From IMG/VR virus record IMGVR_UViG_3300035156_000156, positions 1 through 64,000 of that record: DNA of 64,000 bases. One strand, 5' to 3'. Source of the DNA: a virus. Position numbers and translations under genes: made by a program. The notes beneath the pieces were generated by a model that was not told the DNA's origin, searched no databases, and saw only the letters and a program-made list of their open reading frames with translations. How positions within the stretch are numbered: the first letter of the stretch is position 1; every line of letters begins with the position of its first letter. Of the stretch, positions 1 to 64,000 are shown piece by piece.

Positions 1-62
1 GCGGGGGTGACACGCGCGCCCGCCCCGACGACGGCATGAAGCCGAACACAGGAGAACCACCC

Positions 63-335
63 ATGGCAGACGAAAACACCGCAGCACCGACGCGCGCCGA
101 ACCGACGGTCGAACACCGCATCAACACCGTGATCATCGGCATTTTGCCGAACGACGAAGACGCGCTGACCGATGGCGCAACCTTCGACGAAGACCTGAAC
201 GCCGACAGCCTCGATATGGTCGAACTGGTCATGGCGGTTGAAGCCGAGTTCGGAATCGACGTTACCGACGAGGAAGCCGAGGCGATCAAGACCGTTGGCG
301 ACCTGCGCCGCTTCGTCGCCGACAAGATCGCGTAA
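63..335 (+). CDS. Acyl carrier protein
   Basis: A 90-residue acidic protein with the ACP signature ADSLDMVEL; Ser49 is the expected 4'-phosphopantetheine attachment site, followed by the usual acidic helix II and a C-terminal helix. The ATG at 63 is chosen because AGGAG lies just upstream; a longer in-frame reading from 36 lacks a ribosome-binding site. ACPs carry acyl chains on a phosphopantetheine arm in fatty acid, lipid A or polyketide synthesis. No phage acyltransferase or ligase partner is visible, so it presumably works with host enzymes. The gene ends 2 bp before the RusA-like gene, so it is probably cotranscribed with it. Bases 1-39 may be the 3' end of an upstream frame stopping at 39. 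Confidence 0.9.
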   Translation: MADENTAAPTRAEPTVEHRINTVIIGILPNDEDALTDGATFDEDLNADSLDMVELVMAVEAEFGIDVTDEEAEAIKTVGDLRRFVADKIA

Positions 336-337
336 CC

Positions 338-997
338 ATGGCGGGCCGCATCACCTTCACCGTGCCGGGCACCCCCGTGCCGAAGGGGCGGCCCCGCCTG
401 TCGGCGCGCATTGTGCCGGTCGATGGCGTGCCGACCGCGCTAGCCACCGTTTCGACCCCGCCGGAAACGGTGGCGGCCGAGGCGGTGGTACTGGCCGAGT
501 TTCGCCGCCAGCACCCCCGCTTCGTGCCGCTGACCGCGCCGGTGCGGGTGTCGTGCGAGTGCATCTTCGAAGTGCCGAAAAGCTGGCCCCGCAAGTTCCA
601 CGAAGCCGCCCGAGCCGGCACGCTGTGGCACACCAGCAAGCCCGACGAAGACAACCTCGGCAAGCTGGTCAAGGATGCGCTGAACACTCACGCCTATGTC
701 GATGACGGCCAGATCAGCATGGGGCCGGTGATGAAACGCTATGGCAGCCCCGAACGCACCGTGGTCACGATCGAGGCGCTGGAACAGCCCGGAAATATCG
801 TCACCCCGGCGCAGAAGGAACTACAGGCAAGGGTTGCGGCTGCTGCACAAGCAACGCCGCCAAAGCCCCGGAAATCCACCCCACTTAAAGCGGGTAAAAA
901 TAAGCGGCCCGACAAGCTACAGGCGGCCATCGATCGCGCACTGGCGCGGGATGCCAAGCCTGCCGCGGTCGCGCCCACCCTGTTCGGTGATCTGTGA
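338..997 (+). CDS. rusA: RusA-like Holliday junction resolvase
   Basis: A 219-residue protein whose first ~130 residues match the RusA family: GTPVPKGRPR near the N-terminus and KPDEDNLGKLVKDALN at about 101-116, followed by DDGQI at 122-126. The aspartates in these motifs are the expected metal-binding residues. RusA resolves Holliday junctions and helps clear branched DNA before packaging. The C-terminal third (from about 150) is a basic Ala/Lys/Pro-rich tail not needed by the family. The start at 338 lies 2 bp after the ACP stop. The stop overlaps the next ATG. Confidence 0.9.
   Translation: MAGRITFTVPGTPVPKGRPRLSARIVPVDGVPTALATVSTPPETVAAEAVVLAEFRRQHPRFVPLTAPVRVSCECIFEVPKSWPRKFHEAARAGTLWHTSKPDEDNLGKLVKDALNTHAYVDDGQISMGPVMKRYGSPERTVVTIEALEQPGNIVTPAQKELQARVAAAAQATPPKPRKSTPLKAGKNKRPDKLQAAIDRALARDAKPAAVAPTLFGDL
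886..895 (+). repeat. TAAAGCGGGT element copy inside the rusA-like gene
   Basis: One copy of the element lies in the basic-tail coding part of the resolvase gene, about 100 bp before the next gene. It may be fortuitous, as it is coding. Confidence 0.25.
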
Positions 998-1257
998 TGG
1001 CTGACGACTGGCGCGAGCCTTACCGCACCATGGACGCCAGCGGCACGCCCGACAGCGCCGGGCAGGTTGGGCACGCTTGGCTGATCGACATCGCCATGGC
1101 CGAGCATCGCCGCAGCCCGGCCGGGTTGGAGATAGACACCCCGACGCGAAAGCATCACGCCGCGCTGTACCGCGATTGCAAGCTGATCGCCGCCTATGTG
1201 GTGATCCGCGACCCCATGAACTTCGCGGTGCTGATCCGCTGGAAGGCCCCCGACTGA
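997..1257 (+). CDS. Hypothetical protein
   Basis: An 86-residue protein with no recognised family. The ATG at 997 shares its A with the TGA of the resolvase gene (TGATG), which points to coupled translation. The sequence has a central His/Arg-rich stretch and ends in a hydrophobic strand-like segment. Its place between RusA and the replication-type gene suggests an early DNA-related role, but nothing in the sequence shows it. Confidence 0.7.
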   Translation: MADDWREPYRTMDASGTPDSAGQVGHAWLIDIAMAEHRRSPAGLEIDTPTRKHHAALYRDCKLIAAYVVIRDPMNFAVLIRWKAPD

Positions 1258-2222
1258 TGGCCCACGGCAGACCTTGGTACAAGCGCAACGGCAGCGACTT
1301 CCTGTTCGCCGCGATGTCGATGCCCGACGCCGAACACAAATGGGCGTACAGCGCCATCATCGACATGCTGAACGATCGCGACCGGGCCATCCCCGACGAC
1401 GCCGCGTTCATCTGCGGATTCACTGGCCTGTCGCGCAAGAAGTGGGCGGCGGTGCGGGCGTGGCTACTTGCCCACCGCAACGCCGATGGCGAACCCGACA
1501 AGCTGCTGCTGAACGACGCGGGCGACATCACCAACCCGCGCTTCGAACGCGAACGCCTTGAGCGCATCGCCGAGCGCGACGCAGCCGCCGCCAACGGTCG
1601 CAAGGGCGGCAAGAAGTCGGCCGCAATGCGCGCCCAACCTGACCTGCCGCTGACACCATCGGCCGATGATCGACCCGTTTATCGGGCCGATAAACACCCC
1701 GATAGTACCCCCGATAGTCCCCCTATAACCCCCACGATAGTTGATGCCACACCGGCCAATATCAACGACTTAGCGCAAGCCCCCCCTCAAGCATCGCGCG
1801 CGCGCAAAGAGGCTAGAGGCGAGAGTCTAGAAGAAGAAGATAGGGAAAGCGCAGCACTCCGAACCCCTGTGGAGGCGCTGCTTTTGCGCCTTCCCGAGTT
1901 GACCCGTTCGTTCGCCAATGCCGCAGGCGTCGCGGCAGGGCCGCACCGTCCCAAGGGCTGGGCCGACGCCATGGACGAGGCACGGGTATGGCTGAACCTC
2001 GGGCTGGACCCCGACACCGAAATCATCCCCGCACTACAGGACGACGCGACCCGATCAGGCGGCGCACGCGGCAGCCTGCGATACTTCACCCGACGCTTCA
2101 CCGAAATGGCAGCACGAAAGGCCAAGCCCAATGGATCAGCAGCTAACGATCGCCCAGCCGAACCGCGTAGTGCTTTGGCAAGGGCCGTCCTCCGACAGCA
2201 GGGTCGCGGCGCTGATCGATGA
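1257..2222 (+). CDS. DUF1376-like phage replication protein
   Basis: A 321-residue protein. The first ~120 residues look like the DUF1376/YdaU domain of phage replication regions: WYKRNGSDFLFAAMSM near the start, PDAEHKWAYSAIIDML, then a CGFTGLSRKKW motif and an NPRFERERLERI helix. A low-complexity linker (about 140-200) follows and then a C-terminal domain. DUF1376 proteins sit where phages keep replication initiators or helicase loaders, but the biochemical role is not established. The ATG at 1257 shares its A with the preceding TGA. The linker DNA (1690-1850) is richer in A/T than its surroundings. Confidence 0.65.
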   Translation: MAHGRPWYKRNGSDFLFAAMSMPDAEHKWAYSAIIDMLNDRDRAIPDDAAFICGFTGLSRKKWAAVRAWLLAHRNADGEPDKLLLNDAGDITNPRFERERLERIAERDAAAANGRKGGKKSAAMRAQPDLPLTPSADDRPVYRADKHPDSTPDSPPITPTIVDATPANINDLAQAPPQASRARKEARGESLEEEDRESAALRTPVEALLLRLPELTRSFANAAGVAAGPHRPKGWADAMDEARVWLNLGLDPDTEIIPALQDDATRSGGARGSLRYFTRRFTEMAARKAKPNGSAANDRPAEPRSALARAVLRQQGRGADR

Positions 2223-2619
2223 TTCTGCAATGTACCCGGCATACTCGCACGTCTGCACCGCTGATCAGGCCGCATGCCTCGATCACTGGATTGCCGAAAC
2301 CGAACGCGCACTGGTGCCGGCAACGCCCGAAATGATCACCAGCTTCGTCGGCAACCTCGCGATCGGCCTCAAGGCCCCCAAGGTCAGCGACGAGGAAGCC
2401 GACGTGCAACTGACGCAGTACGTGCAAGGGCTGGCCGACATTCCACGTGATGTCCTCGCCCACGCCTATCTGGCGATCCTGAACAACGAAACATTCATGC
2501 CCACAGTCGCCGAGGTGCGGAAGCGGTGCCACCCCAACGCCGTTCGCCAGTGGCAGCTTGGGCGCATGAAGATGCTGCGGCGAACATACGATCGGGCACA
2601 CCCGACGAAGGCTGATTGA
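2131..2619 (+). CDS. Hypothetical protein downstream of replication protein
   Basis: Up to 162 residues with no family that I can name. The annotated start overlaps the previous gene by 92 bp and lacks a good ribosome-binding site; an ATG at 2230 would give a 129-residue protein without overlap. The C-terminal half is a helical, basic segment (PTVAEVRKRCHP and the following Arg-rich helix). Proteins of this size often follow phage replication initiators as loader or accessory factors, but this is position-based inference only. Confidence 0.6.
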   Translation: MDQQLTIAQPNRVVLWQGPSSDSRVAALIDDSAMYPAYSHVCTADQAACLDHWIAETERALVPATPEMITSFVGNLAIGLKAPKVSDEEADVQLTQYVQGLADIPRDVLAHAYLAILNNETFMPTVAEVRKRCHPNAVRQWQLGRMKMLRRTYDRAHPTKAD

Positions 2620-2649
2620 CCATACATTCCACCCACGAAAGGCAATTCC

Positions 2650-4134
2650 ATGAGCGAGCATAATAACCCGAGCGACGCCTTTGCGGCCCTGCGCAGCCCT
2701 GCCGTGCAGGCCCAGATCAAGGCTATGGCTGACCGCATCAGCTCATCCGGCAGCGCCATCGGCGAGGCCATGCGCAGGGCAATGGACCGTGTACTGGCCG
2801 AGCCGGCCCAGCCCGCCCCGGCCCTCGATTGGTCGCTGCCAATCGAGACGGACGAAGCCGAGCCGCGGTTCGCGCAAGTGGTCGATGCCAAGCCCGATGG
2901 CGTACAGGTCTATATTATGGACTCGGCGGGCAATGGTGCACGCGCTTGGTACTATCGAACGGGCGTGCCCGTGTACGATCGCGACCCCGGCGTGCGGAAT
3001 GTTCCGACCCCGCCCGCGCTCGATTGGGATGCGCCGCTGGAAACCGACGAGGCCCGGCCGCGAAAGGTGATCAGGCCGACTTGGCAGCCGCCGGGGTCGA
3101 TCGTCTGGGCACGCGAGGCGCGGCTAGGATCGCCGACGTGGCACTATGCCCCGGACGGCACGCCGATCGGTGATTCGCCCCGCCTGCGCAACGTGACCCA
3201 GCCCAAGCCGGGGGTGCGAGACGCGGAACGGGTGTGCAGTGTCACGCCGACCGCGGCGCGCCCCGAAACCTTCACGTTCCATTCGATGACCGAGGCGCAG
3301 AAGCGCAACGGGTCCGAGGGCAGCACGTACGACAAGCTGCTGCGCGAGGCGTTCGCGCGGCACGCCTCGATCGCGGGCGGCAGGACGCGCCCGGCGTCGT
3401 GGCCGGGCTACCCCACCGACCCCGCGGTGATCGAGCGGCGCAAGCGGGTGTTCGATCAGGTGACGAAGGGCGCAACGATGACCCCGACTGAGGGAACCGC
3501 AGTGCCAGCCGCTGATGTGTCAATCGCTTGGGACTATGACCGCGGCGTAGTGCGCTACACCTCCACCGCCACGGCAGAACAGCCCAAAACGATCCGCGAT
3601 TTCGTGGCGCGTGAGGCGCGCGGCGATCAGCCCAGCGACGAAGTGATCGCGCAGGCCGTCAACCGACTCGATGAAATCGCCGATCTGTTGATGGGGCACA
3701 GGCGCGAAGCTGATTGGACAGGCAAAGCCGCGTTCGATCTGCGGGGCCTTGCTGGCATGCTGGGCAGCTTGACCACGGGCATCGTTGTGCGCCGGTTTGG
3801 CCAATCCGGCGGCCAGATCGCAGAGGCGCTGACGCCGCAGGCCAACAGCTTCGACACTGGCGACCCCGGCTTCGATCCCAACAAGCAGGTGACGATCAAC
3901 GGTTATCTGTTCTGGCCCGATCGGGTGCAGATCGCCGCAGCGACCACCATGGGCCACCAGCGCGAGGAACTCGGCAAGCTGCACGCCCGAGTCGGTACGG
4001 TGTCCGAACAGCGGGACGCGGCGAAGAACTCAAGCGAGGGCCATGCCAAGCGCGCCGCGAACTTGGCCGAGCAACTGGCCATTGCCAACGCCATGATCGA
4101 AACGCTGCGCAAGAAGCCTCTTGCAACCGACTAA
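2650..4134 (+). CDS. Large hypothetical protein with two tandem N-terminal modules
   Basis: A 494-residue protein of unknown function. Residues 58-118 and 123-182 are two copies of one module, each opening with ALDW-x-x-P-x-ETDEA-x-PR and closing with a W-Y/H-Y ... G-x-P ... RNV segment. The middle (about 290-430) is a mixed domain and the last 60 residues are predicted helical and coiled-coil-like. The ATG at 2650 follows GAAAGGCAATTCC. The size stands out in an arm otherwise made of tiny genes. No catalytic motif is evident. Confidence 0.75.
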   Translation: MSEHNNPSDAFAALRSPAVQAQIKAMADRISSSGSAIGEAMRRAMDRVLAEPAQPAPALDWSLPIETDEAEPRFAQVVDAKPDGVQVYIMDSAGNGARAWYYRTGVPVYDRDPGVRNVPTPPALDWDAPLETDEARPRKVIRPTWQPPGSIVWAREARLGSPTWHYAPDGTPIGDSPRLRNVTQPKPGVRDAERVCSVTPTAARPETFTFHSMTEAQKRNGSEGSTYDKLLREAFARHASIAGGRTRPASWPGYPTDPAVIERRKRVFDQVTKGATMTPTEGTAVPAADVSIAWDYDRGVVRYTSTATAEQPKTIRDFVAREARGDQPSDEVIAQAVNRLDEIADLLMGHRREADWTGKAAFDLRGLAGMLGSLTTGIVVRRFGQSGGQIAEALTPQANSFDTGDPGFDPNKQVTINGYLFWPDRVQIAAATTMGHQREELGKLHARVGTVSEQRDAAKNSSEGHAKRAANLAEQLAIANAMIETLRKKPLATD

Positions 4135-4200
4135 TAATTGGGCGTAACGGGGGTTCCAGAACCGGAATATCGGTCGGAACCACCCAAGAAGGATTGAGCC

Positions 4201-4341
4201 ATGAACATGACGATCACAGCACCACGGAACCTGACCCGCAATTCTAGCCGGGCGGTTCGCATCATCGCCGCCCCGGCGCGGTGGGTCTTCCGCGGCCTAT
4301 TCGGCCACCACGCCTCGACCTGCACCTGCGACCATTGCTAA
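4201..4341 (+). CDS. Small basic protein with C-terminal cysteine cluster
   Basis: A 46-residue basic protein ending in CTCDHC. AAGGAT lies 7 bp upstream of the ATG. The next short gene encodes a protein with a similar Cys-x-Cys-Asp ending, so the pair may be related metal-binding peptides. No family recognised. Confidence 0.6.
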   Translation: MNMTITAPRNLTRNSSRAVRIIAAPARWVFRGLFGHHASTCTCDHC

Positions 4342-4345
4342 GGCG

Positions 4346-4489
4346 ATGCGCAACCTGAAGGGGTACTGGCGGGCCATTGCCGCCAGCCGCGCCGAGCGTC
4401 GCGCCGCCAAGGCGGCAGAAGCGCGCCGGTGGGCCAAGCGCATCGGCGCGTGCCAGTGCGATGACCCGAATTGTGAGGCCGGGCTATGA
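4346..4489 (+). CDS. Small basic protein with C-terminal cysteine cluster
   Basis: A 47-residue protein rich in Arg and Ala, ending in a CQCDDPNC motif that resembles the tail of its upstream neighbour. The stop overlaps the next ATG by 4 bp (ATGA), which supports translation. Function unknown; a small zinc- or nucleic-acid-binding peptide is possible. Confidence 0.6.
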   Translation: MRNLKGYWRAIAASRAERRAAKAAEARRWAKRIGACQCDDPNCEAGL

Positions 4490-5073
4490 GTAACCAGATC
4501 AGAGAAGGCGGGGTAGGGATACCCGCCGGTATGAAGTCGTGGCTTGGCGGCGACGCTGCGCCTGCGGATTGGGATGGCGGCGAAGTTCAGTGGATAGAAC
4601 GCGCGGGTCATACCCGTATCGGCATGAAGCAGCCGGAACAGCCGTGGGCTCATGGTGCCGAAAACTGGTTCGACATCATCGCCTACACCCCGACCCCTTC
4701 TCCCGAGATAGCCGAACAGCCGATGGGGCAACATCGCATCCGCGCCGTCAGGATGGGCGAAACGACCCAGCTATTCATCGCGGGGTTAGGCCACACCATC
4801 GGGTTGACCGATGATGAAGCACAGAGCCTTGCCGCTGGTCTTGCAGCCGCCACCCCCAAGCCCGCCGATCCTACGTCCGTAGCGGGGGAGCGGAACGATG
4901 CGGTCGAGCGGATTGCGCGCGATCACGTCCAAGCGTTCAGGCAGCAGAGTCGCCTATCCGGTGAGCTGCCAAGCCGAGAAGCGAAATTGCTGACCGACCT
5001 GTTTGTTCAAGCAATGCTCGCAGCCCTCGCCATCAACGCGCCCGATGCCGCCAAGCCGGAGGGCCGGACATGA
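4486..5073 (+). CDS. Hypothetical protein
   Basis: A 195-residue protein, no family recognised. It has a Trp-rich N-terminal third, a Pro/Ala-rich centre and a C-terminal helical segment. It starts in a 4-bp ATGA overlap with the gene before and ends in another with the gene after, so it is one link in a translationally coupled chain. Confidence 0.7.
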   Translation: MSNQIREGGVGIPAGMKSWLGGDAAPADWDGGEVQWIERAGHTRIGMKQPEQPWAHGAENWFDIIAYTPTPSPEIAEQPMGQHRIRAVRMGETTQLFIAGLGHTIGLTDDEAQSLAAGLAAATPKPADPTSVAGERNDAVERIARDHVQAFRQQSRLSGELPSREAKLLTDLFVQAMLAALAINAPDAAKPEGRT

Positions 5074-5294
5074 GCGACATGATCGACGACTTCCGCGCGC
5101 TGAAAGAGTTTCGTCGCCTCTATCGATCCGCGTTTGGAAGGCCGTGCCCGCGTTGCGCCATAGAGCAGCCGAAACGCCAGCCGACAATTCTTGAGCCGGG
5201 CCACCGCTGCAAGGCGCATCGCCCACCGTTCGTTGATCCGCGTCCCGAGCCTACGCAGGCTGAAATCGACGCTGCATTGGGAATACCCGCATGA
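5070..5294 (+). CDS. Small putative zinc-binding protein
   Basis: A 74-residue protein with CPRC in the middle and a Cys-Lys-x-His about 20 residues later, compatible with one zinc site. It overlaps both neighbours by 4 bp. No family recognised. Confidence 0.65.
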   Translation: MSDMIDDFRALKEFRRLYRSAFGRPCPRCAIEQPKRQPTILEPGHRCKAHRPPFVDPRPEPTQAEIDAALGIPA

Positions 5295-5899
5295 CCGAAG
5301 CCAATGCCGCAAGCCGTGAAGCGCGGGCGCAGATGATCGACAAGCTCCGCTGTGCCGCGCTTGGACTGTACGCGCAGCGAGTTGAAGCCGTCGAGCGCTA
5401 CCCCGAGCATGTCGATCTGCTGATGAAGGCGGGCGCCGATTGGTTTAATTTGCTGACTGGTGCGGCTGACATGCTCGCCCTCGCCGACGAAGCCGCCAGC
5501 CAGCCGCGGGAGGGGGTGGAGGCGCTATGCGAGCGCGTCTATCGCGCCGGGTTAAATGACGGGTGGCGCTGCAATCAGCAGGGCAAGAAATCCGCGCCGA
5601 TCGCCTTTGACGAGGAATGGCATTTCTACGTGAAGAACGGCGCGCTCGCTAAGTCGATCGAGGCGACCCTCCACGACACAGCCCCGACCGATCAGGCGCA
5701 GGGAGGCGGGGCCGACCTCGCCAAGCGGGTTTTCCTCGCCGCCAGCCGAGGCGATCACGTCATCGGCCACGACGTTGCGTTCCAGCCCGATACCGACAGC
5801 TTCACCCCCGCCGAGGTGGCCATGATGCAGGGCTGGTGGACCGCATGGTGGGCGGCCGAAAACGCCGAAGCGGCACCGGATCAGGAAGGGCAGGGCTGA
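5291..5899 (+). CDS. Hypothetical protein
   Basis: A 202-residue mostly helical, acidic protein. No catalytic motif or family recognised. The C-terminal region is unusually rich in Trp (GWWTAWWAAE). It starts in an ATGA overlap and ends overlapping the next ATG. Confidence 0.7.
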   Translation: MTEANAASREARAQMIDKLRCAALGLYAQRVEAVERYPEHVDLLMKAGADWFNLLTGAADMLALADEAASQPREGVEALCERVYRAGLNDGWRCNQQGKKSAPIAFDEEWHFYVKNGALAKSIEATLHDTAPTDQAQGGGADLAKRVFLAASRGDHVIGHDVAFQPDTDSFTPAEVAMMQGWWTAWWAAENAEAAPDQEGQG

Positions 5900-6390
5900 T
5901 GGAACTGCTGGCCAACGGCAGCGTGGCGATGACCCGGCGCGAGTTCGAAGCCCTGCCCAACTATTCGGGCAGCCTGCCCACAGGCACCACGCCGGGCAAG
6001 TCGTGGCGGCGCGCGGTGCGCTACGGCTACCAGCGGCCGACCGATCAATGGCGGCGCGGCACGTACGGCAAGCCCTACCCGGAAGGGCACCCGCACGCCG
6101 GGCAAATCCCGATCATCTGGCAAGACATCGTGATCAAGGATCAGGGCCGCGTCTTTCCGCGCAACGTCAACGTACCTGTGCCGGTGAAGCGGGGCCGCAT
6201 GTTCGCTGCCCCGGTCGGCACCGACGAAGGCGAACTGTGCATGCGCGACAACTGCTTGGGCGTGATCGAGTACATGCCCGACAGCAGTATGGACGGCTGC
6301 GGCTGTCGGAACATGCCCATGCCGCCGTGCAGCTACTGCACCAGCACCATGCCGGAATGCCCGCGCTGCGGGTGGAGGGAGGAAGACTGA
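5899..6390 (+). CDS. Cysteine-rich hypothetical protein
   Basis: A 163-residue protein whose last 45 residues contain about ten Cys residues (CGCRN, CSYC, CPRCGW), consistent with one or two zinc-ribbon sites. The N-terminal part is basic. Start ATG at 5899 overlaps the preceding TGA. Function unknown; nucleic-acid binding is a guess. Confidence 0.7.
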   Translation: MELLANGSVAMTRREFEALPNYSGSLPTGTTPGKSWRRAVRYGYQRPTDQWRRGTYGKPYPEGHPHAGQIPIIWQDIVIKDQGRVFPRNVNVPVPVKRGRMFAAPVGTDEGELCMRDNCLGVIEYMPDSSMDGCGCRNMPMPPCSYCTSTMPECPRCGWREED

Positions 6391-6596
6391 TGGCCCACTT
6401 CGTGTTCGCAATCGACGGGGGTGGCTATGTCGGCACCCGCAAGAACAACGGCAAGCTGTACGAAAGCCGGCCCAGCGCGGCGGCCGACATCACGGAAGCC
6501 CGCGTGTTCAATACCAAGGCCGCCGCCTCGCGTGCTGGTGGATCACTCGGTCAGCAGGGCAAAGCCTTGGCCGTTTCGCTGACGGTGTGCCGATGA
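6390..6596 (+). CDS. Hypothetical protein
   Basis: A 68-residue protein with several Gly-rich turns and a basic character. It starts by overlapping the previous stop and ends in an ATGA overlap with the next gene. No family recognised. Confidence 0.65.
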   Translation: MAHFVFAIDGGGYVGTRKNNGKLYESRPSAAADITEARVFNTKAAASRAGGSLGQQGKALAVSLTVCR

Positions 6597-6880
6597 CCCC
6601 CCGCGAAGCATGGGTGCAGACCAGCGGCCAGTTGAACAAGGGCGACCGGCGCGACCTGCGCGGCGGCTCGGTGTTGCACCGGCGGTTGACCGATGTGCCC
6701 GAGCAGGGTGCAAGCAACCCGTTCAGCCAAGCACTGACGTGCAAGGCCAGCCACATCGATTGCGAGTTCATGCTCGATCGCATCGACCCGGAAACGTACC
6801 AGCTTCTCGGACGCATCGCGCCGGGCGATTGGGTGCAGGTCGAAGGCCCTTGGCGCGTCGGCACGGGGCCGTTCCGATGA
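6593..6880 (+). CDS. Hypothetical protein
   Basis: A 95-residue protein ending with a beta-rich stretch (GDWVQVEGPWRVG). No family recognised. Coupled by 4-bp overlaps on both sides. Confidence 0.65.
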   Translation: MTPREAWVQTSGQLNKGDRRDLRGGSVLHRRLTDVPEQGASNPFSQALTCKASHIDCEFMLDRIDPETYQLLGRIAPGDWVQVEGPWRVGTGPFR

Positions 6881-7104
6881 GCGGCCCACAGCCCGACCCG
6901 GTGCCCAGCACACCCGATCAGATCGCCAAGGCCAAGGTGACTGCGGCCCGCCTTGCGACCAACCGCCCCGTGGCCGAACGTCTGGCCGGCGAATGGCTGC
7001 TGTCGTACACGATCGCCGGCAAGAACCGGTATCGACTGGACGATCTGACCTATACCGCCGCCGATATGCGCGTCGCGTTCCTCGCCGGGCGGGCCAGCCG
7101 ATGA
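6877..7104 (+). CDS. Hypothetical protein
   Basis: A 75-residue protein with a Pro-rich start and a helical basic middle. No family recognised. Coupled by 4-bp overlaps on both sides. Confidence 0.65.
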   Translation: MSGPQPDPVPSTPDQIAKAKVTAARLATNRPVAERLAGEWLLSYTIAGKNRYRLDDLTYTAADMRVAFLAGRASR

Positions 7105-7232
7105 CCGATCCGACACCCAACCGCCGCCCGCCCCGCTTGCCCGGCTGCTGGGCCGCCGTGATGGTCGCGGTATTCGGTGCCGTGGTCGGCTCGGCCGTGT
7201 CGGAACTGCTGTGGTGGTGGCTGCGGCCATGA
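7101..7232 (+). CDS. Small single-pass membrane protein
   Basis: A 43-residue protein with a Pro/Arg-rich N-terminus and one predicted membrane span (about residues 15-37, ending WWWLRP). It probably inserts in the inner membrane. Coupled by 4-bp overlaps on both sides. Function unknown. Confidence 0.6.
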   Translation: MTDPTPNRRPPRLPGCWAAVMVAVFGAVVGSAVSELLWWWLRP

Positions 7233-7411
7233 TCGCCCCGGCCGACCTTGAAGCCATGCTGCGCGCGTTCGCCCAAGGCCGTCGCGCCGAAATCGACGGC
7301 AAGCCCGAGTCCGACAATCCGTGGCGGCCATGCTCGGACGCCGCCCTGTATGACGCTTGGCGGTGCGGCTGGCACGAAAGCGACGGCCCAGCGTACAAGG
7401 TGGCGGGATGA
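7229..7411 (+). CDS. Hypothetical protein
   Basis: A 60-residue protein with the motif NPW-x-PCSDAALYDAWRCGW, a Trp/Cys pattern seen in small phage proteins of unknown role. Coupled by 4-bp overlaps on both sides. Confidence 0.6.
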   Translation: MIAPADLEAMLRAFAQGRRAEIDGKPESDNPWRPCSDAALYDAWRCGWHESDGPAYKVAG

Positions 7412-7614
7412 TCCCGCCGCCCCGCCCCGGCCACCGCCTCGTCGGCTACCACCCCGCGCCGCAGGGCAAGGGCCAGCCGTTCAAGCTGGTGGGCCAGTAC
7501 GAACCGACCAAGCAGCCGCGCGCCGCAGCGGCCACGCTGACGCACGATCCTGATGGGCTGTACGAACAGGCCGGGGCGACCCCGCGCGCCGCCAAGCGGG
7601 GCCTGCTGCTGTAG
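7408..7614 (+). CDS. Hypothetical protein
   Basis: A 68-residue basic, Pro-rich protein, probably partly unstructured. No family recognised. It is the last link of an overlapping series; a 76-bp gap with an AAAGGAA ribosome-binding site follows. Confidence 0.6.
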   Translation: MIPPPRPGHRLVGYHPAPQGKGQPFKLVGQYEPTKQPRAAAATLTHDPDGLYEQAGATPRAAKRGLLL

Positions 7615-7690
7615 GGTTCCAAATAGGGCTACCCAATTCGGGAATAGGGGCGTAGGGGCGAGTCGAGTCCAACAAAGGAACGCCCACCCG

Positions 7691-8071
7691 ATGCCCCACG
7701 ATACCCACAACCCGCCCGCATACCCCGGCCCCCGGAACGACGAAGCCGGGGTGTTCGTCGGCATTCACGAAGGCCAGACGCTTCGCGATCACTTCGCCGG
7801 GCAGGCCCTCAATGGCATCTGCGCCAATCGCGATCTGGCCGCACAAGGCCATTTCTACAACGTCTCGATTGACGCCTATCGGTTTGCTGACGCGATGCTG
7901 ATCGAGCGCGCCAAGCTGATCGCGAGCAACGGCAATCGTGATCAGTTGGTGCTTGCCGCCGCACAGCTTCGGCAGAATCAACGCCAGATCGATGCCGACG
8001 GCGCGCAGGTTGGCGTGTCGCGCCAAGCACTGGACGAAGTGCTGGCGTGGGCCAAGGAAATGGGGCTGTGA
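7691..8071 (+). CDS. Hypothetical protein
   Basis: A 126-residue protein of mixed helical content. An ATG preceded by AAAGGAACG sets the start at 7691. The stop overlaps the GTG start of the next gene by 4 bp. No family recognised. Confidence 0.65.
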   Translation: MPHDTHNPPAYPGPRNDEAGVFVGIHEGQTLRDHFAGQALNGICANRDLAAQGHFYNVSIDAYRFADAMLIERAKLIASNGNRDQLVLAAAQLRQNQRQIDADGAQVGVSRQALDEVLAWAKEMGL

Positions 8072-8730
8072 TTACACGGGTCACATGGACTGCAGAGATT
8101 GCGGGGCACGGGGAGGCGGACGCCGAGTCCTATCGGGCTGCGCATCGAGCAGAAACCCAGATCAATGTTGCTGGGCGCACGTGCCTTGTCACCCGCTTTG
8201 CTTCTCTGGCACGAGGCCCGCAAGGCCCGGAGTCGGCGTTCGATGCCACTGTTGAGGAAGTGGCCAACGCCGAACTGCTGACGGTCAACTGCGCGCAGCT
8301 TCCGTGGCGGTGCTTCCACTGCGATCAGATACTGTTCACCGAGGACGGTGCCCGCAAGCACTTCGGCCCAGACGAGGGCAGCCGCCCAGCTTGCCAGATC
8401 AAGGGCAGTGAAGGCGGGCTGATCGAGGCGTTGCGCCAAGCCGAGTCCGAAGTCCTGCGGCTGCAATTTACGCTGCACACCGAGGGCGGCGAGACGCTGA
8501 CCGGCTGGCGCGCTGCTGATGGCCGCCACGATCGCGCAGTGCGATCGGCCGAGGAAACGGGATACGAACGCGGCTTGGCCGACGCTCGCCTGATCGAACC
8601 CGCGGTTGCCGAGGCCGTGGCCGGTCTGCGCACCCGCACAAGCGGCGGCCATGCAGGCACAGGTTTGACGATCGTTGACACCCACCAGCTTGACACGGTG
8701 CTGGGCCATTTCTCGGACCCTGCGCAATGA
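8068..8730 (+). CDS. Putative zinc-finger protein
   Basis: A 220-residue protein that contains a Cys-x2-Cys pair (WRCFHCDQ) about 80 residues in, then a His and a Cys some 14-25 residues later, which could form a single C2HC zinc finger. The rest is helical and acidic. The GTG at 8068 (GTGA overlap) is preferred over an in-frame ATG at 8047 inside the previous gene. Function unknown. Confidence 0.6.
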   Translation: MITRVTWTAEIAGHGEADAESYRAAHRAETQINVAGRTCLVTRFASLARGPQGPESAFDATVEEVANAELLTVNCAQLPWRCFHCDQILFTEDGARKHFGPDEGSRPACQIKGSEGGLIEALRQAESEVLRLQFTLHTEGGETLTGWRAADGRHDRAVRSAEETGYERGLADARLIEPAVAEAVAGLRTRTSGGHAGTGLTIVDTHQLDTVLGHFSDPAQ

Positions 8731-8936
8731 GCGCGCGCCATGCCCAGCAGCGCGCCAACCGCCGGGAACTCAAGGCCGACGCCGTGGTGCTGCTCGATCG
8801 CATCATGGCCCGTTACCCCGACGTGCTGTGGGCAGCGACCAAGGTTGAAATTGCGGAAATGCGCATGCGCCTCGCGCCCCCGCCCGGCATCAAGGCCCCG
8901 GTGATCCGCACCGGCTACACAAGGAAAAAACGATGA
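8727..8936 (+). CDS. Hypothetical protein
   Basis: A 69-residue strongly basic helical protein ending in a Lys/Arg tail. It overlaps both neighbours by 4 bp. It precedes the HTH gene and could be a nucleic-acid-binding accessory; no family recognised. Confidence 0.6.
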   Translation: MSARHAQQRANRRELKADAVVLLDRIMARYPDVLWAATKVEIAEMRMRLAPPPGIKAPVIRTGYTRKKR

Positions 8937-9133
8937 CGATTGACGACGTGCGCACCGAGGTGATGCGCCAGTGCGGTGCCACCAGCCAAGCGAAGGTTGC
9001 GCGCAAGGCCGGCATCGCACCGGGCCACCTGTCCGAGTTCATCGCCGGCAAGCGCACCCCATCGGAGAAGTTCCTTGCCGGGCTGGGCTTCCGCTGGACG
9101 ATCGAGCGCATCGAAGTGGAGCCGGCGACGTGA
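8933..9133 (+). CDS. Small HTH DNA-binding protein (Cro/XRE-like)
   Basis: A 66-residue protein with a helix-turn-helix of the lambda-repressor type: TSQAKVARKAGIAPGHLSEF then AGKRTPSEKFLAGLG. Such single-domain proteins act as Cro-like repressors. It lies inside the rightward arm rather than at a divergent promoter, so its target is not obvious; the short inverted repeats elsewhere in the window are candidates. Confidence 0.75.
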   Translation: MTIDDVRTEVMRQCGATSQAKVARKAGIAPGHLSEFIAGKRTPSEKFLAGLGFRWTIERIEVEPAT

Positions 9134-9438
9134 TCGCCGACAGCGCCACGCTGCGCGAACGCCTGATCGGCGCACTAACCGCGGACCTCGGCGACAGCTA
9201 CGATTGCATCCGCGTGTGGTCGGCATGGGGTGTCGGCACGATGACCGAGGACGACTTTGCGCCCGTCACCAATCGCGTCGATGACATCGTGGACAGTCTG
9301 CTGCGGGTCATCACGGCCGAGCCGGCCGCCGACACGATCAATGGCCAGCCCTTCCACCACGAACTTTCGCCGAGTGCCGCCGCCGCATTCAAGACGTGGA
9401 TGGCCGACGAACTGGGAAGGCGCGACGATCATGGATGA
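9130..9438 (+). CDS. Hypothetical protein
   Basis: A 102-residue acidic protein read from a GTG start that overlaps the HTH gene stop by 4 bp. No motif recognised. Confidence 0.65.
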   Translation: MIADSATLRERLIGALTADLGDSYDCIRVWSAWGVGTMTEDDFAPVTNRVDDIVDSLLRVITAEPAADTINGQPFHHELSPSAAAAFKTWMADELGRRDDHG

Positions 9439-9526
9439 CTTCGATCGCGAGGTGGCACGCATCCACCGCCGTCGCATGGTGCCCAGCCTGCTGTTCAGCC
9501 GCGACACGCTGGTGGCGCTGGCGTGA
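9431..9526 (+). CDS. Very small hypothetical protein
   Basis: A 31-residue Arg-rich peptide. It is accepted because it overlaps the gene before by 8 bp and the GTG start of the next by 4 bp, filling the otherwise unbroken coupled chain. No function can be assigned. Confidence 0.45.
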   Translation: MDDFDREVARIHRRRMVPSLLFSRDTLVALA

Positions 9527-9795
9527 AGGCGGGCCTGTTTTGCGCCGGCTATCTCGTGTTCCTGTACCTGTTCAGCGACGATTGGCTGATGGATGCCTTC
9601 GCCATGGGGCAGGGCTTCATCATGGGCGCGCTGGGCATGCTGTTCTATTATGCCATGCGCGCCGCAATCGATGCGTGGCGCGAAGATCGCGAGGCGGCGC
9701 GCCGGGTGCGTGCCCGCCGCATACCCGGCCCGATGCCCATCAACTGTCGGTGCGTGATCGTGCCGACGATCGACACAAGGAGCCGCCACCCATGA
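9523..9795 (+). CDS. Small membrane protein
   Basis: A 90-residue protein with two predicted membrane spans (about 5-20 and 30-48) followed by a basic cytoplasmic tail. It starts with GTG in a 4-bp overlap. Function unknown. Confidence 0.6.
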   Translation: MKAGLFCAGYLVFLYLFSDDWLMDAFAMGQGFIMGALGMLFYYAMRAAIDAWREDREAARRVRARRIPGPMPINCRCVIVPTIDTRSRHP

Positions 9796-10010
9796 ACCGA
9801 GGATTTGGATACGCCCGGAACGCCGCCGGCCAGCCCGTGGTGCGCGAAACGCTGCGCGAAGTGCCGCGCGAAACGATCGCGACCGTGACCTTCGCCAACC
9901 CCGACTGCGACTGCGAACTAGCACGCAAGGCCGGTGGCGTGATGATGTGCATGTGGTGCAGCCGGGGGCAGCCCATCACCCGCTACGACCACAGCAGCGC
10001 AGACCTGTAG
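9792..10010 (+). CDS. Small cysteine-containing protein
   Basis: A 72-residue protein with a PDCDC pair and a CMWC pair about 16 residues later, compatible with one zinc site. It starts in an ATGA overlap. No family recognised. Confidence 0.6.
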   Translation: MNRGFGYARNAAGQPVVRETLREVPRETIATVTFANPDCDCELARKAGGVMMCMWCSRGQPITRYDHSSADL

Positions 10011-10019
10011 GAACCACCC

Positions 10020-10448
10020 ATGAAGGAAATGATCTTGGCCGAACCCGCCCTCACCCCGAACACCGAGCGCGATGCCATGGTGGCCCGAGCGCGCGACTTT
10101 ATGATCGCCAACCGCGCCCAGCCGATCCCCGAACTGGTGCTGATGCTGATCGGCTTCGCCGAGTCCGAACGGTTGCAGGAATCGCGCTACCGCGAAGACC
10201 CCACCCGCCAGCTGACCGTCCTCAAGATGAGCAGCCCGCCGGGCAAGCCGATCCCCGACGTGATCACCGTTGACGGGATCGAGTACCGCCCGCACCGCAA
10301 GACTGGCACGCTGCTGGAACGCTACATGCGCGTCGTCTACGATCGCGGCAGCACCAGTGTCGCCGCCGCCCAGCTATCGCCGCTGTTCACCCCGGCCGAA
10401 AAGGTCGAATTGCAGGTGATCGAAAACAAGGTAGTGGGGCGTGGCTGA
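10020..10448 (+). CDS. Hypothetical protein
   Basis: A 142-residue protein with a helical N-terminal half and a mixed C-terminal half. AGGAACCACCC precedes the ATG. Its end overlaps the GTG of the next gene by 8 bp. No family recognised. Confidence 0.65.
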   Translation: MKEMILAEPALTPNTERDAMVARARDFMIANRAQPIPELVLMLIGFAESERLQESRYREDPTRQLTVLKMSSPPGKPIPDVITVDGIEYRPHRKTGTLLERYMRVVYDRGSTSVAAAQLSPLFTPAEKVELQVIENKVVGRG

Positions 10449-10656
10449 CGCCCCACCCAAACGCCTGTTCTCGGTGCGCGGCCTGCCATGGGATCGCGTG
10501 CCGATGTCGGCTCGGTGGCTGGTCGATGCGATCGACGGCATGATGGTGCTGGGCGTGTCGCAGAAGGCCGGCGAGCCGATGCAGACCACGTGGGCGCTGT
10601 ACCGCGGCGGGGTCGGGGTCGGCATGGTGACAGTAGAAGGAGATTGGGAACCGTGA
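10441..10656 (+). CDS. Hypothetical protein
   Basis: A 71-residue protein starting with GTG inside the end of the previous gene. No motif recognised. It ends in a GTGA overlap. Confidence 0.6.
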   Translation: MADAPPKRLFSVRGLPWDRVPMSARWLVDAIDGMMVLGVSQKAGEPMQTTWALYRGGVGVGMVTVEGDWEP

Positions 10657-10844
10657 GAATAACAAATCACACCGGCATCGGCAGCGACACCAAGGTGTAT
10701 GATGACGACGGCGAGGACATCACCAAAACGCTGCGGATCACAGCCGTGCGCGTAATGACGATCAGGGCCGGCGAGCCGGTGCGGGCGATCTTGGTGTGCG
10801 AAAGGGTTGAACTGGACATCGTTGCACCGGATGCCGAGGCGTGA
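10653..10844 (+). CDS. Hypothetical protein
   Basis: A 63-residue, probably all-beta acidic protein from a GTG start; AGAAGGAGA lies about 10 bp upstream. No family recognised. Confidence 0.6.
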   Translation: MRITNHTGIGSDTKVYDDDGEDITKTLRITAVRVMTIRAGEPVRAILVCERVELDIVAPDAEA

Positions 10845-11092
10845 GTCACCTGTCCGATCACATGCTGGCGGCCCAGCTACTGGCCGCGGCGCTGGACGAT
10901 CAGGCCAAAAACGCTGCCCCGGCGACGGCTGATTTGCTGCTGCGCATGGCCGCGGCGCACCGTTCGGTCGCGATGCACATGCGCAACGCGATCGACGCTG
11001 CGCGGGTCGATCACCGATGCACGCTTGACCACACCGCAAAAGCGGGCAAATGCCCGGCTTGTGGCGACCCGACAGGACCGAAGGCGCGATGA
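10841..11092 (+). CDS. Small putative zinc-binding protein
   Basis: An 83-residue protein: helical N-terminal 60 residues, then CTLDH and KCPACG, which together could bind one zinc ion. GTG start in a 4-bp overlap. No family recognised. Confidence 0.6.
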   Translation: MSHLSDHMLAAQLLAAALDDQAKNAAPATADLLLRMAAAHRSVAMHMRNAIDAARVDHRCTLDHTAKAGKCPACGDPTGPKAR

Positions 11093-11376
11093 CGCTAAAA
11101 CCGATCGAGAAGCGGGTGCTTTCCTATCTCGATCAGCACGGCCCGACGCACCGGCAATCTGTGGTGCATGATCTGGCATCGCCCGACAGCCGAGCCGCGC
11201 ACGGCTACAGCAACGGGTCGAATGGTGCGGTGCCGCTGATCATGGGCGCTTGGTGCAAGCGACTGATCACAGCCGGCATGGTGCAAAGCATCACCGATCG
11301 CGCCGGCTTCTACGATCACCACCGCATCACCGCCGCCGGGCAAGACGCCTTGCGCAAAGAGGCCCCGCAAGCATGA
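11089..11376 (+). CDS. Putative winged-helix protein
   Basis: A 95-residue protein whose pattern (EKRVLSYLDQHGPTHRQSVVHDL ... LITAGMVQSI ... HHRITAAGQDAL) looks like a small winged-helix domain with a wing before the last helix. DNA binding is likely by fold but no target is known. Coupled by 4-bp overlaps. Confidence 0.5.
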   Translation: MTLKPIEKRVLSYLDQHGPTHRQSVVHDLASPDSRAAHGYSNGSNGAVPLIMGAWCKRLITAGMVQSITDRAGFYDHHRITAAGQDALRKEAPQA

Positions 11377-11576
11377 CATCAGCCCGGCAACGCGCTCGCA
11401 ACCTGTACGCCGACGCGCTGGCGGCGCAGGGGCCGGCATGGGGCAACGCCGCCGCAAGCGTCCGCGCCGGTTATGACAATAGCTGGATTCTGGCCGGATT
11501 GACGGCAGTTGAGGCCCTGCTACGCCTCGTCGCAGATGACGACGACGAGGAAGCCCCGGAAGTCCAGCGCGCCTAA
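11373..11576 (+). CDS. Hypothetical protein
   Basis: A 67-residue Ala-rich helical protein with an acidic Asp/Glu tail. The next gene starts out of frame inside its last 41 bp. No family recognised. Confidence 0.6.
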   Translation: MTSARQRARNLYADALAAQGPAWGNAAASVRAGYDNSWILAGLTAVEALLRLVADDDDEEAPEVQRA

Positions 11577-11856
11577 GCCGCGCACGATCGCAAAGCGGCC
11601 GATCAGAACTTGCGACAAGGGCCACCCACAGCCACGCGCCACCAAGGTGGCCGACCCCTGCTTGGTGTGCAAATACAGCCCCGAGGCAATCGCCGCCGCA
11701 GCAGCACAGGAGCGCGCCGCATGGACAGCTACTCAAGGCCGCACCCCGAACAGCCTGTCCATCTACATCGTCAGCACCGGCCGCCGCATCACGTACGCCG
11801 TGCCGCGCTGGCGTGGCAGGCGATCCCGTGGTGCCCGTGGGGCCAGCGCGCGATGA
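11536..11856 (+). CDS. Hypothetical protein, possible zinc site
   Basis: A 106-residue basic protein with CDKGH and DPCLVC motifs near residues 35-50. The start is the first ATG in frame after the upstream gene. Its last ~45 codons overlap out of frame with the next gene; third-position GC drops there, so the C-terminal part seems constrained by the other frame. Confidence 0.5.
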   Translation: MTTTRKPRKSSAPKPRTIAKRPIRTCDKGHPQPRATKVADPCLVCKYSPEAIAAAAAQERAAWTATQGRTPNSLSIYIVSTGRRITYAVPRWRGRRSRGARGASAR

Positions 11857-11903
11857 TGCTGGTGGCGCGCCGCTGGCGGTGGGTGTACCGACGCCGGCCA
11901 TGA
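11721..11903 (+). CDS. Small hypothetical protein overlapping the upstream gene out of frame
   Basis: A 60-residue Arg/Trp-rich protein. AGGAG sits 8 bp before its ATG and its stop overlaps the next ATG (ATGA), so it is probably a real gene although it overlaps the previous one by 136 bp in another frame. Only its second half shows strong third-position GC. Function unknown. Confidence 0.45.
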   Translation: MDSYSRPHPEQPVHLHRQHRPPHHVRRAALAWQAIPWCPWGQRAMMLVARRWRWVYRRRP

Positions 11904-12133
11904 CTGACACGCCGCTGACGCTGATTACCGCCGAGCCGCCCAACGAAACCGTGGTGCGCACGCTTGAAGCCACGCTTGAACAGGCCCGCCGCGGCGAATT
12001 GTCCTCGGTCGCCATCGCCTACGTCGAACGCGACGGCAGCAGCGGGTCGAACTACTCGGAAGCGCCCGGCTATGTCGCCCTGATCGGGGCCACTGCCGTC
12101 ATGCAGACGATCCTAACCCGCGAACTGATCTAG
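11900..12133 (+). CDS. Hypothetical protein
   Basis: A 77-residue protein whose ...SSVAIAYVERDGSSGSNYSE region and overall length recall small phage proteins that precede methylase genes. No function known. It starts in an ATGA overlap; a 23-bp gap follows. Confidence 0.65.
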   Translation: MTDTPLTLITAEPPNETVVRTLEATLEQARRGELSSVAIAYVERDGSSGSNYSEAPGYVALIGATAVMQTILTRELI

Positions 12134-12156
12134 TCCGCACACCCCCGGAGCCGCCA

Positions 12157-13746
12157 ATGACCGCCACGCCCACGATCGCCTTGCGCCAGCTTGCCGACCT
12201 GACACCGGACCCGGACAACGCCCGCACGCACAGCGATGATCAAGTGGCGCAGATCGCGGCCAGCATCCGCCGGTTCGGCTGGACCAACCCCATGCTGGTG
12301 GACGACGTGATCAGGGCCGGCAACGGCCGGTACGCAGCGGCCCGGCTGATGTACGACGCCGGGGAGCGCATCTATCTCGCGCCGGGCGAAGACCGCGGTG
12401 GCGACGTGCTGCCGATCGGCACGGTGCCCGTGATCGATTGCACCGGGTGGGACGAGGACGAACGCCGCGCCTATGCGCTGGGCGACAATCAGATCGCGCT
12501 CAATGCCGGCTGGGACGAAGCCACGCTGATCGCCAGCCTGCAATCGCTGACGGACACCGACTTCGACTTGGGCGCGATCGGTTTCGATGACGGTGCGCTT
12601 GAAGCCATGATCGCCGCGGCCCAGCCCAAGGAACCAAGCCGCGCCGGCAACATGACCGCCGAGTTCCTGATTGCCCCGTTTACCGTGCTGAATGCGCGCG
12701 AGGGCTGGTGGCAGGATCGCAAGCGCGCTTGGCTGGCGCTGGGCATTCAATCGGAGTTGGGGCGGGGTGAAGGGGCGGTGCCCGACCCGCTTGGCCAAGG
12801 CGGGCTGACGGACAACATGGCGGCGCGGGCCGACGGCAAGAAAACCCGACTGACACCCGGCGGGGCTGGCGGCGGCATGTGGCTCGGGGGTCCAGACGAA
12901 CCGGCGTTTGCGGGTGATCGCAAGAAGGCCAAGGCCACCAGCTTCGACAGCCAAGCAACGCTGAACGCAATCATGGGACAGGGCAACAACAGCGAGGGCG
13001 CTTCGCCCACCGGCACCAGCATCTTCGACCCCGTGCTGTGCGAACTGGCCTATCGGTGGTTCAGCCCGGTGGGTGGCACGGTGCTGGACCCGTTCGCGGG
13101 CGGCTCGGTGCGGGGCATCGTGGCCGCTGCGCTGGGCCGCCGGTACGTCGGCGTCGATCTACGCGGCGAGCAGATCGAGGCCAACCGGGTGCAATGGCCC
13201 GTGGTCGCGCTGGCGCTGGGCAGCGACGCGGAGGCACCCCGGTGGGAAACCGGCGACAGCTTGGCCGTAGTGCCGACGCTGGGCGTGGAGGCCGACTTTG
13301 TGATGACGTGCCCGCCCTATGGCGATCTGGAAGTGTACAGTGACGACCCAGCCGACATCAGCGCAATGAGTGCCGCGGCCTTTGACGATGCGTACCGCGC
13401 GATCATTGCCGCCTCGGTGGCTGCCCTCAAGCCCGATCGATTCGCGTGCTGCGTGGTGGGCGACTATCGCGACAAGCGCGGCATCTATCGCAACTTCGTG
13501 TCGGCGACGATCGATGCGTTCCAAGCTGCCGGGGCCATGCTGTACAACGAAGCGATCTTGATCACCTCGGTCGGTTCGCTACCGATCCGGGCCGGCAAGC
13601 AGTTCAAGGCTGCGCGCAAGCTGGGCAAGACCCATCAGAACGTGCTGGTGTTCGTAAAGGGCGACCCCAAGCGGGCCACCAAGGCGTGCGGCGATGTCGA
13701 TGTGTCGGGCGCGCTTGCGGCAGTCACGCCCGACGAAGACGACTAG
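12157..13746 (+). CDS. ParB-domain / DNA methyltransferase fusion
   Basis: A 529-residue two-domain protein. Residues 1 to about 140 are a ParB/Srx-like nuclease-fold domain (LTPDPDNARTHSDDQVAQIAASIRRFGWTNPMLVDD, then GNGRYAAARL and a GDNQIALN helix). From about 290 it is a class I SAM methyltransferase with motif I LDPFAGGS near 310 and the catalytic TCPPYGD near 384. Such fusions are common in phages and are thought to modify DNA bases, protecting the genome from host restriction; the target site is unknown. The stop codon overlaps, in the shared CTAG, the stop of a leftward gene. Confidence 0.85.
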   Translation: MTATPTIALRQLADLTPDPDNARTHSDDQVAQIAASIRRFGWTNPMLVDDVIRAGNGRYAAARLMYDAGERIYLAPGEDRGGDVLPIGTVPVIDCTGWDEDERRAYALGDNQIALNAGWDEATLIASLQSLTDTDFDLGAIGFDDGALEAMIAAAQPKEPSRAGNMTAEFLIAPFTVLNAREGWWQDRKRAWLALGIQSELGRGEGAVPDPLGQGGLTDNMAARADGKKTRLTPGGAGGGMWLGGPDEPAFAGDRKKAKATSFDSQATLNAIMGQGNNSEGASPTGTSIFDPVLCELAYRWFSPVGGTVLDPFAGGSVRGIVAAALGRRYVGVDLRGEQIEANRVQWPVVALALGSDAEAPRWETGDSLAVVPTLGVEADFVMTCPPYGDLEVYSDDPADISAMSAAAFDDAYRAIIAASVAALKPDRFACCVVGDYRDKRGIYRNFVSATIDAFQAAGAMLYNEAILITSVGSLPIRAGKQFKAARKLGKTHQNVLVFVKGDPKRATKACGDVDVSGALAAVTPDEDD

Positions 13747-14018
13747 GCCGACAGGCCGGCCAGCGCGGCCAGCTTGGGCGACACGTCCAGCGTGTAGCCG
13801 CGCTTGCTGATCGCATAGACGATCGCCTTGCGGCCGAACTGTGACTTGGTGTTCAACTCGGCCGCGGCTGCCATGGCGGCGGCATAGTCGGGCAGGCCGC
13901 GCACGGTGTGCCGCTGGCCGGGGCCAAGGTGCAAGCAGGCCGTGAACTCGGTGGCCGTCTTGATGTCCTCGGCGATCATCAGGTCTTCGGGGTGCGGTGC
14001 TTTTGGGGCCTTGGCCAT
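13743..14018 (-). CDS. Hypothetical protein under its own control module
   Basis: A 91-residue basic protein. The ATG at 14018 is preferred over an upstream in-frame reading to 14117 because AAGGAT lies just before it. It is convergent with the methyltransferase gene and its leader carries the palindrome and hairpin seen before several leftward genes near 51 kb, which suggests shared regulation. The helical middle and AISKRGYTLDVSP end match no family that I recognise. Confidence 0.65.
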   Translation of the reverse strand: MAKAPKAPHPEDLMIAEDIKTATEFTACLHLGPGQRHTVRGLPDYAAAMAAAAELNTKSQFGRKAIVYAISKRGYTLDVSPKLAALAGLSA

Positions 14019-14117
14019 GGTGCAGATCCTTGCGTCGGGTGGTGGGTGGCCTTTGGCCTTGGGCATCAGATAGCAAAGGGCGCGGCGCGGTGGGAGTGCT
14101 ATGTGCGGGCACCGCAA
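14019..14117 (-). promoter_or_regulatory. Leftward promoter/leader module, copy 1
   Basis: Read leftward, TTTGCGG-TGC-CCGCA (palindrome at 14104-14116) is followed by a leader with a short inverted repeat GGCC-TTT-GGCC at 14048-14058 and an AAGGAT ribosome-binding site. The same order occurs upstream of three genes at 50-52 kb. The distance between palindrome and hairpin is longer here (about 46 bp instead of 27-28). Confidence 0.5.
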
Positions 14118-14410
14118 AATAATTCAGCCGCTATCGGCGCGACGGGGCGGCGAGTAATGTGCAGGCGCGGTCGCGCGAATCAACCGTCGTCGTTCCCCGG
14201 TGGGTTGCCCCCCCCTTACGCCCGCCGGGGGCGGCGTACCCGAATGGCTGATTGCCGAAATAAGCCCGGACAAGGCCCCGCGGTCACCGATCGGGCCGGG
14301 TGGCCGCGCCGTGGGGCCTGCCGCGGCGTACGGCCCGCGCTCAATACCCACCTAAAGCGGGTTATCAGCCCGGACTCGACCAGCGCCGCGGGCGGGTATA
14401 AGGCCCCGCC
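14118..14410. other. Non-coding control region before the terminase genes
   Basis: This stretch holds no convincing gene. It contains several GC-rich inverted repeats (for example CGCCCGCCGGGGGCGGCG near 14220) and one copy of TAAAGCGGGT at 14353. Its position next to the small terminase makes it a candidate for the packaging recognition site and for the late rightward promoter, but neither can be shown from the sequence. Confidence 0.4.
14353..14362 (+). repeat. TAAAGCGGGT element copy
   Basis: One of five copies of TAAAGCGGG(T). It lies about 50 bp before the small terminase gene and, like the copy at 52053, is followed by a TCAGCCC-GGAC sequence. Confidence 0.4.
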
Positions 14411-14980
14411 ATGCCCGACGATCAGCCACGCAGCAAAGGCGGCGCGATACCCAAGACCCGCCCCGACGACGCCCGCGGCGCGCCCCCCGGTGCCGGCACG
14501 GTACTGCCGCCCCACGGTGGCCGCATCGGCAACCCGCCCTTCGTGGCCACCGACGAACAACGCACACAGGTCAAGACGCTGACCAAGGTGTGCAGCCACG
14601 ATATGATCGCCGACCTGCTGAACATCAGCGTGGCCACGCTCAAGCGGCACTTCGTGGATGAACTGAAACAGGGCAAGGCGCAGGCCGTCGCAGCGGTTGG
14701 CGGCAAGCTGCTGCAAAAGGCGATGGCCGGCCACCCGGCGTCGATGATCTTTTACCTGCGCACACAGGCCAAGTGGAACGTCCGGGTAGAGCATAGCGGG
14801 CTTGACGGCGGGCCGATCCGCACCGTTGATGTGTCGTCGCAAATCGGCAACATGACGGATGAACAGCTTGCAGTCCTTGAACCCCTCCTTGGCGCAATCC
14901 TTACCGATGGCGGCGCTGGCATCGACGGCGGCGATTCGCTCGGCGCTGGAACAGGTGAAGGCGGAACGGGCGAGGCGTGA
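14411..14980 (+). CDS. Terminase small subunit
   Basis: A 189-residue protein with a disordered Pro/Gly N-terminus, a helix-turn-helix (DMIADLLNISVATLKRHF at about 58-75) and a KQGKAQAVAAVGGKLLQKAM helix typical of small terminases; the C-terminus is acidic and Gly-rich. It recognises the packaging site and recruits the large subunit. The gene directly precedes and overlaps the large subunit gene. The assignment rests on HTH plus position. Confidence 0.75.
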   Translation: MPDDQPRSKGGAIPKTRPDDARGAPPGAGTVLPPHGGRIGNPPFVATDEQRTQVKTLTKVCSHDMIADLLNISVATLKRHFVDELKQGKAQAVAAVGGKLLQKAMAGHPASMIFYLRTQAKWNVRVEHSGLDGGPIRTVDVSSQIGNMTDEQLAVLEPLLGAILTDGGAGIDGGDSLGAGTGEGGTGEA

Positions 14981-16463
14981 ACTAGAACGGGTCCGCGCCA
15001 ACGCCGACGAAATCAGGGCCAAGTGCAAGAGCCTAGCCGCCTTCGTGCAGGAGGCGTGGCGGGTGCTGGAACCCGAAACGCCCTACATTCACAACTGGCA
15101 CGTGGACGCGATCTGCGAACACCTTGAGGCGATCACGTGGGGCCGGATGAAGCCCCGCCTGATCGTCAACATTTCGCCGGGTTCGTCCAAGTCGCTGATC
15201 ATATCCGTGATGTGGCAGGCATGGATGTGGGGGCCGTGCGGCTTCGCCTCGCGCCGCTTCCTGTCCACGTCGTTCGCGCAGGATAACGTCACGCGCGACA
15301 CCCGGAAAACGCGCGATCTGATCCAATCCGATTGGTTTCAGGCCCTGTGGCCCATGCCGCTGGTGCGAGCCGGCGAAACCAGCTTCGCCAACGAACAGAC
15401 CGGCAGCCGCGAAGGTGTGTCGTTCGCGTCGCTGATGGGTAAGCGCGGCGACGTGCTGACGATCGATGACCCCCATTCGCTGGACGGCGCAGAGTCCGAG
15501 GCCGATCGAACCAAGGCCGTGCGGCGCTTCCTTGAAGGCGGCAAGTCGCGCGTCAACGATCGGCAGAAGTCGGCCATCGTGATCGTGATGCAGCGCATTC
15601 ACACCGACGATCTGACCGGCGCGGTACTGGCCGAGGACATCGGTTACGAACACCTGCTGATCCCGATGGAATACGAAGCGGCGGCCACCAAGGTCACGTC
15701 GATCGGCTGGCGCGACCCGCGCACGATCGAGGGCGAGTTGATGGACCCCAAGCGGTTCACCGCCAGCGACGCCGACGACGAGAAGAAGCAAGCCTATTCG
15801 TGGAACGGCCAGTACCAGCAGCGCCCGGCCCCGCGCGAAGGCAACCTGTTCATGGTCGATCGCATCAAGACGATTGCCGCGTCGCCGGGCGGCGGCACCG
15901 TGGTACGCGGTTGGGATTTGGCCGGCACGAAGCGCAAGAAGTCGGCCTACACCGTCGGCCTAAAGCTGCGCCGGGTGCCGGGCATGCTGGTGATCGAGGA
16001 CGTGAAGCGGCTGCGCGGCACGCCCATGGAAGTGAAGCAAGCCGTGCTTGATTGCGCGATCGATGACGGCATGGCGTGCAAGCAGTCGCTGCCGAAAGAC
16101 CCCGGACAGGCCGGCGTTGCGCAGAAGGACGATTACGCCGAATTCCTTGCCGGCCACAACTTCCGGTTCAGCGCGGAAACCGGCGACAAGGAGACTCGAG
16201 CGCAGGGCATCGCCAGCCAAGTCGAAGCCGAAGTCGTGGTGATGGTTAAGGCATCGTGGAACGCCGCCCTTATCGATGAAATGCGCACCTTCCCCAACAG
16301 CATGTTCAAGGATCAGGTGGACGCTCTATCGCGCGCCTATGGCGAACTGATCGTGAAGAAGTCGGCCGACGAAAACGCCGCGCCCGAGATTGTCGAAGTG
16401 GACGCACCGCTGCGCGCGCAGGCTGTGATCGATCAGGATGGCGATCCTTGGTCTGGGCTGTGA
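14859..16463 (+). CDS. Terminase large subunit
   Basis: A 534-residue packaging motor. The ATPase half has a variant Walker A (SPGSSKS, about residues 106-112) and Walker B with catalytic acid (LTIDD, 200-204). The nuclease half has an RNase H-like start (VRGWDLAGTKRK) and a late FKDQVDALSRAYGEL motif. It pumps DNA into the prohead and cuts the concatemer. The start used overlaps the small subunit by 122 bp; an in-frame ATG at 14907 is an alternative. A 9-bp inverted repeat covers its stop codon. Confidence 0.92.
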   Translation: MNSLQSLNPSLAQSLPMAALASTAAIRSALEQVKAERARRELERVRANADEIRAKCKSLAAFVQEAWRVLEPETPYIHNWHVDAICEHLEAITWGRMKPRLIVNISPGSSKSLIISVMWQAWMWGPCGFASRRFLSTSFAQDNVTRDTRKTRDLIQSDWFQALWPMPLVRAGETSFANEQTGSREGVSFASLMGKRGDVLTIDDPHSLDGAESEADRTKAVRRFLEGGKSRVNDRQKSAIVIVMQRIHTDDLTGAVLAEDIGYEHLLIPMEYEAAATKVTSIGWRDPRTIEGELMDPKRFTASDADDEKKQAYSWNGQYQQRPAPREGNLFMVDRIKTIAASPGGGTVVRGWDLAGTKRKKSAYTVGLKLRRVPGMLVIEDVKRLRGTPMEVKQAVLDCAIDDGMACKQSLPKDPGQAGVAQKDDYAEFLAGHNFRFSAETGDKETRAQGIASQVEAEVVVMVKASWNAALIDEMRTFPNSMFKDQVDALSRAYGELIVKKSADENAAPEIVEVDAPLRAQAVIDQDGDPWSGL

Positions 16464-16483
16464 TCTGCGCGCGCGATCACAGC
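16457..16483. other. Perfect inverted repeat at the terminase stop
   Basis: GCTGTGATC and GATCACAGC form a perfect 9-bp stem around a 9-base GC-rich loop, overlapping the terminase stop codon. No T-run follows, so it may be an RNA processing or partial terminator structure rather than a classical terminator. Confidence 0.45.
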
Positions 16484-16567
16484 TAACGATAAACCTCGAT
16501 CAGTCAGCTATTCCCGAACCGGCCACTTCCCGTTATGCAGGCGGCTCCACACCAAGGGGTGCCACCT

Positions 16568-16735
16568 ATGAAATCGACCGTTGGGCTAGTCTTCGCTCTT
16601 GCCGTATCCGTTGGCGTCATCGCCTGCACCGAGGATCGCCCAGCGCCGGGCAGCACGCCGCCGTCGGAACAGCCGACTACGGGCGGTCCTTGCGGCGACG
16701 GCTCCTACCCCCGCGGCGACGAGAAGTGCCGCTGA
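16568..16735 (+). CDS. Small lipoprotein
   Basis: A 55-residue protein with a Lys start, a hydrophobic signal segment and a lipobox-like VIAC at about residues 17-20, followed by a Pro/Gly-rich acidic tail that holds two further Cys residues. It should be exported and lipidated, then anchored to a membrane. The ATG at 16568 has AAGGGG upstream. Phage lipoproteins can block superinfection or serve as spanin parts; its place far from the lysis genes favours the first idea, but this is inference. Confidence 0.6.
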   Translation: MKSTVGLVFALAVSVGVIACTEDRPAPGSTPPSEQPTTGGPCGDGSYPRGDEKCR

Positions 16736-16772
16736 CGATTGACCGCCGCATGGGCCTGCGGCACACCCCGAT

Positions 16773-16846
16773 CGCGCGGTAGATCAGTCGGGTAGATCGT
16801 TCGGTTCATCGCCGAAAGGCCATCGGTTCAAATCCGATCTGCGCAA
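16773..16846 (+). tRNA. Initiator-like tRNA-Met (anticodon CAU)
   Basis: A full cloverleaf can be drawn: acceptor CGCGCGG/CTGCGCA, D arm GATC-9-GATC, anticodon stem TTCGG/CCGAA with loop TTCATCG (anticodon CAT at 16807-16809), variable AGGCC, T arm ATCGG-TTCAAAT-CCGAT. Two hallmarks of bacterial initiator tRNA are present: the unpaired C1-A72 end and an A11-T24 pair in the D stem; two of the three G-C anticodon-stem pairs are in the initiator order. Departures are C at position 37, G at 38, C29-G41, and ACGA rather than ACCA at the 3' end, so CCA would have to be added. Confidence 0.75.
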
Positions 16847-16904
16847 CGAAATACCAAGAGGGCGACCCGCCCTAGCCGTGAACGATAGTAGCGGCGGAAG
16901 GGTA

Positions 16905-16938
16905 GGCGGGCGGCATTCCTCACGGGGTGCCGCCCGCC
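16905..16938. other. Strong GC hairpin before the fibre gene
   Basis: GGCGGGCGGC and GCCGCCCGCC form a perfect 10-bp stem with a 14-base loop between the tRNA and the fibre gene. There is no T-run. It may end the tRNA transcript, aid tRNA 3' processing or stabilise the fibre mRNA. Confidence 0.45.
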
Positions 16939-17001
16939 GTCTATCCCGTCGAACCGTTCCGCAGTATGCAGGGCCAAACCTTGCCAGCATCGGAGCGCGT
17001 C

Positions 17002-20000
17002 ATGGCCACGAAAACCGACATCAAATCCTTTTGGTTCTACCCGCCCACCCGTTGGTCGGCAGTCGATGCCATGTTCCGCCAGTTGCTGACCGCGGCCGGC
17101 CTGATGGGCGAATACCGCCGAGTCGATCAGTTCTTCTTTTCAGGCCCCGCCCGCTGGGCCGCCGTTGACGATATGCTGCTGGCGCTGTTCGCCCACCCCA
17201 CCGCGCCGAACGATGGCTACCGCAGCATTCGTGCGCCGCAGATTCCCGCATCGACCCGCTGGCCGATGTTCGACACCATGATGGACACGCTTTACACGGC
17301 TTTCGAACCCGACGGCGATGTGCCGCCGCGGTGGGTGTCACTTCCACGCATCGGCGGCAGGCCCGTGGTCGGTTTTGCGCCGCAACTTGTCGATGGTGTC
17401 GTAGAAGACGGCACGATCACGAACCGCGCCCTGTTGCTTGCCGGAACCGCGGTCGCGCTGAACTACGTGCCGCAGCCGGCTGATGAAGGGTCCTATCTTC
17501 AATACCGCAACACCGCGGCCAGCCCCGGCGGCAAGGTGACAACGCGCACCAGCGCCAAGGATTACATCGAGCGAGCCACAGGCACGCCCACGCCTTCGCC
17601 AACGCCCGTTCCGACAATCATTCTGACCACGCTGTCACTGTCCGGTGCGTTGCAGATCGGGGTAGCCACATCGGGCACGATCATCGGGGCGACCGCTGGA
17701 TCGATTATCACCGGCAACATTCCGGGCATCACGATCAACACCCTGAACCGTACCTATTCGGGCACCCCGACCGGCACCGAAGCAACGATCACCGACGGTC
17801 TAAGGGAAACGCTGCTAGGCGCGTCCAACTCGGGCCGACTTTCGACTATAGTTGTGGCCGCGGCTGCTGTTGTTGCCCCGACGTTGAACGCGCTGTCTCT
17901 GTCCAGCACCTCGGGCATTGTCGGAACGGCCAAGACCATCACCATTCTGGGCGCAACCGGCGGTTCGGTTATCTCGGGCACGGTGCCCGATGGCATGACA
18001 CTGAACAGCGGCGCGCGCACGATCACCGGCACGCCGACGCAGGATGGAACATTCAGCTTCAACCTTATTGAGACGCTGGCCGGCGCTACCAACTCGGGGC
18101 GCAGCAGCACCGTGTCGGTTGTCATTGATGCCGCTTCCGTGCCGGGACAGGTCGCAAGCAGCACCTTCACCGGCAAGAGCTTCGCGCCGTTCAACACGAC
18201 CAGCATCGTGCAGTCGTTCGAATGGGACCACAACACCAACAACGGCAACACGTTCGTCGTCATGCTCCTGCGGACTGACAACGCCCAACTGTATCCGCCA
18301 GCCGGGAACGCGATCCAATTGCGGATCGGCGTTACTAGCTTCACGCTCGGAAAGTACACCGACGGCGTTGCTGGCACGACCAACATCGGATCGGTCACAT
18401 ACTCCCCCGTTGTGGCAAACGGCGACCACTTGATTGCCAAGATAAACGCCGACCGCACGCTTACCATTACTCGGGTCAGCGACAGCGCAGTCATCGCCAC
18501 CGTCAACACCGAAAACATGGACCTTTATTTCTCCGCGCAGTTTGCTTCGGCGGGCAAGTATGTGTCGATGCACGGCGATGTCAGCGGCACGGCACTGAAC
18601 GTCGGCCTGACCAATATGCGCGCTAAGGGCTACGTGCCGATTGCGACGATCGCCGACGTGCCCGTTGGCGCGTCGAGCGACGTTCGCAGTGGCAAGGTGT
18701 TCGACGCTTACCCAACCGGCAGTGCGGCGCAGTCGTTCGACTTCAATTGGAATAGCGGGGGTACGTTCCGCGTATTCTTCAATCGAACCGATACTAGCAC
18801 CGCCTACCCCCCGACCGATGGCATTTGCGCTCTGATCAGGCCGGCATCGCTATCGATCGGCACGTGGGTCAACGGGGCGGAAACTACGCGAATCAGCAAT
18901 CGCGCATATCTCGCCGCCCCGCCTGCTGGCACGGCCTGCAACATTTCCCGAAATGCAGACGGTTCGATCGTTCTTGTTCGCAAGGACACCGGGGCCGATG
19001 TAGTGCGCATCCCGGCGTCCGAGACGGCAAGTTTCGTTCTTCCATACACCGGGCAGTATTTGTCGATGTACGGCAACGGCGGGGCCAGTACCTACCTCGA
19101 CAGCCCGCTCGCGAACATGAAAGCTGGCCCGATCGCGGTGCCGGTGACTGTGAACAGCATCATTTTGGACAGCGCCTATCGCCCAACCATCGACATCAAT
19201 TACACCGGCGTCGGCATTACCGGCTACAATGTGCAGCTAATGAACGGGACCGCCGACGTCGGGCCTAAGCAACCGGCGACCGTCACGGTAGCGGGCGCGG
19301 CTCATCTGGTTCTTACCCCATCGACCACGTTCACGGCGGCGCAGTTTGCGGCCAATGTGAAGGCTCGAATCTATCCGGTGATCAACGGGACCGAGAGCCA
19401 GCAATATCAAGACACGCCGTTGGTCACGATGCCGGCAGGACCGCTTGCCCCCCCGATCGCGGGCCTAAACCGCGCAGCCTATTCTAGCTCGTATTTCAAT
19501 GAGCTTATCCTGTCGCGTGACCGTGGAATGCAGGCGGCGGTTAGGACACCTGCCCTCGCCAACTATATTCCTCCGTCAAGCCTTAGCCCGACTGCATCGA
19601 ACAATGTAAACAGTGGGCCGATCATCGCCTCGGACAGCGGCATGACCCAAGACGGTTCGTTTACCACCATTGTTGGCGGCAGCAGCTTCCTTGTTCAGAT
19701 GCCGTGGCGCTGGGATACCGGCACGTACCAGCTAGGCAACAAAGACGCCGCGTGGCCGAGCGGCTTGACCGTTTCGATGAACAATTCCGCGGGGGCGTCT
19801 TTCGATGGAACAACGAAGCAGTTGACCATTACGCAGGAATCGCCGGCGGTTGGTATCACCTTCACCGTCGGCGGAACAATGCCTGCGGGCGGCTTCCGGT
19901 TGAGTTGCAAGAAGGTCGGTGATCCCACGCCGAACCTCAAATATGCGGACATTGCCAAGACAACAATGGCTTGGCTTGGCGCTAAGGTTGTCCGCTACAT

Positions 20001-21303
20001 GGACCAGCAGAACACCAACGGGGAGTTCGCAATCCGCAATAGCATTTCGGATTTCTACACCGGGCCAACTGGCATGGGTCCGGTTAGCTTCGATACCATC
20101 ATTGACGAAAGCAACGGGTTCGGCACCGATCCTTGGGTCTGCATCGGCTGGAATTGGTCTGTGGCCGCCATCAAGGCCGTGGTCGCGAAGTTTTACGGCG
20201 CAGGCGGGCTTGCCGCGGGGCGGCGCGCATACTTCGAACTGTCCAACGAGGTATGGAATAACGCCTTTTGGATCGCCGCTTGGGCCGCAATGGAAGGCGT
20301 CGCCAAGGGGTATCGCTCGAATGGTGTAAATGCCCTCGCTCCGCTGCAAGTCGCGGCGATCACCGGCCTGACCGATGAAAGCGGGAACATCGACGGGTTC
20401 ACAGGCATCCCATCGGTCTCATACGCGCAGGGCAAATACGTTTACATCAAGAGCCTAAACGGCGTCGGCATGCTGGTGTTGCAGGCCAATCGCGCGATCA
20501 CGGCAAACTCGTCAGCCGACGCAGTCGCGGGAACGACGAACGCTGCATGGACGGTTATCGCGAACAACTTTGATTGCAACGAAGCAAAGAAGTTCGTTTT
20601 TTCCGACAGGGCAAAGCAGACGATTGTGGCCATCAATGAACAGATGGATGAAATGGGCATTGCCCGCGATCGGGCTGTGCGTGTTGTGGCGTGGTCCACC
20701 GGCTCTGGCATTTCGTCCTATCAGCAAATCCTTAGCTGGGGAGGGTTGGGTGCATTGCACGATGCCTTTGCCACCGCACCCTACTTTGGTGGCGGTCAAG
20801 CCGGATACGATCTTGGGTCATATAGCGACAACCGTACAGGTTGGGGTGCTGCGCAGAAGAACCTTGTCGCTACGGATGTTCCAGCATTCAAAGCCGCGTA
20901 TCTTGCTATCGCTACCGAAGCTATCGACGCAATCATTGACCAAAGCGCCGCCAGCAAAGCGGCAATGGATATTTGGATGCAGGCCACCTTTGCCCGCCGC
21001 CCCCGGTGGATATGCTACGAAGCGGGCCATCATTGGGTCCAGCGTGGCTCTTGGCCTGCCGCGATCACCACGACCTTCTTCCCGCTTATCTACAAGAGCG
21101 CCGAACACGGGGCGCTTTATGAATACTACATCAACCGCTGGAATACTAAGTGCGGCGATCTGATGTGCATGTACGATCAGGGCGGTATCAAAGTCGCGAA
21201 CGACAATAACAACTGGACGATCATGGATCACGACAAGGACTATACTCGCCCGAACGCGCTGGCGTTGCACAACGTCAACGGCGGATCGAACGTCACGGGA
21301 TAG
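17002..21303 (+). CDS. Large tail fibre / surface protein with glycosidase-like domain
   Basis: A 1,433-residue modular protein. The first ~110 residues hold three short repeats of the form RW-x2-(V/F)D-x-M-x3-L. A Thr/Pro linker follows, then two Ig-like repeats with the GTP-T / NSGR-ST signature (about 205-375), two beta-rich lectin-like repeats (about 385-690), a linker, and a C-terminal alpha/beta domain with ELSNEVWN, typical of the acid/base Glu of clan-A glycosidases. It may bind and cleave host surface glycan. The start at 17002 has GGAG 7 bp upstream; a longer reading from 16927 runs through the hairpin. Its position between terminase and portal is unusual, and parts have a lower GC content than neighbouring structural genes. 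Confidence 0.75.
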   Translation: MATKTDIKSFWFYPPTRWSAVDAMFRQLLTAAGLMGEYRRVDQFFFSGPARWAAVDDMLLALFAHPTAPNDGYRSIRAPQIPASTRWPMFDTMMDTLYTAFEPDGDVPPRWVSLPRIGGRPVVGFAPQLVDGVVEDGTITNRALLLAGTAVALNYVPQPADEGSYLQYRNTAASPGGKVTTRTSAKDYIERATGTPTPSPTPVPTIILTTLSLSGALQIGVATSGTIIGATAGSIITGNIPGITINTLNRTYSGTPTGTEATITDGLRETLLGASNSGRLSTIVVAAAAVVAPTLNALSLSSTSGIVGTAKTITILGATGGSVISGTVPDGMTLNSGARTITGTPTQDGTFSFNLIETLAGATNSGRSSTVSVVIDAASVPGQVASSTFTGKSFAPFNTTSIVQSFEWDHNTNNGNTFVVMLLRTDNAQLYPPAGNAIQLRIGVTSFTLGKYTDGVAGTTNIGSVTYSPVVANGDHLIAKINADRTLTITRVSDSAVIATVNTENMDLYFSAQFASAGKYVSMHGDVSGTALNVGLTNMRAKGYVPIATIADVPVGASSDVRSGKVFDAYPTGSAAQSFDFNWNSGGTFRVFFNRTDTSTAYPPTDGICALIRPASLSIGTWVNGAETTRISNRAYLAAPPAGTACNISRNADGSIVLVRKDTGADVVRIPASETASFVLPYTGQYLSMYGNGGASTYLDSPLANMKAGPIAVPVTVNSIILDSAYRPTIDINYTGVGITGYNVQLMNGTADVGPKQPATVTVAGAAHLVLTPSTTFTAAQFAANVKARIYPVINGTESQQYQDTPLVTMPAGPLAPPIAGLNRAAYSSSYFNELILSRDRGMQAAVRTPALANYIPPSSLSPTASNNVNSGPIIASDSGMTQDGSFTTIVGGSSFLVQMPWRWDTGTYQLGNKDAAWPSGLTVSMNNSAGASFDGTTKQLTITQESPAVGITFTVGGTMPAGGFRLSCKKVGDPTPNLKYADIAKTTMAWLGAKVVRYMDQQNTNGEFAIRNSISDFYTGPTGMGPVSFDTIIDESNGFGTDPWVCIGWNWSVAAIKAVVAKFYGAGGLAAGRRAYFELSNEVWNNAFWIAAWAAMEGVAKGYRSNGVNALAPLQVAAITGLTDESGNIDGFTGIPSVSYAQGKYVYIKSLNGVGMLVLQANRAITANSSADAVAGTTNAAWTVIANNFDCNEAKKFVFSDRAKQTIVAINEQMDEMGIARDRAVRVVAWSTGSGISSYQQILSWGGLGALHDAFATAPYFGGGQAGYDLGSYSDNRTGWGAAQKNLVATDVPAFKAAYLAIATEAIDAIIDQSAASKAAMDIWMQATFARRPRWICYEAGHHWVQRGSWPAAITTTFFPLIYKSAEHGALYEYYINRWNTKCGDLMCMYDQGGIKVANDNNNWTIMDHDKDYTRPNALALHNVNGGSNVTG

Positions 21304-21368
21304 TCGGGGCCACATAGACCGGAGCCGCCAGCCGTGCGATATGCCCTGCATCGGATAGGGAGCGCGCG

Positions 21369-22913
21369 GTGGCCAGTCGGTTTGGGCAAATGTTCAGCAG
21401 CGTGCTGGGCAGCAACGGTGGGGGCGAGGTCGCAAAGGCCGTCGCCCCCACTGCCACGTTGGGCAGCAGCGCCGGCCCGGTCGATGGTATCGGGCAGACG
21501 TTCGGCGGCGAGGATAGCCCATTCGTCAACCTGATGGGGCCAGAACGCTATGCGGTGTTCGAAACCAACGTGCGCGACTTCTCGATCATCGCGGCCGGGG
21601 TGCGCCGCTTCCTCAATCTGATCGCATCGGCCGAGTGGACCGTGAACCCGCCGGATGGCCTGAACGCCAACGAAGCGCCGATCGCGCAAGGCTACGCCGA
21701 CGCCGCCTATGATATGCTGTTCGGCATGACCACCAGTTGGTCCACCGTGGTGCGCAAGGCGGCGCTGTTCCGCTTCGTCGGCTTCGTCATCATGGAATGG
21801 ACCGCCAAGCGGCTGCCGGATGGCACGATCGGCCTAAAAGACATCGAAATGCGCCCACAGCGTTCGATCGTCCGGTGGGTGCGCGATGGCGGCGGCACGG
21901 TCGAAGCCGTGGTGCAGCAGGTGCCGGGTCGCGCCGAGGTGACGATACCGATAGGGAAGTGCGTCTACGCGGTGGACAACACCCTGACCGAACACCCGGA
22001 AGGGCAGGGCCTGTTTCACCATCTGGCCAAGTCGGCGCACCGGCTGCAACAGTTCCTCGATCTGGAAAAGATTGGATTCGAGACTGACCTAAAGGGCATT
22101 CCGGTCGCGCGCGGCCCGCTGGGCGAGTTGCAGGCTGCGGTCAATGCCAAGCCGGAAGGCCCGGAACGGGTGGAGGCCGAGGCCAAGCGGCTGCGCATGA
22201 TCCAACCGCTGCGCGACTTCGTTGAAAAGCACGTGCGGTCGAAGAAGTCGGGCATGCTGCTACCGTCCGACACGTTCAAGGAGGTGGACGCCGACGGCAA
22301 GACCAAGCCGTCGTCGGTGCCGAAGTGGGCCGTGGAACTGCTGACGGGCGACGCTAGCAGCTTCGCCGAAATGGCCGCCGCGATCACCCGCATGAACCAC
22401 GATATGGCGCGCGTGTTGGGCCAAGAGGATCTGATGCTGGGCGAGAACGGCGGCGGATCGCTGGCGCTGGGCAAGTCGAAAACCGGCACGTTCTATGTCA
22501 CCGTCACGTCCACGCTGTCGGAACTGGTGGAAGTGTTCGACCGCGACATCATGGCCCCGATCGCCGAGTTGAACGGGTGGCCTGATGAGTTGCGCCCACA
22601 GCTTGCCGTCAGCCGCGTCGGTGATCAGGACATCGCCGAACTGACGCAGGCCCTGAACGATATGGCGTCGGCCGGCGCTGTGCTGGCCCTGGACGATCCC
22701 GCCATCAACGAGGTGCGCGATATGCTCGGGCTTTCGCACGCGCCGGAAATGGACCCCGCCGATGCGTCGCTGAACGCGCGTCGCAAGGAACCCGACGTGA
22801 TCGATGATGAGGTGCCAGACCCGGAAGCCGACGAGCCGCTGGCGGGCGGGGCCACGGTCAACAAGTCGCGGTGGACCAAGTCGCGCCGGGCGCGCCGTCG
22901 GAGGGCCAAGTAA
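21369..22913 (+). CDS. Portal protein (DUF935-like)
   Basis: A 514-residue protein matching the Mu gp29/DUF935 portal type: an N-terminal GPERYAVFETNVRDFSIIAAGVRRFLN segment, a central wing, and GDASSFAEMAAAITRMNHDMARVLGQEDLMLGENGGGSLA, typical of portal helices. The C-terminus is very basic. Twelve copies would form the portal ring. GTG start with GGGAG upstream. The family position (portal, then minor head protein, then XkdF protease) supports the call. Confidence 0.85.
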   Translation: MASRFGQMFSSVLGSNGGGEVAKAVAPTATLGSSAGPVDGIGQTFGGEDSPFVNLMGPERYAVFETNVRDFSIIAAGVRRFLNLIASAEWTVNPPDGLNANEAPIAQGYADAAYDMLFGMTTSWSTVVRKAALFRFVGFVIMEWTAKRLPDGTIGLKDIEMRPQRSIVRWVRDGGGTVEAVVQQVPGRAEVTIPIGKCVYAVDNTLTEHPEGQGLFHHLAKSAHRLQQFLDLEKIGFETDLKGIPVARGPLGELQAAVNAKPEGPERVEAEAKRLRMIQPLRDFVEKHVRSKKSGMLLPSDTFKEVDADGKTKPSSVPKWAVELLTGDASSFAEMAAAITRMNHDMARVLGQEDLMLGENGGGSLALGKSKTGTFYVTVTSTLSELVEVFDRDIMAPIAELNGWPDELRPQLAVSRVGDQDIAELTQALNDMASAGAVLALDDPAINEVRDMLGLSHAPEMDPADASLNARRKEPDVIDDEVPDPEADEPLAGGATVNKSRWTKSRRARRRRAK

Positions 22914-23461
22914 TGGTGATGATCGCAATCGGGGATTACTCCTTCCCGGCGTACGCCGACGTTGCGTTCGCCGATCAGGTGATGGCCGGCGACGTGCTGC
23001 GCGCCGCGCCGTGGGCGACCCGCAACGAAGAAGCCAAGGCGCGCGGCCTCGTCAGCGCGGCGCGCATCATGCGCGTGCTGCCGTGGTGCAACGGCCTTCC
23101 GTCCACCACCGAAAACATCGACCCGATCGTGGCCGAGGTGAACGCGCTGCTGGCCGCTGACGTGCTGACCCGGCCCAGCCTCGTCGCGCCCACGCCCTCG
23201 GTCGGCGGCATCAAATCGGCCAAGGCCGGCAGCGCCGAGGTGGAGTTCTTCGAAACCGGCAAGGTGGTCGCGACCGTGCTGCCGATTCCGCAGCCGCTGT
23301 GGGACTATCTGCTGGCCGTCGGCCTGCTGTGCCCCGGCACGGTCCTCAAGCCCGGCGAGGACACCAACGCCGAGCCGTACGTCAGCGGCATCAACGCCGG
23401 GTGCGAGTTCCGCCCGCTGGGCGGCCGGTTCGAATGCGACCCGTGGACGGACTTCGACTGA
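22913..23461 (+). CDS. DnaT-like head-tail adaptor protein
   Basis: A 182-residue protein with the opening GDYSFPAYADVAFADQV and a repeated Ala-rich helix (residues 25-55), which resembles phage proteins grouped under a DnaT-like domain that occur beside portal or capsid genes. A head-completion role is inferred from position. The ATG overlaps the TAA of the portal gene. Confidence 0.5.
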   Translation: MVMIAIGDYSFPAYADVAFADQVMAGDVLRAAPWATRNEEAKARGLVSAARIMRVLPWCNGLPSTTENIDPIVAEVNALLAADVLTRPSLVAPTPSVGGIKSAKAGSAEVEFFETGKVVATVLPIPQPLWDYLLAVGLLCPGTVLKPGEDTNAEPYVSGINAGCEFRPLGGRFECDPWTDFD

Positions 23462-23853
23462 TGGGCAACGTGCTATTCGGCGTGGACATCGCCGCGATCA
23501 TCGCCGGGGCCATGGGCGACAGCCTGATGGACGTGCTGATCACCAAGAAGGTGCGCGGCGAGCGCGTGCCGGGCAACCTGTCGGCCGGGCGGCCCGTCAG
23601 CGATGTGCCATTCGCCTGCGCAGGGTTCTGGGACGATAACGCCGACGTGCCGGTGGGCGTCGAACTGGCGATCACCGATCGCATCGCCACCCTGATCGGT
23701 GACACGATCCCGGCCGGCGGCATCCCGGTGCAGGGCGATAGCATCACGATCGAGGGAATCACCGCCACCGTTACCCGCCCAATCGGCCGCGATCCTGCTG
23801 CTGCGGTCTACACGTATCTGTGCAGCGACAGCACCGGCCCCGATGGGGTCTAG
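23461..23853 (+). CDS. Putative head-tail connector component
   Basis: A 130-residue beta-rich protein. Features are an N-terminal helix, a basic GERVPGNLSAG segment and a regular beta pattern with GDSITIEGITATVTRPIG, reminiscent of head-tail joining proteins. Role by position only. It starts at the stop of the previous gene. Confidence 0.45.
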   Translation: MGNVLFGVDIAAIIAGAMGDSLMDVLITKKVRGERVPGNLSAGRPVSDVPFACAGFWDDNADVPVGVELAITDRIATLIGDTIPAGGIPVQGDSITIEGITATVTRPIGRDPAAAVYTYLCSDSTGPDGV

Positions 23854-23856
23854 GGC

Positions 23857-25161
23857 GTGATCACGCGCCTTGATCAATTGCTGTCGGCGTACGGTGCGGC
23901 CGAAGTCTTGGTGCGCGCCGTCATCGACCTGCTGGTGGCTCGCAACGGGATCAATCAGGGCGCGCTTGCCGACCTGATCGAAGCGGGCGATTTGGCCGGC
24001 GGCCTCGATACGATCGCGACCGCAGCCAACGGGTCGGCGCTGCCGATCAGCGTGGACGCCGCCACACTGGCCGAACAGGCGGGCCTTGCCCCGCGCGTCG
24101 CGCCCACACCCGCCCGGCCAGCCGACCCCCTGCCGCCCCGCAATGCCACAGCCACCAAGCTGGGCGCGCGTGCGGCGCGCGAGGCTGGGCCGACTCGAGC
24201 CGTGGAAGACCCCGCCATCAGGCTGGCCCGGCTGATCGATCAGCAGGAAGAACGGATCGCGGGTATATTCAACACCGCGGTCGCCGCGATGAAGGACAGC
24301 CTTGATCTGGACGAACTGGCCGATCTGCTGGCGCGCGGACGACCCGATGAAGCGATCGAGAAGCTGATGCGCGTTGCCGACGATCTGGGCGCGGCTTCCA
24401 ATTTCGCCTTCATCACCTCGGGCCAATCTACGGCCGACTTCATCGCCGGGGCTGGCGTCGGGCGCGCCGTCTTCGATCACGTCAACACCAACGCGGTGGC
24501 GGCGATGCAGGCCAACCGCCTGTCGATGATCGCCGAGTTCACCGCCGAGCAACGCCGGGCCACCAGCGCCGCCCTGATCAGCGGCGTGGAGCGCGGCGCG
24601 AACCCGCGCGAACAGGCGCGCGACTTCCGCGACAGCGTGGGCCTGACCGAGAAGCAATGGGAGCATGTGGCCAACTATCGGGCCAAGCTGGAACGGGTGG
24701 GAACCGGGTCGAGGTCGCAGCTTGCCGCGCTGGACAATGCCCTGCGGAACAAGGGCAGCGACAGCGTGATCAGGCGCGCCGTCAAGCAGGGCAGGCCGCT
24801 GGACCCCGAGCGCATCGACAAGATGGCGACGGCCTACGCCAATCGGTACATCAAATACCGGGCCGAGGTGATCGGCCGCACCGAGGCCATGCGTGCGGTC
24901 AACGAAGGCAACGAAGAAGGGTGGCGGCAGGCCATTGCCGATGGCGTGGTCGAAGCGCGCGACCTGACCCGCAAGTGGGTGACACGGCTGGACGGGCGCG
25001 AGCGCAGCACGCACCTGCTGCTGAACGGCCAAACCCGCGATTGGGGCGAGCCTTGGCAGACCAAGCACGGGCCGATCCGCTATCCCGGCGACCCGGATGC
25101 ACCCGCATCAGAAGTCGTCCAGTGTCGATGCCATCTAACCACCCGGATTCGGCGCAAATAA
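23857..25161 (+). CDS. Minor head protein (SPP1 gp7 / Mu gpF type)
   Basis: A 434-residue protein with the family's C-terminal block: helices carrying VIGRTEAMRAVNEGNEEGW, then KWVTRLDGRERSTHLLLNGQ and the HGPIRYPGDPDAPASEVVQCRC end. These proteins sit inside the capsid near the portal and are ejected with, or bound to, the DNA. The N-terminal half is long and helical. GTG start 3 bp after the upstream stop. It lies just before the protease, as usual. Confidence 0.85.
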   Translation: MITRLDQLLSAYGAAEVLVRAVIDLLVARNGINQGALADLIEAGDLAGGLDTIATAANGSALPISVDAATLAEQAGLAPRVAPTPARPADPLPPRNATATKLGARAAREAGPTRAVEDPAIRLARLIDQQEERIAGIFNTAVAAMKDSLDLDELADLLARGRPDEAIEKLMRVADDLGAASNFAFITSGQSTADFIAGAGVGRAVFDHVNTNAVAAMQANRLSMIAEFTAEQRRATSAALISGVERGANPREQARDFRDSVGLTEKQWEHVANYRAKLERVGTGSRSQLAALDNALRNKGSDSVIRRAVKQGRPLDPERIDKMATAYANRYIKYRAEVIGRTEAMRAVNEGNEEGWRQAIADGVVEARDLTRKWVTRLDGRERSTHLLLNGQTRDWGEPWQTKHGPIRYPGDPDAPASEVVQCRCHLTTRIRRK

Positions 25162-25287
25162 CGCGAGGGCTATGCGCCAAGCAGGAGTCGGGATAAGAAG
25201 CGGCTAGTGGGAACCGACGCTGAAAAGGCGCACCCCGCTACCGCCACCCAAGCGAAGCTGCCGAACCCGCGCCGTGGGAGGCATCTT

Positions 25288-25731
25288 TTGACGACCATTG
25301 CCAAGACCTTGAGCAGCAGCACGGCCACCATAATGAAGGTGGACGATGAGAAGCGGCACGTGTTCGGCATCTTCTCGGTCGCCAAGATCGGCGACGCAAT
25401 GGTCATTGACGACGAGGACGACAAGGTGTGCCCCGACGCACTGGAAGCCGCGGCCTATGGCCACGTGCTGGAAGCGCGGATCGCGGGCGAAAACCACGTC
25501 CGCAAGGGCGTCGGCGACCTGATCGAAAGCATGTTCTTCACCCCCGAAAAATGCGCCGCCATGACGAAGGCGTTCGCCGATTCCGGCATTGAAGTGACGA
25601 TCGACATTCCCGCGGTGGCGTGGTGGGGCGGCTATCACGTCCACGACGATACTGTGTGGAAGGGCGTTAAGGACGGCACTTACGTGTCGTTCAGCATCGG
25701 CGGCAGCGCCGATCGCGGGGAGGACTCCTGA
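25288..25731 (+). CDS. XkdF-type prohead protease
   Basis: A 147-residue protein matching the XkdF putative phage serine protease: KRHVFGIFSVAKIGD at the start, LIESMFFTPEKC, and the C-terminal WWGGYHVHDDTVWKGVKDGTYVSFSIGG. It should cut scaffold and capsid proteins during maturation. I chose the TTG at 25288 because GGGAGG lies 6 bp upstream and the family begins there; a GTG at 25207 would add 27 residues without a good ribosome-binding site. The stop overlaps the scaffold start. Confidence 0.75.
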   Translation: MTTIAKTLSSSTATIMKVDDEKRHVFGIFSVAKIGDAMVIDDEDDKVCPDALEAAAYGHVLEARIAGENHVRKGVGDLIESMFFTPEKCAAMTKAFADSGIEVTIDIPAVAWWGGYHVHDDTVWKGVKDGTYVSFSIGGSADRGEDS

Positions 25732-26993
25732 TGTCTACGCTGCGCAATATCCACGTCGCCGAAGTGTCGTTCTGCCGCAAGGGCATGAACCCCCACGCCA
25801 AGGTTGCGCTGTTCAAGTCGGCCGACACCACGCCGCTCGGGCTAGCCAAGGCCACGTTCGAAGAAGCCCTCGGTGCACAGTTGGTCAGTCAGCGCGTGTC
25901 GAACGCCTTTTACGGCGCATTCGACAATCTGTGGTCGCGTAACGATGCGTTCCGCACTGCGATGACCGATGAAATTGAGGCGGGCGGCGACGGCAGCGAA
26001 GCGGCTGACGCATGGCTGGCATCGGTCAAGCAACTTGCTGACGACGCGATCGCAGCGGCGCGCGAAAACGGCGGCAAGCCCACCGACGAAGAACTGGCCG
26101 GCGCGGTTGCCAAGGCCGTGGACACTTACCTTTCGAAGCAGGAGACCAACGAAATGTCGATCACCAATAAGGCGGCCCTGCTGGCCGCTGTCGCGAAGTT
26201 CAACCCGGCCACTGACACCGTGGCGCACGCCGCGATGATCACCAAGGCTGCCACCGATCTGGGCGCGGAAGACGCGCTGCCGATCGAAGGCCCGTTGGCC
26301 AAGGCGAAGCCCGACACCGACAATGCCGCGCTGGTGCGCAAGGTCGCCGAACTGTCAATGACCGCCGACGTGCGCAAGCACTACGACACGCTGGCCGAGG
26401 ACGCCAAGGTGGCCTTCCTCGCCAAGTCGGACGACGAGCGCACCACGATCGTGTCGAAGGCCAACGAAGGCGACCCGGTGCTGTACACCACCACCGACGG
26501 CATCGACATTCGTAAGTCGGCTGGCGACACCACGCTGGCACTGGCGAAGTCGAACGACGCGCTGCGCGCACAGGTCGCTGACCTGTCGAAGTCGTCCACC
26601 ACGGTCACGCTGGAAAAGCGCGCCACCGAGTACCCCAACGTTGCGAAGGCAACCGCGATCAGCATCCTGAAAACGGCCGACGCAATGCCGGCCGGTTCGC
26701 CCGAGCGCGCCGACGTGATCAAGGGGCTGGACGCGCTGAACAAGGCGCAGGCCACCGCCTTCTCGCGCTTCGGCGATACGCAGACCGCCCCGGTGCAGAC
26801 CGCCGGGCTGGCCAAGGCCAAGGGCGACTTCGACGCCAAGGTGGCCGAGGTCAAGAAGCGCGACAACATCGGCACCGCTGATGCGATGTCGAAGGCGCGC
26901 CAAGAGGCTCCCGACCTGTTCGCCGCGGCGCACCCGGCGATGGCCGAACAGGAAGCCGAGTCCGAGGCACATGCCGAGGCCGCAGCAGCCTAA
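25731..26993 (+). CDS. Scaffolding protein with protease-linked N-terminus
   Basis: A 420-residue acidic, helical, Ala/Lys-rich protein. The first ~25 residues (VAEVSFCRKGMNPHAKVALFK) resemble the segment that follows the XkdF catalytic domain in relatives where protease and scaffold are fused, so the gene looks like the second part of a split protease-scaffold. The rest is low-complexity helix, as in scaffolds, ending in an EAESEAHAEAAAA tail. GGAGG lies upstream of the ATG. A second start inside it is listed separately. Confidence 0.7.
   Translation: MSTLRNIHVAEVSFCRKGMNPHAKVALFKSADTTPLGLAKATFEEALGAQLVSQRVSNAFYGAFDNLWSRNDAFRTAMTDEIEAGGDGSEAADAWLASVKQLADDAIAAARENGGKPTDEELAGAVAKAVDTYLSKQETNEMSITNKAALLAAVAKFNPATDTVAHAAMITKAATDLGAEDALPIEGPLAKAKPDTDNAALVRKVAELSMTADVRKHYDTLAEDAKVAFLAKSDDERTTIVSKANEGDPVLYTTTDGIDIRKSAGDTTLALAKSNDALRAQVADLSKSSTTVTLEKRATEYPNVAKATAISILKTADAMPAGSPERADVIKGLDALNKAQATAFSRFGDTQTAPVQTAGLAKAKGDFDAKVAEVKKRDNIGTADAMSKARQEAPDLFAAAHPAMAEQEAESEAHAEAAAA
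26154..26993 (+). CDS. Nested short scaffold product (internal start)
   Basis: AGGAG at 26140-26144 is followed 9 bp later by an in-frame ATG opening MSITNKAALLAAV. Translation here would give a 279-residue scaffold lacking the N-terminal 141 residues, as Nu3 is made from within lambda gene C. The evidence is the strong internal ribosome-binding site and the change of character at that point; expression is inferred. Confidence 0.45.
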   Translation: MSITNKAALLAAVAKFNPATDTVAHAAMITKAATDLGAEDALPIEGPLAKAKPDTDNAALVRKVAELSMTADVRKHYDTLAEDAKVAFLAKSDDERTTIVSKANEGDPVLYTTTDGIDIRKSAGDTTLALAKSNDALRAQVADLSKSSTTVTLEKRATEYPNVAKATAISILKTADAMPAGSPERADVIKGLDALNKAQATAFSRFGDTQTAPVQTAGLAKAKGDFDAKVAEVKKRDNIGTADAMSKARQEAPDLFAAAHPAMAEQEAESEAHAEAAAA

Positions 26994-27036
26994 CCCGGCC
27001 GCATCGAAAACCCCGCAGTAGAGAAGGATCAGCACA

Positions 27037-27393
27037 ATGACCGTTCAGCGCCAAGTAGGCTCGCAGACCGATTGCCAAGAGTCGGCGACCGATCTGCGCG
27101 GCAAGGAAAACCGCTTCGCCAAGCGCGTCGCGGGTCCGAAGTTTGCCGTGGCTGGTGCGGGCGAGAAGGTCGCCGGCATCATTTCGGAAGGCAAGAATGT
27201 CGGCCTGCACACCTCGATCAACACCGGCAATCAGCTTCGCGTCGTCGCGGGCGCTGCACTGGCGGTCGGCGATGTCGTGCAGTCGGACGCCGAGGGCCGG
27301 GCCATCGTGGGCACCACCAACCCGGCCGGCACGGTGATCTTCCCGGCATCGGCCGCGGGCGTCCTCGCCGAAATCGAACTCGATCGCGTCTAA
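27037..27393 (+). CDS. Capsid decoration-like protein
   Basis: A 118-residue beta-rich protein with Gly/Val pairs (GDVVQSDAEGRAIVGT, PAGTVIFPASAAG) typical of DUF2190-like or other small capsid decoration proteins. It lies directly before the major capsid gene, where decoration proteins are usually encoded. AAGGAT precedes the ATG. Confidence 0.65.
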   Translation: MTVQRQVGSQTDCQESATDLRGKENRFAKRVAGPKFAVAGAGEKVAGIISEGKNVGLHTSINTGNQLRVVAGAALAVGDVVQSDAEGRAIVGTTNPAGTVIFPASAAGVLAEIELDRV

Positions 27394-27469
27394 CACGACC
27401 CGGCCAGCCGGCCGGGTCGCCCCCACCACCAACCGCAAAAGGCGTTGGCCTTAATCGGAGGAATCTAAA

Positions 27470-28489
27470 ATGCGTAAGGTCAACGACATCGCGGGTATTC
27501 AGAACCCGAACGAATACCTGACGAACTACAGCTACGCGCTGCAAACTGACTCGGCCATCTTCGTCGCCGGTGTCGCTTCTTCGACCGTTCCCGTGGTCAA
27601 CGAAGCCGGCAAGTATAACGTCTTTCCGGTCGGCTACTTCTGGCGCGACGAAGCGCAGGTGCGCCCGCTCGGTGGTCGCCCGGTGCAGGTCGGCTATGCG
27701 ATCGAGGAAGGCAGCTACAGCGCCGAGGAATGGGCGCTCGAACACACCGTTGACGATCGCCAGCGCCGCAACGCTCGCAATCAGGTCAACCTTGACGAGA
27801 ACGCCACGCGCCTGCTGACCAATAAGCAGATGATCCGCGCCGATCGCCTGTGGGTGCAGAAGTTCTTTAACGATGCGGCGTGGGGCATGAAGGTGTCGGG
27901 CGTCGCGGCCGACCCGGACGCCGGGGCCGACCAGTTCCTTCAATGGGGCGATGGCGCATCCACGCCGTTGCAGGACATCGAAGACTGGAAGGAGCGCATT
28001 CGCATGGCGACCGGCATGGAGCCGAACACGCTGGTGCTGGGGTCGAACGTTCGAAAGGCGCTCAAGAACCACCCCGAAATCGTGGACCGGATCAAGTACA
28101 CCTCGTCGGCCGCGATCACGAACGACACGATGGCGTCGATGTTCGAAGTGGACAACGTGCGCGTCGCGCGCGCGCTGTACAACGCCGCCGAGGAACGCAT
28201 GCCCAACGATCAGCGCGGCGGTGTGAACCTTCAGTACATCGCCGATCCGAACGCGGCGCTGCTGGCGTACATCGACCCGAACCCCACGATCGACAGCCCG
28301 ACGGCCATCGCGAACTTCACGTGGACCGGGCTGGTGCCGGGGCAGACCAGCGATATGGGCGGCGTGATGTCGCGCGGTCGCGACGATCGCGCCTACACCG
28401 ATTACTTCCACAATCGGCAGGCGTACGCGCTGGCCAAGGTCAGCGATGATCTGGCGGTGTTCGTGAAGGGCGCGTACAGCGCGGGCTAA
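27470..28489 (+). CDS. Major capsid protein
   Basis: A 339-residue protein in the position and size of a major capsid protein. It has the pattern of Mu-like/HK97-fold coat proteins: AGKYNVFPVGYFWRDEAQVRP near 45-65, VDDRQRRNARNQVNLDENATRLL, NTLVLGSNVRKALKNHPEIVDRIKY, and the C-terminal VFVKGAYSAG. A strong GGAGG ribosome-binding site lies 8 bp upstream, as expected for the most abundant virion protein. Confidence 0.88.
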   Translation: MRKVNDIAGIQNPNEYLTNYSYALQTDSAIFVAGVASSTVPVVNEAGKYNVFPVGYFWRDEAQVRPLGGRPVQVGYAIEEGSYSAEEWALEHTVDDRQRRNARNQVNLDENATRLLTNKQMIRADRLWVQKFFNDAAWGMKVSGVAADPDAGADQFLQWGDGASTPLQDIEDWKERIRMATGMEPNTLVLGSNVRKALKNHPEIVDRIKYTSSAAITNDTMASMFEVDNVRVARALYNAAEERMPNDQRGGVNLQYIADPNAALLAYIDPNPTIDSPTAIANFTWTGLVPGQTSDMGGVMSRGRDDRAYTDYFHNRQAYALAKVSDDLAVFVKGAYSAG

Positions 28490-28522
28490 CAGGCCCTCGC
28501 TCAACTGATGAAGGATACGACT

Positions 28523-29044
28523 ATGGCGGTGCGTGAAAAGTTCGACCCAACCCGGCCTTTCACCGCCGCCAAGTCGTATCTGTACGGCGGGGTCCAGTAC
28601 GTGAAGGGCCAGCCCTTCAACAAGCTGGGCATCCCCGATCGCAAGCTGGGCCTGCTGTATCAGGCCCGCACGATCAACATGGAACCGGCCGAGGCCGCGA
28701 CCGATGACCCCACCGAACTGGTGCGGGTGATCACGCCCAAGAAGGGCAGCTATTACATGGTGACGGCCCCGTGGCTGGCCGAACCGCTCAAGGTGAAGGG
28801 CAAGGTCAACGCCGAGGCCGCAGCGCAGAAGCTGCGCGACGATGGCCCGCCCGAGGACGAACCGGCCGACCCCGTGCAGGTCTCGGCCGGTGCCGACGAA
28901 GGCACGTGGATCGTGACCGCCGAGTGGCTGGCCGACCCCGAGGACTTCACCGACGAAGAAGCCGCCAACGCCCGCGCCGACGAACTGCGCGCCGAAGGGC
29001 CACCCGAAGCCGAGAAGCCCGAGGGCGACCCGCCCACCGAATAA
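28523..29044 (+). CDS. Hypothetical head protein with duplicated C-terminal motif
   Basis: A 173-residue acidic protein. The N-terminal 50 residues resemble small head-joining proteins (KSYLYGGVQYVKGQPFNKLG). The C-terminal part holds two copies of a W-L-A-(E/D)P ... (A)NA-x-A motif (near 90-110 and 135-155). ATG at 28523 preferred because AAGGATACGACT precedes it. Role unknown; capsid-linked by position. Confidence 0.55.
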   Translation: MAVREKFDPTRPFTAAKSYLYGGVQYVKGQPFNKLGIPDRKLGLLYQARTINMEPAEAATDDPTELVRVITPKKGSYYMVTAPWLAEPLKVKGKVNAEAAAQKLRDDGPPEDEPADPVQVSAGADEGTWIVTAEWLADPEDFTDEEAANARADELRAEGPPEAEKPEGDPPTE

Positions 29045-29134
29045 ACAGTCGTCTCCTGCGACCGCGGCGCGTCCTCTATCCCGAGGGCGCGCCGTTGGTG
29101 TATGTGACGCAGGAACAGCGAAAGGATCGACACC

Positions 29135-29602
29135 ATGACCACCGCGACGCGCGACGCCACGAAGCCCTTGGCCATGGCCAAGTTCAAGAAGGTGGCGGGC
29201 CACCCGCTGAACGCCGGCACGCCGATCACGGTGACGGACAGCCCCGCCGCAGCCGGCGAGGTGGACGCCGAAACCGCCGATCGCCTGTTCGCTGCCGGGC
29301 TGGCGATCTATGCCGACAAGGCCAGCGCCACCCCGGTGGAAACGCACCGCGCCGCCGCCGAACGGTTGACCGAAATTGACGATCTGGGCGGCGGCAGCTT
29401 CTTGGTGCGCGGCCCCGGCATCAATCAGAGGTTCCGTGGCCGGGCCAAGGCCGAGGCGGCCCGCGACAAGGCGATCGAGGACGCCGACGCACTGGCCGAC
29501 ACCCCGACGACCGCCGACATTGACGACGCCGATCTGCGCGAAGGTGAAGGCGAAGCGGGCACAGGCGCGCCGGGCGGCACCGGCGACACCAAGACCGACT
29601 AA
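29135..29602 (+). CDS. Hypothetical structural protein
   Basis: A 155-residue protein. It contains a motif DDLGGGSFLVRGPG ... AEAARDKA similar in style to the module in the upstream gene, and an acidic Gly-rich tail. GAAAGGAT lies upstream. No family recognised; by position a neck or head component. Confidence 0.55.
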   Translation: MTTATRDATKPLAMAKFKKVAGHPLNAGTPITVTDSPAAAGEVDAETADRLFAAGLAIYADKASATPVETHRAAAERLTEIDDLGGGSFLVRGPGINQRFRGRAKAEAARDKAIEDADALADTPTTADIDDADLREGEGEAGTGAPGGTGDTKTD

Positions 29603-29605
29603 GCC

Positions 29606-30091
29606 ATGGCAGAGCCGGATCAGGTGTCGGTCATCATCGCCGACCTGCACCTGTATACGGCACGGGAGGTTGTGCGGCTGGCGACCAACGTGGACGCCGA
29701 ACTGCGCGAAAGCCCACCGGCCGGCACCCCGGTCGATACCGGGTGGGCAGCGGCCAGTTGGATGCCGACGATCGGCGAGCCGTCCAGCGTGGACGGTCGC
29801 CAGCCCAACGGCAAAGCGACGGCGGCGCAGGTGAACGCCCGCGCCGCCTTGGCCCGCCAAGGGCTGAACGACGTGCTTGGGTGGAAGGTGGGCGCGGGCA
29901 CCATCTTCGTCACCAGCAACGTGCCCTACATCGTGCGGCTGAACGAAGGCTATTCGGGCCAAGCGCCGGCCGGCTTCGTGCAGAACGCGATCGAGCGCGC
30001 AGTACGCGACACCGCTGCCGCCGCGCCGCGCCGCGCCGCCTTTCAACGTCGCGCCGGTGCTGCGCGCCAGACCAAACCGAGGCCGCTATGA
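29606..30091 (+). CDS. HK97 gp10-like neck protein
   Basis: A 161-residue protein with the pattern of gp10-type tail-completion proteins: an N-terminal helix, PVDTGWAAASWMP near 45, VTSNVPYIVRLNEGYSGQAPAGFV near 105-125 and a C-terminal helix. It probably joins the tail to the head. It precedes the tail terminator-like gene with a 4-bp overlap. Confidence 0.7.
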   Translation: MAEPDQVSVIIADLHLYTAREVVRLATNVDAELRESPPAGTPVDTGWAAASWMPTIGEPSSVDGRQPNGKATAAQVNARAALARQGLNDVLGWKVGAGTIFVTSNVPYIVRLNEGYSGQAPAGFVQNAIERAVRDTAAAAPRRAAFQRRAGAARQTKPRPL

Positions 30092-30504
30092 CGACAGACG
30101 AACAGGTGCACGAAACCCTGACCGAGCGGTTCCTGACCGCGTGGAACGATCGCACCCCGGTGGCCATCGCCGACGAGCCGCTTGACCCGCCGCATGGCCG
30201 GTGGGTGCGCTTCTCGATCCTGTCGGCACCGTCGCAGCAGGAATCACTTGGCAGCCCCGGCAACCGCCGGTTCGCGCGCGCCGGGCGGGTGTTCATGCAG
30301 GTGCACCAATTGGCCGGACAGGGCGGCGATGGCCCGCTGGTGGCACTGGCGGGCGCGGCGCGCGACGTGTTCGAAGGGTGCCGGTTCCAGCCGAACGATA
30401 TTCGCTTCGCCGCCGTGGACATCGGCGAGGCCGTCAACATGGACGGCGGCCGGTGGCGGGGGATAGCGGTTCAGGGCCGCTACGAGTATGAAGATTTGAA
30501 ATAA
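30088..30504 (+). CDS. Tail terminator protein
   Basis: A 138-residue protein with the size and place of lambda gpU-type terminators, immediately before the tail tube gene: an N-terminal helix (TERFLTAWNDRTPVAIAD), a GRWVRFSILSAPS strand and a C-terminal beta segment. It should cap the tail tube and fix its length. Starts in an ATGA overlap. Confidence 0.7.
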   Translation: MTTDEQVHETLTERFLTAWNDRTPVAIADEPLDPPHGRWVRFSILSAPSQQESLGSPGNRRFARAGRVFMQVHQLAGQGGDGPLVALAGAARDVFEGCRFQPNDIRFAAVDIGEAVNMDGGRWRGIAVQGRYEYEDLK

Positions 30505-30535
30505 GCACACCATCACCAGCACAGGAGCCACGACC

Positions 30536-32071
30536 ATGGGCCGCGTAGTAACTAATGGAATGTCGCTCTCCTTTGCGCGTGAGGCGACGTTGAACACCCT
30601 GCCGGCAGACCCGCAGTGGTTCGAACTGGAACCGAACACGATCAATTCGTTCGGCACCACCATCGCCAAGACCAGCCGTTCACCGATCAGCAAGGCGCGC
30701 GTGCGCCGCAAGCAGGTTGTGACCGATCTGGATAGCGCGGTCGAAATCGAAGCCGATCTGACGCTGGCCCATCTGCGCCGCTTGGCGGAATCGTTCGTGT
30801 TTGCGCGCTCGGTCGGCGGCGACGCCTACCTGACCAGCGCGGCCACCGGCGGCGGCTTCACGGTGCCGGCCCTGTCGGCGGCGCAGGCTGGCCGGCTGAT
30901 CTACACCGGGGGCGGTGCCAAGACGCTGATCAAGGCCCACGGCTTCACCAACGAGGAAAACAACGTGCTGTTCGCGCTGTCGGCAGCGCCTGCACCCGGT
31001 GCCGTGCTGATCCCGGTTGTCGGCACGATCGCCGAGGTGCCCGCCGCGTCGGCCATGGTCGAAGTGTCGATCGCCGGCATCCGTGGCGCGCCGGGCGATC
31101 TGCGCATCGACGCCGACGGCAACCTGATCAGCACGGCGCTGAACTTCACCACCACGGGCATCACCACCAATCAGGTGATCTACATCGGCGGCGACGATCT
31201 GGCGCACCAGTTCTTCGCAGACGTGAACACCGGCTTTGCGCGGGTGCAGATCGTGGCCCCGAACAAGCTGACGCTGGCCAAGCGCGACTTCGACTTCGTG
31301 ACTGACGACGGCACCGCAAACGGGGCGGGCGGGTCGCCGCTGTCGATCGACATTCTGTTCGGCCAGTTCATTCGCAACGTGAACACGCAGCACCCCGACT
31401 ATTTGGAGGTGTCCAATCAGTTCGAATTGGGCAGCCCCAACCTGATGCCGGGCGGGGCCACCGGCTTCGAATATGCGCTCGGCAACTACGCCGATGCGAT
31501 GTCCATTGCGATCCCGCTGACGGGCAAGGCCACGATCACCTTCGGCTTCGTCGGCACCGACGTGTTGAAGCCGAGTGCGGCGCGCGCGCTGAACGCGGCC
31601 AACGCCAAGGTGGGCGGCCAGACCGCGGCCTTCGGCACGTCGTCGGACATCGCCCGGCTGCGCGCGCAGGACGTGGACGAAGCCGGCCTGACCACCGACT
31701 TCAAGAGCGCGACCTTCACGCTGACCAATAACGTGTCGGCCGAAAAGGTGCTGGGCAAGCTGGGCGCGCGCTACCTGAACATCGGCGATTTCGAATGCGA
31801 CGTGGAGAGTCAGTTGATCTTCACGAACCCGGATATGATCGAGCGTATCCGGTGCAACAAGACGATCGGCTATGATTGGGTGCTGCGCAACGGTGACGGC
31901 GGCGTGGCGTTCGATCTGCCAAGCGGCACCTTGAGCGGCGGCGGGCGCGAGTACCCGGCGAACCAATCGGTGCTGCTTAACGGGGCGTTTGCGGCGCATC
32001 AGGAAGACGAATATGGGTTCACGCTCGGGCTGTCGTTCTTCCCGTTCCTGCCCGTTCAACCCTGCGACTAA
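30536..32071 (+). CDS. Major tail tube protein
   Basis: A 511-residue protein that matches the long siphovirus tail tube type: an opening SLSFAREATLNTLPADPQWFELEPN, regular beta structure, and C-terminal ECDVESQLIFTNPDMIERIR with a SFFPFLPVQP end. It is about twice the size of lambda gpV, so it likely carries an extra domain (about residues 95-280) exposed on the tail. GGAGCC precedes the ATG. Confidence 0.82.
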   Translation: MGRVVTNGMSLSFAREATLNTLPADPQWFELEPNTINSFGTTIAKTSRSPISKARVRRKQVVTDLDSAVEIEADLTLAHLRRLAESFVFARSVGGDAYLTSAATGGGFTVPALSAAQAGRLIYTGGGAKTLIKAHGFTNEENNVLFALSAAPAPGAVLIPVVGTIAEVPAASAMVEVSIAGIRGAPGDLRIDADGNLISTALNFTTTGITTNQVIYIGGDDLAHQFFADVNTGFARVQIVAPNKLTLAKRDFDFVTDDGTANGAGGSPLSIDILFGQFIRNVNTQHPDYLEVSNQFELGSPNLMPGGATGFEYALGNYADAMSIAIPLTGKATITFGFVGTDVLKPSAARALNAANAKVGGQTAAFGTSSDIARLRAQDVDEAGLTTDFKSATFTLTNNVSAEKVLGKLGARYLNIGDFECDVESQLIFTNPDMIERIRCNKTIGYDWVLRNGDGGVAFDLPSGTLSGGGREYPANQSVLLNGAFAAHQEDEYGFTLGLSFFPFLPVQPCD

Positions 32072-32084
32072 GGACTGATGCCAG

Positions 32085-32555
32085 ATGACCGACTTCTCGC
32101 AATTCGAGGCCCTACAGGTGCCGAGCGATGTCACCGCCAATTATACGTTCGATGACTTGCCCGGCGCGCCCATGATCACCCTGTCGCCTATGACAGATGA
32201 CAACATGGACTATCTGACGGAGCGTGTGCGGGAGTCGGTTCGTCGGGCAGAAGCCTCGGCGCTTCCCGTGTTGGCCGAGGACGACGAAGAAGGCCGGATC
32301 AAGCGCATGGTGGAAGCCCTGCTGGCCGACGAGGAACGTGACCGGCACTTGCTGGCCAAGTGCTGCATCCGTAGCTGGACCGTCACCGACGCCAAGGGCA
32401 AGGAAGTGCCGGTCAGCGAACCCGTCGCGCTGGCCTTCCTCAAGGCGATCCCGCTGAATGAGTTTCGCGGCTTCCGCAATTGGTCGCAGAACATCGCCAA
32501 CTTCCGCGGCCGGCCGGTGATCACCGCCCAGCAGGGCGAAAAGCTGGGAAACTAA
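32085..32555 (+). CDS. Tail assembly chaperone (gpG-like)
   Basis: A 156-residue protein, acidic and helical, in the place of lambda gpG between tail tube and tape measure. It should coat the tape measure before tail polymerisation. The frame ends at TAA directly after GGGAAAC, from where a fraction of ribosomes should slip into the next frame. Confidence 0.75.
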   Translation: MTDFSQFEALQVPSDVTANYTFDDLPGAPMITLSPMTDDNMDYLTERVRESVRRAEASALPVLAEDDEEGRIKRMVEALLADEERDRHLLAKCCIRSWTVTDAKGKEVPVSEPVALAFLKAIPLNEFRGFRNWSQNIANFRGRPVITAQQGEKLGN

Positions 32556-32890
32556 TAGCCGAGCGGCTGACGTGGGAACTTCGGTTCGACCGCGATGGCT
32601 ACTCGGTGAAATCTGCCCGTAAGAAGAAGCGACCCCTGCCGGCTTGGTATCTGGCGCAGCCGCCCGAGGTGCGCGGGGTCGCGTTCTTCAACGAAGCCTA
32701 CCGTGACCTGACCACCTGCCGGCTGGTCGATATGGGGCCGATCCCGTGGACGGCGGCCAGAACCTATGCGCGCGACAAGCACCTGCCGCGCGATGTGGCC
32801 GATGTGCTGTGGGCTGTGGTACAGCGCATGGACAACGCCGAGCGCGCATGGCGTCTGGAACAGCTAAAGCAGGAGTCCGGCGGTGTCTGA
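32085..32890 (+). CDS. Tail assembly chaperone GT fusion by -1 frameshift
   Basis: Slippage by -1 at 32546-32552 (G GGA AAC) before the TAA joins the 156-residue chaperone to 112 more residues (IAERLTWELRFDRDGYSV onward), giving about 268 residues. The downstream frame has no start codon of its own with a ribosome-binding site and continues to 32890, as in lambda gpGT. The T part should bind tail tube subunits. The stop overlaps the tape measure start. Confidence 0.8.
32546..32552 (+). promoter_or_regulatory. -1 ribosomal frameshift slippery site
   Basis: The heptamer GGGAAAC lies in the X XXY YYZ phase of the chaperone frame and is followed at once by the zero-frame TAA TAG stops. It is of the lambda G/GT type (GGGAAAG in lambda). 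Confidence 0.8.
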
Positions 32891-35800
32891 ATATCGCATC
32901 GTAGTGCCGATCGACGCACAGACCGGCCCCGGCTCGCAAAAGGTCAAGCAAGACCTGCGCGGCATCGCCACCGAGGCGAAGAACACCAAGGCCGCGATCA
33001 ACAGCGCGTTCGATCAGGCCGCCTTCGATCGCACCGTGGGCGGCCTGACTGCCCGGCTGGACGGCCTCGACAAGACGCTGGGCAGCGTTGCGGCACAGTC
33101 GGCCACGGTCGGCAAGTCGCAGGACGCCTTGGCCACCTCGCTCGATCGGCTGAACGGGTCGGTTGATAAGGTCGGCAAGGGCATGGCCAACGTCGGCAAG
33201 GGGGCCGGCGATGCTGCCAAGGGGCAAACCGCCTTGGAAGCATCCACCCGCCGCGTGTTGGCCGCGGTCGATACCGAGGCTGCCGAACTGGCGCGCCTGA
33301 ACAACCTGCTGGGCGACGCCAAGCGCGCGCTGGACGCCGGCACCATTTCGCAGGAGCAATTCGCGCGGGTCCAGAAGCTGGCCACCGACGGCGTGCGCAC
33401 GAACACGCAATCGGTTGGCCAGCAGCGCGCCGGCTATCAGCAACTCGGGTTTCAGGTGCAGGACATCACCAGCACGCTGGCGATGGGCATCAGCCCGCTG
33501 ACGGTGCTGGCGCAGCAGGGCGGTCAGACCGCATCGGCGTTGACGCTGGCGCTGGGCGACAAGGGCGCGCTGGGCAAGGCCGCGGGCTTCATCGCTGGGC
33601 CGTTCGGCTCGATCGTGCTGGCGGCCGGCGTCGTGCTGGGCGGGCTGGCGGTTCGGTTCTTCAACACCGGCTCGGCGATTGACGAGGCGGTCAAGAAGCT
33701 GCGCGAGGATGCCAAGGAAACCGAGGCCAACCGCGTCGCCAAGGATCGCTTCAAGCTGACGCAGGAAGGTGTCACCGCTGCGATCCGCGACGGCACGGAC
33801 GCCACGCGCAAGTCGGTGGAGGCCACGCGATCGTCGGCCGAACAGGCCAACATCGAAGCCAAGATCAACCTGCAACGCATCGTCAGCATTCGGAACGTCA
33901 CCAAGGCACTGCTGGAACAGGAAGCTGCGCGCACCGAGTTCAACGGCGCGACGAACACCGGCTCGGGCAACGCCGGGCTGGCGGCGCAGGGCGGGTTGCA
34001 GCGGTCGAACGACCTGCAAGAGCGGATCAAGAAGCAGGACGCCGCGATCCGTGAAGCCGAAACGCGCGTCCAGCAGACCCGCATCGATCTGGCCGTAGAA
34101 GTCGGCGCGCAGCAGGCCACTGCGGTCGGGCGCGTGACGCGCGAGTACGACAAGCAGATCAGCGCGCTGGAACTGGCCGCGCGCAAGCAGGTCAACGCCG
34201 GCAAGGCGGTGGACGCATCGCTGACGGCGCAGATCGCACGGCTGCAACAGCGCAAGTCTGCCGCGATCGAGGCGACGCAGGCGGCTGAACGGCTGGACAA
34301 GGCAAGCGGCGGCGACACAACGCGGTTCATATCGCCGGTGTCGGGTGGCCGGGTGTCGTCCGGGTTCGGCCCGCGCGCCGCCCCCACGGCCGGCGCTTCG
34401 ACATTCCACAAAGGCATCGACATCGCCGCGCCGCTGGGCACCCCGGTCAAGGCCGCAGCCGGCGGCGTGGTCATCTATGCCGGCAAACTGGGCGGGCTGG
34501 GCAACGCGATCATCGTTGACCACGGCGGCGGCACGATCACCGAATACGGCCACCTGTCGTCGGTGCTGACGAACAAGGGTGCCAAGGTCGGGCAGGGCCA
34601 GCAGATCGGCGCTGTGGGCAGTACCGGCGTGTCCACCGGCAATCACCTAGACTACCGGGTCAAGGTTGGCGGGCGGTACGTGGACCCGCGTGGCGGGCGC
34701 TACCGCACCGACGAGACGCAGGCCGACGTGCGCGCCGCGACGGCGCAGGAACAGGCCGAGGCGCGCCGCAAGACTGCCGAGGAAGCGGCAGCCCGCAAGC
34801 GCGAACAGGAAAGCGACTTCGTGCAGGGCGTGGTCGATGAAGCGGCCAGCCGCGGCTTCGACGGCCAGACCGAAACGCTACAGGCCAAGATCGACCGCAC
34901 GCTGGCCGACTTCAATCGACGCTTCGATCGCGCCGCCACCGAGGGCGAGCGCGGCAAGATCAGCGCGGCACTGACGGACGCCGATTCGCGCGAGACGGCC
35001 CGCCACTTCGATCAGGCGTATGTCGAACCGTTGAACCGACTGCGCGCGTTGCAGGGCGTGGTGGGGCAGGATCGCGCCGTGCTGAACGCGCAGCTTGACG
35101 AGTCCACCCGGCTGGGCCGCGATCTGACCCCGGTGCAGGCGCAGCAGATCGCCGACTCCATCAAGATCGGCGACGCACTACAGCGGCAGTCGGATATTCT
35201 CGGCGCAGTGCGTCAGCCGATCGAGGACTATCGCGCCCAGCTTGCCGCGCTGAATGCGCTGCTAGCGCAGGGCGCGATCAGCCAAACGACGTTCAGTGCC
35301 CGCGTCGGTGAACTCGGGCAGTCGGCGCGCGACTTCAAGGGCGGGCTGCCCGGCAACGCCTCGCTGGGCGGCACCTTCTCGGACAACGCCCAGCGCGAGG
35401 ACGCGAACGCCGAGCGCGATGCCGACCTTGAAAAGCTGCGCGCCAACTTGGAAGCCGGCACCATTCTCGAGTCCGAGTGCTACGGCATTCGCGAGGCTAT
35501 CGCGCGCAAGCACAGCGACCGCATGCGCCAGATCGATGATGCGCGCCGCGACGCCGCGATCGGTTCGGCGGCGTCGATCGCCGACAGCCTGTTGAGCATC
35601 GCCACCGATAGCGTCGGCAAGCAGAGCGCGGTGTACAAGGGCCTGTTCCTGATCAGTAAGGGCTTCGCCATCGCGGAGTCGGTGATCAAGATTCAGCAGG
35701 GCATCGCGAACGCCTTGTCACTACCGTTCCCGGCCAACATCGGCGCGGCTGCGGTGGTCGCTGCCAACGCCGCCAGCATCGTGTCCACGATCCAATCGGC

Positions 35801-36212
35801 CAAGCTGAACTTTGCAGATGGCGGCAAGATTCGCGGGCCGGGCGGGCCACGCGACGACAGCGTGCCGATCAACGCCAGCAACGGCGAGTTCGTGGTGAAC
35901 GCTGCTGCGGTGGCGCGGCCCGGCAACGAAGCACTGTTGCAAGCGATGAACTCGGGCAACCTGACCGCCGGCACGCGCCGCGCCAGCAATGACAACGCGG
36001 CGGCGGCGGTGGTCGGCGGCGGCGCGGGGGATAGCTGGTCGCTGTCGTTCGGCGACATCAACGTGCAGACCACGGGCGACGCCGCCAGTGCGCAGGATCA
36101 GGCGCGCGAAATCAAGGCGCAGTTCGTGACGATCGTGCGCGCCGAGATTGCCAACGCCAAGCGATCGGGCGGGGCATTGACGAAGACCGCCCCTAGCGTG
36201 ATGAGCGGGTGA
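32883..36212 (+). CDS. Tape measure protein with M23 peptidase-like domain
   Basis: A 1,109-residue tape measure protein. Long helical, Ala/Lys/Gln-rich sequence surrounds a phage tape-measure segment (AGYQQLGFQVQDITSTLAMG, about 180-200, then a hydrophobic stretch near 240-255). Residues about 480-600 are an M23/LytM-type domain: His509 and Asp513 (HKGID), His557 and His588 are kept, but the usual HxH is His588-Leu-Asp590. The C-terminus has hydrophobic segments and a GGP-RDDSVPINASNGEFVVNA motif seen in tape measures. Its length should set the tail at about 160 nm by the usual 1.5 angstrom per residue rule. GTG start overlapping the frameshift ORF. Confidence 0.88.
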   Translation: MSEYRIVVPIDAQTGPGSQKVKQDLRGIATEAKNTKAAINSAFDQAAFDRTVGGLTARLDGLDKTLGSVAAQSATVGKSQDALATSLDRLNGSVDKVGKGMANVGKGAGDAAKGQTALEASTRRVLAAVDTEAAELARLNNLLGDAKRALDAGTISQEQFARVQKLATDGVRTNTQSVGQQRAGYQQLGFQVQDITSTLAMGISPLTVLAQQGGQTASALTLALGDKGALGKAAGFIAGPFGSIVLAAGVVLGGLAVRFFNTGSAIDEAVKKLREDAKETEANRVAKDRFKLTQEGVTAAIRDGTDATRKSVEATRSSAEQANIEAKINLQRIVSIRNVTKALLEQEAARTEFNGATNTGSGNAGLAAQGGLQRSNDLQERIKKQDAAIREAETRVQQTRIDLAVEVGAQQATAVGRVTREYDKQISALELAARKQVNAGKAVDASLTAQIARLQQRKSAAIEATQAAERLDKASGGDTTRFISPVSGGRVSSGFGPRAAPTAGASTFHKGIDIAAPLGTPVKAAAGGVVIYAGKLGGLGNAIIVDHGGGTITEYGHLSSVLTNKGAKVGQGQQIGAVGSTGVSTGNHLDYRVKVGGRYVDPRGGRYRTDETQADVRAATAQEQAEARRKTAEEAAARKREQESDFVQGVVDEAASRGFDGQTETLQAKIDRTLADFNRRFDRAATEGERGKISAALTDADSRETARHFDQAYVEPLNRLRALQGVVGQDRAVLNAQLDESTRLGRDLTPVQAQQIADSIKIGDALQRQSDILGAVRQPIEDYRAQLAALNALLAQGAISQTTFSARVGELGQSARDFKGGLPGNASLGGTFSDNAQREDANAERDADLEKLRANLEAGTILESECYGIREAIARKHSDRMRQIDDARRDAAIGSAASIADSLLSIATDSVGKQSAVYKGLFLISKGFAIAESVIKIQQGIANALSLPFPANIGAAAVVAANAASIVSTIQSAKLNFADGGKIRGPGGPRDDSVPINASNGEFVVNAAAVARPGNEALLQAMNSGNLTAGTRRASNDNAAAAVVGGGAGDSWSLSFGDINVQTTGDAASAQDQAREIKAQFVTIVRAEIANAKRSGGALTKTAPSVMSG

Positions 36213-36574
36213 TGGCCGAGATACCGAAAATCAATTCGACGGACGACGCCGTGGCCCTGTCCTACGGCACGGCGGGCGCGCAGAACTATAACCGCAACCG
36301 CGTGCAGTTCGGCGATGGCCAATCGCAGCGCAAGGCGAGGGGCATAAATAACGCGCCGCAGCGGTGGCAGTTGGTGTGGACTCGGATCAGCGACGAGGAC
36401 GCCGAAACCCTGCGGCTGTTCTTCGAAGATTTGGCGGGTGTCGGCGTGGTCGATTGGAAGCCGTACGCGCAGCCGGCGATGCTGAAATGGACCGCCACCG
36501 GATGGCAGAACAAGCCGAGCGGCTTTCAGGTGCAGGACTGTTCGATCAACCTTGAACAAGAGTTCGACCTGTGA
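36212..36574 (+). CDS. Minor tail protein (gpM-like)
   Basis: A 120-residue beta-rich protein matching lambda gpM: RWQLVWTRISDEDAETLRLFFEDLAG, then VDWKPYAQPAMLKWTATGWQ. It joins the tail tip complex. ATG overlaps the tape measure stop; it ends in an overlap with the gpL-like gene. Confidence 0.8.
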   Translation: MAEIPKINSTDDAVALSYGTAGAQNYNRNRVQFGDGQSQRKARGINNAPQRWQLVWTRISDEDAETLRLFFEDLAGVGVVDWKPYAQPAMLKWTATGWQNKPSGFQVQDCSINLEQEFDL

Positions 36575-37272
36575 CGATCCGAGGGCTGGTGCAGGCGTCG
36601 GACCTCGGCGCGGAGGTGACGCTCTACGAACTGGACTTGTCGATGTTCGGCATGGGCATCGTGCGGCTGACGCCGGGCCATACCGGCAGCGGCCTGATCA
36701 GCTTCCAAGGCGAGCAATATGCGCCGCACCCGATCGAGGCCGACGGGTTCGAACTGACCACCACCGGCACGCTGCCCCGGCCCGACTTCCTCGTATCGAA
36801 CGTCGAAAACACCTTCACCGCGCTGGTGGAACAGCACGACGATCTGCAAGGCGCGATCCTGACCCGGCTGCGCACCTATGAGACCTATCTGGACGACGGC
36901 GCTACGCCGGGGCCGGATATGCTGCCGCCCGACGTGTACCTGCTGTCGCAGAAGGCCAAGCACACCGACACCGAAATCCAGTGGGTATGCGTCGCCCAGA
37001 TGGATCAGGAGGGCGTTGCCCTGCCGGCGCGCCAGATCGTGCGCGATTGGTGCGGGCATGACACCCGCGTGTGGGACGGCACCGGGTTCGATTACACCAA
37101 TGTGACGTGCCCCTACACCGGGCCGCCCAAGGATGAAGCCGGGCTGCCGTCCGATCCGTGGGCCGAAGTCTTTTCCAAGCGCCTCGGCACCTGCTGCAAG
37201 GCGCGGTTCGGCGCAAAGTCCGTGCTGCCCACGCGGGCCTTTCCGGGGGTCGCCAGACTGCGAAGCCGATAA
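36571..37272 (+). CDS. Minor tail protein (gpL-like)
   Basis: A 233-residue protein with the gpL layout: an N-terminal beta domain and a C-terminal Cys-containing domain (WCGHDTRVWDG, VTCPYTG, GTCCKARFG). In lambda gpL the C-terminal Cys residues bind an iron-sulphur cluster; the four Cys here (WC, TC, CC) could do the same. GTG start in a 4-bp overlap. Confidence 0.82.
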   Translation: MTIRGLVQASDLGAEVTLYELDLSMFGMGIVRLTPGHTGSGLISFQGEQYAPHPIEADGFELTTTGTLPRPDFLVSNVENTFTALVEQHDDLQGAILTRLRTYETYLDDGATPGPDMLPPDVYLLSQKAKHTDTEIQWVCVAQMDQEGVALPARQIVRDWCGHDTRVWDGTGFDYTNVTCPYTGPPKDEAGLPSDPWAEVFSKRLGTCCKARFGAKSVLPTRAFPGVARLRSR

Positions 37273-38054
37273 TGCGGGCAGTGATGGCCCGCATGCTCGA
37301 TGGCACGCCCCTGACCACCCCTGCGGCGGCCCTTGCCCTACGCCAGCACGCCATCGCCGAGTTTCCGCGCGAGTGCATCGGCATGATCGATGCGGCCGGG
37401 GCGTATCTGCCGCTGACGAACCACGCCGCGGGCGACGCCGCTGAGCGTCACGCGCTGGCCGATCGCCGCGTGGTGGCGCAGCAGATGGCCATCGGCAACC
37501 TGCGCGCGCTGTGCCACAGCCACCCCGGTGGCCCCGACTGCCCGAGCGAAACCGATATGATTTCGCAGATGGAAATGGAGGTGCCGTTTGTCATAGTCAG
37601 CACCAACGGCACCGCGACCACCGAACCGTTCGCGTGGGGCGATCAGCTTATCGATGACGAACCGCTGATCGGCCGCCCGTTTCAGCACGGGGTGACGGAC
37701 TGTTACGCCATGATCCGGGCCTATTATCGCACCGAACGCGGCGTGCTGCTGCCCGACTTTGCACGCAATTGGGAGTGGTGGCAGGACGAAACCCCCGGCG
37801 AAAAGGATCTCTACAGCAGGCACTTCGCCGACGCAGGGTTCGCACAGATCAACCGCGCCGCGGTGCTGCCGGGTGATGTGTGGCTGGCCGCGATCAGGTC
37901 GGAAGTGCCGAACCATGCTGGCGTGCTGCTTGACGGGGGCCTCTCCCTGCATCACCCGTCATCGGGTCTGCCGCACGATCCCGGCCGGCTGTCGAAGCGT
38001 GACCCGATCGCCCGGTGGACGCCTCACATAACGCACTGGCTGCGGAGGGCCTGA
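37272..38054 (+). CDS. Tail tip peptidase (gpK-like, JAB plus NlpC/P60)
   Basis: A 260-residue protein in two domains, as lambda gpK. The N-terminal JAB/Mov34 domain has the full metal site: Glu34 (PRECIG), His82-Ser-His84, Ser92 and Asp95 (HSHPGG...SETD). The NlpC/P60 domain has the catalytic Cys144 (TDCYAM) and a His in NHAGVLLDGG. It probably opens the peptidoglycan during DNA entry. It starts at the stop of the gpL-like gene. Confidence 0.85.
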   Translation: MRAVMARMLDGTPLTTPAAALALRQHAIAEFPRECIGMIDAAGAYLPLTNHAAGDAAERHALADRRVVAQQMAIGNLRALCHSHPGGPDCPSETDMISQMEMEVPFVIVSTNGTATTEPFAWGDQLIDDEPLIGRPFQHGVTDCYAMIRAYYRTERGVLLPDFARNWEWWQDETPGEKDLYSRHFADAGFAQINRAAVLPGDVWLAAIRSEVPNHAGVLLDGGLSLHHPSSGLPHDPGRLSKRDPIARWTPHITHWLRRA

Positions 38055-38055
38055 A

Positions 38056-41000
38056 ATGCGCACCATCCATCTGCACGGCCGGCTAGGAACCAAGTTCGGC
38101 CGGAAGCACAGCCTTGCCGTGTCGTCACCGGCCGAGGCGATGCGCGCCCTGTCGCACCTGCTGCCGGGCTTCTCGGCCTACGTCCGGGCGCGCAAGTACG
38201 CCGTGGCCGTTGGCGATGGCACGGTGATCGGCGAGCGACAGCTACGCATGCAACTGGCTGCTGGGCGCGACGTGCATATCGTGCCGGCCGGCGCGGCGTC
38301 GGGCATCGAAACGATCCTGTTGGGCGCGACCCTGCTGCTGACCGCAGTGGCGGCGGTGTCGGTGCTGTCGATGCCCAAGGCGGTAGCAGCATCGGCGCGC
38401 GAGGACGCGACCAAGACCGCCAGCTTCATTTTCGACGGCGCACAGAACAACAGCGAACAGGGCCACCCGGTGCCGCTGGTCTATGGCCAGATGCGCGTCG
38501 GCTCGATCGTGGTCAGCGCAGGCATCAACACGTCAGACGCCAACGCGATGTCGCTCGGCACCAATCCGGCGAACCCGTACCTGTCGGGCACGTACAAGGA
38601 TCGGGTGGGCATCACCGCCGGCTTCCTTAGCGGCAACAGCCGCGAATGGGTGGCGTTTGAAAAGGGCGGCAAGGGCGGCGGCGGGGGCACGACGCGAAGC
38701 GCGCAGGAAGACCCCAATTCGCTGCAATCGCAGGCCACGGCCAAGATCGTTGACCTTGTGTCGGAAGGCGAAATCGTCGGCTTGGTCAACGGCATGCAGT
38801 CGATCTATTTCGACGGCACGCCACTGGCCAACCCGGACGGCACGTTCAACTTCGCCGGGGTCGCGGTCGAACAGCGGCTCGGACTGCCCGATCAGGAATT
38901 CATGCCGGGCTTTGCCGATACGGAGTTGACGCGACAGATCGGCACTGACGTGACGGCCAACGGCGGCCCGGTGACGCGCTCGATCGAGGACGGCGACGTG
39001 ACCGTGGCGCGCGTCACGATCCGCCTGCCGCAACTGTTCCAGCAGGACACCACCAACGGCGACCTGAAACAGAGTTCGGTAGAGGTGGCCATATCGGTGC
39101 AGGCCGATGGCGGCGGCTTCACCGAGATTGTGCGGTCGCAGTTCGTGGGCAAAACGAACAGCCCCTATCAGCGCAGCTTCGACATTCGTTTGCCCAACGG
39201 CACGACGCGCGACGTGCGCGTGACGCGCATCACGCCCGACAGCGATGTGGCCAGCCTACAGAACGACACCGTTTTCGACCTGCTGACCGAGGTGGTGGAG
39301 GCCAAGCTATCCTACCCGGACAGCGCCCTGTTCGGCCTGACCGTGGACGCCAAGCAGTTCGGGACGAACATTCAGGGCCGGGCCTACGAAATCAAGGGCC
39401 TGATCATTGAAGTGCCGAGCAACTATAACCCGGTGACGCGGGCCTATAGCGGCATATGGGACGGCACGTTCAAGCGCGCGTGGACTGACAATCCGGCGTG
39501 GGTGTTCCGCGATATTCTCGTCAGCCGTCGATATGGCCTCGGCGCTCGCATCCCTGAAAGCGCGATCGACAAGTGGGGCCTGTACGCAATCGCGCAGTAT
39601 TGCGACGGCATGGTGCCCGACGGATTCGGCGGCACGGAACCGCGCTATACGATCAACTGCGCCATCACGAACCCGGCCAGCGCCTACGACCTGCTGGCAT
39701 CGATCGCGTCGAACTTCCGTGGCTGGGCCTATTGGGGTTCGGGCACCGTCATGGCGGTGCAGGATCGCCCGGAAGACCCTAGCATCCTTGTGACGCCATC
39801 GAACGTGGTGGACGGCCAGATCAGCTATGGCCGCATCACGCCGCTGGAAAAGCGCCGTTCGGTTGCCGTGGTCTACTGGAACGACCCCGACGACGGCTAC
39901 AAGCTGGCCCCCGAAATCTACGAAGAACCCGCGTTGATCCGTCGATTCGGCCGGCGCACCGGCGAGGAAGTCACCGCGTTCGGTGTCACCCGCCGGGGCC
40001 ATGCGCACCGCTTCGCGCGGTGGCTGATCGAGGACGAGTCACAGGCCAGCAACGCAAGCGCCTCCTATCAGGTCGGCGACGATCACGCCTTCGCCGAGCC
40101 GGGCCGCATCGCGACGATCGCCGACCCGATGTACAGCAGCCTGCGCCGCGGCGGGCGCGTCCGGGTCGCGACCACCACATCGGTGGAACTCGACGCCCCG
40201 GTGACGATCGCCAACGGGCAGCAATACTTGCTGCGCGTCATGTTGCCCGATGGCACTGTGCAGCGCCGCGCCGTGTTCCCACAGCCGGGGCAATCGGTGG
40301 TGATGCCGATCACCGCGCCGCTGTCGCTCGCGCCGAAGCCGGGCGCTGTCTGGACGCTGGAAACCGACGCGGTGGCCAACCGCCAGTTCCGCATCCGGGC
40401 GCTGACCACCACCGCCGCGCCGTACAGCGTACAGGGACAGCTATACGATCCGACCAAGTACGAACGGGTTGAACTGGACCGCGACATCAGTTCGCCGAAC
40501 TATCTGGGCGTGCCGCAGGGCGGGCTTGGCCTGCCACGCAACCTGTACGCATTCGAGTTCCTGTTCCCCAACGGCACCGCCTCGGTCCCTGCGGTGCAGA
40601 TGGGGTGGCAGCATCCCGACGATCCGCGCGTGCTGTACTATCAGGCGCAGGTTCAGCGCCCCGGCGGGCAGTGGGAAGCTGCCGGCGACTCGAGCGACTC
40701 CACCCGCGTCATCCGGCCGGCCGAGCCGGGCAGTTGGGGCTTCCGGGTGCGCTCGCTCGATGCGCTGGGCAACAAAACCGCGTGGGTGCAGATCACCGCG
40801 CCGCTTGACGGCCAAGTCGATCTGATCCCCAACCCATACGATCTGACGCTGAACGTCAGCGAAGACGCGGGGATTGCGGCGCTCGTGTGGACCCCGCCTA
40901 TCGACTTCCGCCCGCTGCGGTTCGAAATCATGTACAACATCGCCGACGATTATGCCGGGGCGGCCTCGCTCGGCATCGTGGACGGTGCCAGCTTCGTGGT

Positions 41001-43902
41001 TATCGAAACCGGCTTCTATTGGGTGCGGTCAACCTTCCTCGGCTACACGTCAAGCACGCCGCCATCGGCGTCAGTGTCGGCCGCCGACCTCCCCAGCGGC
41101 ATCTTCGCCGCGGCGCTCGACGCGATCACGAATGACGCCATTCTGTCGGGCAAAGAGAAGCGCCGGACGAAGGCCGACCGCGATGCGTTGCAGGCCGACG
41201 CCAACGCGCTTTATGTCCAGTATCTGGCACTGGGATCGCCCACCGACATCGCCGACGAAATCGCGGCGCAGGACGCCGCGCTGATCGGCCTCGATAATTA
41301 TCTGGCGACGATCGCGCCAAGCTGGGTGGACTTCACCCAGCCCTCGCCAATCGTGCCTGCGGACTATGCGACGGCGTTCCTGAACGCCCGCGACAAGGTG
41401 GCCAAGCTGAACGCGGCGATCACCGGCCGCCCCGGTGCCAACGGGGCCAGCACGTTCACGCTGACGCCGATCAATGCGACGGCGGTGGGCGTCGATAGCG
41501 TGCGCCCGCTTAACCCGGCGAATGATGAATGGTCGGGCAAAGCCCAAACGGTGCAAGGCTACAAACAGGCCGCGGTTTCGGGATACATGACCGTCAACGC
41601 GGGTTTCGGCCTCACGACGGACCCGCTCGCAAATACTAGCTTCGACACCGTCGATTATTGGTTCCACCGATCGGCAAATGGCAGCTTGAATGTTTACCGC
41701 AACGGCGCATTTATTCTGTCACTCCCTGACGATGAAGCCGGCACGCCAGACACTCCATCGGGACCGTTTCAGGTGGTCGCCGACGGTAAGACGGTGCGGT
41801 ATCTATACAAGGGCGTTGAACGCTACAGCCATGAGGTAAATCCCGGCGACGGCCCCCTGTTCGGCGTCTTCAATTTTGCCAACATGATCAGCCGCCCACA
41901 AGTGCGCATTGATCGCGTCACCTTCGCATCGGCGGGGCAAGCCGGCAGCAGCGCGTTCAACCTGATCGCATATGGCGGCGGCAGGCTCTTGAGCAGCAAC
42001 AGCGTGGCCAAGCAAAGCGGCGTGCAAGGCGTATCGGACTCCGGTGCTTACTCCTTGGAAGGCTGGCGCGGCGGTTGCCAATTGTCGTTTGTCACGATGC
42101 CGGGCTGGTACACCGCAGGCGGGTTGAACGACTCGCCCGGCGCATCGACCAACTTAGAAGACATCGACTTCGCTTGGCATTGCGTGCCCAACGGCAACGC
42201 TAACGACCTTCAAATCTTCGAAAACGGTCAGTATATCGGCAGTTATGGCTTCGTTGGTGGCCCCGTGCGGCTTGCCATCATCTATAACAACAAGACCGTG
42301 CGCTACCTGCTTGACGGTGCAACGGTACGCGAGGTTCCGACGACTGCCGATCGGCTGTTCTATTTTGACAGCAGCATCTGGACGCTGGGTTCGCGGCTGG
42401 ATCAGATCGCATTTGCCTCGGCCGGTGCCGCTGGTGCCAGCGCGATCGTGGCGCAGCTTACCAACGGCACGCACACCCTGCCGGCCAATTACTATGGCAT
42501 GGTCAGCAGCTATGCCGGCGCATCGACCGATGTGGTGGTGTTCGACGGCGCGCAGGACGTGTCGGCCGATTACGTGCTGTCCACCGCACCGGGCGGCAAT
42601 CCGCAGTCGCTGTTCGTCAGCTACTCGGGCCGCACTGCCACCGTCACAGGCGGCTTTGACGCTTCTGAGGACGTGGCATCGCTGACGATCCGCGCCACCG
42701 GCACCGGGCTGCATGCCGGGCAGCCGCCAATTGATCGCGTGTTCAGCCTGTCGAAGTCGAAGGGCGGGCTGGATGGGTCGCAAGGTGCCCTGATCAGCCT
42801 TTCTGCCAGCGCGATCACCGCGCGCTACAATGCTGATGACCAGTATGTCGGCAGCGGCATCACTTTTGTGGCTAACAGGCAGAACACCAACTCGCCGACC
42901 GCGTGGCGGCTGTTCAGCAATGCGGGCGACTCCATATTCGGCTACGCTCAAGCCGCCGATTTCGTCGCGGCTGAACCTACGTATTGGAGTTCTACCGGAA
43001 ACGACAATCTGACGCTGACGCCTGTCGGGGTCGATTTTCACATGGATACTTATGGCAACGGCATCTCGCTTGCTGCGGCGATTTCCGGCACCTCTATCAT
43101 CGACACGGCTTCAATTTCAAAGGTCAAGGATGGCACCAACGGCGAAAACGGTCTGCCCGGTGCCGACGGCTTCATTGTGGACACCGAGACGGTGGCCTTC
43201 GTGCAGCCGGTGTTTTCGAGCGGTGCCAACAAGCCTTCGTGGACCGGGGGTTCGGGCACCATCCGGCTGACCAAGGGAAAGTCGCGCATCACCAGCGGCG
43301 TGACCTATGCCGTGCTGACCATCGTCAACATCGCCAGCCTGTCGCTGGCTGGCGACACGTTCAGCTTCGCCGGCACGAACTCGGACAAGGGCAGCTTCAC
43401 GATCCGCGCGATGTACGACGGCGTTGCCTACGATCGCACTGTGACCGTCACCAAGGTGGCCGACGGCGAAGCCGCGTTCCGGGGTTCGACGGTGCTGGGC
43501 GTGCAGAGTGTCGGCGCTGGCGTGGTATCGATGGGCAACGCGACCACGACGGTGCCGGGCGGTCGCGGCTGCACCCTGTCGGCGGTGGTCAACTATGACT
43601 TCACCACCAATCAGACGAGCGATTATGTCGGCCGGCTGCACCTATATTGGCGAAATGCCACCGACAACGGACCGCTGAACTACCTTGGCTTTCAGGACGG
43701 CTCGGCAGCGGGTGTCTTCAACGCGGGCACGGTTGAAGAACCGCAATATGTGCGCACGCCGGGCACGGTCAGCGCCAGCTTTGCTTTCCAATCGCCGACC
43801 GCAGATAAGGCGATTTACTTCGAGGCGAGGATTGAGCGCATAGCCGGCGGCGGCGGCAATGCTCGGGCATCGGGGTCGATGAAGTTGGAGGTGTCGTCGT
43901 GA
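38056..43902 (+). CDS. Tail tip protein: gpI-gpJ fusion (central fibre)
   Basis: A 1,948-residue protein. Residues 1 to about 85 match lambda gpI (HLHGRLGTKFGRKH, RALSHLLPGF, DVHIVPAG) followed by a hydrophobic segment (about 90-115). From about 215 it matches gpJ (EDPNSLQSQATAKIVDLVSEGEI; VPSNYNPVTRAYSGIWDGTF; YCDGMVPDGFGGTEPR). The C-terminal 800 residues hold a helical segment, two related lectin-like repeats ending IDRVTFASAGQAG and LDQIAFASAGAAG, and further beta domains. It forms the tail tip hub and receptor-binding fibre. In lambda the I and J functions are separate genes; here they are one polypeptide. Confidence 0.88.
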   Translation: MRTIHLHGRLGTKFGRKHSLAVSSPAEAMRALSHLLPGFSAYVRARKYAVAVGDGTVIGERQLRMQLAAGRDVHIVPAGAASGIETILLGATLLLTAVAAVSVLSMPKAVAASAREDATKTASFIFDGAQNNSEQGHPVPLVYGQMRVGSIVVSAGINTSDANAMSLGTNPANPYLSGTYKDRVGITAGFLSGNSREWVAFEKGGKGGGGGTTRSAQEDPNSLQSQATAKIVDLVSEGEIVGLVNGMQSIYFDGTPLANPDGTFNFAGVAVEQRLGLPDQEFMPGFADTELTRQIGTDVTANGGPVTRSIEDGDVTVARVTIRLPQLFQQDTTNGDLKQSSVEVAISVQADGGGFTEIVRSQFVGKTNSPYQRSFDIRLPNGTTRDVRVTRITPDSDVASLQNDTVFDLLTEVVEAKLSYPDSALFGLTVDAKQFGTNIQGRAYEIKGLIIEVPSNYNPVTRAYSGIWDGTFKRAWTDNPAWVFRDILVSRRYGLGARIPESAIDKWGLYAIAQYCDGMVPDGFGGTEPRYTINCAITNPASAYDLLASIASNFRGWAYWGSGTVMAVQDRPEDPSILVTPSNVVDGQISYGRITPLEKRRSVAVVYWNDPDDGYKLAPEIYEEPALIRRFGRRTGEEVTAFGVTRRGHAHRFARWLIEDESQASNASASYQVGDDHAFAEPGRIATIADPMYSSLRRGGRVRVATTTSVELDAPVTIANGQQYLLRVMLPDGTVQRRAVFPQPGQSVVMPITAPLSLAPKPGAVWTLETDAVANRQFRIRALTTTAAPYSVQGQLYDPTKYERVELDRDISSPNYLGVPQGGLGLPRNLYAFEFLFPNGTASVPAVQMGWQHPDDPRVLYYQAQVQRPGGQWEAAGDSSDSTRVIRPAEPGSWGFRVRSLDALGNKTAWVQITAPLDGQVDLIPNPYDLTLNVSEDAGIAALVWTPPIDFRPLRFEIMYNIADDYAGAASLGIVDGASFVVIETGFYWVRSTFLGYTSSTPPSASVSAADLPSGIFAAALDAITNDAILSGKEKRRTKADRDALQADANALYVQYLALGSPTDIADEIAAQDAALIGLDNYLATIAPSWVDFTQPSPIVPADYATAFLNARDKVAKLNAAITGRPGANGASTFTLTPINATAVGVDSVRPLNPANDEWSGKAQTVQGYKQAAVSGYMTVNAGFGLTTDPLANTSFDTVDYWFHRSANGSLNVYRNGAFILSLPDDEAGTPDTPSGPFQVVADGKTVRYLYKGVERYSHEVNPGDGPLFGVFNFANMISRPQVRIDRVTFASAGQAGSSAFNLIAYGGGRLLSSNSVAKQSGVQGVSDSGAYSLEGWRGGCQLSFVTMPGWYTAGGLNDSPGASTNLEDIDFAWHCVPNGNANDLQIFENGQYIGSYGFVGGPVRLAIIYNNKTVRYLLDGATVREVPTTADRLFYFDSSIWTLGSRLDQIAFASAGAAGASAIVAQLTNGTHTLPANYYGMVSSYAGASTDVVVFDGAQDVSADYVLSTAPGGNPQSLFVSYSGRTATVTGGFDASEDVASLTIRATGTGLHAGQPPIDRVFSLSKSKGGLDGSQGALISLSASAITARYNADDQYVGSGITFVANRQNTNSPTAWRLFSNAGDSIFGYAQAADFVAAEPTYWSSTGNDNLTLTPVGVDFHMDTYGNGISLAAAISGTSIIDTASISKVKDGTNGENGLPGADGFIVDTETVAFVQPVFSSGANKPSWTGGSGTIRLTKGKSRITSGVTYAVLTIVNIASLSLAGDTFSFAGTNSDKGSFTIRAMYDGVAYDRTVTVTKVADGEAAFRGSTVLGVQSVGAGVVSMGNATTTVPGGRGCTLSAVVNYDFTTNQTSDYVGRLHLYWRNATDNGPLNYLGFQDGSAAGVFNAGTVEEPQYVRTPGTVSASFAFQSPTADKAIYFEARIERIAGGGGNARASGSMKLEVSS

Positions 43903-44441
43903 TCGATCCGGTGGCGGTATTTCGGCAGGACAACGGCAAGCTGGTGCATATCTGCGGCTTGCACCTTGCGCCTGCCGACGACAATTCCGAGTTCGGTCAC
44001 TCGCCGGTGCCCGATGATTACAGCGACGAAACGCACGATTGGGACGCGGAAGCGCGGCAGTTCAAGGTCAGCATCGACCGCCTGCGCATCCGGCAGTGGG
44101 AAGCGGTCAAGGCGCGCAAAACACTGGCCGAGGACAGCGGCGTCACCACCGATCAGGGCCGCGTGCAGACGGACCCGGACAGCCGCGGCAAGATTACAGG
44201 AATGGTGGTCATGGCCATGTTAGCGCAGTCTACTGGTGCCCCGTTCGAACAGAACTTCCTGATGGAGAACGATAGGCCAGTGCTGGTCGATGCGGGGGGC
44301 ATGATCGGCATCGGCCTCGCCGCCGGGCTGCACGTCGTAAACTGTCACGCGGTCGCGCAGGCCAAGCGTGCGCAAATCTGGGCAGCTACGGACGCCGCGG
44401 CGATCGAGGCGGTGGGCGTTGACGACGGGTGGCCAGAATGA
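43899..44441 (+). CDS. DUF4376-like tail fibre accessory protein
   Basis: A 180-residue protein. A helical middle (SIDRLRIRQWEAVKARKTLAEDSGV) and the following DSRGKITGMVVMAMLAQ match the DUF4376 domain often found in fibre assembly or fibre-tip proteins. GTG start in a 4-bp overlap with the I-J gene. Fibre assembly or attachment is inferred. Confidence 0.65.
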   Translation: MIDPVAVFRQDNGKLVHICGLHLAPADDNSEFGHSPVPDDYSDETHDWDAEARQFKVSIDRLRIRQWEAVKARKTLAEDSGVTTDQGRVQTDPDSRGKITGMVVMAMLAQSTGAPFEQNFLMENDRPVLVDAGGMIGIGLAAGLHVVNCHAVAQAKRAQIWAATDAAAIEAVGVDDGWPE

Positions 44442-44719
44442 AGCGGCTCGGCGAATGGTTGGTGCAGGTCGGCATCGCGATCGACCAGCTTGTCTATGTG
44501 CTGGTAGCGGGTCCGTTCTATTGGCTGCTGCGCCGCGGCATCTGCCCGTCGGCCGACGAGACGATCAGTTCGCGCGTCGGGCGCGCCGCGCAGGAGGGCA
44601 AGCGGTGGGGCATCGTGCTGGAATGGGTGATCGACCATTCGTTCATGCTGTTCGGCAGTAAGCCCGGCCATTGCCAACGCGCGATCGAAACCGCCTTCTT
44701 AGGGATGGCCCCCAAATAA
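44438..44719 (+). CDS. Small membrane-associated protein
   Basis: A 93-residue protein with a hydrophobic stretch at about 10-30 and a second, weaker one near 60-72. It lies between the tail genes and lysis genes. Its role is unknown; an accessory lysis function is possible. Confidence 0.55.
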   Translation: MKRLGEWLVQVGIAIDQLVYVLVAGPFYWLLRRGICPSADETISSRVGRAAQEGKRWGIVLEWVIDHSFMLFGSKPGHCQRAIETAFLGMAPK

Positions 44720-44812
44720 GGGCGCGCGCGCGCAACGGCTTTCCCGCCCGCCCCTTTTCATCTACTTGGGCGTTGGGCAGCAGGGACGTGAAATGCAAAG
44801 GGCTACAGCACG

Positions 44813-45400
44813 ATGCTGACCATACTGAACATGATGTCAGTGGCCCCGGTGGTCATCAACACGGCTGCAAGCCCGTTCCCGCCTAGCTTCGATAACAATC
44901 CAATGGTGTTCGCTTGGGCGCTGTTCGCGCGCATGCTGGTGTTCAGCTTGGCGTCGGCCACAGTCGTCAAGATCATGGCCCGCAACGCCGCCGAGAGGTT
45001 GCCGACAAACCACCCGGTTTATTATCATCGCTTGGTCATGATGTGCTTCCTGTGGACCGCCATCATGGGGTCCAGCAGCGACGTGATGACTTATCTGTTC
45101 TGGGGTGAAGCGTCGGTGGAAACCACCAGTTTCATCTTGCTGCTATGCCGCGTGATCGACGCCTGCACCATGGCTCCGTTCGTGATGGCCTTGTTCGTTC
45201 CGGTGTGGATGCGGTGGCTGCGCAATGCCGGTTGGGTACGATTCCAGCCGACGATCGTTCTAAATGGCGTCATCAATGACGTTCGGGTCACGTGGACTTC
45301 GGCCACCATACCCCTTCAACTTCTAACCTACAGCTTGATCGCCAGCGGCATGGTGACGGTCGGCAAGTATCTGCTGTGGGTAGAGCATGCACTTAGATAG
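44813..45400 (+). CDS. Multi-pass membrane protein of lysis region
   Basis: A 195-residue protein with about four predicted membrane spans (near 7-22, 30-55, 75-97 and 105-135, with a further one at 165-190). AAAGGG lies upstream. It could be a holin, antiholin or superinfection-exclusion protein; only the membrane nature is supported. Confidence 0.55.
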   Translation: MLTILNMMSVAPVVINTAASPFPPSFDNNPMVFAWALFARMLVFSLASATVVKIMARNAAERLPTNHPVYYHRLVMMCFLWTAIMGSSSDVMTYLFWGEASVETTSFILLLCRVIDACTMAPFVMALFVPVWMRWLRNAGWVRFQPTIVLNGVINDVRVTWTSATIPLQLLTYSLIASGMVTVGKYLLWVEHALR

Positions 45401-45767
45401 CCTCGGCCGGATCGCCGCAAACGCCGCCACTGTTGCCCTGCCCGCGATAGTCCCGGCCACGATCCCTGCATGGGGTCCACCTGCCATCGAACTGTTCGGC
45501 GTCAACATTCCGATCGCCAGCATGGCCCTGTCTATGATCGGGCTGATGATGGCGCGCGGGGTCAGCGCAGCGCGCGAGGGGCCATCACCGGGCGGTCGCT
45601 ACCTGACCGGCACGCTAATGCTGATCGTGTTCGCGCTGGTGGTCGAACGCCAGCCCGGCCCCGGCGTAGCAATCGCGTGGGGCGTCGGCGTCGGGGCCTC
45701 GGGCATCCTGCTGTTCGATCTGTTGAAGGATCGGGTGCTGATGCTGTTCGGCAAGTGGAAGGACTGA
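45387..45767 (+). CDS. Putative holin
   Basis: A 126-residue protein with three hydrophobic stretches (about 12-30, 38-58 and 72-112) and a charged C-terminus (LKDRVLMLFGKWKD), just before the endolysin gene. Size, spans and place fit a holin that permeabilises the inner membrane. It overlaps the upstream membrane protein by 14 bp. Confidence 0.6.
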   Translation: MHLDSLGRIAANAATVALPAIVPATIPAWGPPAIELFGVNIPIASMALSMIGLMMARGVSAAREGPSPGGRYLTGTLMLIVFALVVERQPGPGVAIAWGVGVGASGILLFDLLKDRVLMLFGKWKD

Positions 45768-45815
45768 CACGCCCAGCCGGGTGTGCTACGCCGCGCGCCT
45801 GAAAAGGGGCGGGCC

Positions 45816-46535
45816 ATGAAGCTGAAAGAGTGGCAGAAGTATCTAAAGGACACCGGCCGCTATAGCGGGCGCGTCGATGACATACCCGGCATGTTGACCG
45901 ATGCGGCCACCCTGCTGGCGCTGACCGATGGCCCGGACACCGCGCTGAAACTGGACGACTTTGCCGCGGCGGGTCGCGAATTGAAGGTCGCCCCGCCTGC
46001 CATTCGCGCGTTCTGGAAGGTCGAAGCGAACGGCGCGGGGTTCCAGAACGGCCTTCCGAAAATCCTTCCCGAGCCGCACAGGTTCAGCCGCAACACCGCC
46101 CGGCTGTTCGACAACAGCAACCCGGTGCTGTCCTATCCGGTGTGGGGCACCCGGCCCTACCCGGCTGCGCAGGACGATCGCTACCGCATGCTGCTGGCGT
46201 GGATCAGGTTGCTGCACAGCCGAGGCATGGACATTGACGCGGCGTTCGCCTCGGCCAGCTACGGCGCGCCGCAGATCATGGGCGAGAACTTCAAGGCGTG
46301 CGACTATCCTAGCGCGCCGATGTTCGCGGTGGCCATGGCTCGCGACGAGAAGACGCAACTGGATGCGTTCATGGCGTTCGTGGAAAGCGCGGGCATCCTG
46401 CCGCACCTGCGCCGGGTCGATCGCACGCCGAAATCGTGGGAGCCGGTGGCGTCGCGGTACAACGGCACGGGGTTTCGGATCAATTCGTACCATACGAAGA
46501 TGGCCACGGCGTACGTGTCGTACGGCGGCAAGTAG
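45816..46535 (+). CDS. Endolysin (N-acetylmuramidase)
   Basis: A 239-residue enzyme. The first ~40 residues look like a small peptidoglycan-binding unit (LKEWQKYLKDTGRYSGRVDD). From about 58 it matches the N-acetylmuramidase family (DUF3380): AFWKVEANGAGF with likely catalytic Glu70, LPEPHRFSR, and SASYGAPQIMGENF. It cuts the glycan backbone for host lysis. No signal peptide, so it depends on a holin. AAAAGGGG lies before the ATG. Confidence 0.88.
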   Translation: MKLKEWQKYLKDTGRYSGRVDDIPGMLTDAATLLALTDGPDTALKLDDFAAAGRELKVAPPAIRAFWKVEANGAGFQNGLPKILPEPHRFSRNTARLFDNSNPVLSYPVWGTRPYPAAQDDRYRMLLAWIRLLHSRGMDIDAAFASASYGAPQIMGENFKACDYPSAPMFAVAMARDEKTQLDAFMAFVESAGILPHLRRVDRTPKSWEPVASRYNGTGFRINSYHTKMATAYVSYGGK

Positions 46536-46543
46536 GAGGCAAC

Positions 46544-46858
46544 ATGGACCCGTTTACCCTGATTCCAATGGTGGCCGATCAGCTTGGCATCCCGCCCAGC
46601 AGCTTGGTGTTCTACCTGTTCGTGCTTTCCGGCTTGGCCAACGTGACGGCCCGGCTGATCCCCGACGACGCCACCGGCTGGAAAGCCACGGTGCGCAAGG
46701 TCGCCTCGATCGTGGGCGTGTACGTCAGCAGCCGCGTCACCAGCGGCGTGACGGTCAACGATGTGGCAAAGGCCGCGCTGGAAACCCCGCCGATTCCGCA
46801 ACGGGTCGCGGCCGACACCGACCAACCCGTTGCCGCCGTGCAACCGAACAAGGAGTGA
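46544..46858 (+). CDS. Small membrane protein of lysis region
   Basis: A 104-residue protein with one clear membrane span (about 20-38) and a longer soluble tail. AGGAGG precedes the ATG closely. Such proteins after endolysins are often second holins or inner spanin subunits; the short hydrophobic segment and the following lipoprotein gene would fit an inner spanin, but a coiled coil is not evident. Confidence 0.5.
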   Translation: MDPFTLIPMVADQLGIPPSSLVFYLFVLSGLANVTARLIPDDATGWKATVRKVASIVGVYVSSRVTSGVTVNDVAKAALETPPIPQRVAADTDQPVAAVQPNKE

Positions 46859-46863
46859 CCACC

Positions 46864-47277
46864 ATGTACCGACGCTTATTGATCGCCGCCTGCGCCCTGT
46901 CGCTCGCGTCGTGCGGCGACCGCCTGCCGCTGGGCAGCGCGGGCAGTGCCGCAGCCGTGGCGGCCGACGCCGCCGGTGTGCCGCCGCCCGTCACCGTCGC
47001 CGATCGCACGCTGCTTGACGAGAAGGTCGCGACCACCGCCACCGTTTCCTACAGCGCAGCGTCGCGGCTCGGCGCGCGGCTGGCGAAGGCCGGCTTGATC
47101 GACAAGGCCCGCTTCAAGGCGCTGGACAATCAGGGCTTCGAAGCCGTGCTTGCGCTGGAAAAGGCGTATCGCGCTGCCAACGCCGCCAGCTTCCGCGCCG
47201 CGCTCGATCAGATCAATGCCGCTGTCGCCAGCATCAACGGGCTGCTTGGCCCGGTGATCACCCCCGCCCCCAAGTAG
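46864..47277 (+). CDS. Lipoprotein of lysis region
   Basis: A 137-residue protein with a type II signal peptide and lipobox LASC (Cys at about 17), then an Ala-rich helical periplasmic part. It should sit in the outer membrane. An outer spanin partner of the preceding membrane protein is the natural guess; it is longer than most outer spanins. Confidence 0.6.
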   Translation: MYRRLLIAACALSLASCGDRLPLGSAGSAAAVAADAAGVPPPVTVADRTLLDEKVATTATVSYSAASRLGARLAKAGLIDKARFKALDNQGFEAVLALEKAYRAANAASFRAALDQINAAVASINGLLGPVITPAPK

Positions 47278-47287
47278 GAGAAGCCCC

Positions 47288-47467
47288 TTGCTGACTGCCC
47301 TTCTGAACACCGTGCTGCTGGTCGGTTCCGACCTGCCGGCGTACAAGGCCCTGTTCGATCAAGTCGTGGATATGCTGTCCGAGGACGATCAGGCCACCGC
47401 CAAGGAAGCCTACGAAAAGGCATTGGCTGACGCGCACACGGCACATCGCGACGCGCAGGCGATTTAA
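47288..47467 (+). CDS. Small hypothetical protein, end of late operon
   Basis: A 59-residue protein read from a TTG start with GGAG nine bases upstream. The first 15 residues are hydrophobic and the rest is a charged helix. Third-position GC is high in this frame. It is the last gene before the late terminator. Confidence 0.5.
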   Translation: MLTALLNTVLLVGSDLPAYKALFDQVVDMLSEDDQATAKEAYEKALADAHTAHRDAQAI

Positions 47468-47486
47468 GCCGCAGCAAACGCCATTG

Positions 47487-47516
47487 GGGGCGGTTCCGCA
47501 TCATCGGGGCCGCCCC
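47487..47516 (+). terminator. Late operon terminator
   Basis: GGGGCGG and CCGCCCC form a 7-bp stem around a 16-base loop, 20 bp after the last rightward lysis gene, followed by TTAT. It probably ends the late transcript. Confidence 0.6.
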
Positions 47517-47545
47517 TTATGCTGTCTGGCGTGGCGAGCCTTATC

Positions 47546-47563
47546 TAATACCCGCTTTATGCG
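47546..47563 (-). repeat. 18-bp inverted repeat, left copy (TAAAGCGGG family)
   Basis: TAATACCCGCTTTATGCG is the exact reverse complement of 52049-52066. It lies between the two terminators that face each other here and contains the TAAAGCGGGT element. Confidence 0.55.
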
Positions 47564-47618
47564 CATATCGAACCGGGGCTTGCGGGACCTGACGGGGCCG
47601 CGGCGGGGCCTGTGCCCC

Positions 47619-47650
47619 ATAAAAATGGCCGCCGGGTCGCCCCGACGGCC
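47619..47650 (-). terminator. Terminator of the leftward arm
   Basis: GGCCG-C-CGGG and CCCG-A-CGGCC (47627-47650) form a strong hairpin with a TCGC loop. On the leftward strand it is followed by ATTTTTAT, so it reads as a classical terminator after the leftward gene ending at 47716. Confidence 0.75.
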
Positions 47651-47715
47651 AGTTGATGCAATCCCACCCAAGGGCTGCGCAAGCGCGATATAGCGGGGCA
47701 CCCGCCCATTGTCAC

Positions 47716-48111
47716 CTATGGCTCGGTGTCCCACCCGAACAGCTTGTCGATCGCGGCAACATCGATTCGGCCTTCGTCGGCACCGCGCCGGGCGCGCGTC
47801 ACCATGGCAGCCCAGAACCTGTCGAAGCGCAGCAGCAGCGCGTCGTCCCAACCGTGCCGCTTGGCCTGCCGGAAAAACCGATGATAGGCGCGCCGGGCCG
47901 CAGATCGCGGCGGCACGTGGGCGCGCCAGTGGGTCGCGCACAGCCATTGATCGTCGGCCAGTGCACCGCCCGGCGCGGCGGTGGTGCGGGTGCAGCCCTC
48001 GATCGCACACGGGTTGCGCTTGGTGTGCGCCACGCACCGCGCGCTGTCGCGCTCGCCATAGCCCTGCCCTGCCCCACAGCATCGGCATGCAAAGGGCTGT
48101 CCGGTAATCAC
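47716..48111 (-). CDS. Zinc-binding hypothetical protein
   Basis: A 131-residue protein with CRCCG near the start, then CAIEGC and CATHW, which could hold two zinc ions. The C-terminal part is helical and basic. The GTG at 48111 overlaps the stop of the DnaA-like gene by 4 bp and is preferred to an upstream start. Function unknown; tight coupling to the DnaA-domain gene suggests a DNA-related role. Confidence 0.65.
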   Translation of the reverse strand: MITGQPFACRCCGAGQGYGERDSARCVAHTKRNPCAIEGCTRTTAAPGGALADDQWLCATHWRAHVPPRSAARRAYHRFFRQAKRHGWDDALLLRFDRFWAAMVTRARRGADEGRIDVAAIDKLFGWDTEP

Positions 48112-48413
48112 GCCGCCGCCTTGTCCATCGCCTTGCGGATACGCTTGCACAGCGCGGCGTATCGCTTGTCGTTCGCGCGCATATCACCAGCGCGGCGCAC
48201 GGCATTTATGATCGTGGTGTGATCGCGCTTACCGACAGCTTCGGCGATTTCGGACAGCGATACCTTGGCGGATTCGCGTATCGCCAAAATGATCGCAAAC
48301 CGGCCGTGCGCCAAACGAGGATAGCGCGACCGACTAATCACGTCGTCATATGTCATGCCCGCAGCGCGTGCGCCGGCCGCGATGACCTCGGGCCGCAACG
48401 CCGCCCGGCTCAC
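48108..48413 (-). CDS. Stand-alone DnaA domain IV-like protein
   Basis: A 101-residue protein that aligns along its length with the C-terminal DNA-binding domain of DnaA: VISRSRYPRLAHGRFAIILAI, then SLSEIAEAVGKRDHTTIINAV. KRDHTT at 62-67 corresponds to the GRDHTT signature that contacts the DnaA box. There is no AAA+ or oligomerisation domain. It could mark the phage origin, compete with host DnaA at oriC or DnaA-controlled promoters, or act as a repressor. Coupled by 4-bp overlaps to both neighbours. Confidence 0.85.
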   Translation of the reverse strand: MSRAALRPEVIAAGARAAGMTYDDVISRSRYPRLAHGRFAIILAIRESAKVSLSEIAEAVGKRDHTTIINAVRRAGDMRANDKRYAALCKRIRKAMDKAAA

Positions 48414-48613
48414 TTCTTCGGCCGCCAGCCATTAGCGAACTGGCGCAACACCATCTGCGCCAAGGTGCCGGCCCGTATCTTGCCCTCAAGCCAATCGTAG
48501 AACGTTCGCTTGCCGACCGATCCTTGCAGCAGCGTCAGCACTTCGGCCACGGTCTTAGACTTGGTGGACTCCACGGCGGCCTTGGCCAGCGCGGCGGTTT
48601 CGGGATGCTTCAT
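48410..48613 (-). CDS. Small putative HTH protein
   Basis: A 67-residue protein whose KTVAEVLTLLQGSVGKRTFYDWLEGKI region looks like a helix-turn-helix. It ends in a 4-bp overlap with the DnaA-like gene and starts in one with the gene before, so the three are probably one unit. DNA binding likely, target unknown. Confidence 0.6.
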   Translation of the reverse strand: MKHPETAALAKAAVESTKSKTVAEVLTLLQGSVGKRTFYDWLEGKIRAGTLAQMVLRQFANGWRPKK

Positions 48614-48846
48614 CGTACCAATACCTCGGATTGGGGGTGTGCAAATATGCCCTCGCGCTTGCCGCGGTACGGGCCGTCGATCACGTCCACCACCACGATC
48701 CACGCCACGGCTTCGCGACGGGACTCGGGGTGGACGATGGGGGTGCTGTGGCTGGGCCGGTTGCTGGCGACCACGCCCAAGCAGTTGTGCGACAGCGATA
48801 CGCGATCACCTGCCGCCAGATCGCGCACCAGCACCCGGCGCGGCAT
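48610..48846 (-). CDS. Small beta-rich hypothetical protein
   Basis: A 78-residue protein with alternating hydrophobic residues and a GDRVSLSHNCLGVVAS segment, as in small barrel domains. ATG at 48846 used; a TTG at 48852 is possible. No family recognised. Confidence 0.6.
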   Translation of the reverse strand: MPRRVLVRDLAAGDRVSLSHNCLGVVASNRPSHSTPIVHPESRREAVAWIVVVDVIDGPYRGKREGIFAHPQSEVLVR

Positions 48847-48865
48847 CAGCAACGCCCCCGCATTG

Positions 48866-49060
48866 TCACAGTACGAAGATCGTAAAGCCGATCAGCACCG
48901 CGAACAACGCGGTGTAGCGCAATCCATCGGTGATTTCCTCGGGCGCTACGCCGAACAGGTCGCCAAGGCTTTCGCGCATGCGGTAAGCCTGAACGCCGAA
49001 CGTGATCAGCAGAGCGATCACCAGCATGGCGGAAACAATGGTGGCGGCTTGTTCGGTCAT
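48866..49060 (-). CDS. Small membrane protein
   Basis: A 64-residue protein with two predicted spans (about 5-25 and 47-64). AAGGAGGT lies 6 bp before the ATG, a near-perfect ribosome-binding site. Role unknown. Confidence 0.65.
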   Translation of the reverse strand: MTEQAATIVSAMLVIALLITFGVQAYRMRESLGDLFGVAPEEITDGLRYTALFAVLIGFTIFVL

Positions 49061-49251
49061 TTCAGTACCTCCTTGGCTAGTGGCCGACCTTGCGCGGTCA
49101 GCCGATAGCCGAGTGCTTCTTCGTCGTCGTCGGCGGGGTGTTCCGTGGCCAGACCAAGCGCCCACAGGGCTTGAAGCGGGGCGCTGTCGAACCGCACCCT
49201 GATCACACCGCAGTCGCGCAACTGGCGCAGGGCGGCGAGCTGGTCAGACAT
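49057..49251 (-). CDS. Small putative winged-helix protein
   Basis: A 64-residue protein (DQLAALRQLRDCGVIRVRFD ... LGYRLTAQGRPLAKEVL) that fits a short winged-helix pattern. It overlaps the membrane-protein gene by 4 bp. No family recognised. Confidence 0.5.
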   Translation of the reverse strand: MSDQLAALRQLRDCGVIRVRFDSAPLQALWALGLATEHPADDDEEALGYRLTAQGRPLAKEVLK

Positions 49252-49453
49252 CGACCGAGACGCGATCCGGCAGGCCATCCGGCACGGGTATGGCGACCGA
49301 GCCAAGGCCGCCGAACGAATTGGAGTTCGCCACCTCGGCGTCGGCGCGCTCTTTGGTGTAGCGGCCCGCCTCCACGATGCGCATCGTGTAGCCGCGGGCG
49401 TAAGGCCGCCACCAAGCGCCATGCTTCTCGGACCAGATCAGATATTCGCCCAT
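49244..49453 (-). CDS. Hypothetical protein
   Basis: A 69-residue protein rich in Trp, Tyr and Gly near its start (SEKHGAWWRPYARGYT) with a small beta pattern, recalling DUF-type phage proteins of about this size. It overlaps the next gene by 8 bp and shares a base with the stop of the gene before. Confidence 0.65.
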   Translation of the reverse strand: MGEYLIWSEKHGAWWRPYARGYTMRIVEAGRYTKERADAEVANSNSFGGLGSVAIPVPDGLPDRVSVDV

Positions 49454-49701
49454 CAGTTCACCCCTTCTTCACGGCCGAGCCGCGGCATCGTGATGCCGCC
49501 GTTGCGATGCTTGGCCCCGCACTTCCTGTTGATGCACACCTTGCCGCCGCCGCACAGCGACCACACGAATGCCCGGCTGACTGTGCCGCAGAACGGGCAC
49601 TCGATGTCTTCGTATCGCTTGCCTAGCCCGGTGTAGCCGCCCGTCGCGATCACCTTGTGCCTGCGCATGGCGTTTTCGCTGCGGTTGTAAGGATCGGCCA
49701 T
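49453..49701 (-). CDS. Small zinc-ribbon protein
   Basis: An 82-residue protein with ECPFCGT and, 20 residues on, VCINRKCG: a four-Cys zinc ribbon flanked by basic residues. Probably nucleic-acid binding. A 60-bp gap separates it from the gene before. Confidence 0.7.
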   Translation of the reverse strand: MADPYNRSENAMRRHKVIATGGYTGLGKRYEDIECPFCGTVSRAFVWSLCGGGKVCINRKCGAKHRNGGITMPRLGREEGVN

Positions 49702-49761
49702 CGTTGCTTCCTATGTGCTGGTGCCAGTGGGCGGGTCGCTCGCGCGGCCCGCCGGTTGGTA

Positions 49762-50304
49762 TCAGGCGCGGTTCACTGCGATGCCCAAGGCGTGCAACTC
49801 GTCGTCGTCAGCCCCGGAGACAAGGGCTTGCAACAGGTCGGCATGATCTGACGCGTTGTCGGCCAGCACCTGATCGGCGTGCGCCTGTAGGGCGGCCCGG
49901 ACGCGAGCCGCATAGGCGGTACGCTCGGCCAGTTCCTTGGCGGCTTCTTCCTCGCGATGGGCTTGCTGGCCAAGTTCGAATAGGCCATGCGCCTCGGCTT
50001 CGTTCAACGCGAGCGCAACGGTGTCGCGGTTGGCCTTGGCGTCGGCGTCGGCGTCGCGATAAGTGGTGTTGCCGCCAATCTTGGTGGCGGTGCCAATCGG
50101 CGGGTTCACGTAAATCGTGCGGCGCTTGGTCGCGCTGCCGATGCGGCTTTCGTGCTTGACCCGATACGGCTTCACGGGTTGGCCGTCCTGCACTTCAAGC
50201 CACACGTGGAAGCGAGCCGATCCATCGGCGGCATCCCACGAAACCGAAATCATCGAATGCGATCCGCTCATCCGCAGACCGGGGGTGGTCGGGCCGCCCT
50301 TCAT
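49762..50304 (-). CDS. Hypothetical protein with helical C-terminal half
   Basis: A 180-residue protein. The first ~80 residues are beta-rich; the rest is an acidic Ala-rich helix (AHREEEAAKELAERTAYAARV). No family recognised. Its ATG overlaps the stop of the 39-residue gene before it. Confidence 0.65.
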   Translation of the reverse strand: MKGGPTTPGLRMSGSHSMISVSWDAADGSARFHVWLEVQDGQPVKPYRVKHESRIGSATKRRTIYVNPPIGTATKIGGNTTYRDADADAKANRDTVALALNEAEAHGLFELGQQAHREEEAAKELAERTAYAARVRAALQAHADQVLADNASDHADLLQALVSGADDDELHALGIAVNRA

Positions 50305-50420
50305 GCTGCACCCATCAGGCGCAGGGCGCGACGGCAGCGCGAGGCGCAGCGGGTGTCACCGGCCAGTTCGGCCGCGTGCATTGTGTATTCCAGCCGGATG
50401 ATCTTCGATTCGGTCGCCAT
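50301..50420 (-). CDS. Very small hypothetical protein behind a control module
   Basis: A 39-residue basic peptide with two Cys residues near its C-terminus. AAGGAGG lies just before the ATG and the stop overlaps the next ATG by 4 bp, so it is likely translated. It is the first gene after control module copy 2. Confidence 0.6.
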   Translation of the reverse strand: MATESKIIRLEYTMHAAELAGDTRCASRCRRALRLMGAA

Positions 50421-50499
50421 GATGGCCTCCTTGGGTGGCGTCGCTCGGTTGCCGAGTCGACGTGATCTGTATGGCCCCGCTGTGCGGTGGCCGCAATAG
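50421..50499 (-). promoter_or_regulatory. Leftward promoter/leader module, copy 2
   Basis: Read leftward: TTGCGG-CCA-CCGCACA (palindrome 50483-50495), a 17-bp interval from TTGCGG to CATACA, then AGATCA, a CTCGG-TTG-CCGAG inverted repeat at 50444-50456, CCACCC and AAGGAGG. A second palindrome, TGCGG-CGG-CCGCA, lies at 50507-50519 in the end of the upstream gene. TTGCGG and CATACA could be -35 and -10 hexamers. Confidence 0.6.
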
Positions 50500-50503
50500 A
50501 TAT

Positions 50504-50911
50504 TTATGCGGCGGCCGCAATGCGGCGGCGGTCGCAGTAGTTCGTACCTTCGACCAAAATCTTGGCGGCCATCAGGTCAGCGCGCGGGCGGGCGGCTTCG
50601 CGGTCCTCGGCGTTGAAGGTGTCCAGAATGTTGCACATCTGCTGAAACGAAGCCTGCGCGATTTCGCCTGACCCCCTCGCGCCACGCCACGCCTGCGCGA
50701 ACTCGATCAGGGCAGCGCCACGGGTCAGCCGGCGATTGTTGCGAGCCTGCTTGCACGCTGGGGTGCAGAACGTGGGCATCGGCCCCTTGGCGCTCTTGCG
50801 CACCACCGCGCCCCCGCACTCCGGGCACACGCGCTCGGCGGCGCGCTGGGCGATCGTCGGCTTGACGGCCTTGGCGGGCTTGGCGGCGGCGGGTGCGGTG
50901 GCGGTGGTCAT
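50504..50911 (-). CDS. Zinc-finger hypothetical protein
   Basis: A 135-residue protein with a Lys/Ala/Pro-rich N-terminus, then VCPECGG and FCTPACKQARNNRR, a four-Cys zinc site followed by a basic helix. A nucleic-acid-binding role is likely. The ATG at 50911 has AGGAG upstream; a longer reading to 51001 would run through the control module. Confidence 0.7.
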   Translation of the reverse strand: MTTATAPAAAKPAKAVKPTIAQRAAERVCPECGGAVVRKSAKGPMPTFCTPACKQARNNRRLTRGAALIEFAQAWRGARGSGEIAQASFQQMCNILDTFNAEDREAARPRADLMAAKILVEGTNYCDRRRIAAAA

Positions 50912-50989
50912 GGGGTAGGCTCCTTGGGTGGCCGACTCGCTTTGCGATGTCGCCTGATCTGCATGCCCTATCTGTGCGGGCACCGCAAA
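50912..50989 (-). promoter_or_regulatory. Leftward promoter/leader module, copy 3
   Basis: Read leftward: TTGCGG-TGC-CCGCACA (palindrome 50975-50987), 17 bp from TTGCGG to CATGCA, AGATCA, a TCGC-TTT-GCGA inverted repeat at 50937-50947, CACCC and AAGGAG. It matches copies 2 and 4 in order and spacing. Confidence 0.6.
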
Positions 50990-51000
50990 GCCTTTCCGCA

Positions 51001-51009
51001 TAAAGCGGG
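51001..51009 (+). repeat. TAAAGCGGG element copy
   Basis: CCGCATAAAGCGGG lies just upstream of control module copy 3, in the same relative place as the copy at 52053 before module copy 4. Confidence 0.45.
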
Positions 51010-51043
51010 AAAGAAAACGGCGGACGAAGCCGCCGCAGGTGGG

Positions 51044-51277
51044 TCACTGGTCGGCAGCGCGCAGCATATCGAAACCGCGGTCGCGCAGCGTGGCCTTCAA
51101 CTCGCCCAGCAAGACGCTGGACAGTGCGGCGTCGTCGCTGTCCGTCACGCGCCACACGCCAGCGACCTTGGCGACGTGCAGGCGCTGGTCGCCGCGAATC
51201 GCGACATATCTGCCGGGCTGCGGTTTGGGTTGGCGAGGCGTCGAAAAGAAGCCGTTAAGGGTTCGGGATAGGGTCAT
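51044..51277 (-). CDS. Hypothetical protein
   Basis: A 77-residue basic, beta-rich protein with no family recognised. ATG at 51277 with GAGGAA upstream. The gap to the gene before is filled by a 9-bp GC hairpin rather than a promoter module. Confidence 0.6.
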   Translation of the reverse strand: MTLSRTLNGFFSTPRQPKPQPGRYVAIRGDQRLHVAKVAGVWRVTDSDDAALSSVLLGELKATLRDRGFDMLRAADQ

Positions 51278-51296
51278 CGGTGGTTCCTCGGTGGTG

Positions 51297-51318
51297 GGGC
51301 GGGGCGTGCGCCCCGCCC
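51297..51318. other. GC hairpin between leftward genes
   Basis: GGGCGGGGC and GCCCCGCCC form a perfect 9-bp stem with a GTGC loop between two leftward genes. On the leftward strand no T-run follows, so an mRNA-stabilising or processing role is more likely than termination. Confidence 0.5.
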
Positions 51319-51323
51319 GCGTT

Positions 51324-51566
51324 TTACAGGTCGGCCGCTTCGTTGATCGACATCGCGACGCCGGTGGCATCAGTGATGCGCTTCGCCATAGCGTCGGCAG
51401 CCGCGCGATCCGCCAGCGGGAAACGGTAAGCATCCTTGAACCCGGCAGCGGCCAGCCGGGCGCGCTCGTCGGCAGCACGTGCCCGCCGCTGGTCGCGAGG
51501 TTCGGCGTTGATGAACTTGCGCGACACGGACCAATAGGCCGGGGTAGGTTTGCCCATATTGAACAT
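51324..51566 (-). CDS. Hypothetical protein
   Basis: An 80-residue basic helical protein (RRARAADERARLAAAGFKDAY) ending in an acidic segment. ATG at 51566 chosen because AAGGAGT lies 8 bp upstream. No family recognised. Confidence 0.6.
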   Translation of the reverse strand: MFNMGKPTPAYWSVSRKFINAEPRDQRRARAADERARLAAAGFKDAYRFPLADRAAADAMAKRITDATGVAMSINEAADL

Positions 51567-51642
51567 GCTCGATACTCCTTGGGTGGTGCAGACGGGTCGC
51601 CCGGTCTGCGGTTGGTGGCGGGGCCGAAGCCCCGCCGGGAGA
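51567..51642 (-). promoter_or_regulatory. Leader with two hairpins before the 80-residue gene
   Basis: Read leftward: GGCGGGGC-TTCG-GCCCCGCC (51617-51636), a stem capped by the very stable cUUCGg tetraloop, then GCAGAC-x-GGG/CCC-GTCTGC (51588-51609), then CCACCC and AAGGAGT. The second hairpin and the CCACCC-AAGGAG sequence match the leaders of control modules 2-4, but no TGCGG palindrome is present. Confidence 0.5.
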
Positions 51643-51963
51643 TTAGGCGAAAAACAGGCCGTTTTCCTTGTGGAACCGGCCCGAGCGATCGTCGCGGCCG
51701 AACCATGCGGTCTGGCGGGCGGGGCGGCCATTCTCGGCCGGGAAGCAGGTGATCGAAGCGGGCCACACCTTTGCGCCCTGCTCGTACCGGCCACTCAAGC
51801 CCGACACGTACACGTTGGCGCTGTCTTCGTAAGTGCGCGCCGGGCAACGCTGGGTCTTGCCGCGCAGCGTCACTTCGACGGTTGCCAGCTTGGCGACGCC
51901 TGCGCGAGTCTCTACGATTTCGCCGGTGAAGGTGAGGCTGTCGAGGTTCACGAGGTTGGTCAT
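51643..51963 (-). CDS. Hypothetical protein
   Basis: A 106-residue beta-rich protein (SLTFTGEIVETRAGVAKLATVEVTL), possibly a small OB- or barrel-type fold. AAGGAG lies before the ATG at 51963. It is the first gene after module copy 4. No family recognised. Confidence 0.6.
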   Translation of the reverse strand: MTNLVNLDSLTFTGEIVETRAGVAKLATVEVTLRGKTQRCPARTYEDSANVYVSGLSGRYEQGAKVWPASITCFPAENGRPARQTAWFGRDDRSGRFHKENGLFFA

Positions 51964-52041
51964 GGTAGGCTCCTTCGGGTGGGGCGACTCGGTGTCCGAT
52001 GCCGCTTGATCTGTGTGCCCGAAGTGTGCGGTGCCCGCAAC
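51964..52041 (-). promoter_or_regulatory. Leftward promoter/leader module, copy 4
   Basis: Read leftward: TTGCGG-GCA-CCGCACA (palindrome 52027-52039), 17 bp to CACACA, AGATCA, a TCGG-TGT-CCGA inverted repeat at 51989-51999, CCACCC and AAGGAG. Order and spacing agree with copies 2 and 3. Confidence 0.6.
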
Positions 52042-52048
52042 ACCTTTC

Positions 52049-52066
52049 CGCATAAAGCGGGTATTA
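52049..52066 (+). repeat. 18-bp inverted repeat, right copy (TAAAGCGGG family)
   Basis: CGCATAAAGCGGGTATTA is the exact reverse complement of 47546-47563. It lies between module copy 4 and the rightward secreted-protein gene. Confidence 0.55.
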
Positions 52067-52094
52067 TTTCAGCCCCGGACAAGCGAGCCGGGCG

Positions 52095-52107
52095 TGCGGG
52101 GGCCGCA
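52095..52107. promoter_or_regulatory. TGCGG-N3-CCGCA palindrome before the moron gene
   Basis: TGCGG-GGG-CCGCA is a further copy of the palindrome, without the rest of the leftward module. It lies 115 bp before the rightward gene and may let the same regulator control that gene. Confidence 0.45.
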
Positions 52108-52222
52108 CCGTGCCGATCCACTCGCCGCAGCGGCTGTTGGGCCGGAAATCGCGATCGGGATGCGCGAGCGTTTCGGCCGTGCTATGCGCAGGCATCGCCA
52201 ACGCCACGCAACGGGGTGTCCC

Positions 52223-53464
52223 ATGATCCGCAACTATCTCGCCGCCGCCCTTCTGCTTGTCGGGGCCACCCCCGCCAGCGCGCAGATCACCACATACATC
52301 GGCCCCGATCGCAAGCCGCAGACGGTGGACGCCGCCCACCCGCTGCCCGTCACCTCGGCCAGTGGTGGCGGCACCGCGGGCGGCGCGACCGCCGCCAATC
52401 AGACCACGCAGATCACCGCCGAGCAGGACACGCGCGATCGGCTTGGTGCCACCAGCGCCCCGGCTGCGGGCACCGTCAACGCGCAGCTTGGTGCGATCCG
52501 CACCGCGCTCGGCACCCCGGCACAGGCTGGCGGTCCGGTCAGCATCACCGGGGCCGTTCCATTGCCCACGGGCGCGGCTACCGCGGCGCGACAGGACGCA
52601 ATGCTGACGGCCCTTGGCACTCCGTTGCAGGCTGGCGGTTCGGTGAGTGTCGCGGGGACAGTTGCAACGGCGCTTGACGGCATCACGGACGGCGCAGCGA
52701 CTCCCTTTAGCGTCGCGGCTCCGGTGACGGCGGGCGGCAACGTCGTCGCGTCCACCAACGTGACCGGCTATTCGTCGCTGTTCCTCTACCTGACCAGCAT
52801 TCAGACCAGCGGTGCAACGCTAACGCTTCAGCAGAGCTACGATAACACCAACTGGATTTCTGTTTTCGGGCAGAACCCGAACACGAATAACAGCTTGGGT
52901 TCCACCCAGACGGTCGGCACCTTCGCGCCTTATTTCTACCAAATCCAAGCGCCTTACATTCGGATCATTCAAAACGGCACGGGCACGGCGGGCACGACTA
53001 CGGGCACGATTGTCCTCAAGCGCCAAGCCTATGCGCCGCAGACGTACGGGCAGACCACGGCGATCATCACGGCGGCGGGCGCAAACATCAAAATGGACGC
53101 CACCGCCGGGACCGGCTTTCCGGCTTCGACCGCGTTCCAATTGCTGTCGGCCGCGACCACCAATGCGACTGTGGTGAAGGCATCCGCCGGGAAGCTGGTC
53201 TATGGCTCGATCGCGAACCTGTCGGCCGCGGTGAAGTTCGTGCGGTTCTACGCCACGGCAGCCGTGCCGGTGCCCGGAACCACGGCGCAAGTCCGCGTCG
53301 TCGCAGTGCCACCGAACACGACGATCGGTATTCCGTCGGTGCTGGGCGCGTTCGGCATGTACTTTTCGACCGGCATCGCGATCTCGATCACGGGCGGCGC
53401 GGCCACGGCCGACACCACCCCGGTCGCCGCTGGCGATGTGCTGGTGGACCTCGGCTACCTGTAA
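52223..53464 (+). CDS. Secreted beta-rich protein (moron gene)
   Basis: A 413-residue protein with a signal peptide (MIRNYLAAALLLVGATPASA, cleavage after SAQ or ASA), then a Gly/Thr/Ala-rich region with three related AxLGTPxQAGGxVSxxG repeats (about 80-150), and a beta-rich C-terminal part (SLFLYLTSIQTSGATLTLQQ). Exported, possibly to the cell surface. It is the only rightward gene in a leftward arm and has its own upstream elements and terminator, as morons do. Its lower GC stretches differ from neighbours. It could alter the host surface; function unknown. Confidence 0.7.
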   Translation: MIRNYLAAALLLVGATPASAQITTYIGPDRKPQTVDAAHPLPVTSASGGGTAGGATAANQTTQITAEQDTRDRLGATSAPAAGTVNAQLGAIRTALGTPAQAGGPVSITGAVPLPTGAATAARQDAMLTALGTPLQAGGSVSVAGTVATALDGITDGAATPFSVAAPVTAGGNVVASTNVTGYSSLFLYLTSIQTSGATLTLQQSYDNTNWISVFGQNPNTNNSLGSTQTVGTFAPYFYQIQAPYIRIIQNGTGTAGTTTGTIVLKRQAYAPQTYGQTTAIITAAGANIKMDATAGTGFPASTAFQLLSAATTNATVVKASAGKLVYGSIANLSAAVKFVRFYATAAVPVPGTTAQVRVVAVPPNTTIGIPSVLGAFGMYFSTGIAISITGGAATADTTPVAAGDVLVDLGYL

Positions 53465-53471
53465 CGCGATC

Positions 53472-53498
53472 GGGTCGGGGTACGTGCTGCCCCGGCCC
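53472..53498 (+). terminator. Terminator of the moron gene
   Basis: GGG-T-CGGGG and CCCCG-G-CCC form a stem around a 9-base loop directly after the gene, followed by TCTTTGAT. It would isolate the gene from the leftward arm. Confidence 0.6.
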
Positions 53499-53505
53499 TC
53501 TTTGA

Positions 53506-54300
53506 TCACAACCCGGCTTGCGGGCGATGCGGCGGGTGTTGATTGGCCCGCTTCCAGAACAGGTGTTCGTCAGCCCGCATCAGCGCGAGGTGCGCGATCA
53601 CGTCATCGGTGGGGCACATCGCGCCGGCCCAACTGTCGGCGTAGTAGGCGATCGGGTGCATGCACAGCGCGCACAGCATGCGCATGCCCTGATCCCGCTT
53701 GCCGGCCGCCAGCGCGAGCGTCGGCCGCAGCTTGCGGAATATGTACGTGACGCCCGAGCGCGGCGACGTTTCGATGAACATGCCGGTTAGCAAGTACTGT
53801 TTGAAGGCGACGTGCCGCAGCATCGTGCCCAGCAGTTGCACCGCCCGGCCTTCCTGTTCGATGCCCCACGCCGACGAACAACCCAGCGTGCGCAGATCGT
53901 GTTCGATGTGATTGTGCCCCGGCACCTTTCCCCAACTGATCACGCCGTCGCGTTCCATGATCAAAATGTCGCAGCGGTGGCGGCGCGAGTACCATTGATT
54001 CCGCAGCCGCCATCCGTCGTCGTCATCGTCTGGGCCAGCCTTGCGGGCGAAGGCCGCCGCGAACGGGTAGGACGGTTCTACGATCAGGTGTTCGCCCTCA
54101 AGCGGCATCGGGATGCCGGCCCATTCGGCTTTGTCGCCAGCCACTTCGAACAGCTTGGATCGCAGATCATGCAGCGGGTCGCAGGCCCTAACCGCCCGCC
54201 GTCCTCGCGACTGCGACGGCATCGGTGCTGCTTGCTGCGACACGGATTTGCGCCGCTCTTTGCTTGCGGCGGCGCGGCGGGATTGGCGGCTCTTGGTCAT
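53506..54300 (-). CDS. Hypothetical protein
   Basis: A 264-residue protein with a basic N-terminus and a mixed fold; CALCMH near 225 and a late CPTDD may bind metal. Start ATG 54300 overlaps the previous gene out of frame by 113 bp; an ATG at 54222 would reduce this. No family recognised. Confidence 0.6.
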   Translation of the reverse strand: MTKSRQSRRAAASKERRKSVSQQAAPMPSQSRGRRAVRACDPLHDLRSKLFEVAGDKAEWAGIPMPLEGEHLIVEPSYPFAAAFARKAGPDDDDDGWRLRNQWYSRRHRCDILIMERDGVISWGKVPGHNHIEHDLRTLGCSSAWGIEQEGRAVQLLGTMLRHVAFKQYLLTGMFIETSPRSGVTYIFRKLRPTLALAAGKRDQGMRMLCALCMHPIAYYADSWAGAMCPTDDVIAHLALMRADEHLFWKRANQHPPHRPQAGL

Positions 54301-54547
54301 GGGCGGAGTCCTCGGGCATGGGGTCGCCGGCAATAATATATTCGGCGGTGTTTTCATCGAACGACAGGGCGCGGCGATAGACCGGCCCCTTCTCGTCTTT
54401 GCCGACCTCGATCAGCAGCACGAAGCCGCGCCGGATCATATCGGTGACGGTCTTTGCCGCCTTGGCCACATCGGCCGGCTTGGTGTTATCGAAGACCAGC
54501 TTGGTGTCGCCGGCTCCTACGTTCAGAATCCCTATCGAACCGGGCAT
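54188..54547 (-). CDS. Hypothetical protein
   Basis: A 119-residue protein: a conserved-looking core (IGILNVGAGDTKLVFDNTKPADVAKAAKTVTDMIRRGFVLLIEV) and a basic tail that overlaps the next gene. The ATG at 54547 has AAGGAGCC upstream. No family recognised. Confidence 0.65.
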   Translation of the reverse strand: MPGSIGILNVGAGDTKLVFDNTKPADVAKAAKTVTDMIRRGFVLLIEVGKDEKGPVYRRALSFDENTAEYIIAGDPMPEDSAHDQEPPIPPRRRKQRAAQIRVAASSTDAVAVARTAGG

Positions 54548-54720
54548 CGTCGTGGCTCCTTGGTAGTGATCGTGTGCGGCTGGCCGGCAGCAGCCGCCAC
54601 GGCGGCATCGGTGGCGGCCTGCGCCGACGGGTGCGGCAGGTTGCCCCAATGGCCCGCCAGCGACAGCGTGACGCCGCCCTGTCGGCGGTTGGGGGTGATG
54701 ATGAAGTCCATCTTGGTCAC
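54532..54720 (-). CDS. Small hypothetical protein
   Basis: A 62-residue protein from a GTG start that overlaps the HNH gene stop by 4 bp. Beta-rich first half, Ala-rich helix after. No family recognised. Confidence 0.6.
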   Translation of the reverse strand: MTKMDFIITPNRRQGGVTLSLAGHWGNLPHPSAQAATDAAVAAAAGQPHTITTKEPRRCPVR

Positions 54721-55094
54721 AGCGTCACCGCCCGGCCCGTGGCACATTCCAGTTCGAAGGCCAGTTGCCCGGCTTTGGCCAAGATGCGCTTACGCCTCGA
54801 TTCGGCGTGGTGCGCGGCGTCATAGGCCAAGTGACACTTGTTGCAGGCGGCCATCAGATTATCGTCGTCGCTATGCTCGGGCACGTGATCAAGGTGGGCC
54901 GTGGTCAACACCACCACCGACCCGGTTTCCGGGTGCGCGCACCCGTGGCGGGCTTCGCATCGCCCGCCAGCGTGCACCTGACCGCACCGCCCATCGCACT
55001 CGCACCGGCCCTGTGCCCGCTGGAACCGGATGCGCAGGCTGATCGCCTTCCAATCCTTGGGATAACGCTTGGCGTTGTCGGGATGGATCGGCAC
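54717..55094 (-). CDS. HNH endonuclease
   Basis: A 125-residue protein with the HNH fold: LDHVPEHSDDDNLMAACNKCH includes His70, Asn79 and His88, with Cys84 and Cys87 pairing with the earlier Cys residues (CECDGRC) for structural zinc. Phage HNH proteins act in packaging, recombination or homing. Lying next to recombination genes, a role in DNA processing is likely. Confidence 0.85.
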   Translation of the reverse strand: MPIHPDNAKRYPKDWKAISLRIRFQRAQGRCECDGRCGQVHAGGRCEARHGCAHPETGSVVVLTTAHLDHVPEHSDDDNLMAACNKCHLAYDAAHHAESRRKRILAKAGQLAFELECATGRAVTL

Positions 55095-55097
55095 GGA

Positions 55098-55733
55098 TCA
55101 GGCCCCCGTCAGCACGCTGTGCAGCCGCAGAAATCGGTGCGCCGCGTCGTCAGGGTGGGCGTAGGGAATGATCCGCGCTTCGAACGGTTCGTACCCCTCG
55201 GTTGATGTCTGCCCGCTGCCGCCATTGTCCCACACTTCGTTCGCGTGCCCGGCCAGCAGATCACGGCGTTCCGTCACCAGCATGCGAATGTCGAACCGCT
55301 TGATCAGCGCCGGGTCCGGGCACACCACGCCGAACCGCGCGTCGATCGCAGCGCCGCACCGCTTGATCACAGCCCGGAAGCTGTCACCCATCAGCGGCTT
55401 GACCGGCCCCGGCACGTCGCCGAACGGCACTTCGTCGGATTCGTGCATCAGGAACGCCAGCGCGTGCGGCTTGCCGTAGCCCTCGCGCAGCAGGTGTTCC
55501 GCACCCCGCACGCAATGTTCGCCGACGCCGTAGAACATGCGTTTGCCGTCGCTGCGAGCCTGCCCGCGCCAGCGCACGGTGTACGCCAGCGCAAAGGCAT
55601 AGTCCTCGATCGTCATCGTGGTGGATTCGGGCGCTTCGAAATCGAAGTAATTGCCCCCGCCCCATGCGATCGTCGCGCCGCGAATGTGCTTGCGCGCTTC
55701 CGCGCCCACCTCGGCTGTCACTGCACCACCCAT
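55098..55733 (-). CDS. HD-domain phosphohydrolase (YfbR-like)
   Basis: A 211-residue protein matching YfbR-type HD hydrolases: YGVGEHCVRGAEHLL (His73), ALAFLMHESDEVPFGDVPGPVKPLMG. The defining HD pair is His97-Glu98 here, the following Glu101 and Asp106 are kept. YfbR removes phosphate from deoxynucleoside monophosphates, so the phage may tune nucleotide pools. ATG at 55733 (a GTG lies one codon earlier). Confidence 0.75.
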   Translation of the reverse strand: MGGAVTAEVGAEARKHIRGATIAWGGGNYFDFEAPESTTMTIEDYAFALAYTVRWRGQARSDGKRMFYGVGEHCVRGAEHLLREGYGKPHALAFLMHESDEVPFGDVPGPVKPLMGDSFRAVIKRCGAAIDARFGVVCPDPALIKRFDIRMLVTERRDLLAGHANEVWDNGGSGQTSTEGYEPFEARIIPYAHPDDAAHRFLRLHSVLTGA

Positions 55734-56053
55734 CACTTCGCCCCTTCCGCGTCGAGCATATCGGCCAGCCGCATGAACGATGCGCCGAACGTGCGCGCCG
55801 CTGCTGCATCGAGTTGGGCCACCAGCCCCTTGCCCATGGCCCCGGCGGCAGGATCGGGCGCAGTGTAGATCAGCACCACCACCCGGCTGTCCTTTGGGTC
55901 CGGGCGCTTGCCCAGCATGGTGGTGAAGCCCGGCGCATCGTTGCACAGCACCGGGCCGCGCACGGTTTCAATGATGCGTTCGCCCATCAACGGCGCGCCG
56001 GTTTCGATCGACTCCGACGACGCCATCTTGATCGGCTTGAGCGGCTTGGCCAT
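55733..56053 (-). CDS. Hypothetical protein
   Basis: A 106-residue protein with the pattern RVVVLIYTAPDPAAGAMGKGLVAQLDAAAARTFGASFMRLADML. No family recognised. Coupled to both the HD and ERF genes, so probably a recombination or nucleotide accessory. Confidence 0.65.
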   Translation of the reverse strand: MAKPLKPIKMASSESIETGAPLMGERIIETVRGPVLCNDAPGFTTMLGKRPDPKDSRVVVLIYTAPDPAAGAMGKGLVAQLDAAAARTFGASFMRLADMLDAEGAK

Positions 56054-57120
56054 CAGCTTTCCTCCCCTGCGAACTTCGCCAGCGCGTTTGTCTCGGCCTT
56101 GTCGCACTTGTCGAACAGTTCGATGTCCGTGCCCATCAGCTTCTTGAGGCCCTTCGACCCCTTGACCACCAACCGGCGCACTTCGGCGACATCGCGAGCC
56201 GCGCCCAAGTCTTCGATGTACTGCGCCGCCCAGCCCGCCGGGGTGTTGATGTCGTGCCCGCTGGCCGACAGCACGGGTTCGCGGGGTGCATCGGCCTGCT
56301 GGCGTTCCTGCTGCGGCTCCTGCACCTTCTGCTGCGGCGGGGGATCGTCGCGCACCTGCTGGCGCTGGGCACCGGGCAACGCCGGGGCACCGCCCAGCCG
56401 GGCGTGCGTGCCCGAACTGATCACCACCGCCTTGTCCTTTTGGTTCAGCCGACCGAACCATGCCGCATATTCGCCGTCGTCGGCGGCCTGCTGCGCGCCG
56501 ACCAGCAACGATTCCTGCCGATCGTTCAACTGTGCGCCGATCAGCGCGGTGCCGCCGTCATTGTCTTCGCCATCGAAACGCAGATTTAGCGTGGCCTTGG
56601 CGGCATAACGTTGCAGGTAGCTGGCCGATGATCCGACCGATTGGATGGCACTACGCCCCGGCCCGGTGTCGGGCGGCCCCTTGATCGCGTGGCCGTGCTG
56701 AATCCAGCCGTTGGTGTGCCGAAGCACCGGCACCACCGTGATGTTGTTTCCTTCGTTGCCGATCAGATAATCGAGCGACAAATTGTTCGCCATCAGCACG
56801 GGGTCGGTGACGCGCTGTATGTCTTCGAATCGAGCGTACTTGGTCTTTTGGTGATTGTTTTCCCCGCGCTTAAAGACCGGCGCTATCTCGGCCTTGGCCT
56901 TGATCAGATCGCGGTTGAACTCGGCCTGCCGGTCGCGATCTTCCAGCTTGAACATCAGGTCGGCCATGGCCACTGCCTTGGCCGGGTCCACGTCCGGGTT
57001 GGTCAGCGCCTCGCGCAGCAGCGACAGGCGCTGTTCGACGGTGATGCCGCCGCCGCTGGGCGCTGTTGCCACCTCCTGCCGGCCGCCGTCATATGCGGCC
57101 ACGTTGCGGTTGTCAGTCAT
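56053..57120 (-). CDS. erf: ERF-family single-strand annealing protein
   Basis: A 355-residue protein with the ERF core: KAKAEIAPVFKRGENNHQKTKYARFEDI, PVLMANNLSLDY, and the signature SVGSSASYLQRYAAKATLNL followed by an acidic DGEDNDGG. ERF proteins anneal complementary single strands for phage recombination and circularisation. The C-terminal third is a Gln-rich linker and a helical tail. Its exonuclease partner is encoded two genes upstream. Confidence 0.88.
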   Translation of the reverse strand: MTDNRNVAAYDGGRQEVATAPSGGGITVEQRLSLLREALTNPDVDPAKAVAMADLMFKLEDRDRQAEFNRDLIKAKAEIAPVFKRGENNHQKTKYARFEDIQRVTDPVLMANNLSLDYLIGNEGNNITVVPVLRHTNGWIQHGHAIKGPPDTGPGRSAIQSVGSSASYLQRYAAKATLNLRFDGEDNDGGTALIGAQLNDRQESLLVGAQQAADDGEYAAWFGRLNQKDKAVVISSGTHARLGGAPALPGAQRQQVRDDPPPQQKVQEPQQERQQADAPREPVLSASGHDINTPAGWAAQYIEDLGAARDVAEVRRLVVKGSKGLKKLMGTDIELFDKCDKAETNALAKFAGEES

Positions 57121-57848
57121 CGTCCACTTCTCCGGTCAAGTTCGATTGCGGCGTTGTATTTCAGGTCTTCTTCCATGGTGGCATTCTGCACCATCCACGA
57201 CAGGAACCCGTGCGGCACGTCGGCCCACGGCTTGCCGCGGTGTTCGCCGATCGGGCAGCGCGGCATCAGCGCCGGTTGGCGCGACCACGCCGATAGCTGT
57301 GGCCCGGTCATTCCGGCGTCGTACAGCGCCTTCAACACCCACGCCGTGGCGTAGGCGTCGGGCAGGGCGCGGTGTGACGGCGTGATGCGCTCGGCGATCG
57401 GGGCGACCTTGCCCTGATCCTCAAGCCAATACAGCAGGCCGAACACGCTGTGGCTGGGCGCTTCCGGCCATATGCGCAGCGCCGCCTTGTAGCTGCACAA
57501 CAGTGGTATGTTGCCCTCGGCGGCCCGTTGCACCCACTGGCCTTCGAAGTCGGCCTTGTGGGCGACCAGCGCCACCGCCGGGCGGGCCAGCGCAGCCGTC
57601 ACCAGCTTCTCGGCATCGAACGCCGGCAGCAGCCCGCCGGTGGCACACCGCAGGTCGCTGGCCCTGATGTGGTGCACCATGCGCGTTTCCGGGGGCACAA
57701 CCTCGGCACCGCACAGGTAGCTGTCGCCGGTCAGCACCTTGCCGGCGGTGCGGTCATAGTCGCAGAACCCCACCTCGATCACCTCGGCAGGCGGGGCCAT
57801 GCCGGTGGTTTCGAAGTCGAACACGCGCATGATCAGCGGTTCGGTCAC
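57117..57848 (-). CDS. DnaQ-like 3'-5' exonuclease
   Basis: A 243-residue DEDDh-type exonuclease: FDFETTG (Asp11, Glu13), HHIRASDL, AHKADFEGQW and SHRALPDAYATAWVL provide the five catalytic positions. It is closest in style to exonuclease X or DNA polymerase III epsilon. The C-terminal 50 residues (GEHRGKPWADVPHGFLSWM) resemble the domain of exodeoxyribonuclease X-like proteins. GTG start overlaps the stop of the RecE-like gene. It probably works in recombination or repair. Confidence 0.85.
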   Translation of the reverse strand: MTEPLIMRVFDFETTGMAPPAEVIEVGFCDYDRTAGKVLTGDSYLCGAEVVPPETRMVHHIRASDLRCATGGLLPAFDAEKLVTAALARPAVALVAHKADFEGQWVQRAAEGNIPLLCSYKAALRIWPEAPSHSVFGLLYWLEDQGKVAPIAERITPSHRALPDAYATAWVLKALYDAGMTGPQLSAWSRQPALMPRCPIGEHRGKPWADVPHGFLSWMVQNATMEEDLKYNAAIELDRRSGR

Positions 57849-59152
57849 TGTACGCCGTCCAGCCAATAGCCGTTGAAGTCGATGTCGCTGAACGTGCCCT
57901 CGGGTTCGATCGGCTGCCATGGCTGGCCGGGTTCGTACACCTGCGAGTAAAGCACGAACTGCCCCTTGGCGTGTTCGACATCAACCAGCCCGCGCATGAA
58001 CAGCTTTGTGCGCTTGCGCGCGCCTTCCTCCACCGCAGCGACCGCGGCGTCATCAGCCCCGGCGTGGCCCAGCTTGGTGTTGAACGGCACTTCGTAGAAC
58101 TGAACGTGCCGGCTCCACAGGTTCGGGATGCCGCCCTTTTCTTGGAACACGTAGTGGCAGGCCAGTTCGGACGGCTTGATCTGGATTGCCGCGATCAGCG
58201 CGCGTTGATCGTCGGTGGCCTCGCCGATGATGCACAGGCCATCGTTGCGCACCGCCTCGATCCCCTCGCGATACGTGACGGCCTGCATGTAGTAGCGCGA
58301 ATAACGGAAGGCGTCAGACAGCGCCTGTTCGGTGTTTTTGCCGTTCGGGTTGGCGTACGATTTCAGATCGGTCCACAGGTCGGGTCGCAAGTAGTCCACC
58401 CGGCACTTCATCTTGATGCCGTCTGCATCGGTCCAGAAGATCGACACTTCGGCCGCGCCGCCGGTGAACTTGTCAGCGATCGGGCTGCTGGCCATGCGCT
58501 GCATATCGACCACGATGTCATCCCACACCTCGGCGGGCAGCGGCACCCGGTCGCCGCGCTCGGCCTCCCACGCCGCCAGTTCGGTGTGCCAGACCGTGCC
58601 GGGGTAGCCGGCGTCGGCCAGCCGCTTGGCCTGTTCGGCAACGCTGCCCGACTTCGGCAGATCAAGGTCGCCCAGCGCCTTCGACATATCGGTGCCGGTG
58701 AACAGCGTGCCCTTGGGCATATCGCCCTTGTCCAGCGCGCGCACGTAGCGGTCGGCAAAGGCATCAGGCTCGAGTCTGGCGCAGTGGTAAGCCTTGCCGA
58801 TCACCTGCGCCGGGGTGCTGCCGTCGTCCAGCGGTGCGCGATCGGGATCAAGCCACGAACCTGCCCAGAACGTGCCGGGCGACACCGCGATCTTGGCCAG
58901 CCCGGAAGCCGACAGGCGCGGCACGCCGTGGTAAACCTCGTCGGGCAGGTCGAAATAAACGCCGTCAACGATGGCGTCGATCTGCGCCTGTATCTTGGCG
59001 ATGCGATCGGCGGCGCTGGTGTCGTCGGCCGGTTCCGTATCCGTCGGCAGCACGGTGCCGGTTGCAGCCTTGCGCGCCTTGGTCGCCTTGGCGGCCGGCG
59101 GGTCGGCGGGCACTTCGATGCCGTTCAGGGCGTCATCAAACATATTGGCCAT
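57845..59152 (-). CDS. RecE-like PD-(D/E)XK exonuclease (DUF3799)
   Basis: A 435-residue protein. From about 60 it matches the exodeoxyribonuclease VIII/DUF3799 type: LSASGLAKIAVSPGTFW, a GKAYHCARLEPDAF helix, the acid MKCRVDYLRPDLWTDLKS (D and DxK of the nuclease core), then YYMQAVTYREGI. It should resect double-strand ends so that the ERF protein can anneal them. The N-terminal ~55 residues are a disordered Ala/Thr/Pro tail. Confidence 0.85.
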   Translation of the reverse strand: MANMFDDALNGIEVPADPPAAKATKARKAATGTVLPTDTEPADDTSAADRIAKIQAQIDAIVDGVYFDLPDEVYHGVPRLSASGLAKIAVSPGTFWAGSWLDPDRAPLDDGSTPAQVIGKAYHCARLEPDAFADRYVRALDKGDMPKGTLFTGTDMSKALGDLDLPKSGSVAEQAKRLADAGYPGTVWHTELAAWEAERGDRVPLPAEVWDDIVVDMQRMASSPIADKFTGGAAEVSIFWTDADGIKMKCRVDYLRPDLWTDLKSYANPNGKNTEQALSDAFRYSRYYMQAVTYREGIEAVRNDGLCIIGEATDDQRALIAAIQIKPSELACHYVFQEKGGIPNLWSRHVQFYEVPFNTKLGHAGADDAAVAAVEEGARKRTKLFMRGLVDVEHAKGQFVLYSQVYEPGQPWQPIEPEGTFSDIDFNGYWLDGVQ

Positions 59153-59173
59153 CGGGTTTCCTTTGTTGGGTGG

Positions 59174-59410
59174 TCAGTAAGGGTTGGGGATGCCGCGCAG
59201 GCCGCGTTCGTGCTGGCCTTGGATGGCCTCGCCGATCGTCTCACCGTAGGCGTTGATCGGCTTGCCGGGGTCCATGCGTTCCAGCGCGTCGGCGATCCGC
59301 TTCAAGCTGACCGCCATGCTGGCACCCCACAGGTCGGCCCCGCCGTACAGGTAGGCCGCCATGGCCGGTTCCTCTAGGACGTGGCGCAGCTTGTCGATTG
59401 GTTCGGTCAT
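59174..59410 (-). CDS. Hypothetical protein
   Basis: A 78-residue protein with a helical core (LWGASMAVSLKRIADALERM) and a polar C-terminus. It ends 21 bp before the RecE-like gene and starts in a 4-bp overlap. No family recognised. Confidence 0.6.
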   Translation of the reverse strand: MTEPIDKLRHVLEEPAMAAYLYGGADLWGASMAVSLKRIADALERMDPGKPINAYGETIGEAIQGQHERGLRGIPNPY

Positions 59411-59610
59411 ACCCGGTTCCACCTGTCTCGGATCAACGAAACGCTGATCAGGATGGCGATCACCACGCTGCTGCCCAAGTCGTTCGCCAGCGCCCACCCG
59501 GTTCGGGTCGCGTCGGTGGTGGTGATCGCCCATGCCCACACTACCAAAACCATCGCCAGCAAGCCGATCCGGTACACCCATCGACACACGGTTTCGACCA
59601 CACCCCACAT
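59407..59610 (-). CDS. Small membrane protein
   Basis: A 67-residue protein with two predicted spans (about 13-32 and 44-60) and a basic C-terminus. Function unknown; it sits between recombination genes and is coupled to its neighbours by overlaps. Confidence 0.65.
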   Translation of the reverse strand: MWGVVETVCRWVYRIGLLAMVLVVWAWAITTTDATRTGWALANDLGSSVVIAILISVSLIRDRWNRV

Positions 59611-61043
59611 TAGAACACCACCGTGGTCTGTGGCACGTCGCCCGCGACGATCGCCTGCACGATCTTCGCCGCGGCGTCTTCGTCCACGCCCCCGGCTTTC
59701 ATAATCGCTTTGGTGGCCACGGCCTTCACCCGATCGCGGTGCGCCTGATCCTCGGCCCGCTGGGCCGCCTCGTCGGCGATGCGCTGCAATCGCGCGGCTT
59801 CGGCGTCACGTGCGATCTGCGCGTCGCGTTCCTTCTGGCGCTCAGCCTCGCGCTGGCGCTCGGCTTCGACCTCCTTGGCGCGCTCGGCCGCGGCGGCGTC
59901 GGCGATCTTCTGCGCTTGCGCACGCTGTTCGGCCAATTCGGCAGCGTGTGCCGCCTCGCGCTGGGCGCGCCGGCCATCAGCCACCGCCCGCAAGCGACGT
60001 TCGCGCAGCCGGGCCACACGCGCCACCCGGTCGCGCTCGGCCTGCGCTTCGGCCGCCGCGATGCGCTGGCGTTCGGCTTCGGCGCGGTCGCGCTCGGCCT
60101 GCTGCGCGCGCCGGCCGTCGGCGACGAGGCGCAAGCGGCGCTGCCGGATCGCGGCCAGCCGGTCGGCGTTATCTCGGCGCGCCCGCTCGGCGGCAGCTTC
60201 CTCGGTAGCCTTGGCGGCTTCCTCCTCCTGCCGCTGACGCTCCTGTGCGCGTAGCTGTTCCAGTTCGGCGCGCTCGGCTTCCACCTGTTCCAGCCGCTTG
60301 CACCCGGCCACCAGCGCACCGATCGCCGACCGCTGCCACTCCACCGCAGTCGCGGCTTCGTCCTCGGTCCACTGCGGCGCTGCGAACGTCATTGCGCCGA
60401 TCGCATAGCCCCGGCTGCGCACGGTCGCCGCGGTGTCATCATCGGCGATCACCATATCGCGGCGCATCTGCGCGATCGTCGCGCCGTTGGCGTCGATCCG
60501 CACCTGTTCGGCGGCTTCCCAATCGGTCAGCGGCTTGCGCACCTCCTTGGCCAGCGCGTCAAGTTCGGTGGTGATCAGGTTGCGCGTCGCGTTCACGGCG
60601 GTGATCGTTGCGCGCGCTTCCTCGGTCAGCTTCTTGCCGGCAGCGTCCAGCGATGTCTTCGCCTTCGTCACCTTGAACGCCTCGGTGGCGATGGCCTTGC
60701 GGCTGGTGGGCGTGGACAGGTCGGGCACGAACTTGCCCACTTGTTCCCTGATCTTGGCGGCAAACTCGCTGTACGCCTTGCCGTCGGTAAACACCGTGAT
60801 CGGGTTGGCCTGCACGCTGACCACCAGCGCGCCCAGCCCGCCCGCGTCGGCGGCTTCGACCACATCGGCAGACTGATCGGCGGGTTGCTCGATCACCTGT
60901 TCGGCGGCGGGCGGGGGCGTTGCCGCCTTGATCGCGCCCTTGGGCGGCTTGCGCAGCTTCTGGCCGCGGTCGCCCGGCTTAGTGGGCGAACGCATATGCT
61001 CGGGCAGGGCGCTGGCGGGCGGGTCATCGAACAGGCTGGTCAT
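59610..61043 (-). CDS. Long coiled-coil protein of the recombination operon
   Basis: A 477-residue protein. Residues about 80-200 resemble the helical part of DUF1351-like phage proteins that lie next to recombination genes. From about 265 to 440 it is a continuous charged, Arg/Glu/Ala-rich coiled coil containing two copies of RRLR-x-VADGRRAQ (about 300 and 350). The last 35 residues form a small separate unit (KAIMKAGGVDEDAAAKIVQAI). It may be a structural partner of the recombinases. ATG at 61043. Confidence 0.7.
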   Translation of the reverse strand: MTSLFDDPPASALPEHMRSPTKPGDRGQKLRKPPKGAIKAATPPPAAEQVIEQPADQSADVVEAADAGGLGALVVSVQANPITVFTDGKAYSEFAAKIREQVGKFVPDLSTPTSRKAIATEAFKVTKAKTSLDAAGKKLTEEARATITAVNATRNLITTELDALAKEVRKPLTDWEAAEQVRIDANGATIAQMRRDMVIADDDTAATVRSRGYAIGAMTFAAPQWTEDEAATAVEWQRSAIGALVAGCKRLEQVEAERAELEQLRAQERQRQEEEAAKATEEAAAERARRDNADRLAAIRQRRLRLVADGRRAQQAERDRAEAERQRIAAAEAQAERDRVARVARLRERRLRAVADGRRAQREAAHAAELAEQRAQAQKIADAAAAERAKEVEAERQREAERQKERDAQIARDAEAARLQRIADEAAQRAEDQAHRDRVKAVATKAIMKAGGVDEDAAAKIVQAIVAGDVPQTTVVF

Positions 61044-61103
61044 CGTTGCATTCTCCGTGCAGTTGCTATCCTCGCCCCGGCGCATGGCCGGGGTCCGGTA
61101 GCA

Positions 61104-61322
61104 TCAGTCTTCGGTGCCGGTCTCGGTGGTCGCAGCCGGCTCGGTGCCGGCGTCCTCGGCGACCACACCACTGGTCATCAGCTTGACCAACTCGGCCTGC
61201 TTGAGCGGCGGCGACACGGTAAACACCTTCTTCGCGGCGTGACGCAGCGCGGCCGACGGATTATCCGCCTGCACCAGCCGGGGCTTGTCGCTGCCCTGCT
61301 GTTCGATCTTGTAATAGGCCAT
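61104..61322 (-). CDS. Hypothetical protein
   Basis: A 72-residue protein: a KPRLVQADNPSAALRHAAKKVFTV core resembling small phage proteins of unknown role, and an acidic Thr/Glu tail. AAGGAGAAG precedes the ATG. Confidence 0.65.
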   Translation of the reverse strand: MAYYKIEQQGSDKPRLVQADNPSAALRHAAKKVFTVSPPLKQAELVKLMTSGVVAEDAGTEPAATTETGTED

Positions 61323-61369
61323 TGGGGTCTTCTCCTTGTGATGCCCGGCAGGATTGCCCGGCGGGGTGA

Positions 61370-61555
61370 TCAGATGGCGCGCAAACGTTCGGCGGCGAGG
61401 CGATGCGCACGACGGCGTGGACGTTCGTGGCGTACCTGCCGGCCGTCCTCGGCCACGATGTACAGGTGCAGATCGGTGCCCAGCACCAAGTGCCCCGGCT
61501 TCTTGACCGACTGCACAGTGCCGTTGATTGCCTCTTGGTCGGGTATCGTTGCCAT
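61370..61555 (-). CDS. Small hypothetical protein
   Basis: A 61-residue protein, beta-rich then strongly basic (RHERPRRRAHR). GAGGAACG precedes the ATG at 61555. No family recognised. Confidence 0.55.
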   Translation of the reverse strand: MATIPDQEAINGTVQSVKKPGHLVLGTDLHLYIVAEDGRQVRHERPRRRAHRLAAERLRAI

Positions 61556-61571
61556 GCGTTCCTCCTGCGGA

Positions 61572-61922
61572 TCAGTTGTCGTCGCGCGCGGCGGCCATCG
61601 CCTCGCGACGTGCGGTTGCGATTTCGCCCGGCACCAGCCGGGCCGTGCCCACCTTCTCGCCCTCGTCGCGGCGCACCCGGATATAGATTTCGCTTGCCCG
61701 GCCCTTGAACACAAAGACGACCTTGCAGCCGTAGCCCCACGGCATCACCGCTTCGACCAACACCAGCGCGCGATAATATGCGTGCGCCTCGGCAGTCACC
61801 TGCACGATGTCGCCCGGAAAGATCGGGGCAGGTTTCGGTTCAACTGGCGCGGCGGTTTCAGGCACTGACGAACTCCGGGTGGGCCGCTCGTTTGTATGAG
61901 TCGGGCCGTTCGTTTGGGCCAT
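61572..61922 (-). CDS. Hypothetical protein, first gene of the leftward arm
   Basis: A 116-residue protein: a disordered Thr/Pro N-terminus, then a beta-rich domain (GDIVQVTAEAHAYYRALVLVEAVM; CKVVFVFKGRASEIYIRVR). ATG at 61922 faces the HTH gene across a 70-bp divergent region. No family recognised. Confidence 0.6.
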   Translation of the reverse strand: MAQTNGPTHTNERPTRSSSVPETAAPVEPKPAPIFPGDIVQVTAEAHAYYRALVLVEAVMPWGYGCKVVFVFKGRASEIYIRVRRDEGEKVGTARLVPGEIATARREAMAAARDDN

Positions 61923-61992
61923 CAGGGCGCGGAAAGCAAACCTAAACTTAACAATTGCTTTGCAAACATGGGTGCGCTTATAGCCGCAACCC
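61923..61992. promoter_or_regulatory. Divergent control region with operator-like palindrome
   Basis: The AT-richest short intergenic stretch of the window. Rightward, TTGCTT (61955-61960), an 18-bp spacer and TATAGC (61979-61984) make a plausible promoter whose transcript would begin only one or two bases before the ATG at 61993. TTGC-TTT-GCAA (61955-61965) is an inverted repeat over the -35 and is a natural operator for the adjacent HTH protein. A leftward promoter must also lie here but is not clear. Confidence 0.55.
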
Positions 61993-62193
61993 ATGACCAG
62001 CGAAGAAGCCATCCAATCGATCGAGGACCGGGCCTATGCGGCCCGCATCACGATCGCCGCCCTATGCGCCGAAGCCAAGGTGCACCACGCCTCTTGGTCG
62101 CGCGCCAAGGGCAACCGACGCATCGGTGTGCGCCTGTTAAGCCGGCTAGAAGGCGCGCTTGATCAGATCGAGCGCGCCCGGAAGACCGCATAA
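61993..62193 (+). CDS. HTH repressor-like protein
   Basis: A 66-residue protein with a helix-turn-helix pattern (AYAARITIAALCAEAKVHHASWSRAKGNRRIG) and a C-terminal helix (RLLSRLEGALDQIERAR). Size and fold fit a Cro-like autoregulator controlling the divergent promoters next to it. No ribosome-binding site is present before its ATG, in line with a leaderless transcript. Confidence 0.65.
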   Translation: MTSEEAIQSIEDRAYAARITIAALCAEAKVHHASWSRAKGNRRIGVRLLSRLEGALDQIERARKTA

Positions 62194-62723
62194 TGGGCAA
62201 GCGTTCGCCGGGCTTCGAACGTCGCCCGCAAGACTTCTATCGCACGCCTTGGGAGGCGGTGCGACCGCTGCTGCCGCACCTGCCCAGCCGGTGCAGCTTC
62301 GTAGAGCCGTGCGCCGGTGACGGCGCGCTGGTCGATCACCTCAAGAGCGTCGGCCATATCTGCGTCGGCGCGTGCGACATCGAACCGAAGCGTGGCGACA
62401 TCACCCGCGGCAGCGCCTTCGCGGTTAAGTGGCGCGCCAAAAACGGGCTGTTCATCACGAACCCGCCTTGGACGCGCGAAGTGATGCACCCGATGATCAA
62501 GCACCTGTGTCGGCAGACGCCGGCGTGGTGCCTGTTCGATGCCGATTGGGCGCACACCGTTCAGTCGGCCGCGCTCTATCCGTACCTGCGCAAGATCGTC
62601 AGCGTCGGCCGGGTCCAGTGGATCGAAGGCACCGGAATGAGCGGCAAGGATAACGCCGCTTGGTATCTGTTCGACGGCACCCGCCCGCAGTCGTTTGTCG
62701 AGTTTCACGGGAGGGTCGGTTGA
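62193..62723 (+). CDS. SAM-dependent DNA methyltransferase-like protein
   Basis: A 176-residue protein with a compact Rossmann-type methyltransferase core: DFYRTPWEAVRPLL, motif I FVEPCAGDGALVDHL (about 36-50), and the catalytic FITNPPW (about 88-94). It is short, with no target recognition domain, as in phage N6-adenine methyltransferase-like proteins. The ATG overlaps the HTH gene stop (TAATG). Confidence 0.75.
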   Translation: MGKRSPGFERRPQDFYRTPWEAVRPLLPHLPSRCSFVEPCAGDGALVDHLKSVGHICVGACDIEPKRGDITRGSAFAVKWRAKNGLFITNPPWTREVMHPMIKHLCRQTPAWCLFDADWAHTVQSAALYPYLRKIVSVGRVQWIEGTGMSGKDNAAWYLFDGTRPQSFVEFHGRVG

Positions 62724-63703
62724 CCGTTCAAATCATCGTCGGCGATTGCCGTTCGTCGCTGGCGGATATGGCGTCCGAAAGCGTCAACTGCTGCGTCACT
62801 TCGCCACCATACTTCGGCCTGCGGGACTATGGCCACGATGGTCAGATGGGCCTCGAAGAAACACCAGACGAGTTCGTTGCCGGAATGGTCGGCGTGTTCC
62901 GCGAAGTGCAGCGCGTGCTGCGAGACGACGGCACGCTATGGCTTAACATCGGTGACAGTTATGCCAGTCAACCGTCATGGGGAAGGGGAGGCGGTTCGAC
63001 GCTGGAAGGCCGTAAGCAGGGGTTAGAAGGTGGTCGCAGTACCGACCGCACGAAGCTGCCGGGGTTGAAGCAGAAAGACTTGATCGGCATCCCTTGGATG
63101 CTCGCGTTCGCCCTCCGCGCAGATGGCTGGTATCTTCGGCAGGAGATCATCTGGCACAAGCCCAATCCGATGCCGGAAAGCGTCACTGATCGGTGCACCA
63201 AGGCGCACGAAAGCCTGTTCCTGCTGACAAAATCGCCGCGGTATTATTTTGATGCACAAGCCATTAGCGAACCGCTCGCAGATGCAAACGCTCAAAGAAC
63301 CACCGACAATTACAACACCAAAGATCGGTATGGCGCAGCCAACGGAGGCAACAGTGGCCTTGACGGTTTGGCGGCTCGGATGCGCGCAGGCGACGTTTCG
63401 ACCCGCAACAAGCGGTCGGTCTGGACTGTCGCCACACAGCCTTTCAGCGGCGCGCATTTCGCCACGTTTCCGCCCGCGCTGATCGAACCGTGCATCCTTG
63501 CTGGCACAGCGCCGGGAGATACGGTCCTCGATCCATTCGGCGGTGCGGGCACTACCGGACTTGTTGCCGATCGGCTGCAACGTCACGCCACCTTGTTGGA
63601 ATTGAACCCGGAATACGCGGCCCTCGCACGGTCGCGCATCGACACAGACCGCGGCGGTGGTCTGCTGGACGCAATGGAAACCGCCCAAGCACGGAGCATA
63701 TGA
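62720..63703 (+). CDS. Site-specific DNA methyltransferase (beta class)
   Basis: A 327-residue protein with the catalytic TSPPYFGLRDY near residue 28 and the SAM-binding LDPFGGAGTTGLVADRL near 275. Motif IV before motif I marks the beta class of N4-cytosine/N6-adenine methylases; the SPPY form favours N4-cytosine. The TTG at 62720 is chosen: GGGAGG lies 5 bp upstream and it overlaps the previous stop. No restriction partner is visible, so it is probably a solitary methylase that shields phage DNA. Confidence 0.85.
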   Translation: MTVQIIVGDCRSSLADMASESVNCCVTSPPYFGLRDYGHDGQMGLEETPDEFVAGMVGVFREVQRVLRDDGTLWLNIGDSYASQPSWGRGGGSTLEGRKQGLEGGRSTDRTKLPGLKQKDLIGIPWMLAFALRADGWYLRQEIIWHKPNPMPESVTDRCTKAHESLFLLTKSPRYYFDAQAISEPLADANAQRTTDNYNTKDRYGAANGGNSGLDGLAARMRAGDVSTRNKRSVWTVATQPFSGAHFATFPPALIEPCILAGTAPGDTVLDPFGGAGTTGLVADRLQRHATLLELNPEYAALARSRIDTDRGGGLLDAMETAQARSI

Positions 63704-64000
63704 TGGCAGAACAAGATGACCCGTTGGCCGCGACGGCGCGCGCGCTGAACGAAGAACGCAAATCGAGGTCGCGCAAGGGCCCGGTTGATGACGGCGGCGA
63801 AGCTGGTGACGTGGCTGGTGCGGTTGCCGGCCTTGGTGCGGCAGTCGATGCCAATGCCCCGCCCGAGGAAAAAACCGACCACAGCGAAGCCGCCCATGAA
63901 AAAGCGATCGAACAGATGGAAGCGATAGCCACCGACGCGGTGATCACCGACAAGCATCTGATCGCGTTCGGCCGCGACTTCATGCTCGATCAGATCAAGT
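63703..64000 (+). CDS. Hypothetical protein, truncated by window end
   Basis: The first 99 residues are acidic, disordered at the start, then helical (AHEKAIEQMEAIATDAVITDKHLIAFGRDF). GGAG lies 6 bp before the ATG; another in-frame ATG at 63700 overlaps the methylase stop. The reading frame is open at the window edge. No family recognised from this part. Confidence 0.6.
   Translation, partial: MAEQDDPLAATARALNEERKSRSRKGPVDDGGEAGDVAGAVAGLGAAVDANAPPEEKTDHSEAAHEKAIEQMEAIATDAVITDKHLIAFGRDFMLDQIK

Follow-up and report, generated by a model that had tools for sequence, protein, structure and literature searches.

A shared operator-promoter and a bulged leader hairpin point to a probable phage-encoded regulon in Erythrobacter phages R6L and ZS04 and their relatives

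Introduction

Why do several leftward transcription units of one phage genome begin with nearly the same leader? The DNA that raises this question is a 64-kb window, positions 1–64,000 of IMG/VR record IMGVR_UViG_3300035156_000156 (64.5 kb in full). A first-pass annotation listed elements common to three of its leaders, and all of these elements were found. It went on to propose that the leaders head separate cassettes under one regulator, that changes in an inverted repeat reflect a selected RNA structure, and that an HTH or DnaA-like protein might bind. Here we compare these leaders with those of related phages and consider which proteins and mechanisms could account for them.

Results

One module precedes three leftward genes

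The pattern TTGCGG-N3-CCGCA-N9-CAYRCAGATCA occurs three times in the 64 kb, always on the minus strand (52007–52040, 50955–50988, and 50463–50496; copies 1, 2, and 3, respectively), and no further site appeared when up to three mismatches were allowed. It had no match in 100 dinucleotide shuffles, and a weight matrix made from the three copies gives them 51–53 bits, compared with 13.6 for the runner-up in the window. On the 3′ side of the module, all three leaders have a hairpin, then CCACCC, and then AAGGAG. Similarity between the leaders peters out within ~20 bp upstream of the palindrome and stops downstream at the start codon.

The 5′ part of the module is best read as a σ70-like promoter (−35 TTGCGG, 17-bp spacer, −10 CAYRCA) with its −35 overlapping a 13-bp operator palindrome. 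For copy 1, this would place the promoter at 52012–52040 (−35 at 52040–52035, 17-bp spacer, −10 CACACA at 52017–52012) and the palindrome TGCGG-GCA-CCGCA, which overlaps the −35, at 52027–52039. A bulged-A hairpin (GCGGC-A-UCGG-ACA-CCGA-GUCGC, 51984–52005) and CCACCC with AAGGAG as the ribosome site (51970–51982) follow on the same minus strand, 5′ of the gene at 51643–51963. The corresponding minus-strand features of copy 2 are a promoter at 50960–50988 (−35 TTGCGG, 17 bp, −10 CATGCA), the palindrome TGCGG-TGC-CCGCA at 50975–50987, the bulged-A hairpin CGAC-A-UCGC-AAA-GCGA-GUCG at 50933–50952, and CCACCCAAGGAG at 50920–50931. Those of copy 3 are a promoter at 50468–50496 (−35 TTGCGG, 17 bp, −10 CATACA), the palindrome TGCGG-CCA-CCGCA at 50483–50495, the bulged-A hairpin CGUCG-A-CUCGG-CAA-CCGAG-CGACG at 50439–50462, and CCACCCAAGGAG at 50427–50438.

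Copies 1 and 2 also have in common an 18-bp block, CCGCTTTATGCGGAAAGG, on the upstream side of the palindrome (52043–52060 and 50991–51008, minus strand). Look-alikes lie shortly upstream of the −35 in related phages (CCGACTTATGCAAAAAG in G003, CCGACTAATGCGTTTTT before R6L gp58, and CGCCTAATGCGGAATT before R6L gp102), and a block of this type is a possible activator or α-subunit site.

Parts of the module recur elsewhere on the minus strand. A second operator palindrome (50507–50519) lies upstream of the copy 3 operator, 24 bp from it, and overlaps the end of g71. A palindrome search of the whole record returned the three module copies and an operator-only copy (14104–14116; reported by that search as 14102–14117) upstream of the gene at 13743–14018; the ZS04 homologue of this gene (42% at the amino acid level; counterpart of R6L gp105) has an operator in its leader too. 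A hairpin-only copy in which the bulge is C (51588–51609) lies 5′ of the gene at 51324–51566 and is followed by ACCACCCAAGGAG at 51587–51575. Finally, a covariance model gives a weak score (14.4 bits) to a degenerate bulged-A hairpin (61878–61907) 5′ of g89, which opens the early leftward operon.

The genes that follow the leaders are also on the minus strand. Unit 1, behind copy 1, has as its first gene that at 51643–51963 (106 amino acids, no family match), followed by genes at 51324–51566 and 51044–51277, and ends in a terminator-like hairpin with a T tail (51017–51036), just upstream of copy 2. Copy 2 leads g71 (50504–50911), which encodes a zinc-ribbon protein (PHROG 20494), and copy 3 leads an operon of tightly packed small genes (47716–50420) that ends in another terminator-like hairpin (47651–47626). 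Since a terminator scan found 5 sites in the window and 3.5 in shuffles, near chance overall, it is their position that marks the two unit-end hairpins as candidate terminators. Comparison of the cassette proteins with family models gave no informative match. Strong GC-rich hairpins that lack a T tail lie between the genes of unit 1 (51590–51640 and 51278–51320; e.g., GGCGGGGCUUCGGCCCCGCC).

Several other genes of the window deserve mention. The gene at 52223–53464 (plus strand) runs rightward among leftward ones and has a signal-peptide-like start, MIRNYLAAALLLVGATPASAQ; a similar gene in G003 is divergent from the g71 leader, and the product is possibly an exported phage protein. At 63–335 (plus strand), a gene that adjoins the RusA-type gene encodes an acyl-carrier-like protein that ends in a DSLDMVELV motif; R6L has the same arrangement, with gp32 annotated as an acyl carrier protein. 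The protein encoded at 12157–13746 (plus strand) has a ParB-like start and is homologous to R6L gp1, which is annotated as a DNA modification methylase.

Six related phages of ~65 kb

By TerL, the nearest named phages are Erythrobacter phages R6L and ZS04 (51% at the amino acid level), and g71 is 59%–61% identical to R6L gp58. Single-sequence searches of IMG/VR with the first cassette protein or with g71 found no relative, and an exact-pattern scan of IMG/VR for the full module of the window returned nothing. An alignment of the g71 proteins, including those of R6L and ZS04, retrieved three IMG/VR phages of 65–68 kb (G001, G002, and G003); widening this alignment added none from IMG/VR or from 84,980 prokaryote genomes. 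A distant homologue of g71 is present in Caulobacter phages. The resulting set consists of six largely collinear phages of ~65 kb, two that infect Erythrobacter (R6L and ZS04) and four IMG/VR contigs that include the window. In a tree built from seven core proteins (2,673 columns), G002 and G003 form one clade and G001, R6L, and ZS04 another, and the window is a long branch of its own, ~59%–61% identical to all others.

A search with the capsid protein found 15 more contigs, many of them short. None of these has g71, one (G006) has two R6L-type leaders with no hairpin, and the best match to the hairpin model among them (in G017) is unlike such a leader. A scan of IMG/VR with the hairpin pattern gave 20 loci, and leader-type matches were confined to G002 and G003; the other loci, which are outside leaders, look like chance matches.

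The operator is concentrated in leaders and differs between phages

The operator-promoter was found in leaders of orthologous genes in all six phages. Among the genes that it leads are the g71 orthologues of R6L, ZS04, G001, and G003; in the R6L gp58 leader, for example, TGCGA-CCA-TCGCA lies on TTGCTG-N16-TAACAC. Palindromes of the form TGC-NN-NNN-NN-GCA are in leader context in 27 of 188 cases, compared with 15 of 600 for the next best of the 64 triplets (five phages, with ZS04 omitted as a near-duplicate of R6L). This concentration argues against the motif being equally common in coding DNA, the finding that the first-pass annotation named as refuting its proposal.

Of 19 operator sites from five phages, 16 allow a −35 beginning with TTG and a −10 at 16–17 bp to be assigned; the operator then starts 1 or 4 bp past the first base of the −35. 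Some of the assigned −10s are poor, and a strict σ70 scan found no promoter. The arms are TGCGG in the window, TGCGA in R6L, ZS04, and G002, TGCCA/G in G003, and TGCRA in G001. The palindrome and the 16–17-bp spacing are kept while the arm letters are nearly uniform inside one phage and different among phages, the pattern expected if the sites share a trans-acting factor. After g71, the leader carries a pair of operators with a 24–25-bp separation; this doubling is seen in the window, R6L, ZS04, and G003 and, imperfectly, in G001, and it suggests cooperative binding. Together, the promoter spacing, the unit-end hairpins, and the leader-enriched palindrome are consistent with separate cassettes under one regulator.

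The leader hairpin has a conserved bulge

RNA folding of the three copies gives a lower stem of 3–5 bp, a bulged A on the 5′ side, an upper stem of 4–5 bp, and a triloop. The first-pass annotation had described a shorter hairpin, one that left out the lower stem and the bulged A. The hairpin begins ~6 nt past the −10 in the window and ~6–9 nt past it across the phages, near the predicted +1, and CCACCC and AAGGAG are largely unpaired in the folded leaders. Transcripts would start at the hairpin or a few bases earlier.

We searched five phages with a structure-only descriptor (one 5′ bulged base, stems of at least 4 bp, a loop of 3–5, then CCACC and a start codon). Leaders matched four times in the window, four times in G002, and twice in G003, and there were no matches in G001 and R6L; a mirror control with the bulge on the 3′ side gave 2 in total across the five phages. 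In 8 of the 10 leaders the bulged base is A, compared with 20% of such bulges genome-wide (p ~9e-5 if the copies were independent, which they are not fully). Three more hairpins were seen by eye (G003 c1, G002 b, and G003 c2), and two of these, G002 b and G003 c2, have a GA/G internal loop instead of the single bulge. Most triloops end in A, and loop size is tolerant. A covariance model built from three sequences recovers more leader copies.

Is the pairing itself selected? The three copies in the window contain one clear double change and by themselves fall short of the covariation first claimed for them, but the relatives supply it. The phages that carry the hairpin (the window, G002, and G003) are deeply diverged (~60% amino acid identity). 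When strands were swapped among 11 hairpins, cognate strands paired at 87 of 88 positions (99%) compared with 62% for swapped strands, and 0 of 100,000 shuffles scored as well; since registers were set by hand, some copies were picked for folding, and the copies are related and so not independent, this partly circular test gives strong support rather than a clean significance value. These data support the hairpin pairing and bulge as a selected RNA structure.

The G001, R6L, and ZS04 clade has the operator system and lacks the hairpin. At several sites with R6L-type leaders, CCACC-GGAG lies ~7–9 nt past the −10, and the hairpin therefore looks like a separable unit placed between the start and CCACC. 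A plain hairpin (GGACGGG-GCAA-CCCGTCC) is found before R6L gp36, directly 5′ of CCCACCACATAGGAG (positions 16703–16840 of R6L); it is a different type of hairpin, in the clade without the bulged one.

At the gathering score, Rfam models matched only a tRNA in the window, and at E values up to 5 nothing relevant was found in 50300–52200; three further sequences compared with Rfam (L010, L011, and L002) gave no match. Two simple readings of the hairpin were rejected: it is not a transcribed copy of the operator, as its letters do not mirror those of the operator arms, and it is not a terminator or attenuator, as it has no T tail.

Candidate regulators

The leading candidate for a repressor of these promoters is g64, a predicted small XRE-type HTH protein of 67 amino acids encoded inside the operon behind copy 3 (48410–48613, minus strand). 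All six phages encode g64 in the operon that begins with the leader after g71. An AlphaFold2 model from four sequences is a four-helix HTH (pLDDT 81) that, among solved structures, best matches HigA2 (Z 8.4) and the anti-CRISPR-associated (Aca) protein Aca7 (Z 7.6; Foldseek TM 0.73, E 1.1). Since XRE folds are common and searches with the g64 sequence matched no family model and no sequence of a solved structure, the likeness is one of fold. The predicted recognition helix, GLRTFRGW, is the same in G002 and G003, whose operators differ at arm position 4; since the helix fails to vary with the arms, the binder may be a protein other than g64.

A second HTH-like protein, g90 (61993–62193, plus strand), is a rival candidate, as an operator adjoins it in two phages: in G002 and G003, the operator lies between g90 and the first early gene, g89. 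Its recognition helix likewise has no simple match to the operator arms, and its single-sequence fold, two long helices only, is not informative. A stand-alone DnaA C-terminal DNA-binding domain is encoded at 48108–48413 (minus strand; Pfam Bac_DnaA_C, E 7.8e-12). It shows no particular link to these leaders, and the DnaA-like protein suggested earlier as a possible regulator is a poorer candidate than the small XRE-type protein behind copy 3.

Discussion

Comparison among the phages shows that the operator palindrome, the spacing of the promoter, and the pairing and bulge of the hairpin are kept and that they lie in leaders. From the position of the palindrome, the near-uniform arms within each phage, the double operator, and the HTH gene in the operon, we infer that several units are repressed; the repressor, the transcription start, and the role of the hairpin proposed here are inferred as well. 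We put the probability at about 0.72 that these leaders belong to a phage-encoded regulon in which an HTH repressor acts on operator-promoters and the 5′ hairpin acts post-transcriptionally. A σ70-like promoter would start each unit, its −35 lying within the operator, a palindrome of 13 bp. The phage repressor that would bind there and shut these promoters, its own included, is most likely g64, and this self-shutoff would provide negative feedback as in acr-aca operons. Transcripts would begin at, or within a few bases of, the bulged-A hairpin, leaving CCACC and the ribosome site single-stranded, and the hairpin would serve either as a protein site that gates translation or as a 5′ shield against RNase E.

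We see about equal odds that the hairpin is a translation operator bound by a protein and that it is a plain stabilizer of the mRNA, since the conserved bulged A favors the former and the absence of the hairpin from the R6L clade and the loose loop size favor the latter. There is a substantial chance, somewhat short of even, that the regulon operates on DNA only and that the hairpin is a generic 5′-terminal stabilizing stem of the ompA or papA type with no specific ligand. Such mRNA-stabilizing stem-loops are established, according to references in PMC3997798. As with ompA and papA, the hairpin here would open the message, given its location at the predicted 5′ end, with the ribosome site accessible, and phages of the R6L clade manage without it. 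However, the bulged A, conserved in 8 of 10 leaders, and the terminal A of most triloops are not needed by a generic stabilizer. We know of no conserved bulge and no coupling to an operator in the ompA and papA stem-loops.

Could one protein recognize both elements? We consider it unlikely, on present analysis, that a single HTH protein binds the DNA palindrome and the RNA hairpin and blocks both transcription and translation of all units, as would an Aca2-like dual DNA/RNA repressor that serves a phage-wide regulon instead of a single operon and whose operator specificity has drifted among phages. Both elements have ~5-bp arms around three bases, and g64 combines an Aca/HigA-like predicted fold with a suitable position in the operon. 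Aca2 itself reportedly represses translation as well, through an RNA stem-loop. The structure of an Aca2-RNA complex has been solved (PMC11239489). However, the letters of the hairpin do not follow the phage-specific letters of the operator, and the R6L clade retains g64 and the operator without the hairpin.

We are more doubtful that the hairpin serves as an antitermination site close to the promoter, of the nut or put kind, at which RNA polymerase is modified so as to read through the long operons. It would open each transcript, ahead of runs of genes, and internal hairpins and terminator-like sites are present. However, no boxA-like sequence was seen by eye, the copy at 51588–51609 precedes an internal gene, and the terminator-like sites with which units end give no hint of read-through. 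Least probable is recent PeSL-like copying of a leader cassette within one genome, kept by descent with no common regulator, since, although copies 1 and 2 share their upstream block and the flanking genes are unrelated, stems, loops, and spacers have diverged yet stayed paired across phages of ~60% protein identity and the operator arms follow the pattern predicted for a shared trans-acting factor.

No known family explains the combination of features; the closest kinds are Aca operators, the SAS/ESAS of cluster K mycobacteriophages, and T4 PeSLs. In Aca operons, a small HTH gene is distal among small genes, and one or two inverted repeats lie in the core promoter (PMC9410906). The leaders described here resemble those of the Aca1–Aca10 families in that a 13-bp palindrome lies inside the core promoter, overlapping the −35 and doubled in one leader, and in that an HTH protein, g64, is encoded in the controlled operon in 6 of 6 phages. 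The predicted g64 fold resembles Aca7 (TM 0.73, Z 7.6), with no sequence match, and XRE folds are common. Unlike in Aca operons, each phage here has several separate units under one operator type, family models recognized no known acr gene among the cassette proteins, and the hairpin sequence is no copy of the operator. A related arrangement is known for anti-defense genes of the archaeal virus SIRV2, where most small early genes have one common promoter and flanking regulatory sequence, with Aca8 as the presumed repressor (PMC11065993); those promoters are of the archaeal TATA/BRE kind, and we know of no leader hairpin described for them.

The Start Associated Sequence (SAS) of cluster K mycobacteriophages is repeated, with a ribosome site, before many non-structural genes, and about half of the copies are extended upstream to ESAS by an inverted repeat whose letters vary by subcluster (PMC3203893). 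The upstream inverted repeats with phage-specific arms found here (TGCGG, TGCGA, TGCCA/G) are similar in kind but not in sequence. At start codons, our leaders have CCACCCAAGGAG or CCACCACGGAG rather than the 13-bp SAS, GGGATAGGAGCCC. The host also differs, ESAS repeats are 17 bp with no bulged hairpin reported, and the palindrome here overlaps the promoter −35. The promoter early stem-loops (PeSLs) of T4-like phages are intergenic cassettes of a promoter and a stem-loop, present in many copies in regions of small genes, and the title of a cited study calls their stem-loops promoter-terminator composites (both as cited in PMC4503421). The hairpin here, unlike PeSLs as characterized in those citations, has no T tail and lies between the promoter and the ribosome site, with terminator-like sites separate from it.

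One leader design that is used in several units, with its letters changed in distant relatives, is the mark in these genomes of a real phage control system, and this system may act on both DNA and RNA. In R6L, neither an integrase nor a repressor was found (PMC5463345). Our findings thus offer a concrete, testable regulon for a group of phages that includes two isolated on marine Erythrobacter and in which no repressor has so far been named. If the hairpin is a protein-binding RNA operator, dual DNA/RNA control would no longer be confined to single acr-aca operons but would cover several units of a phage, and the cassette genes would become candidates for anti-defense functions.
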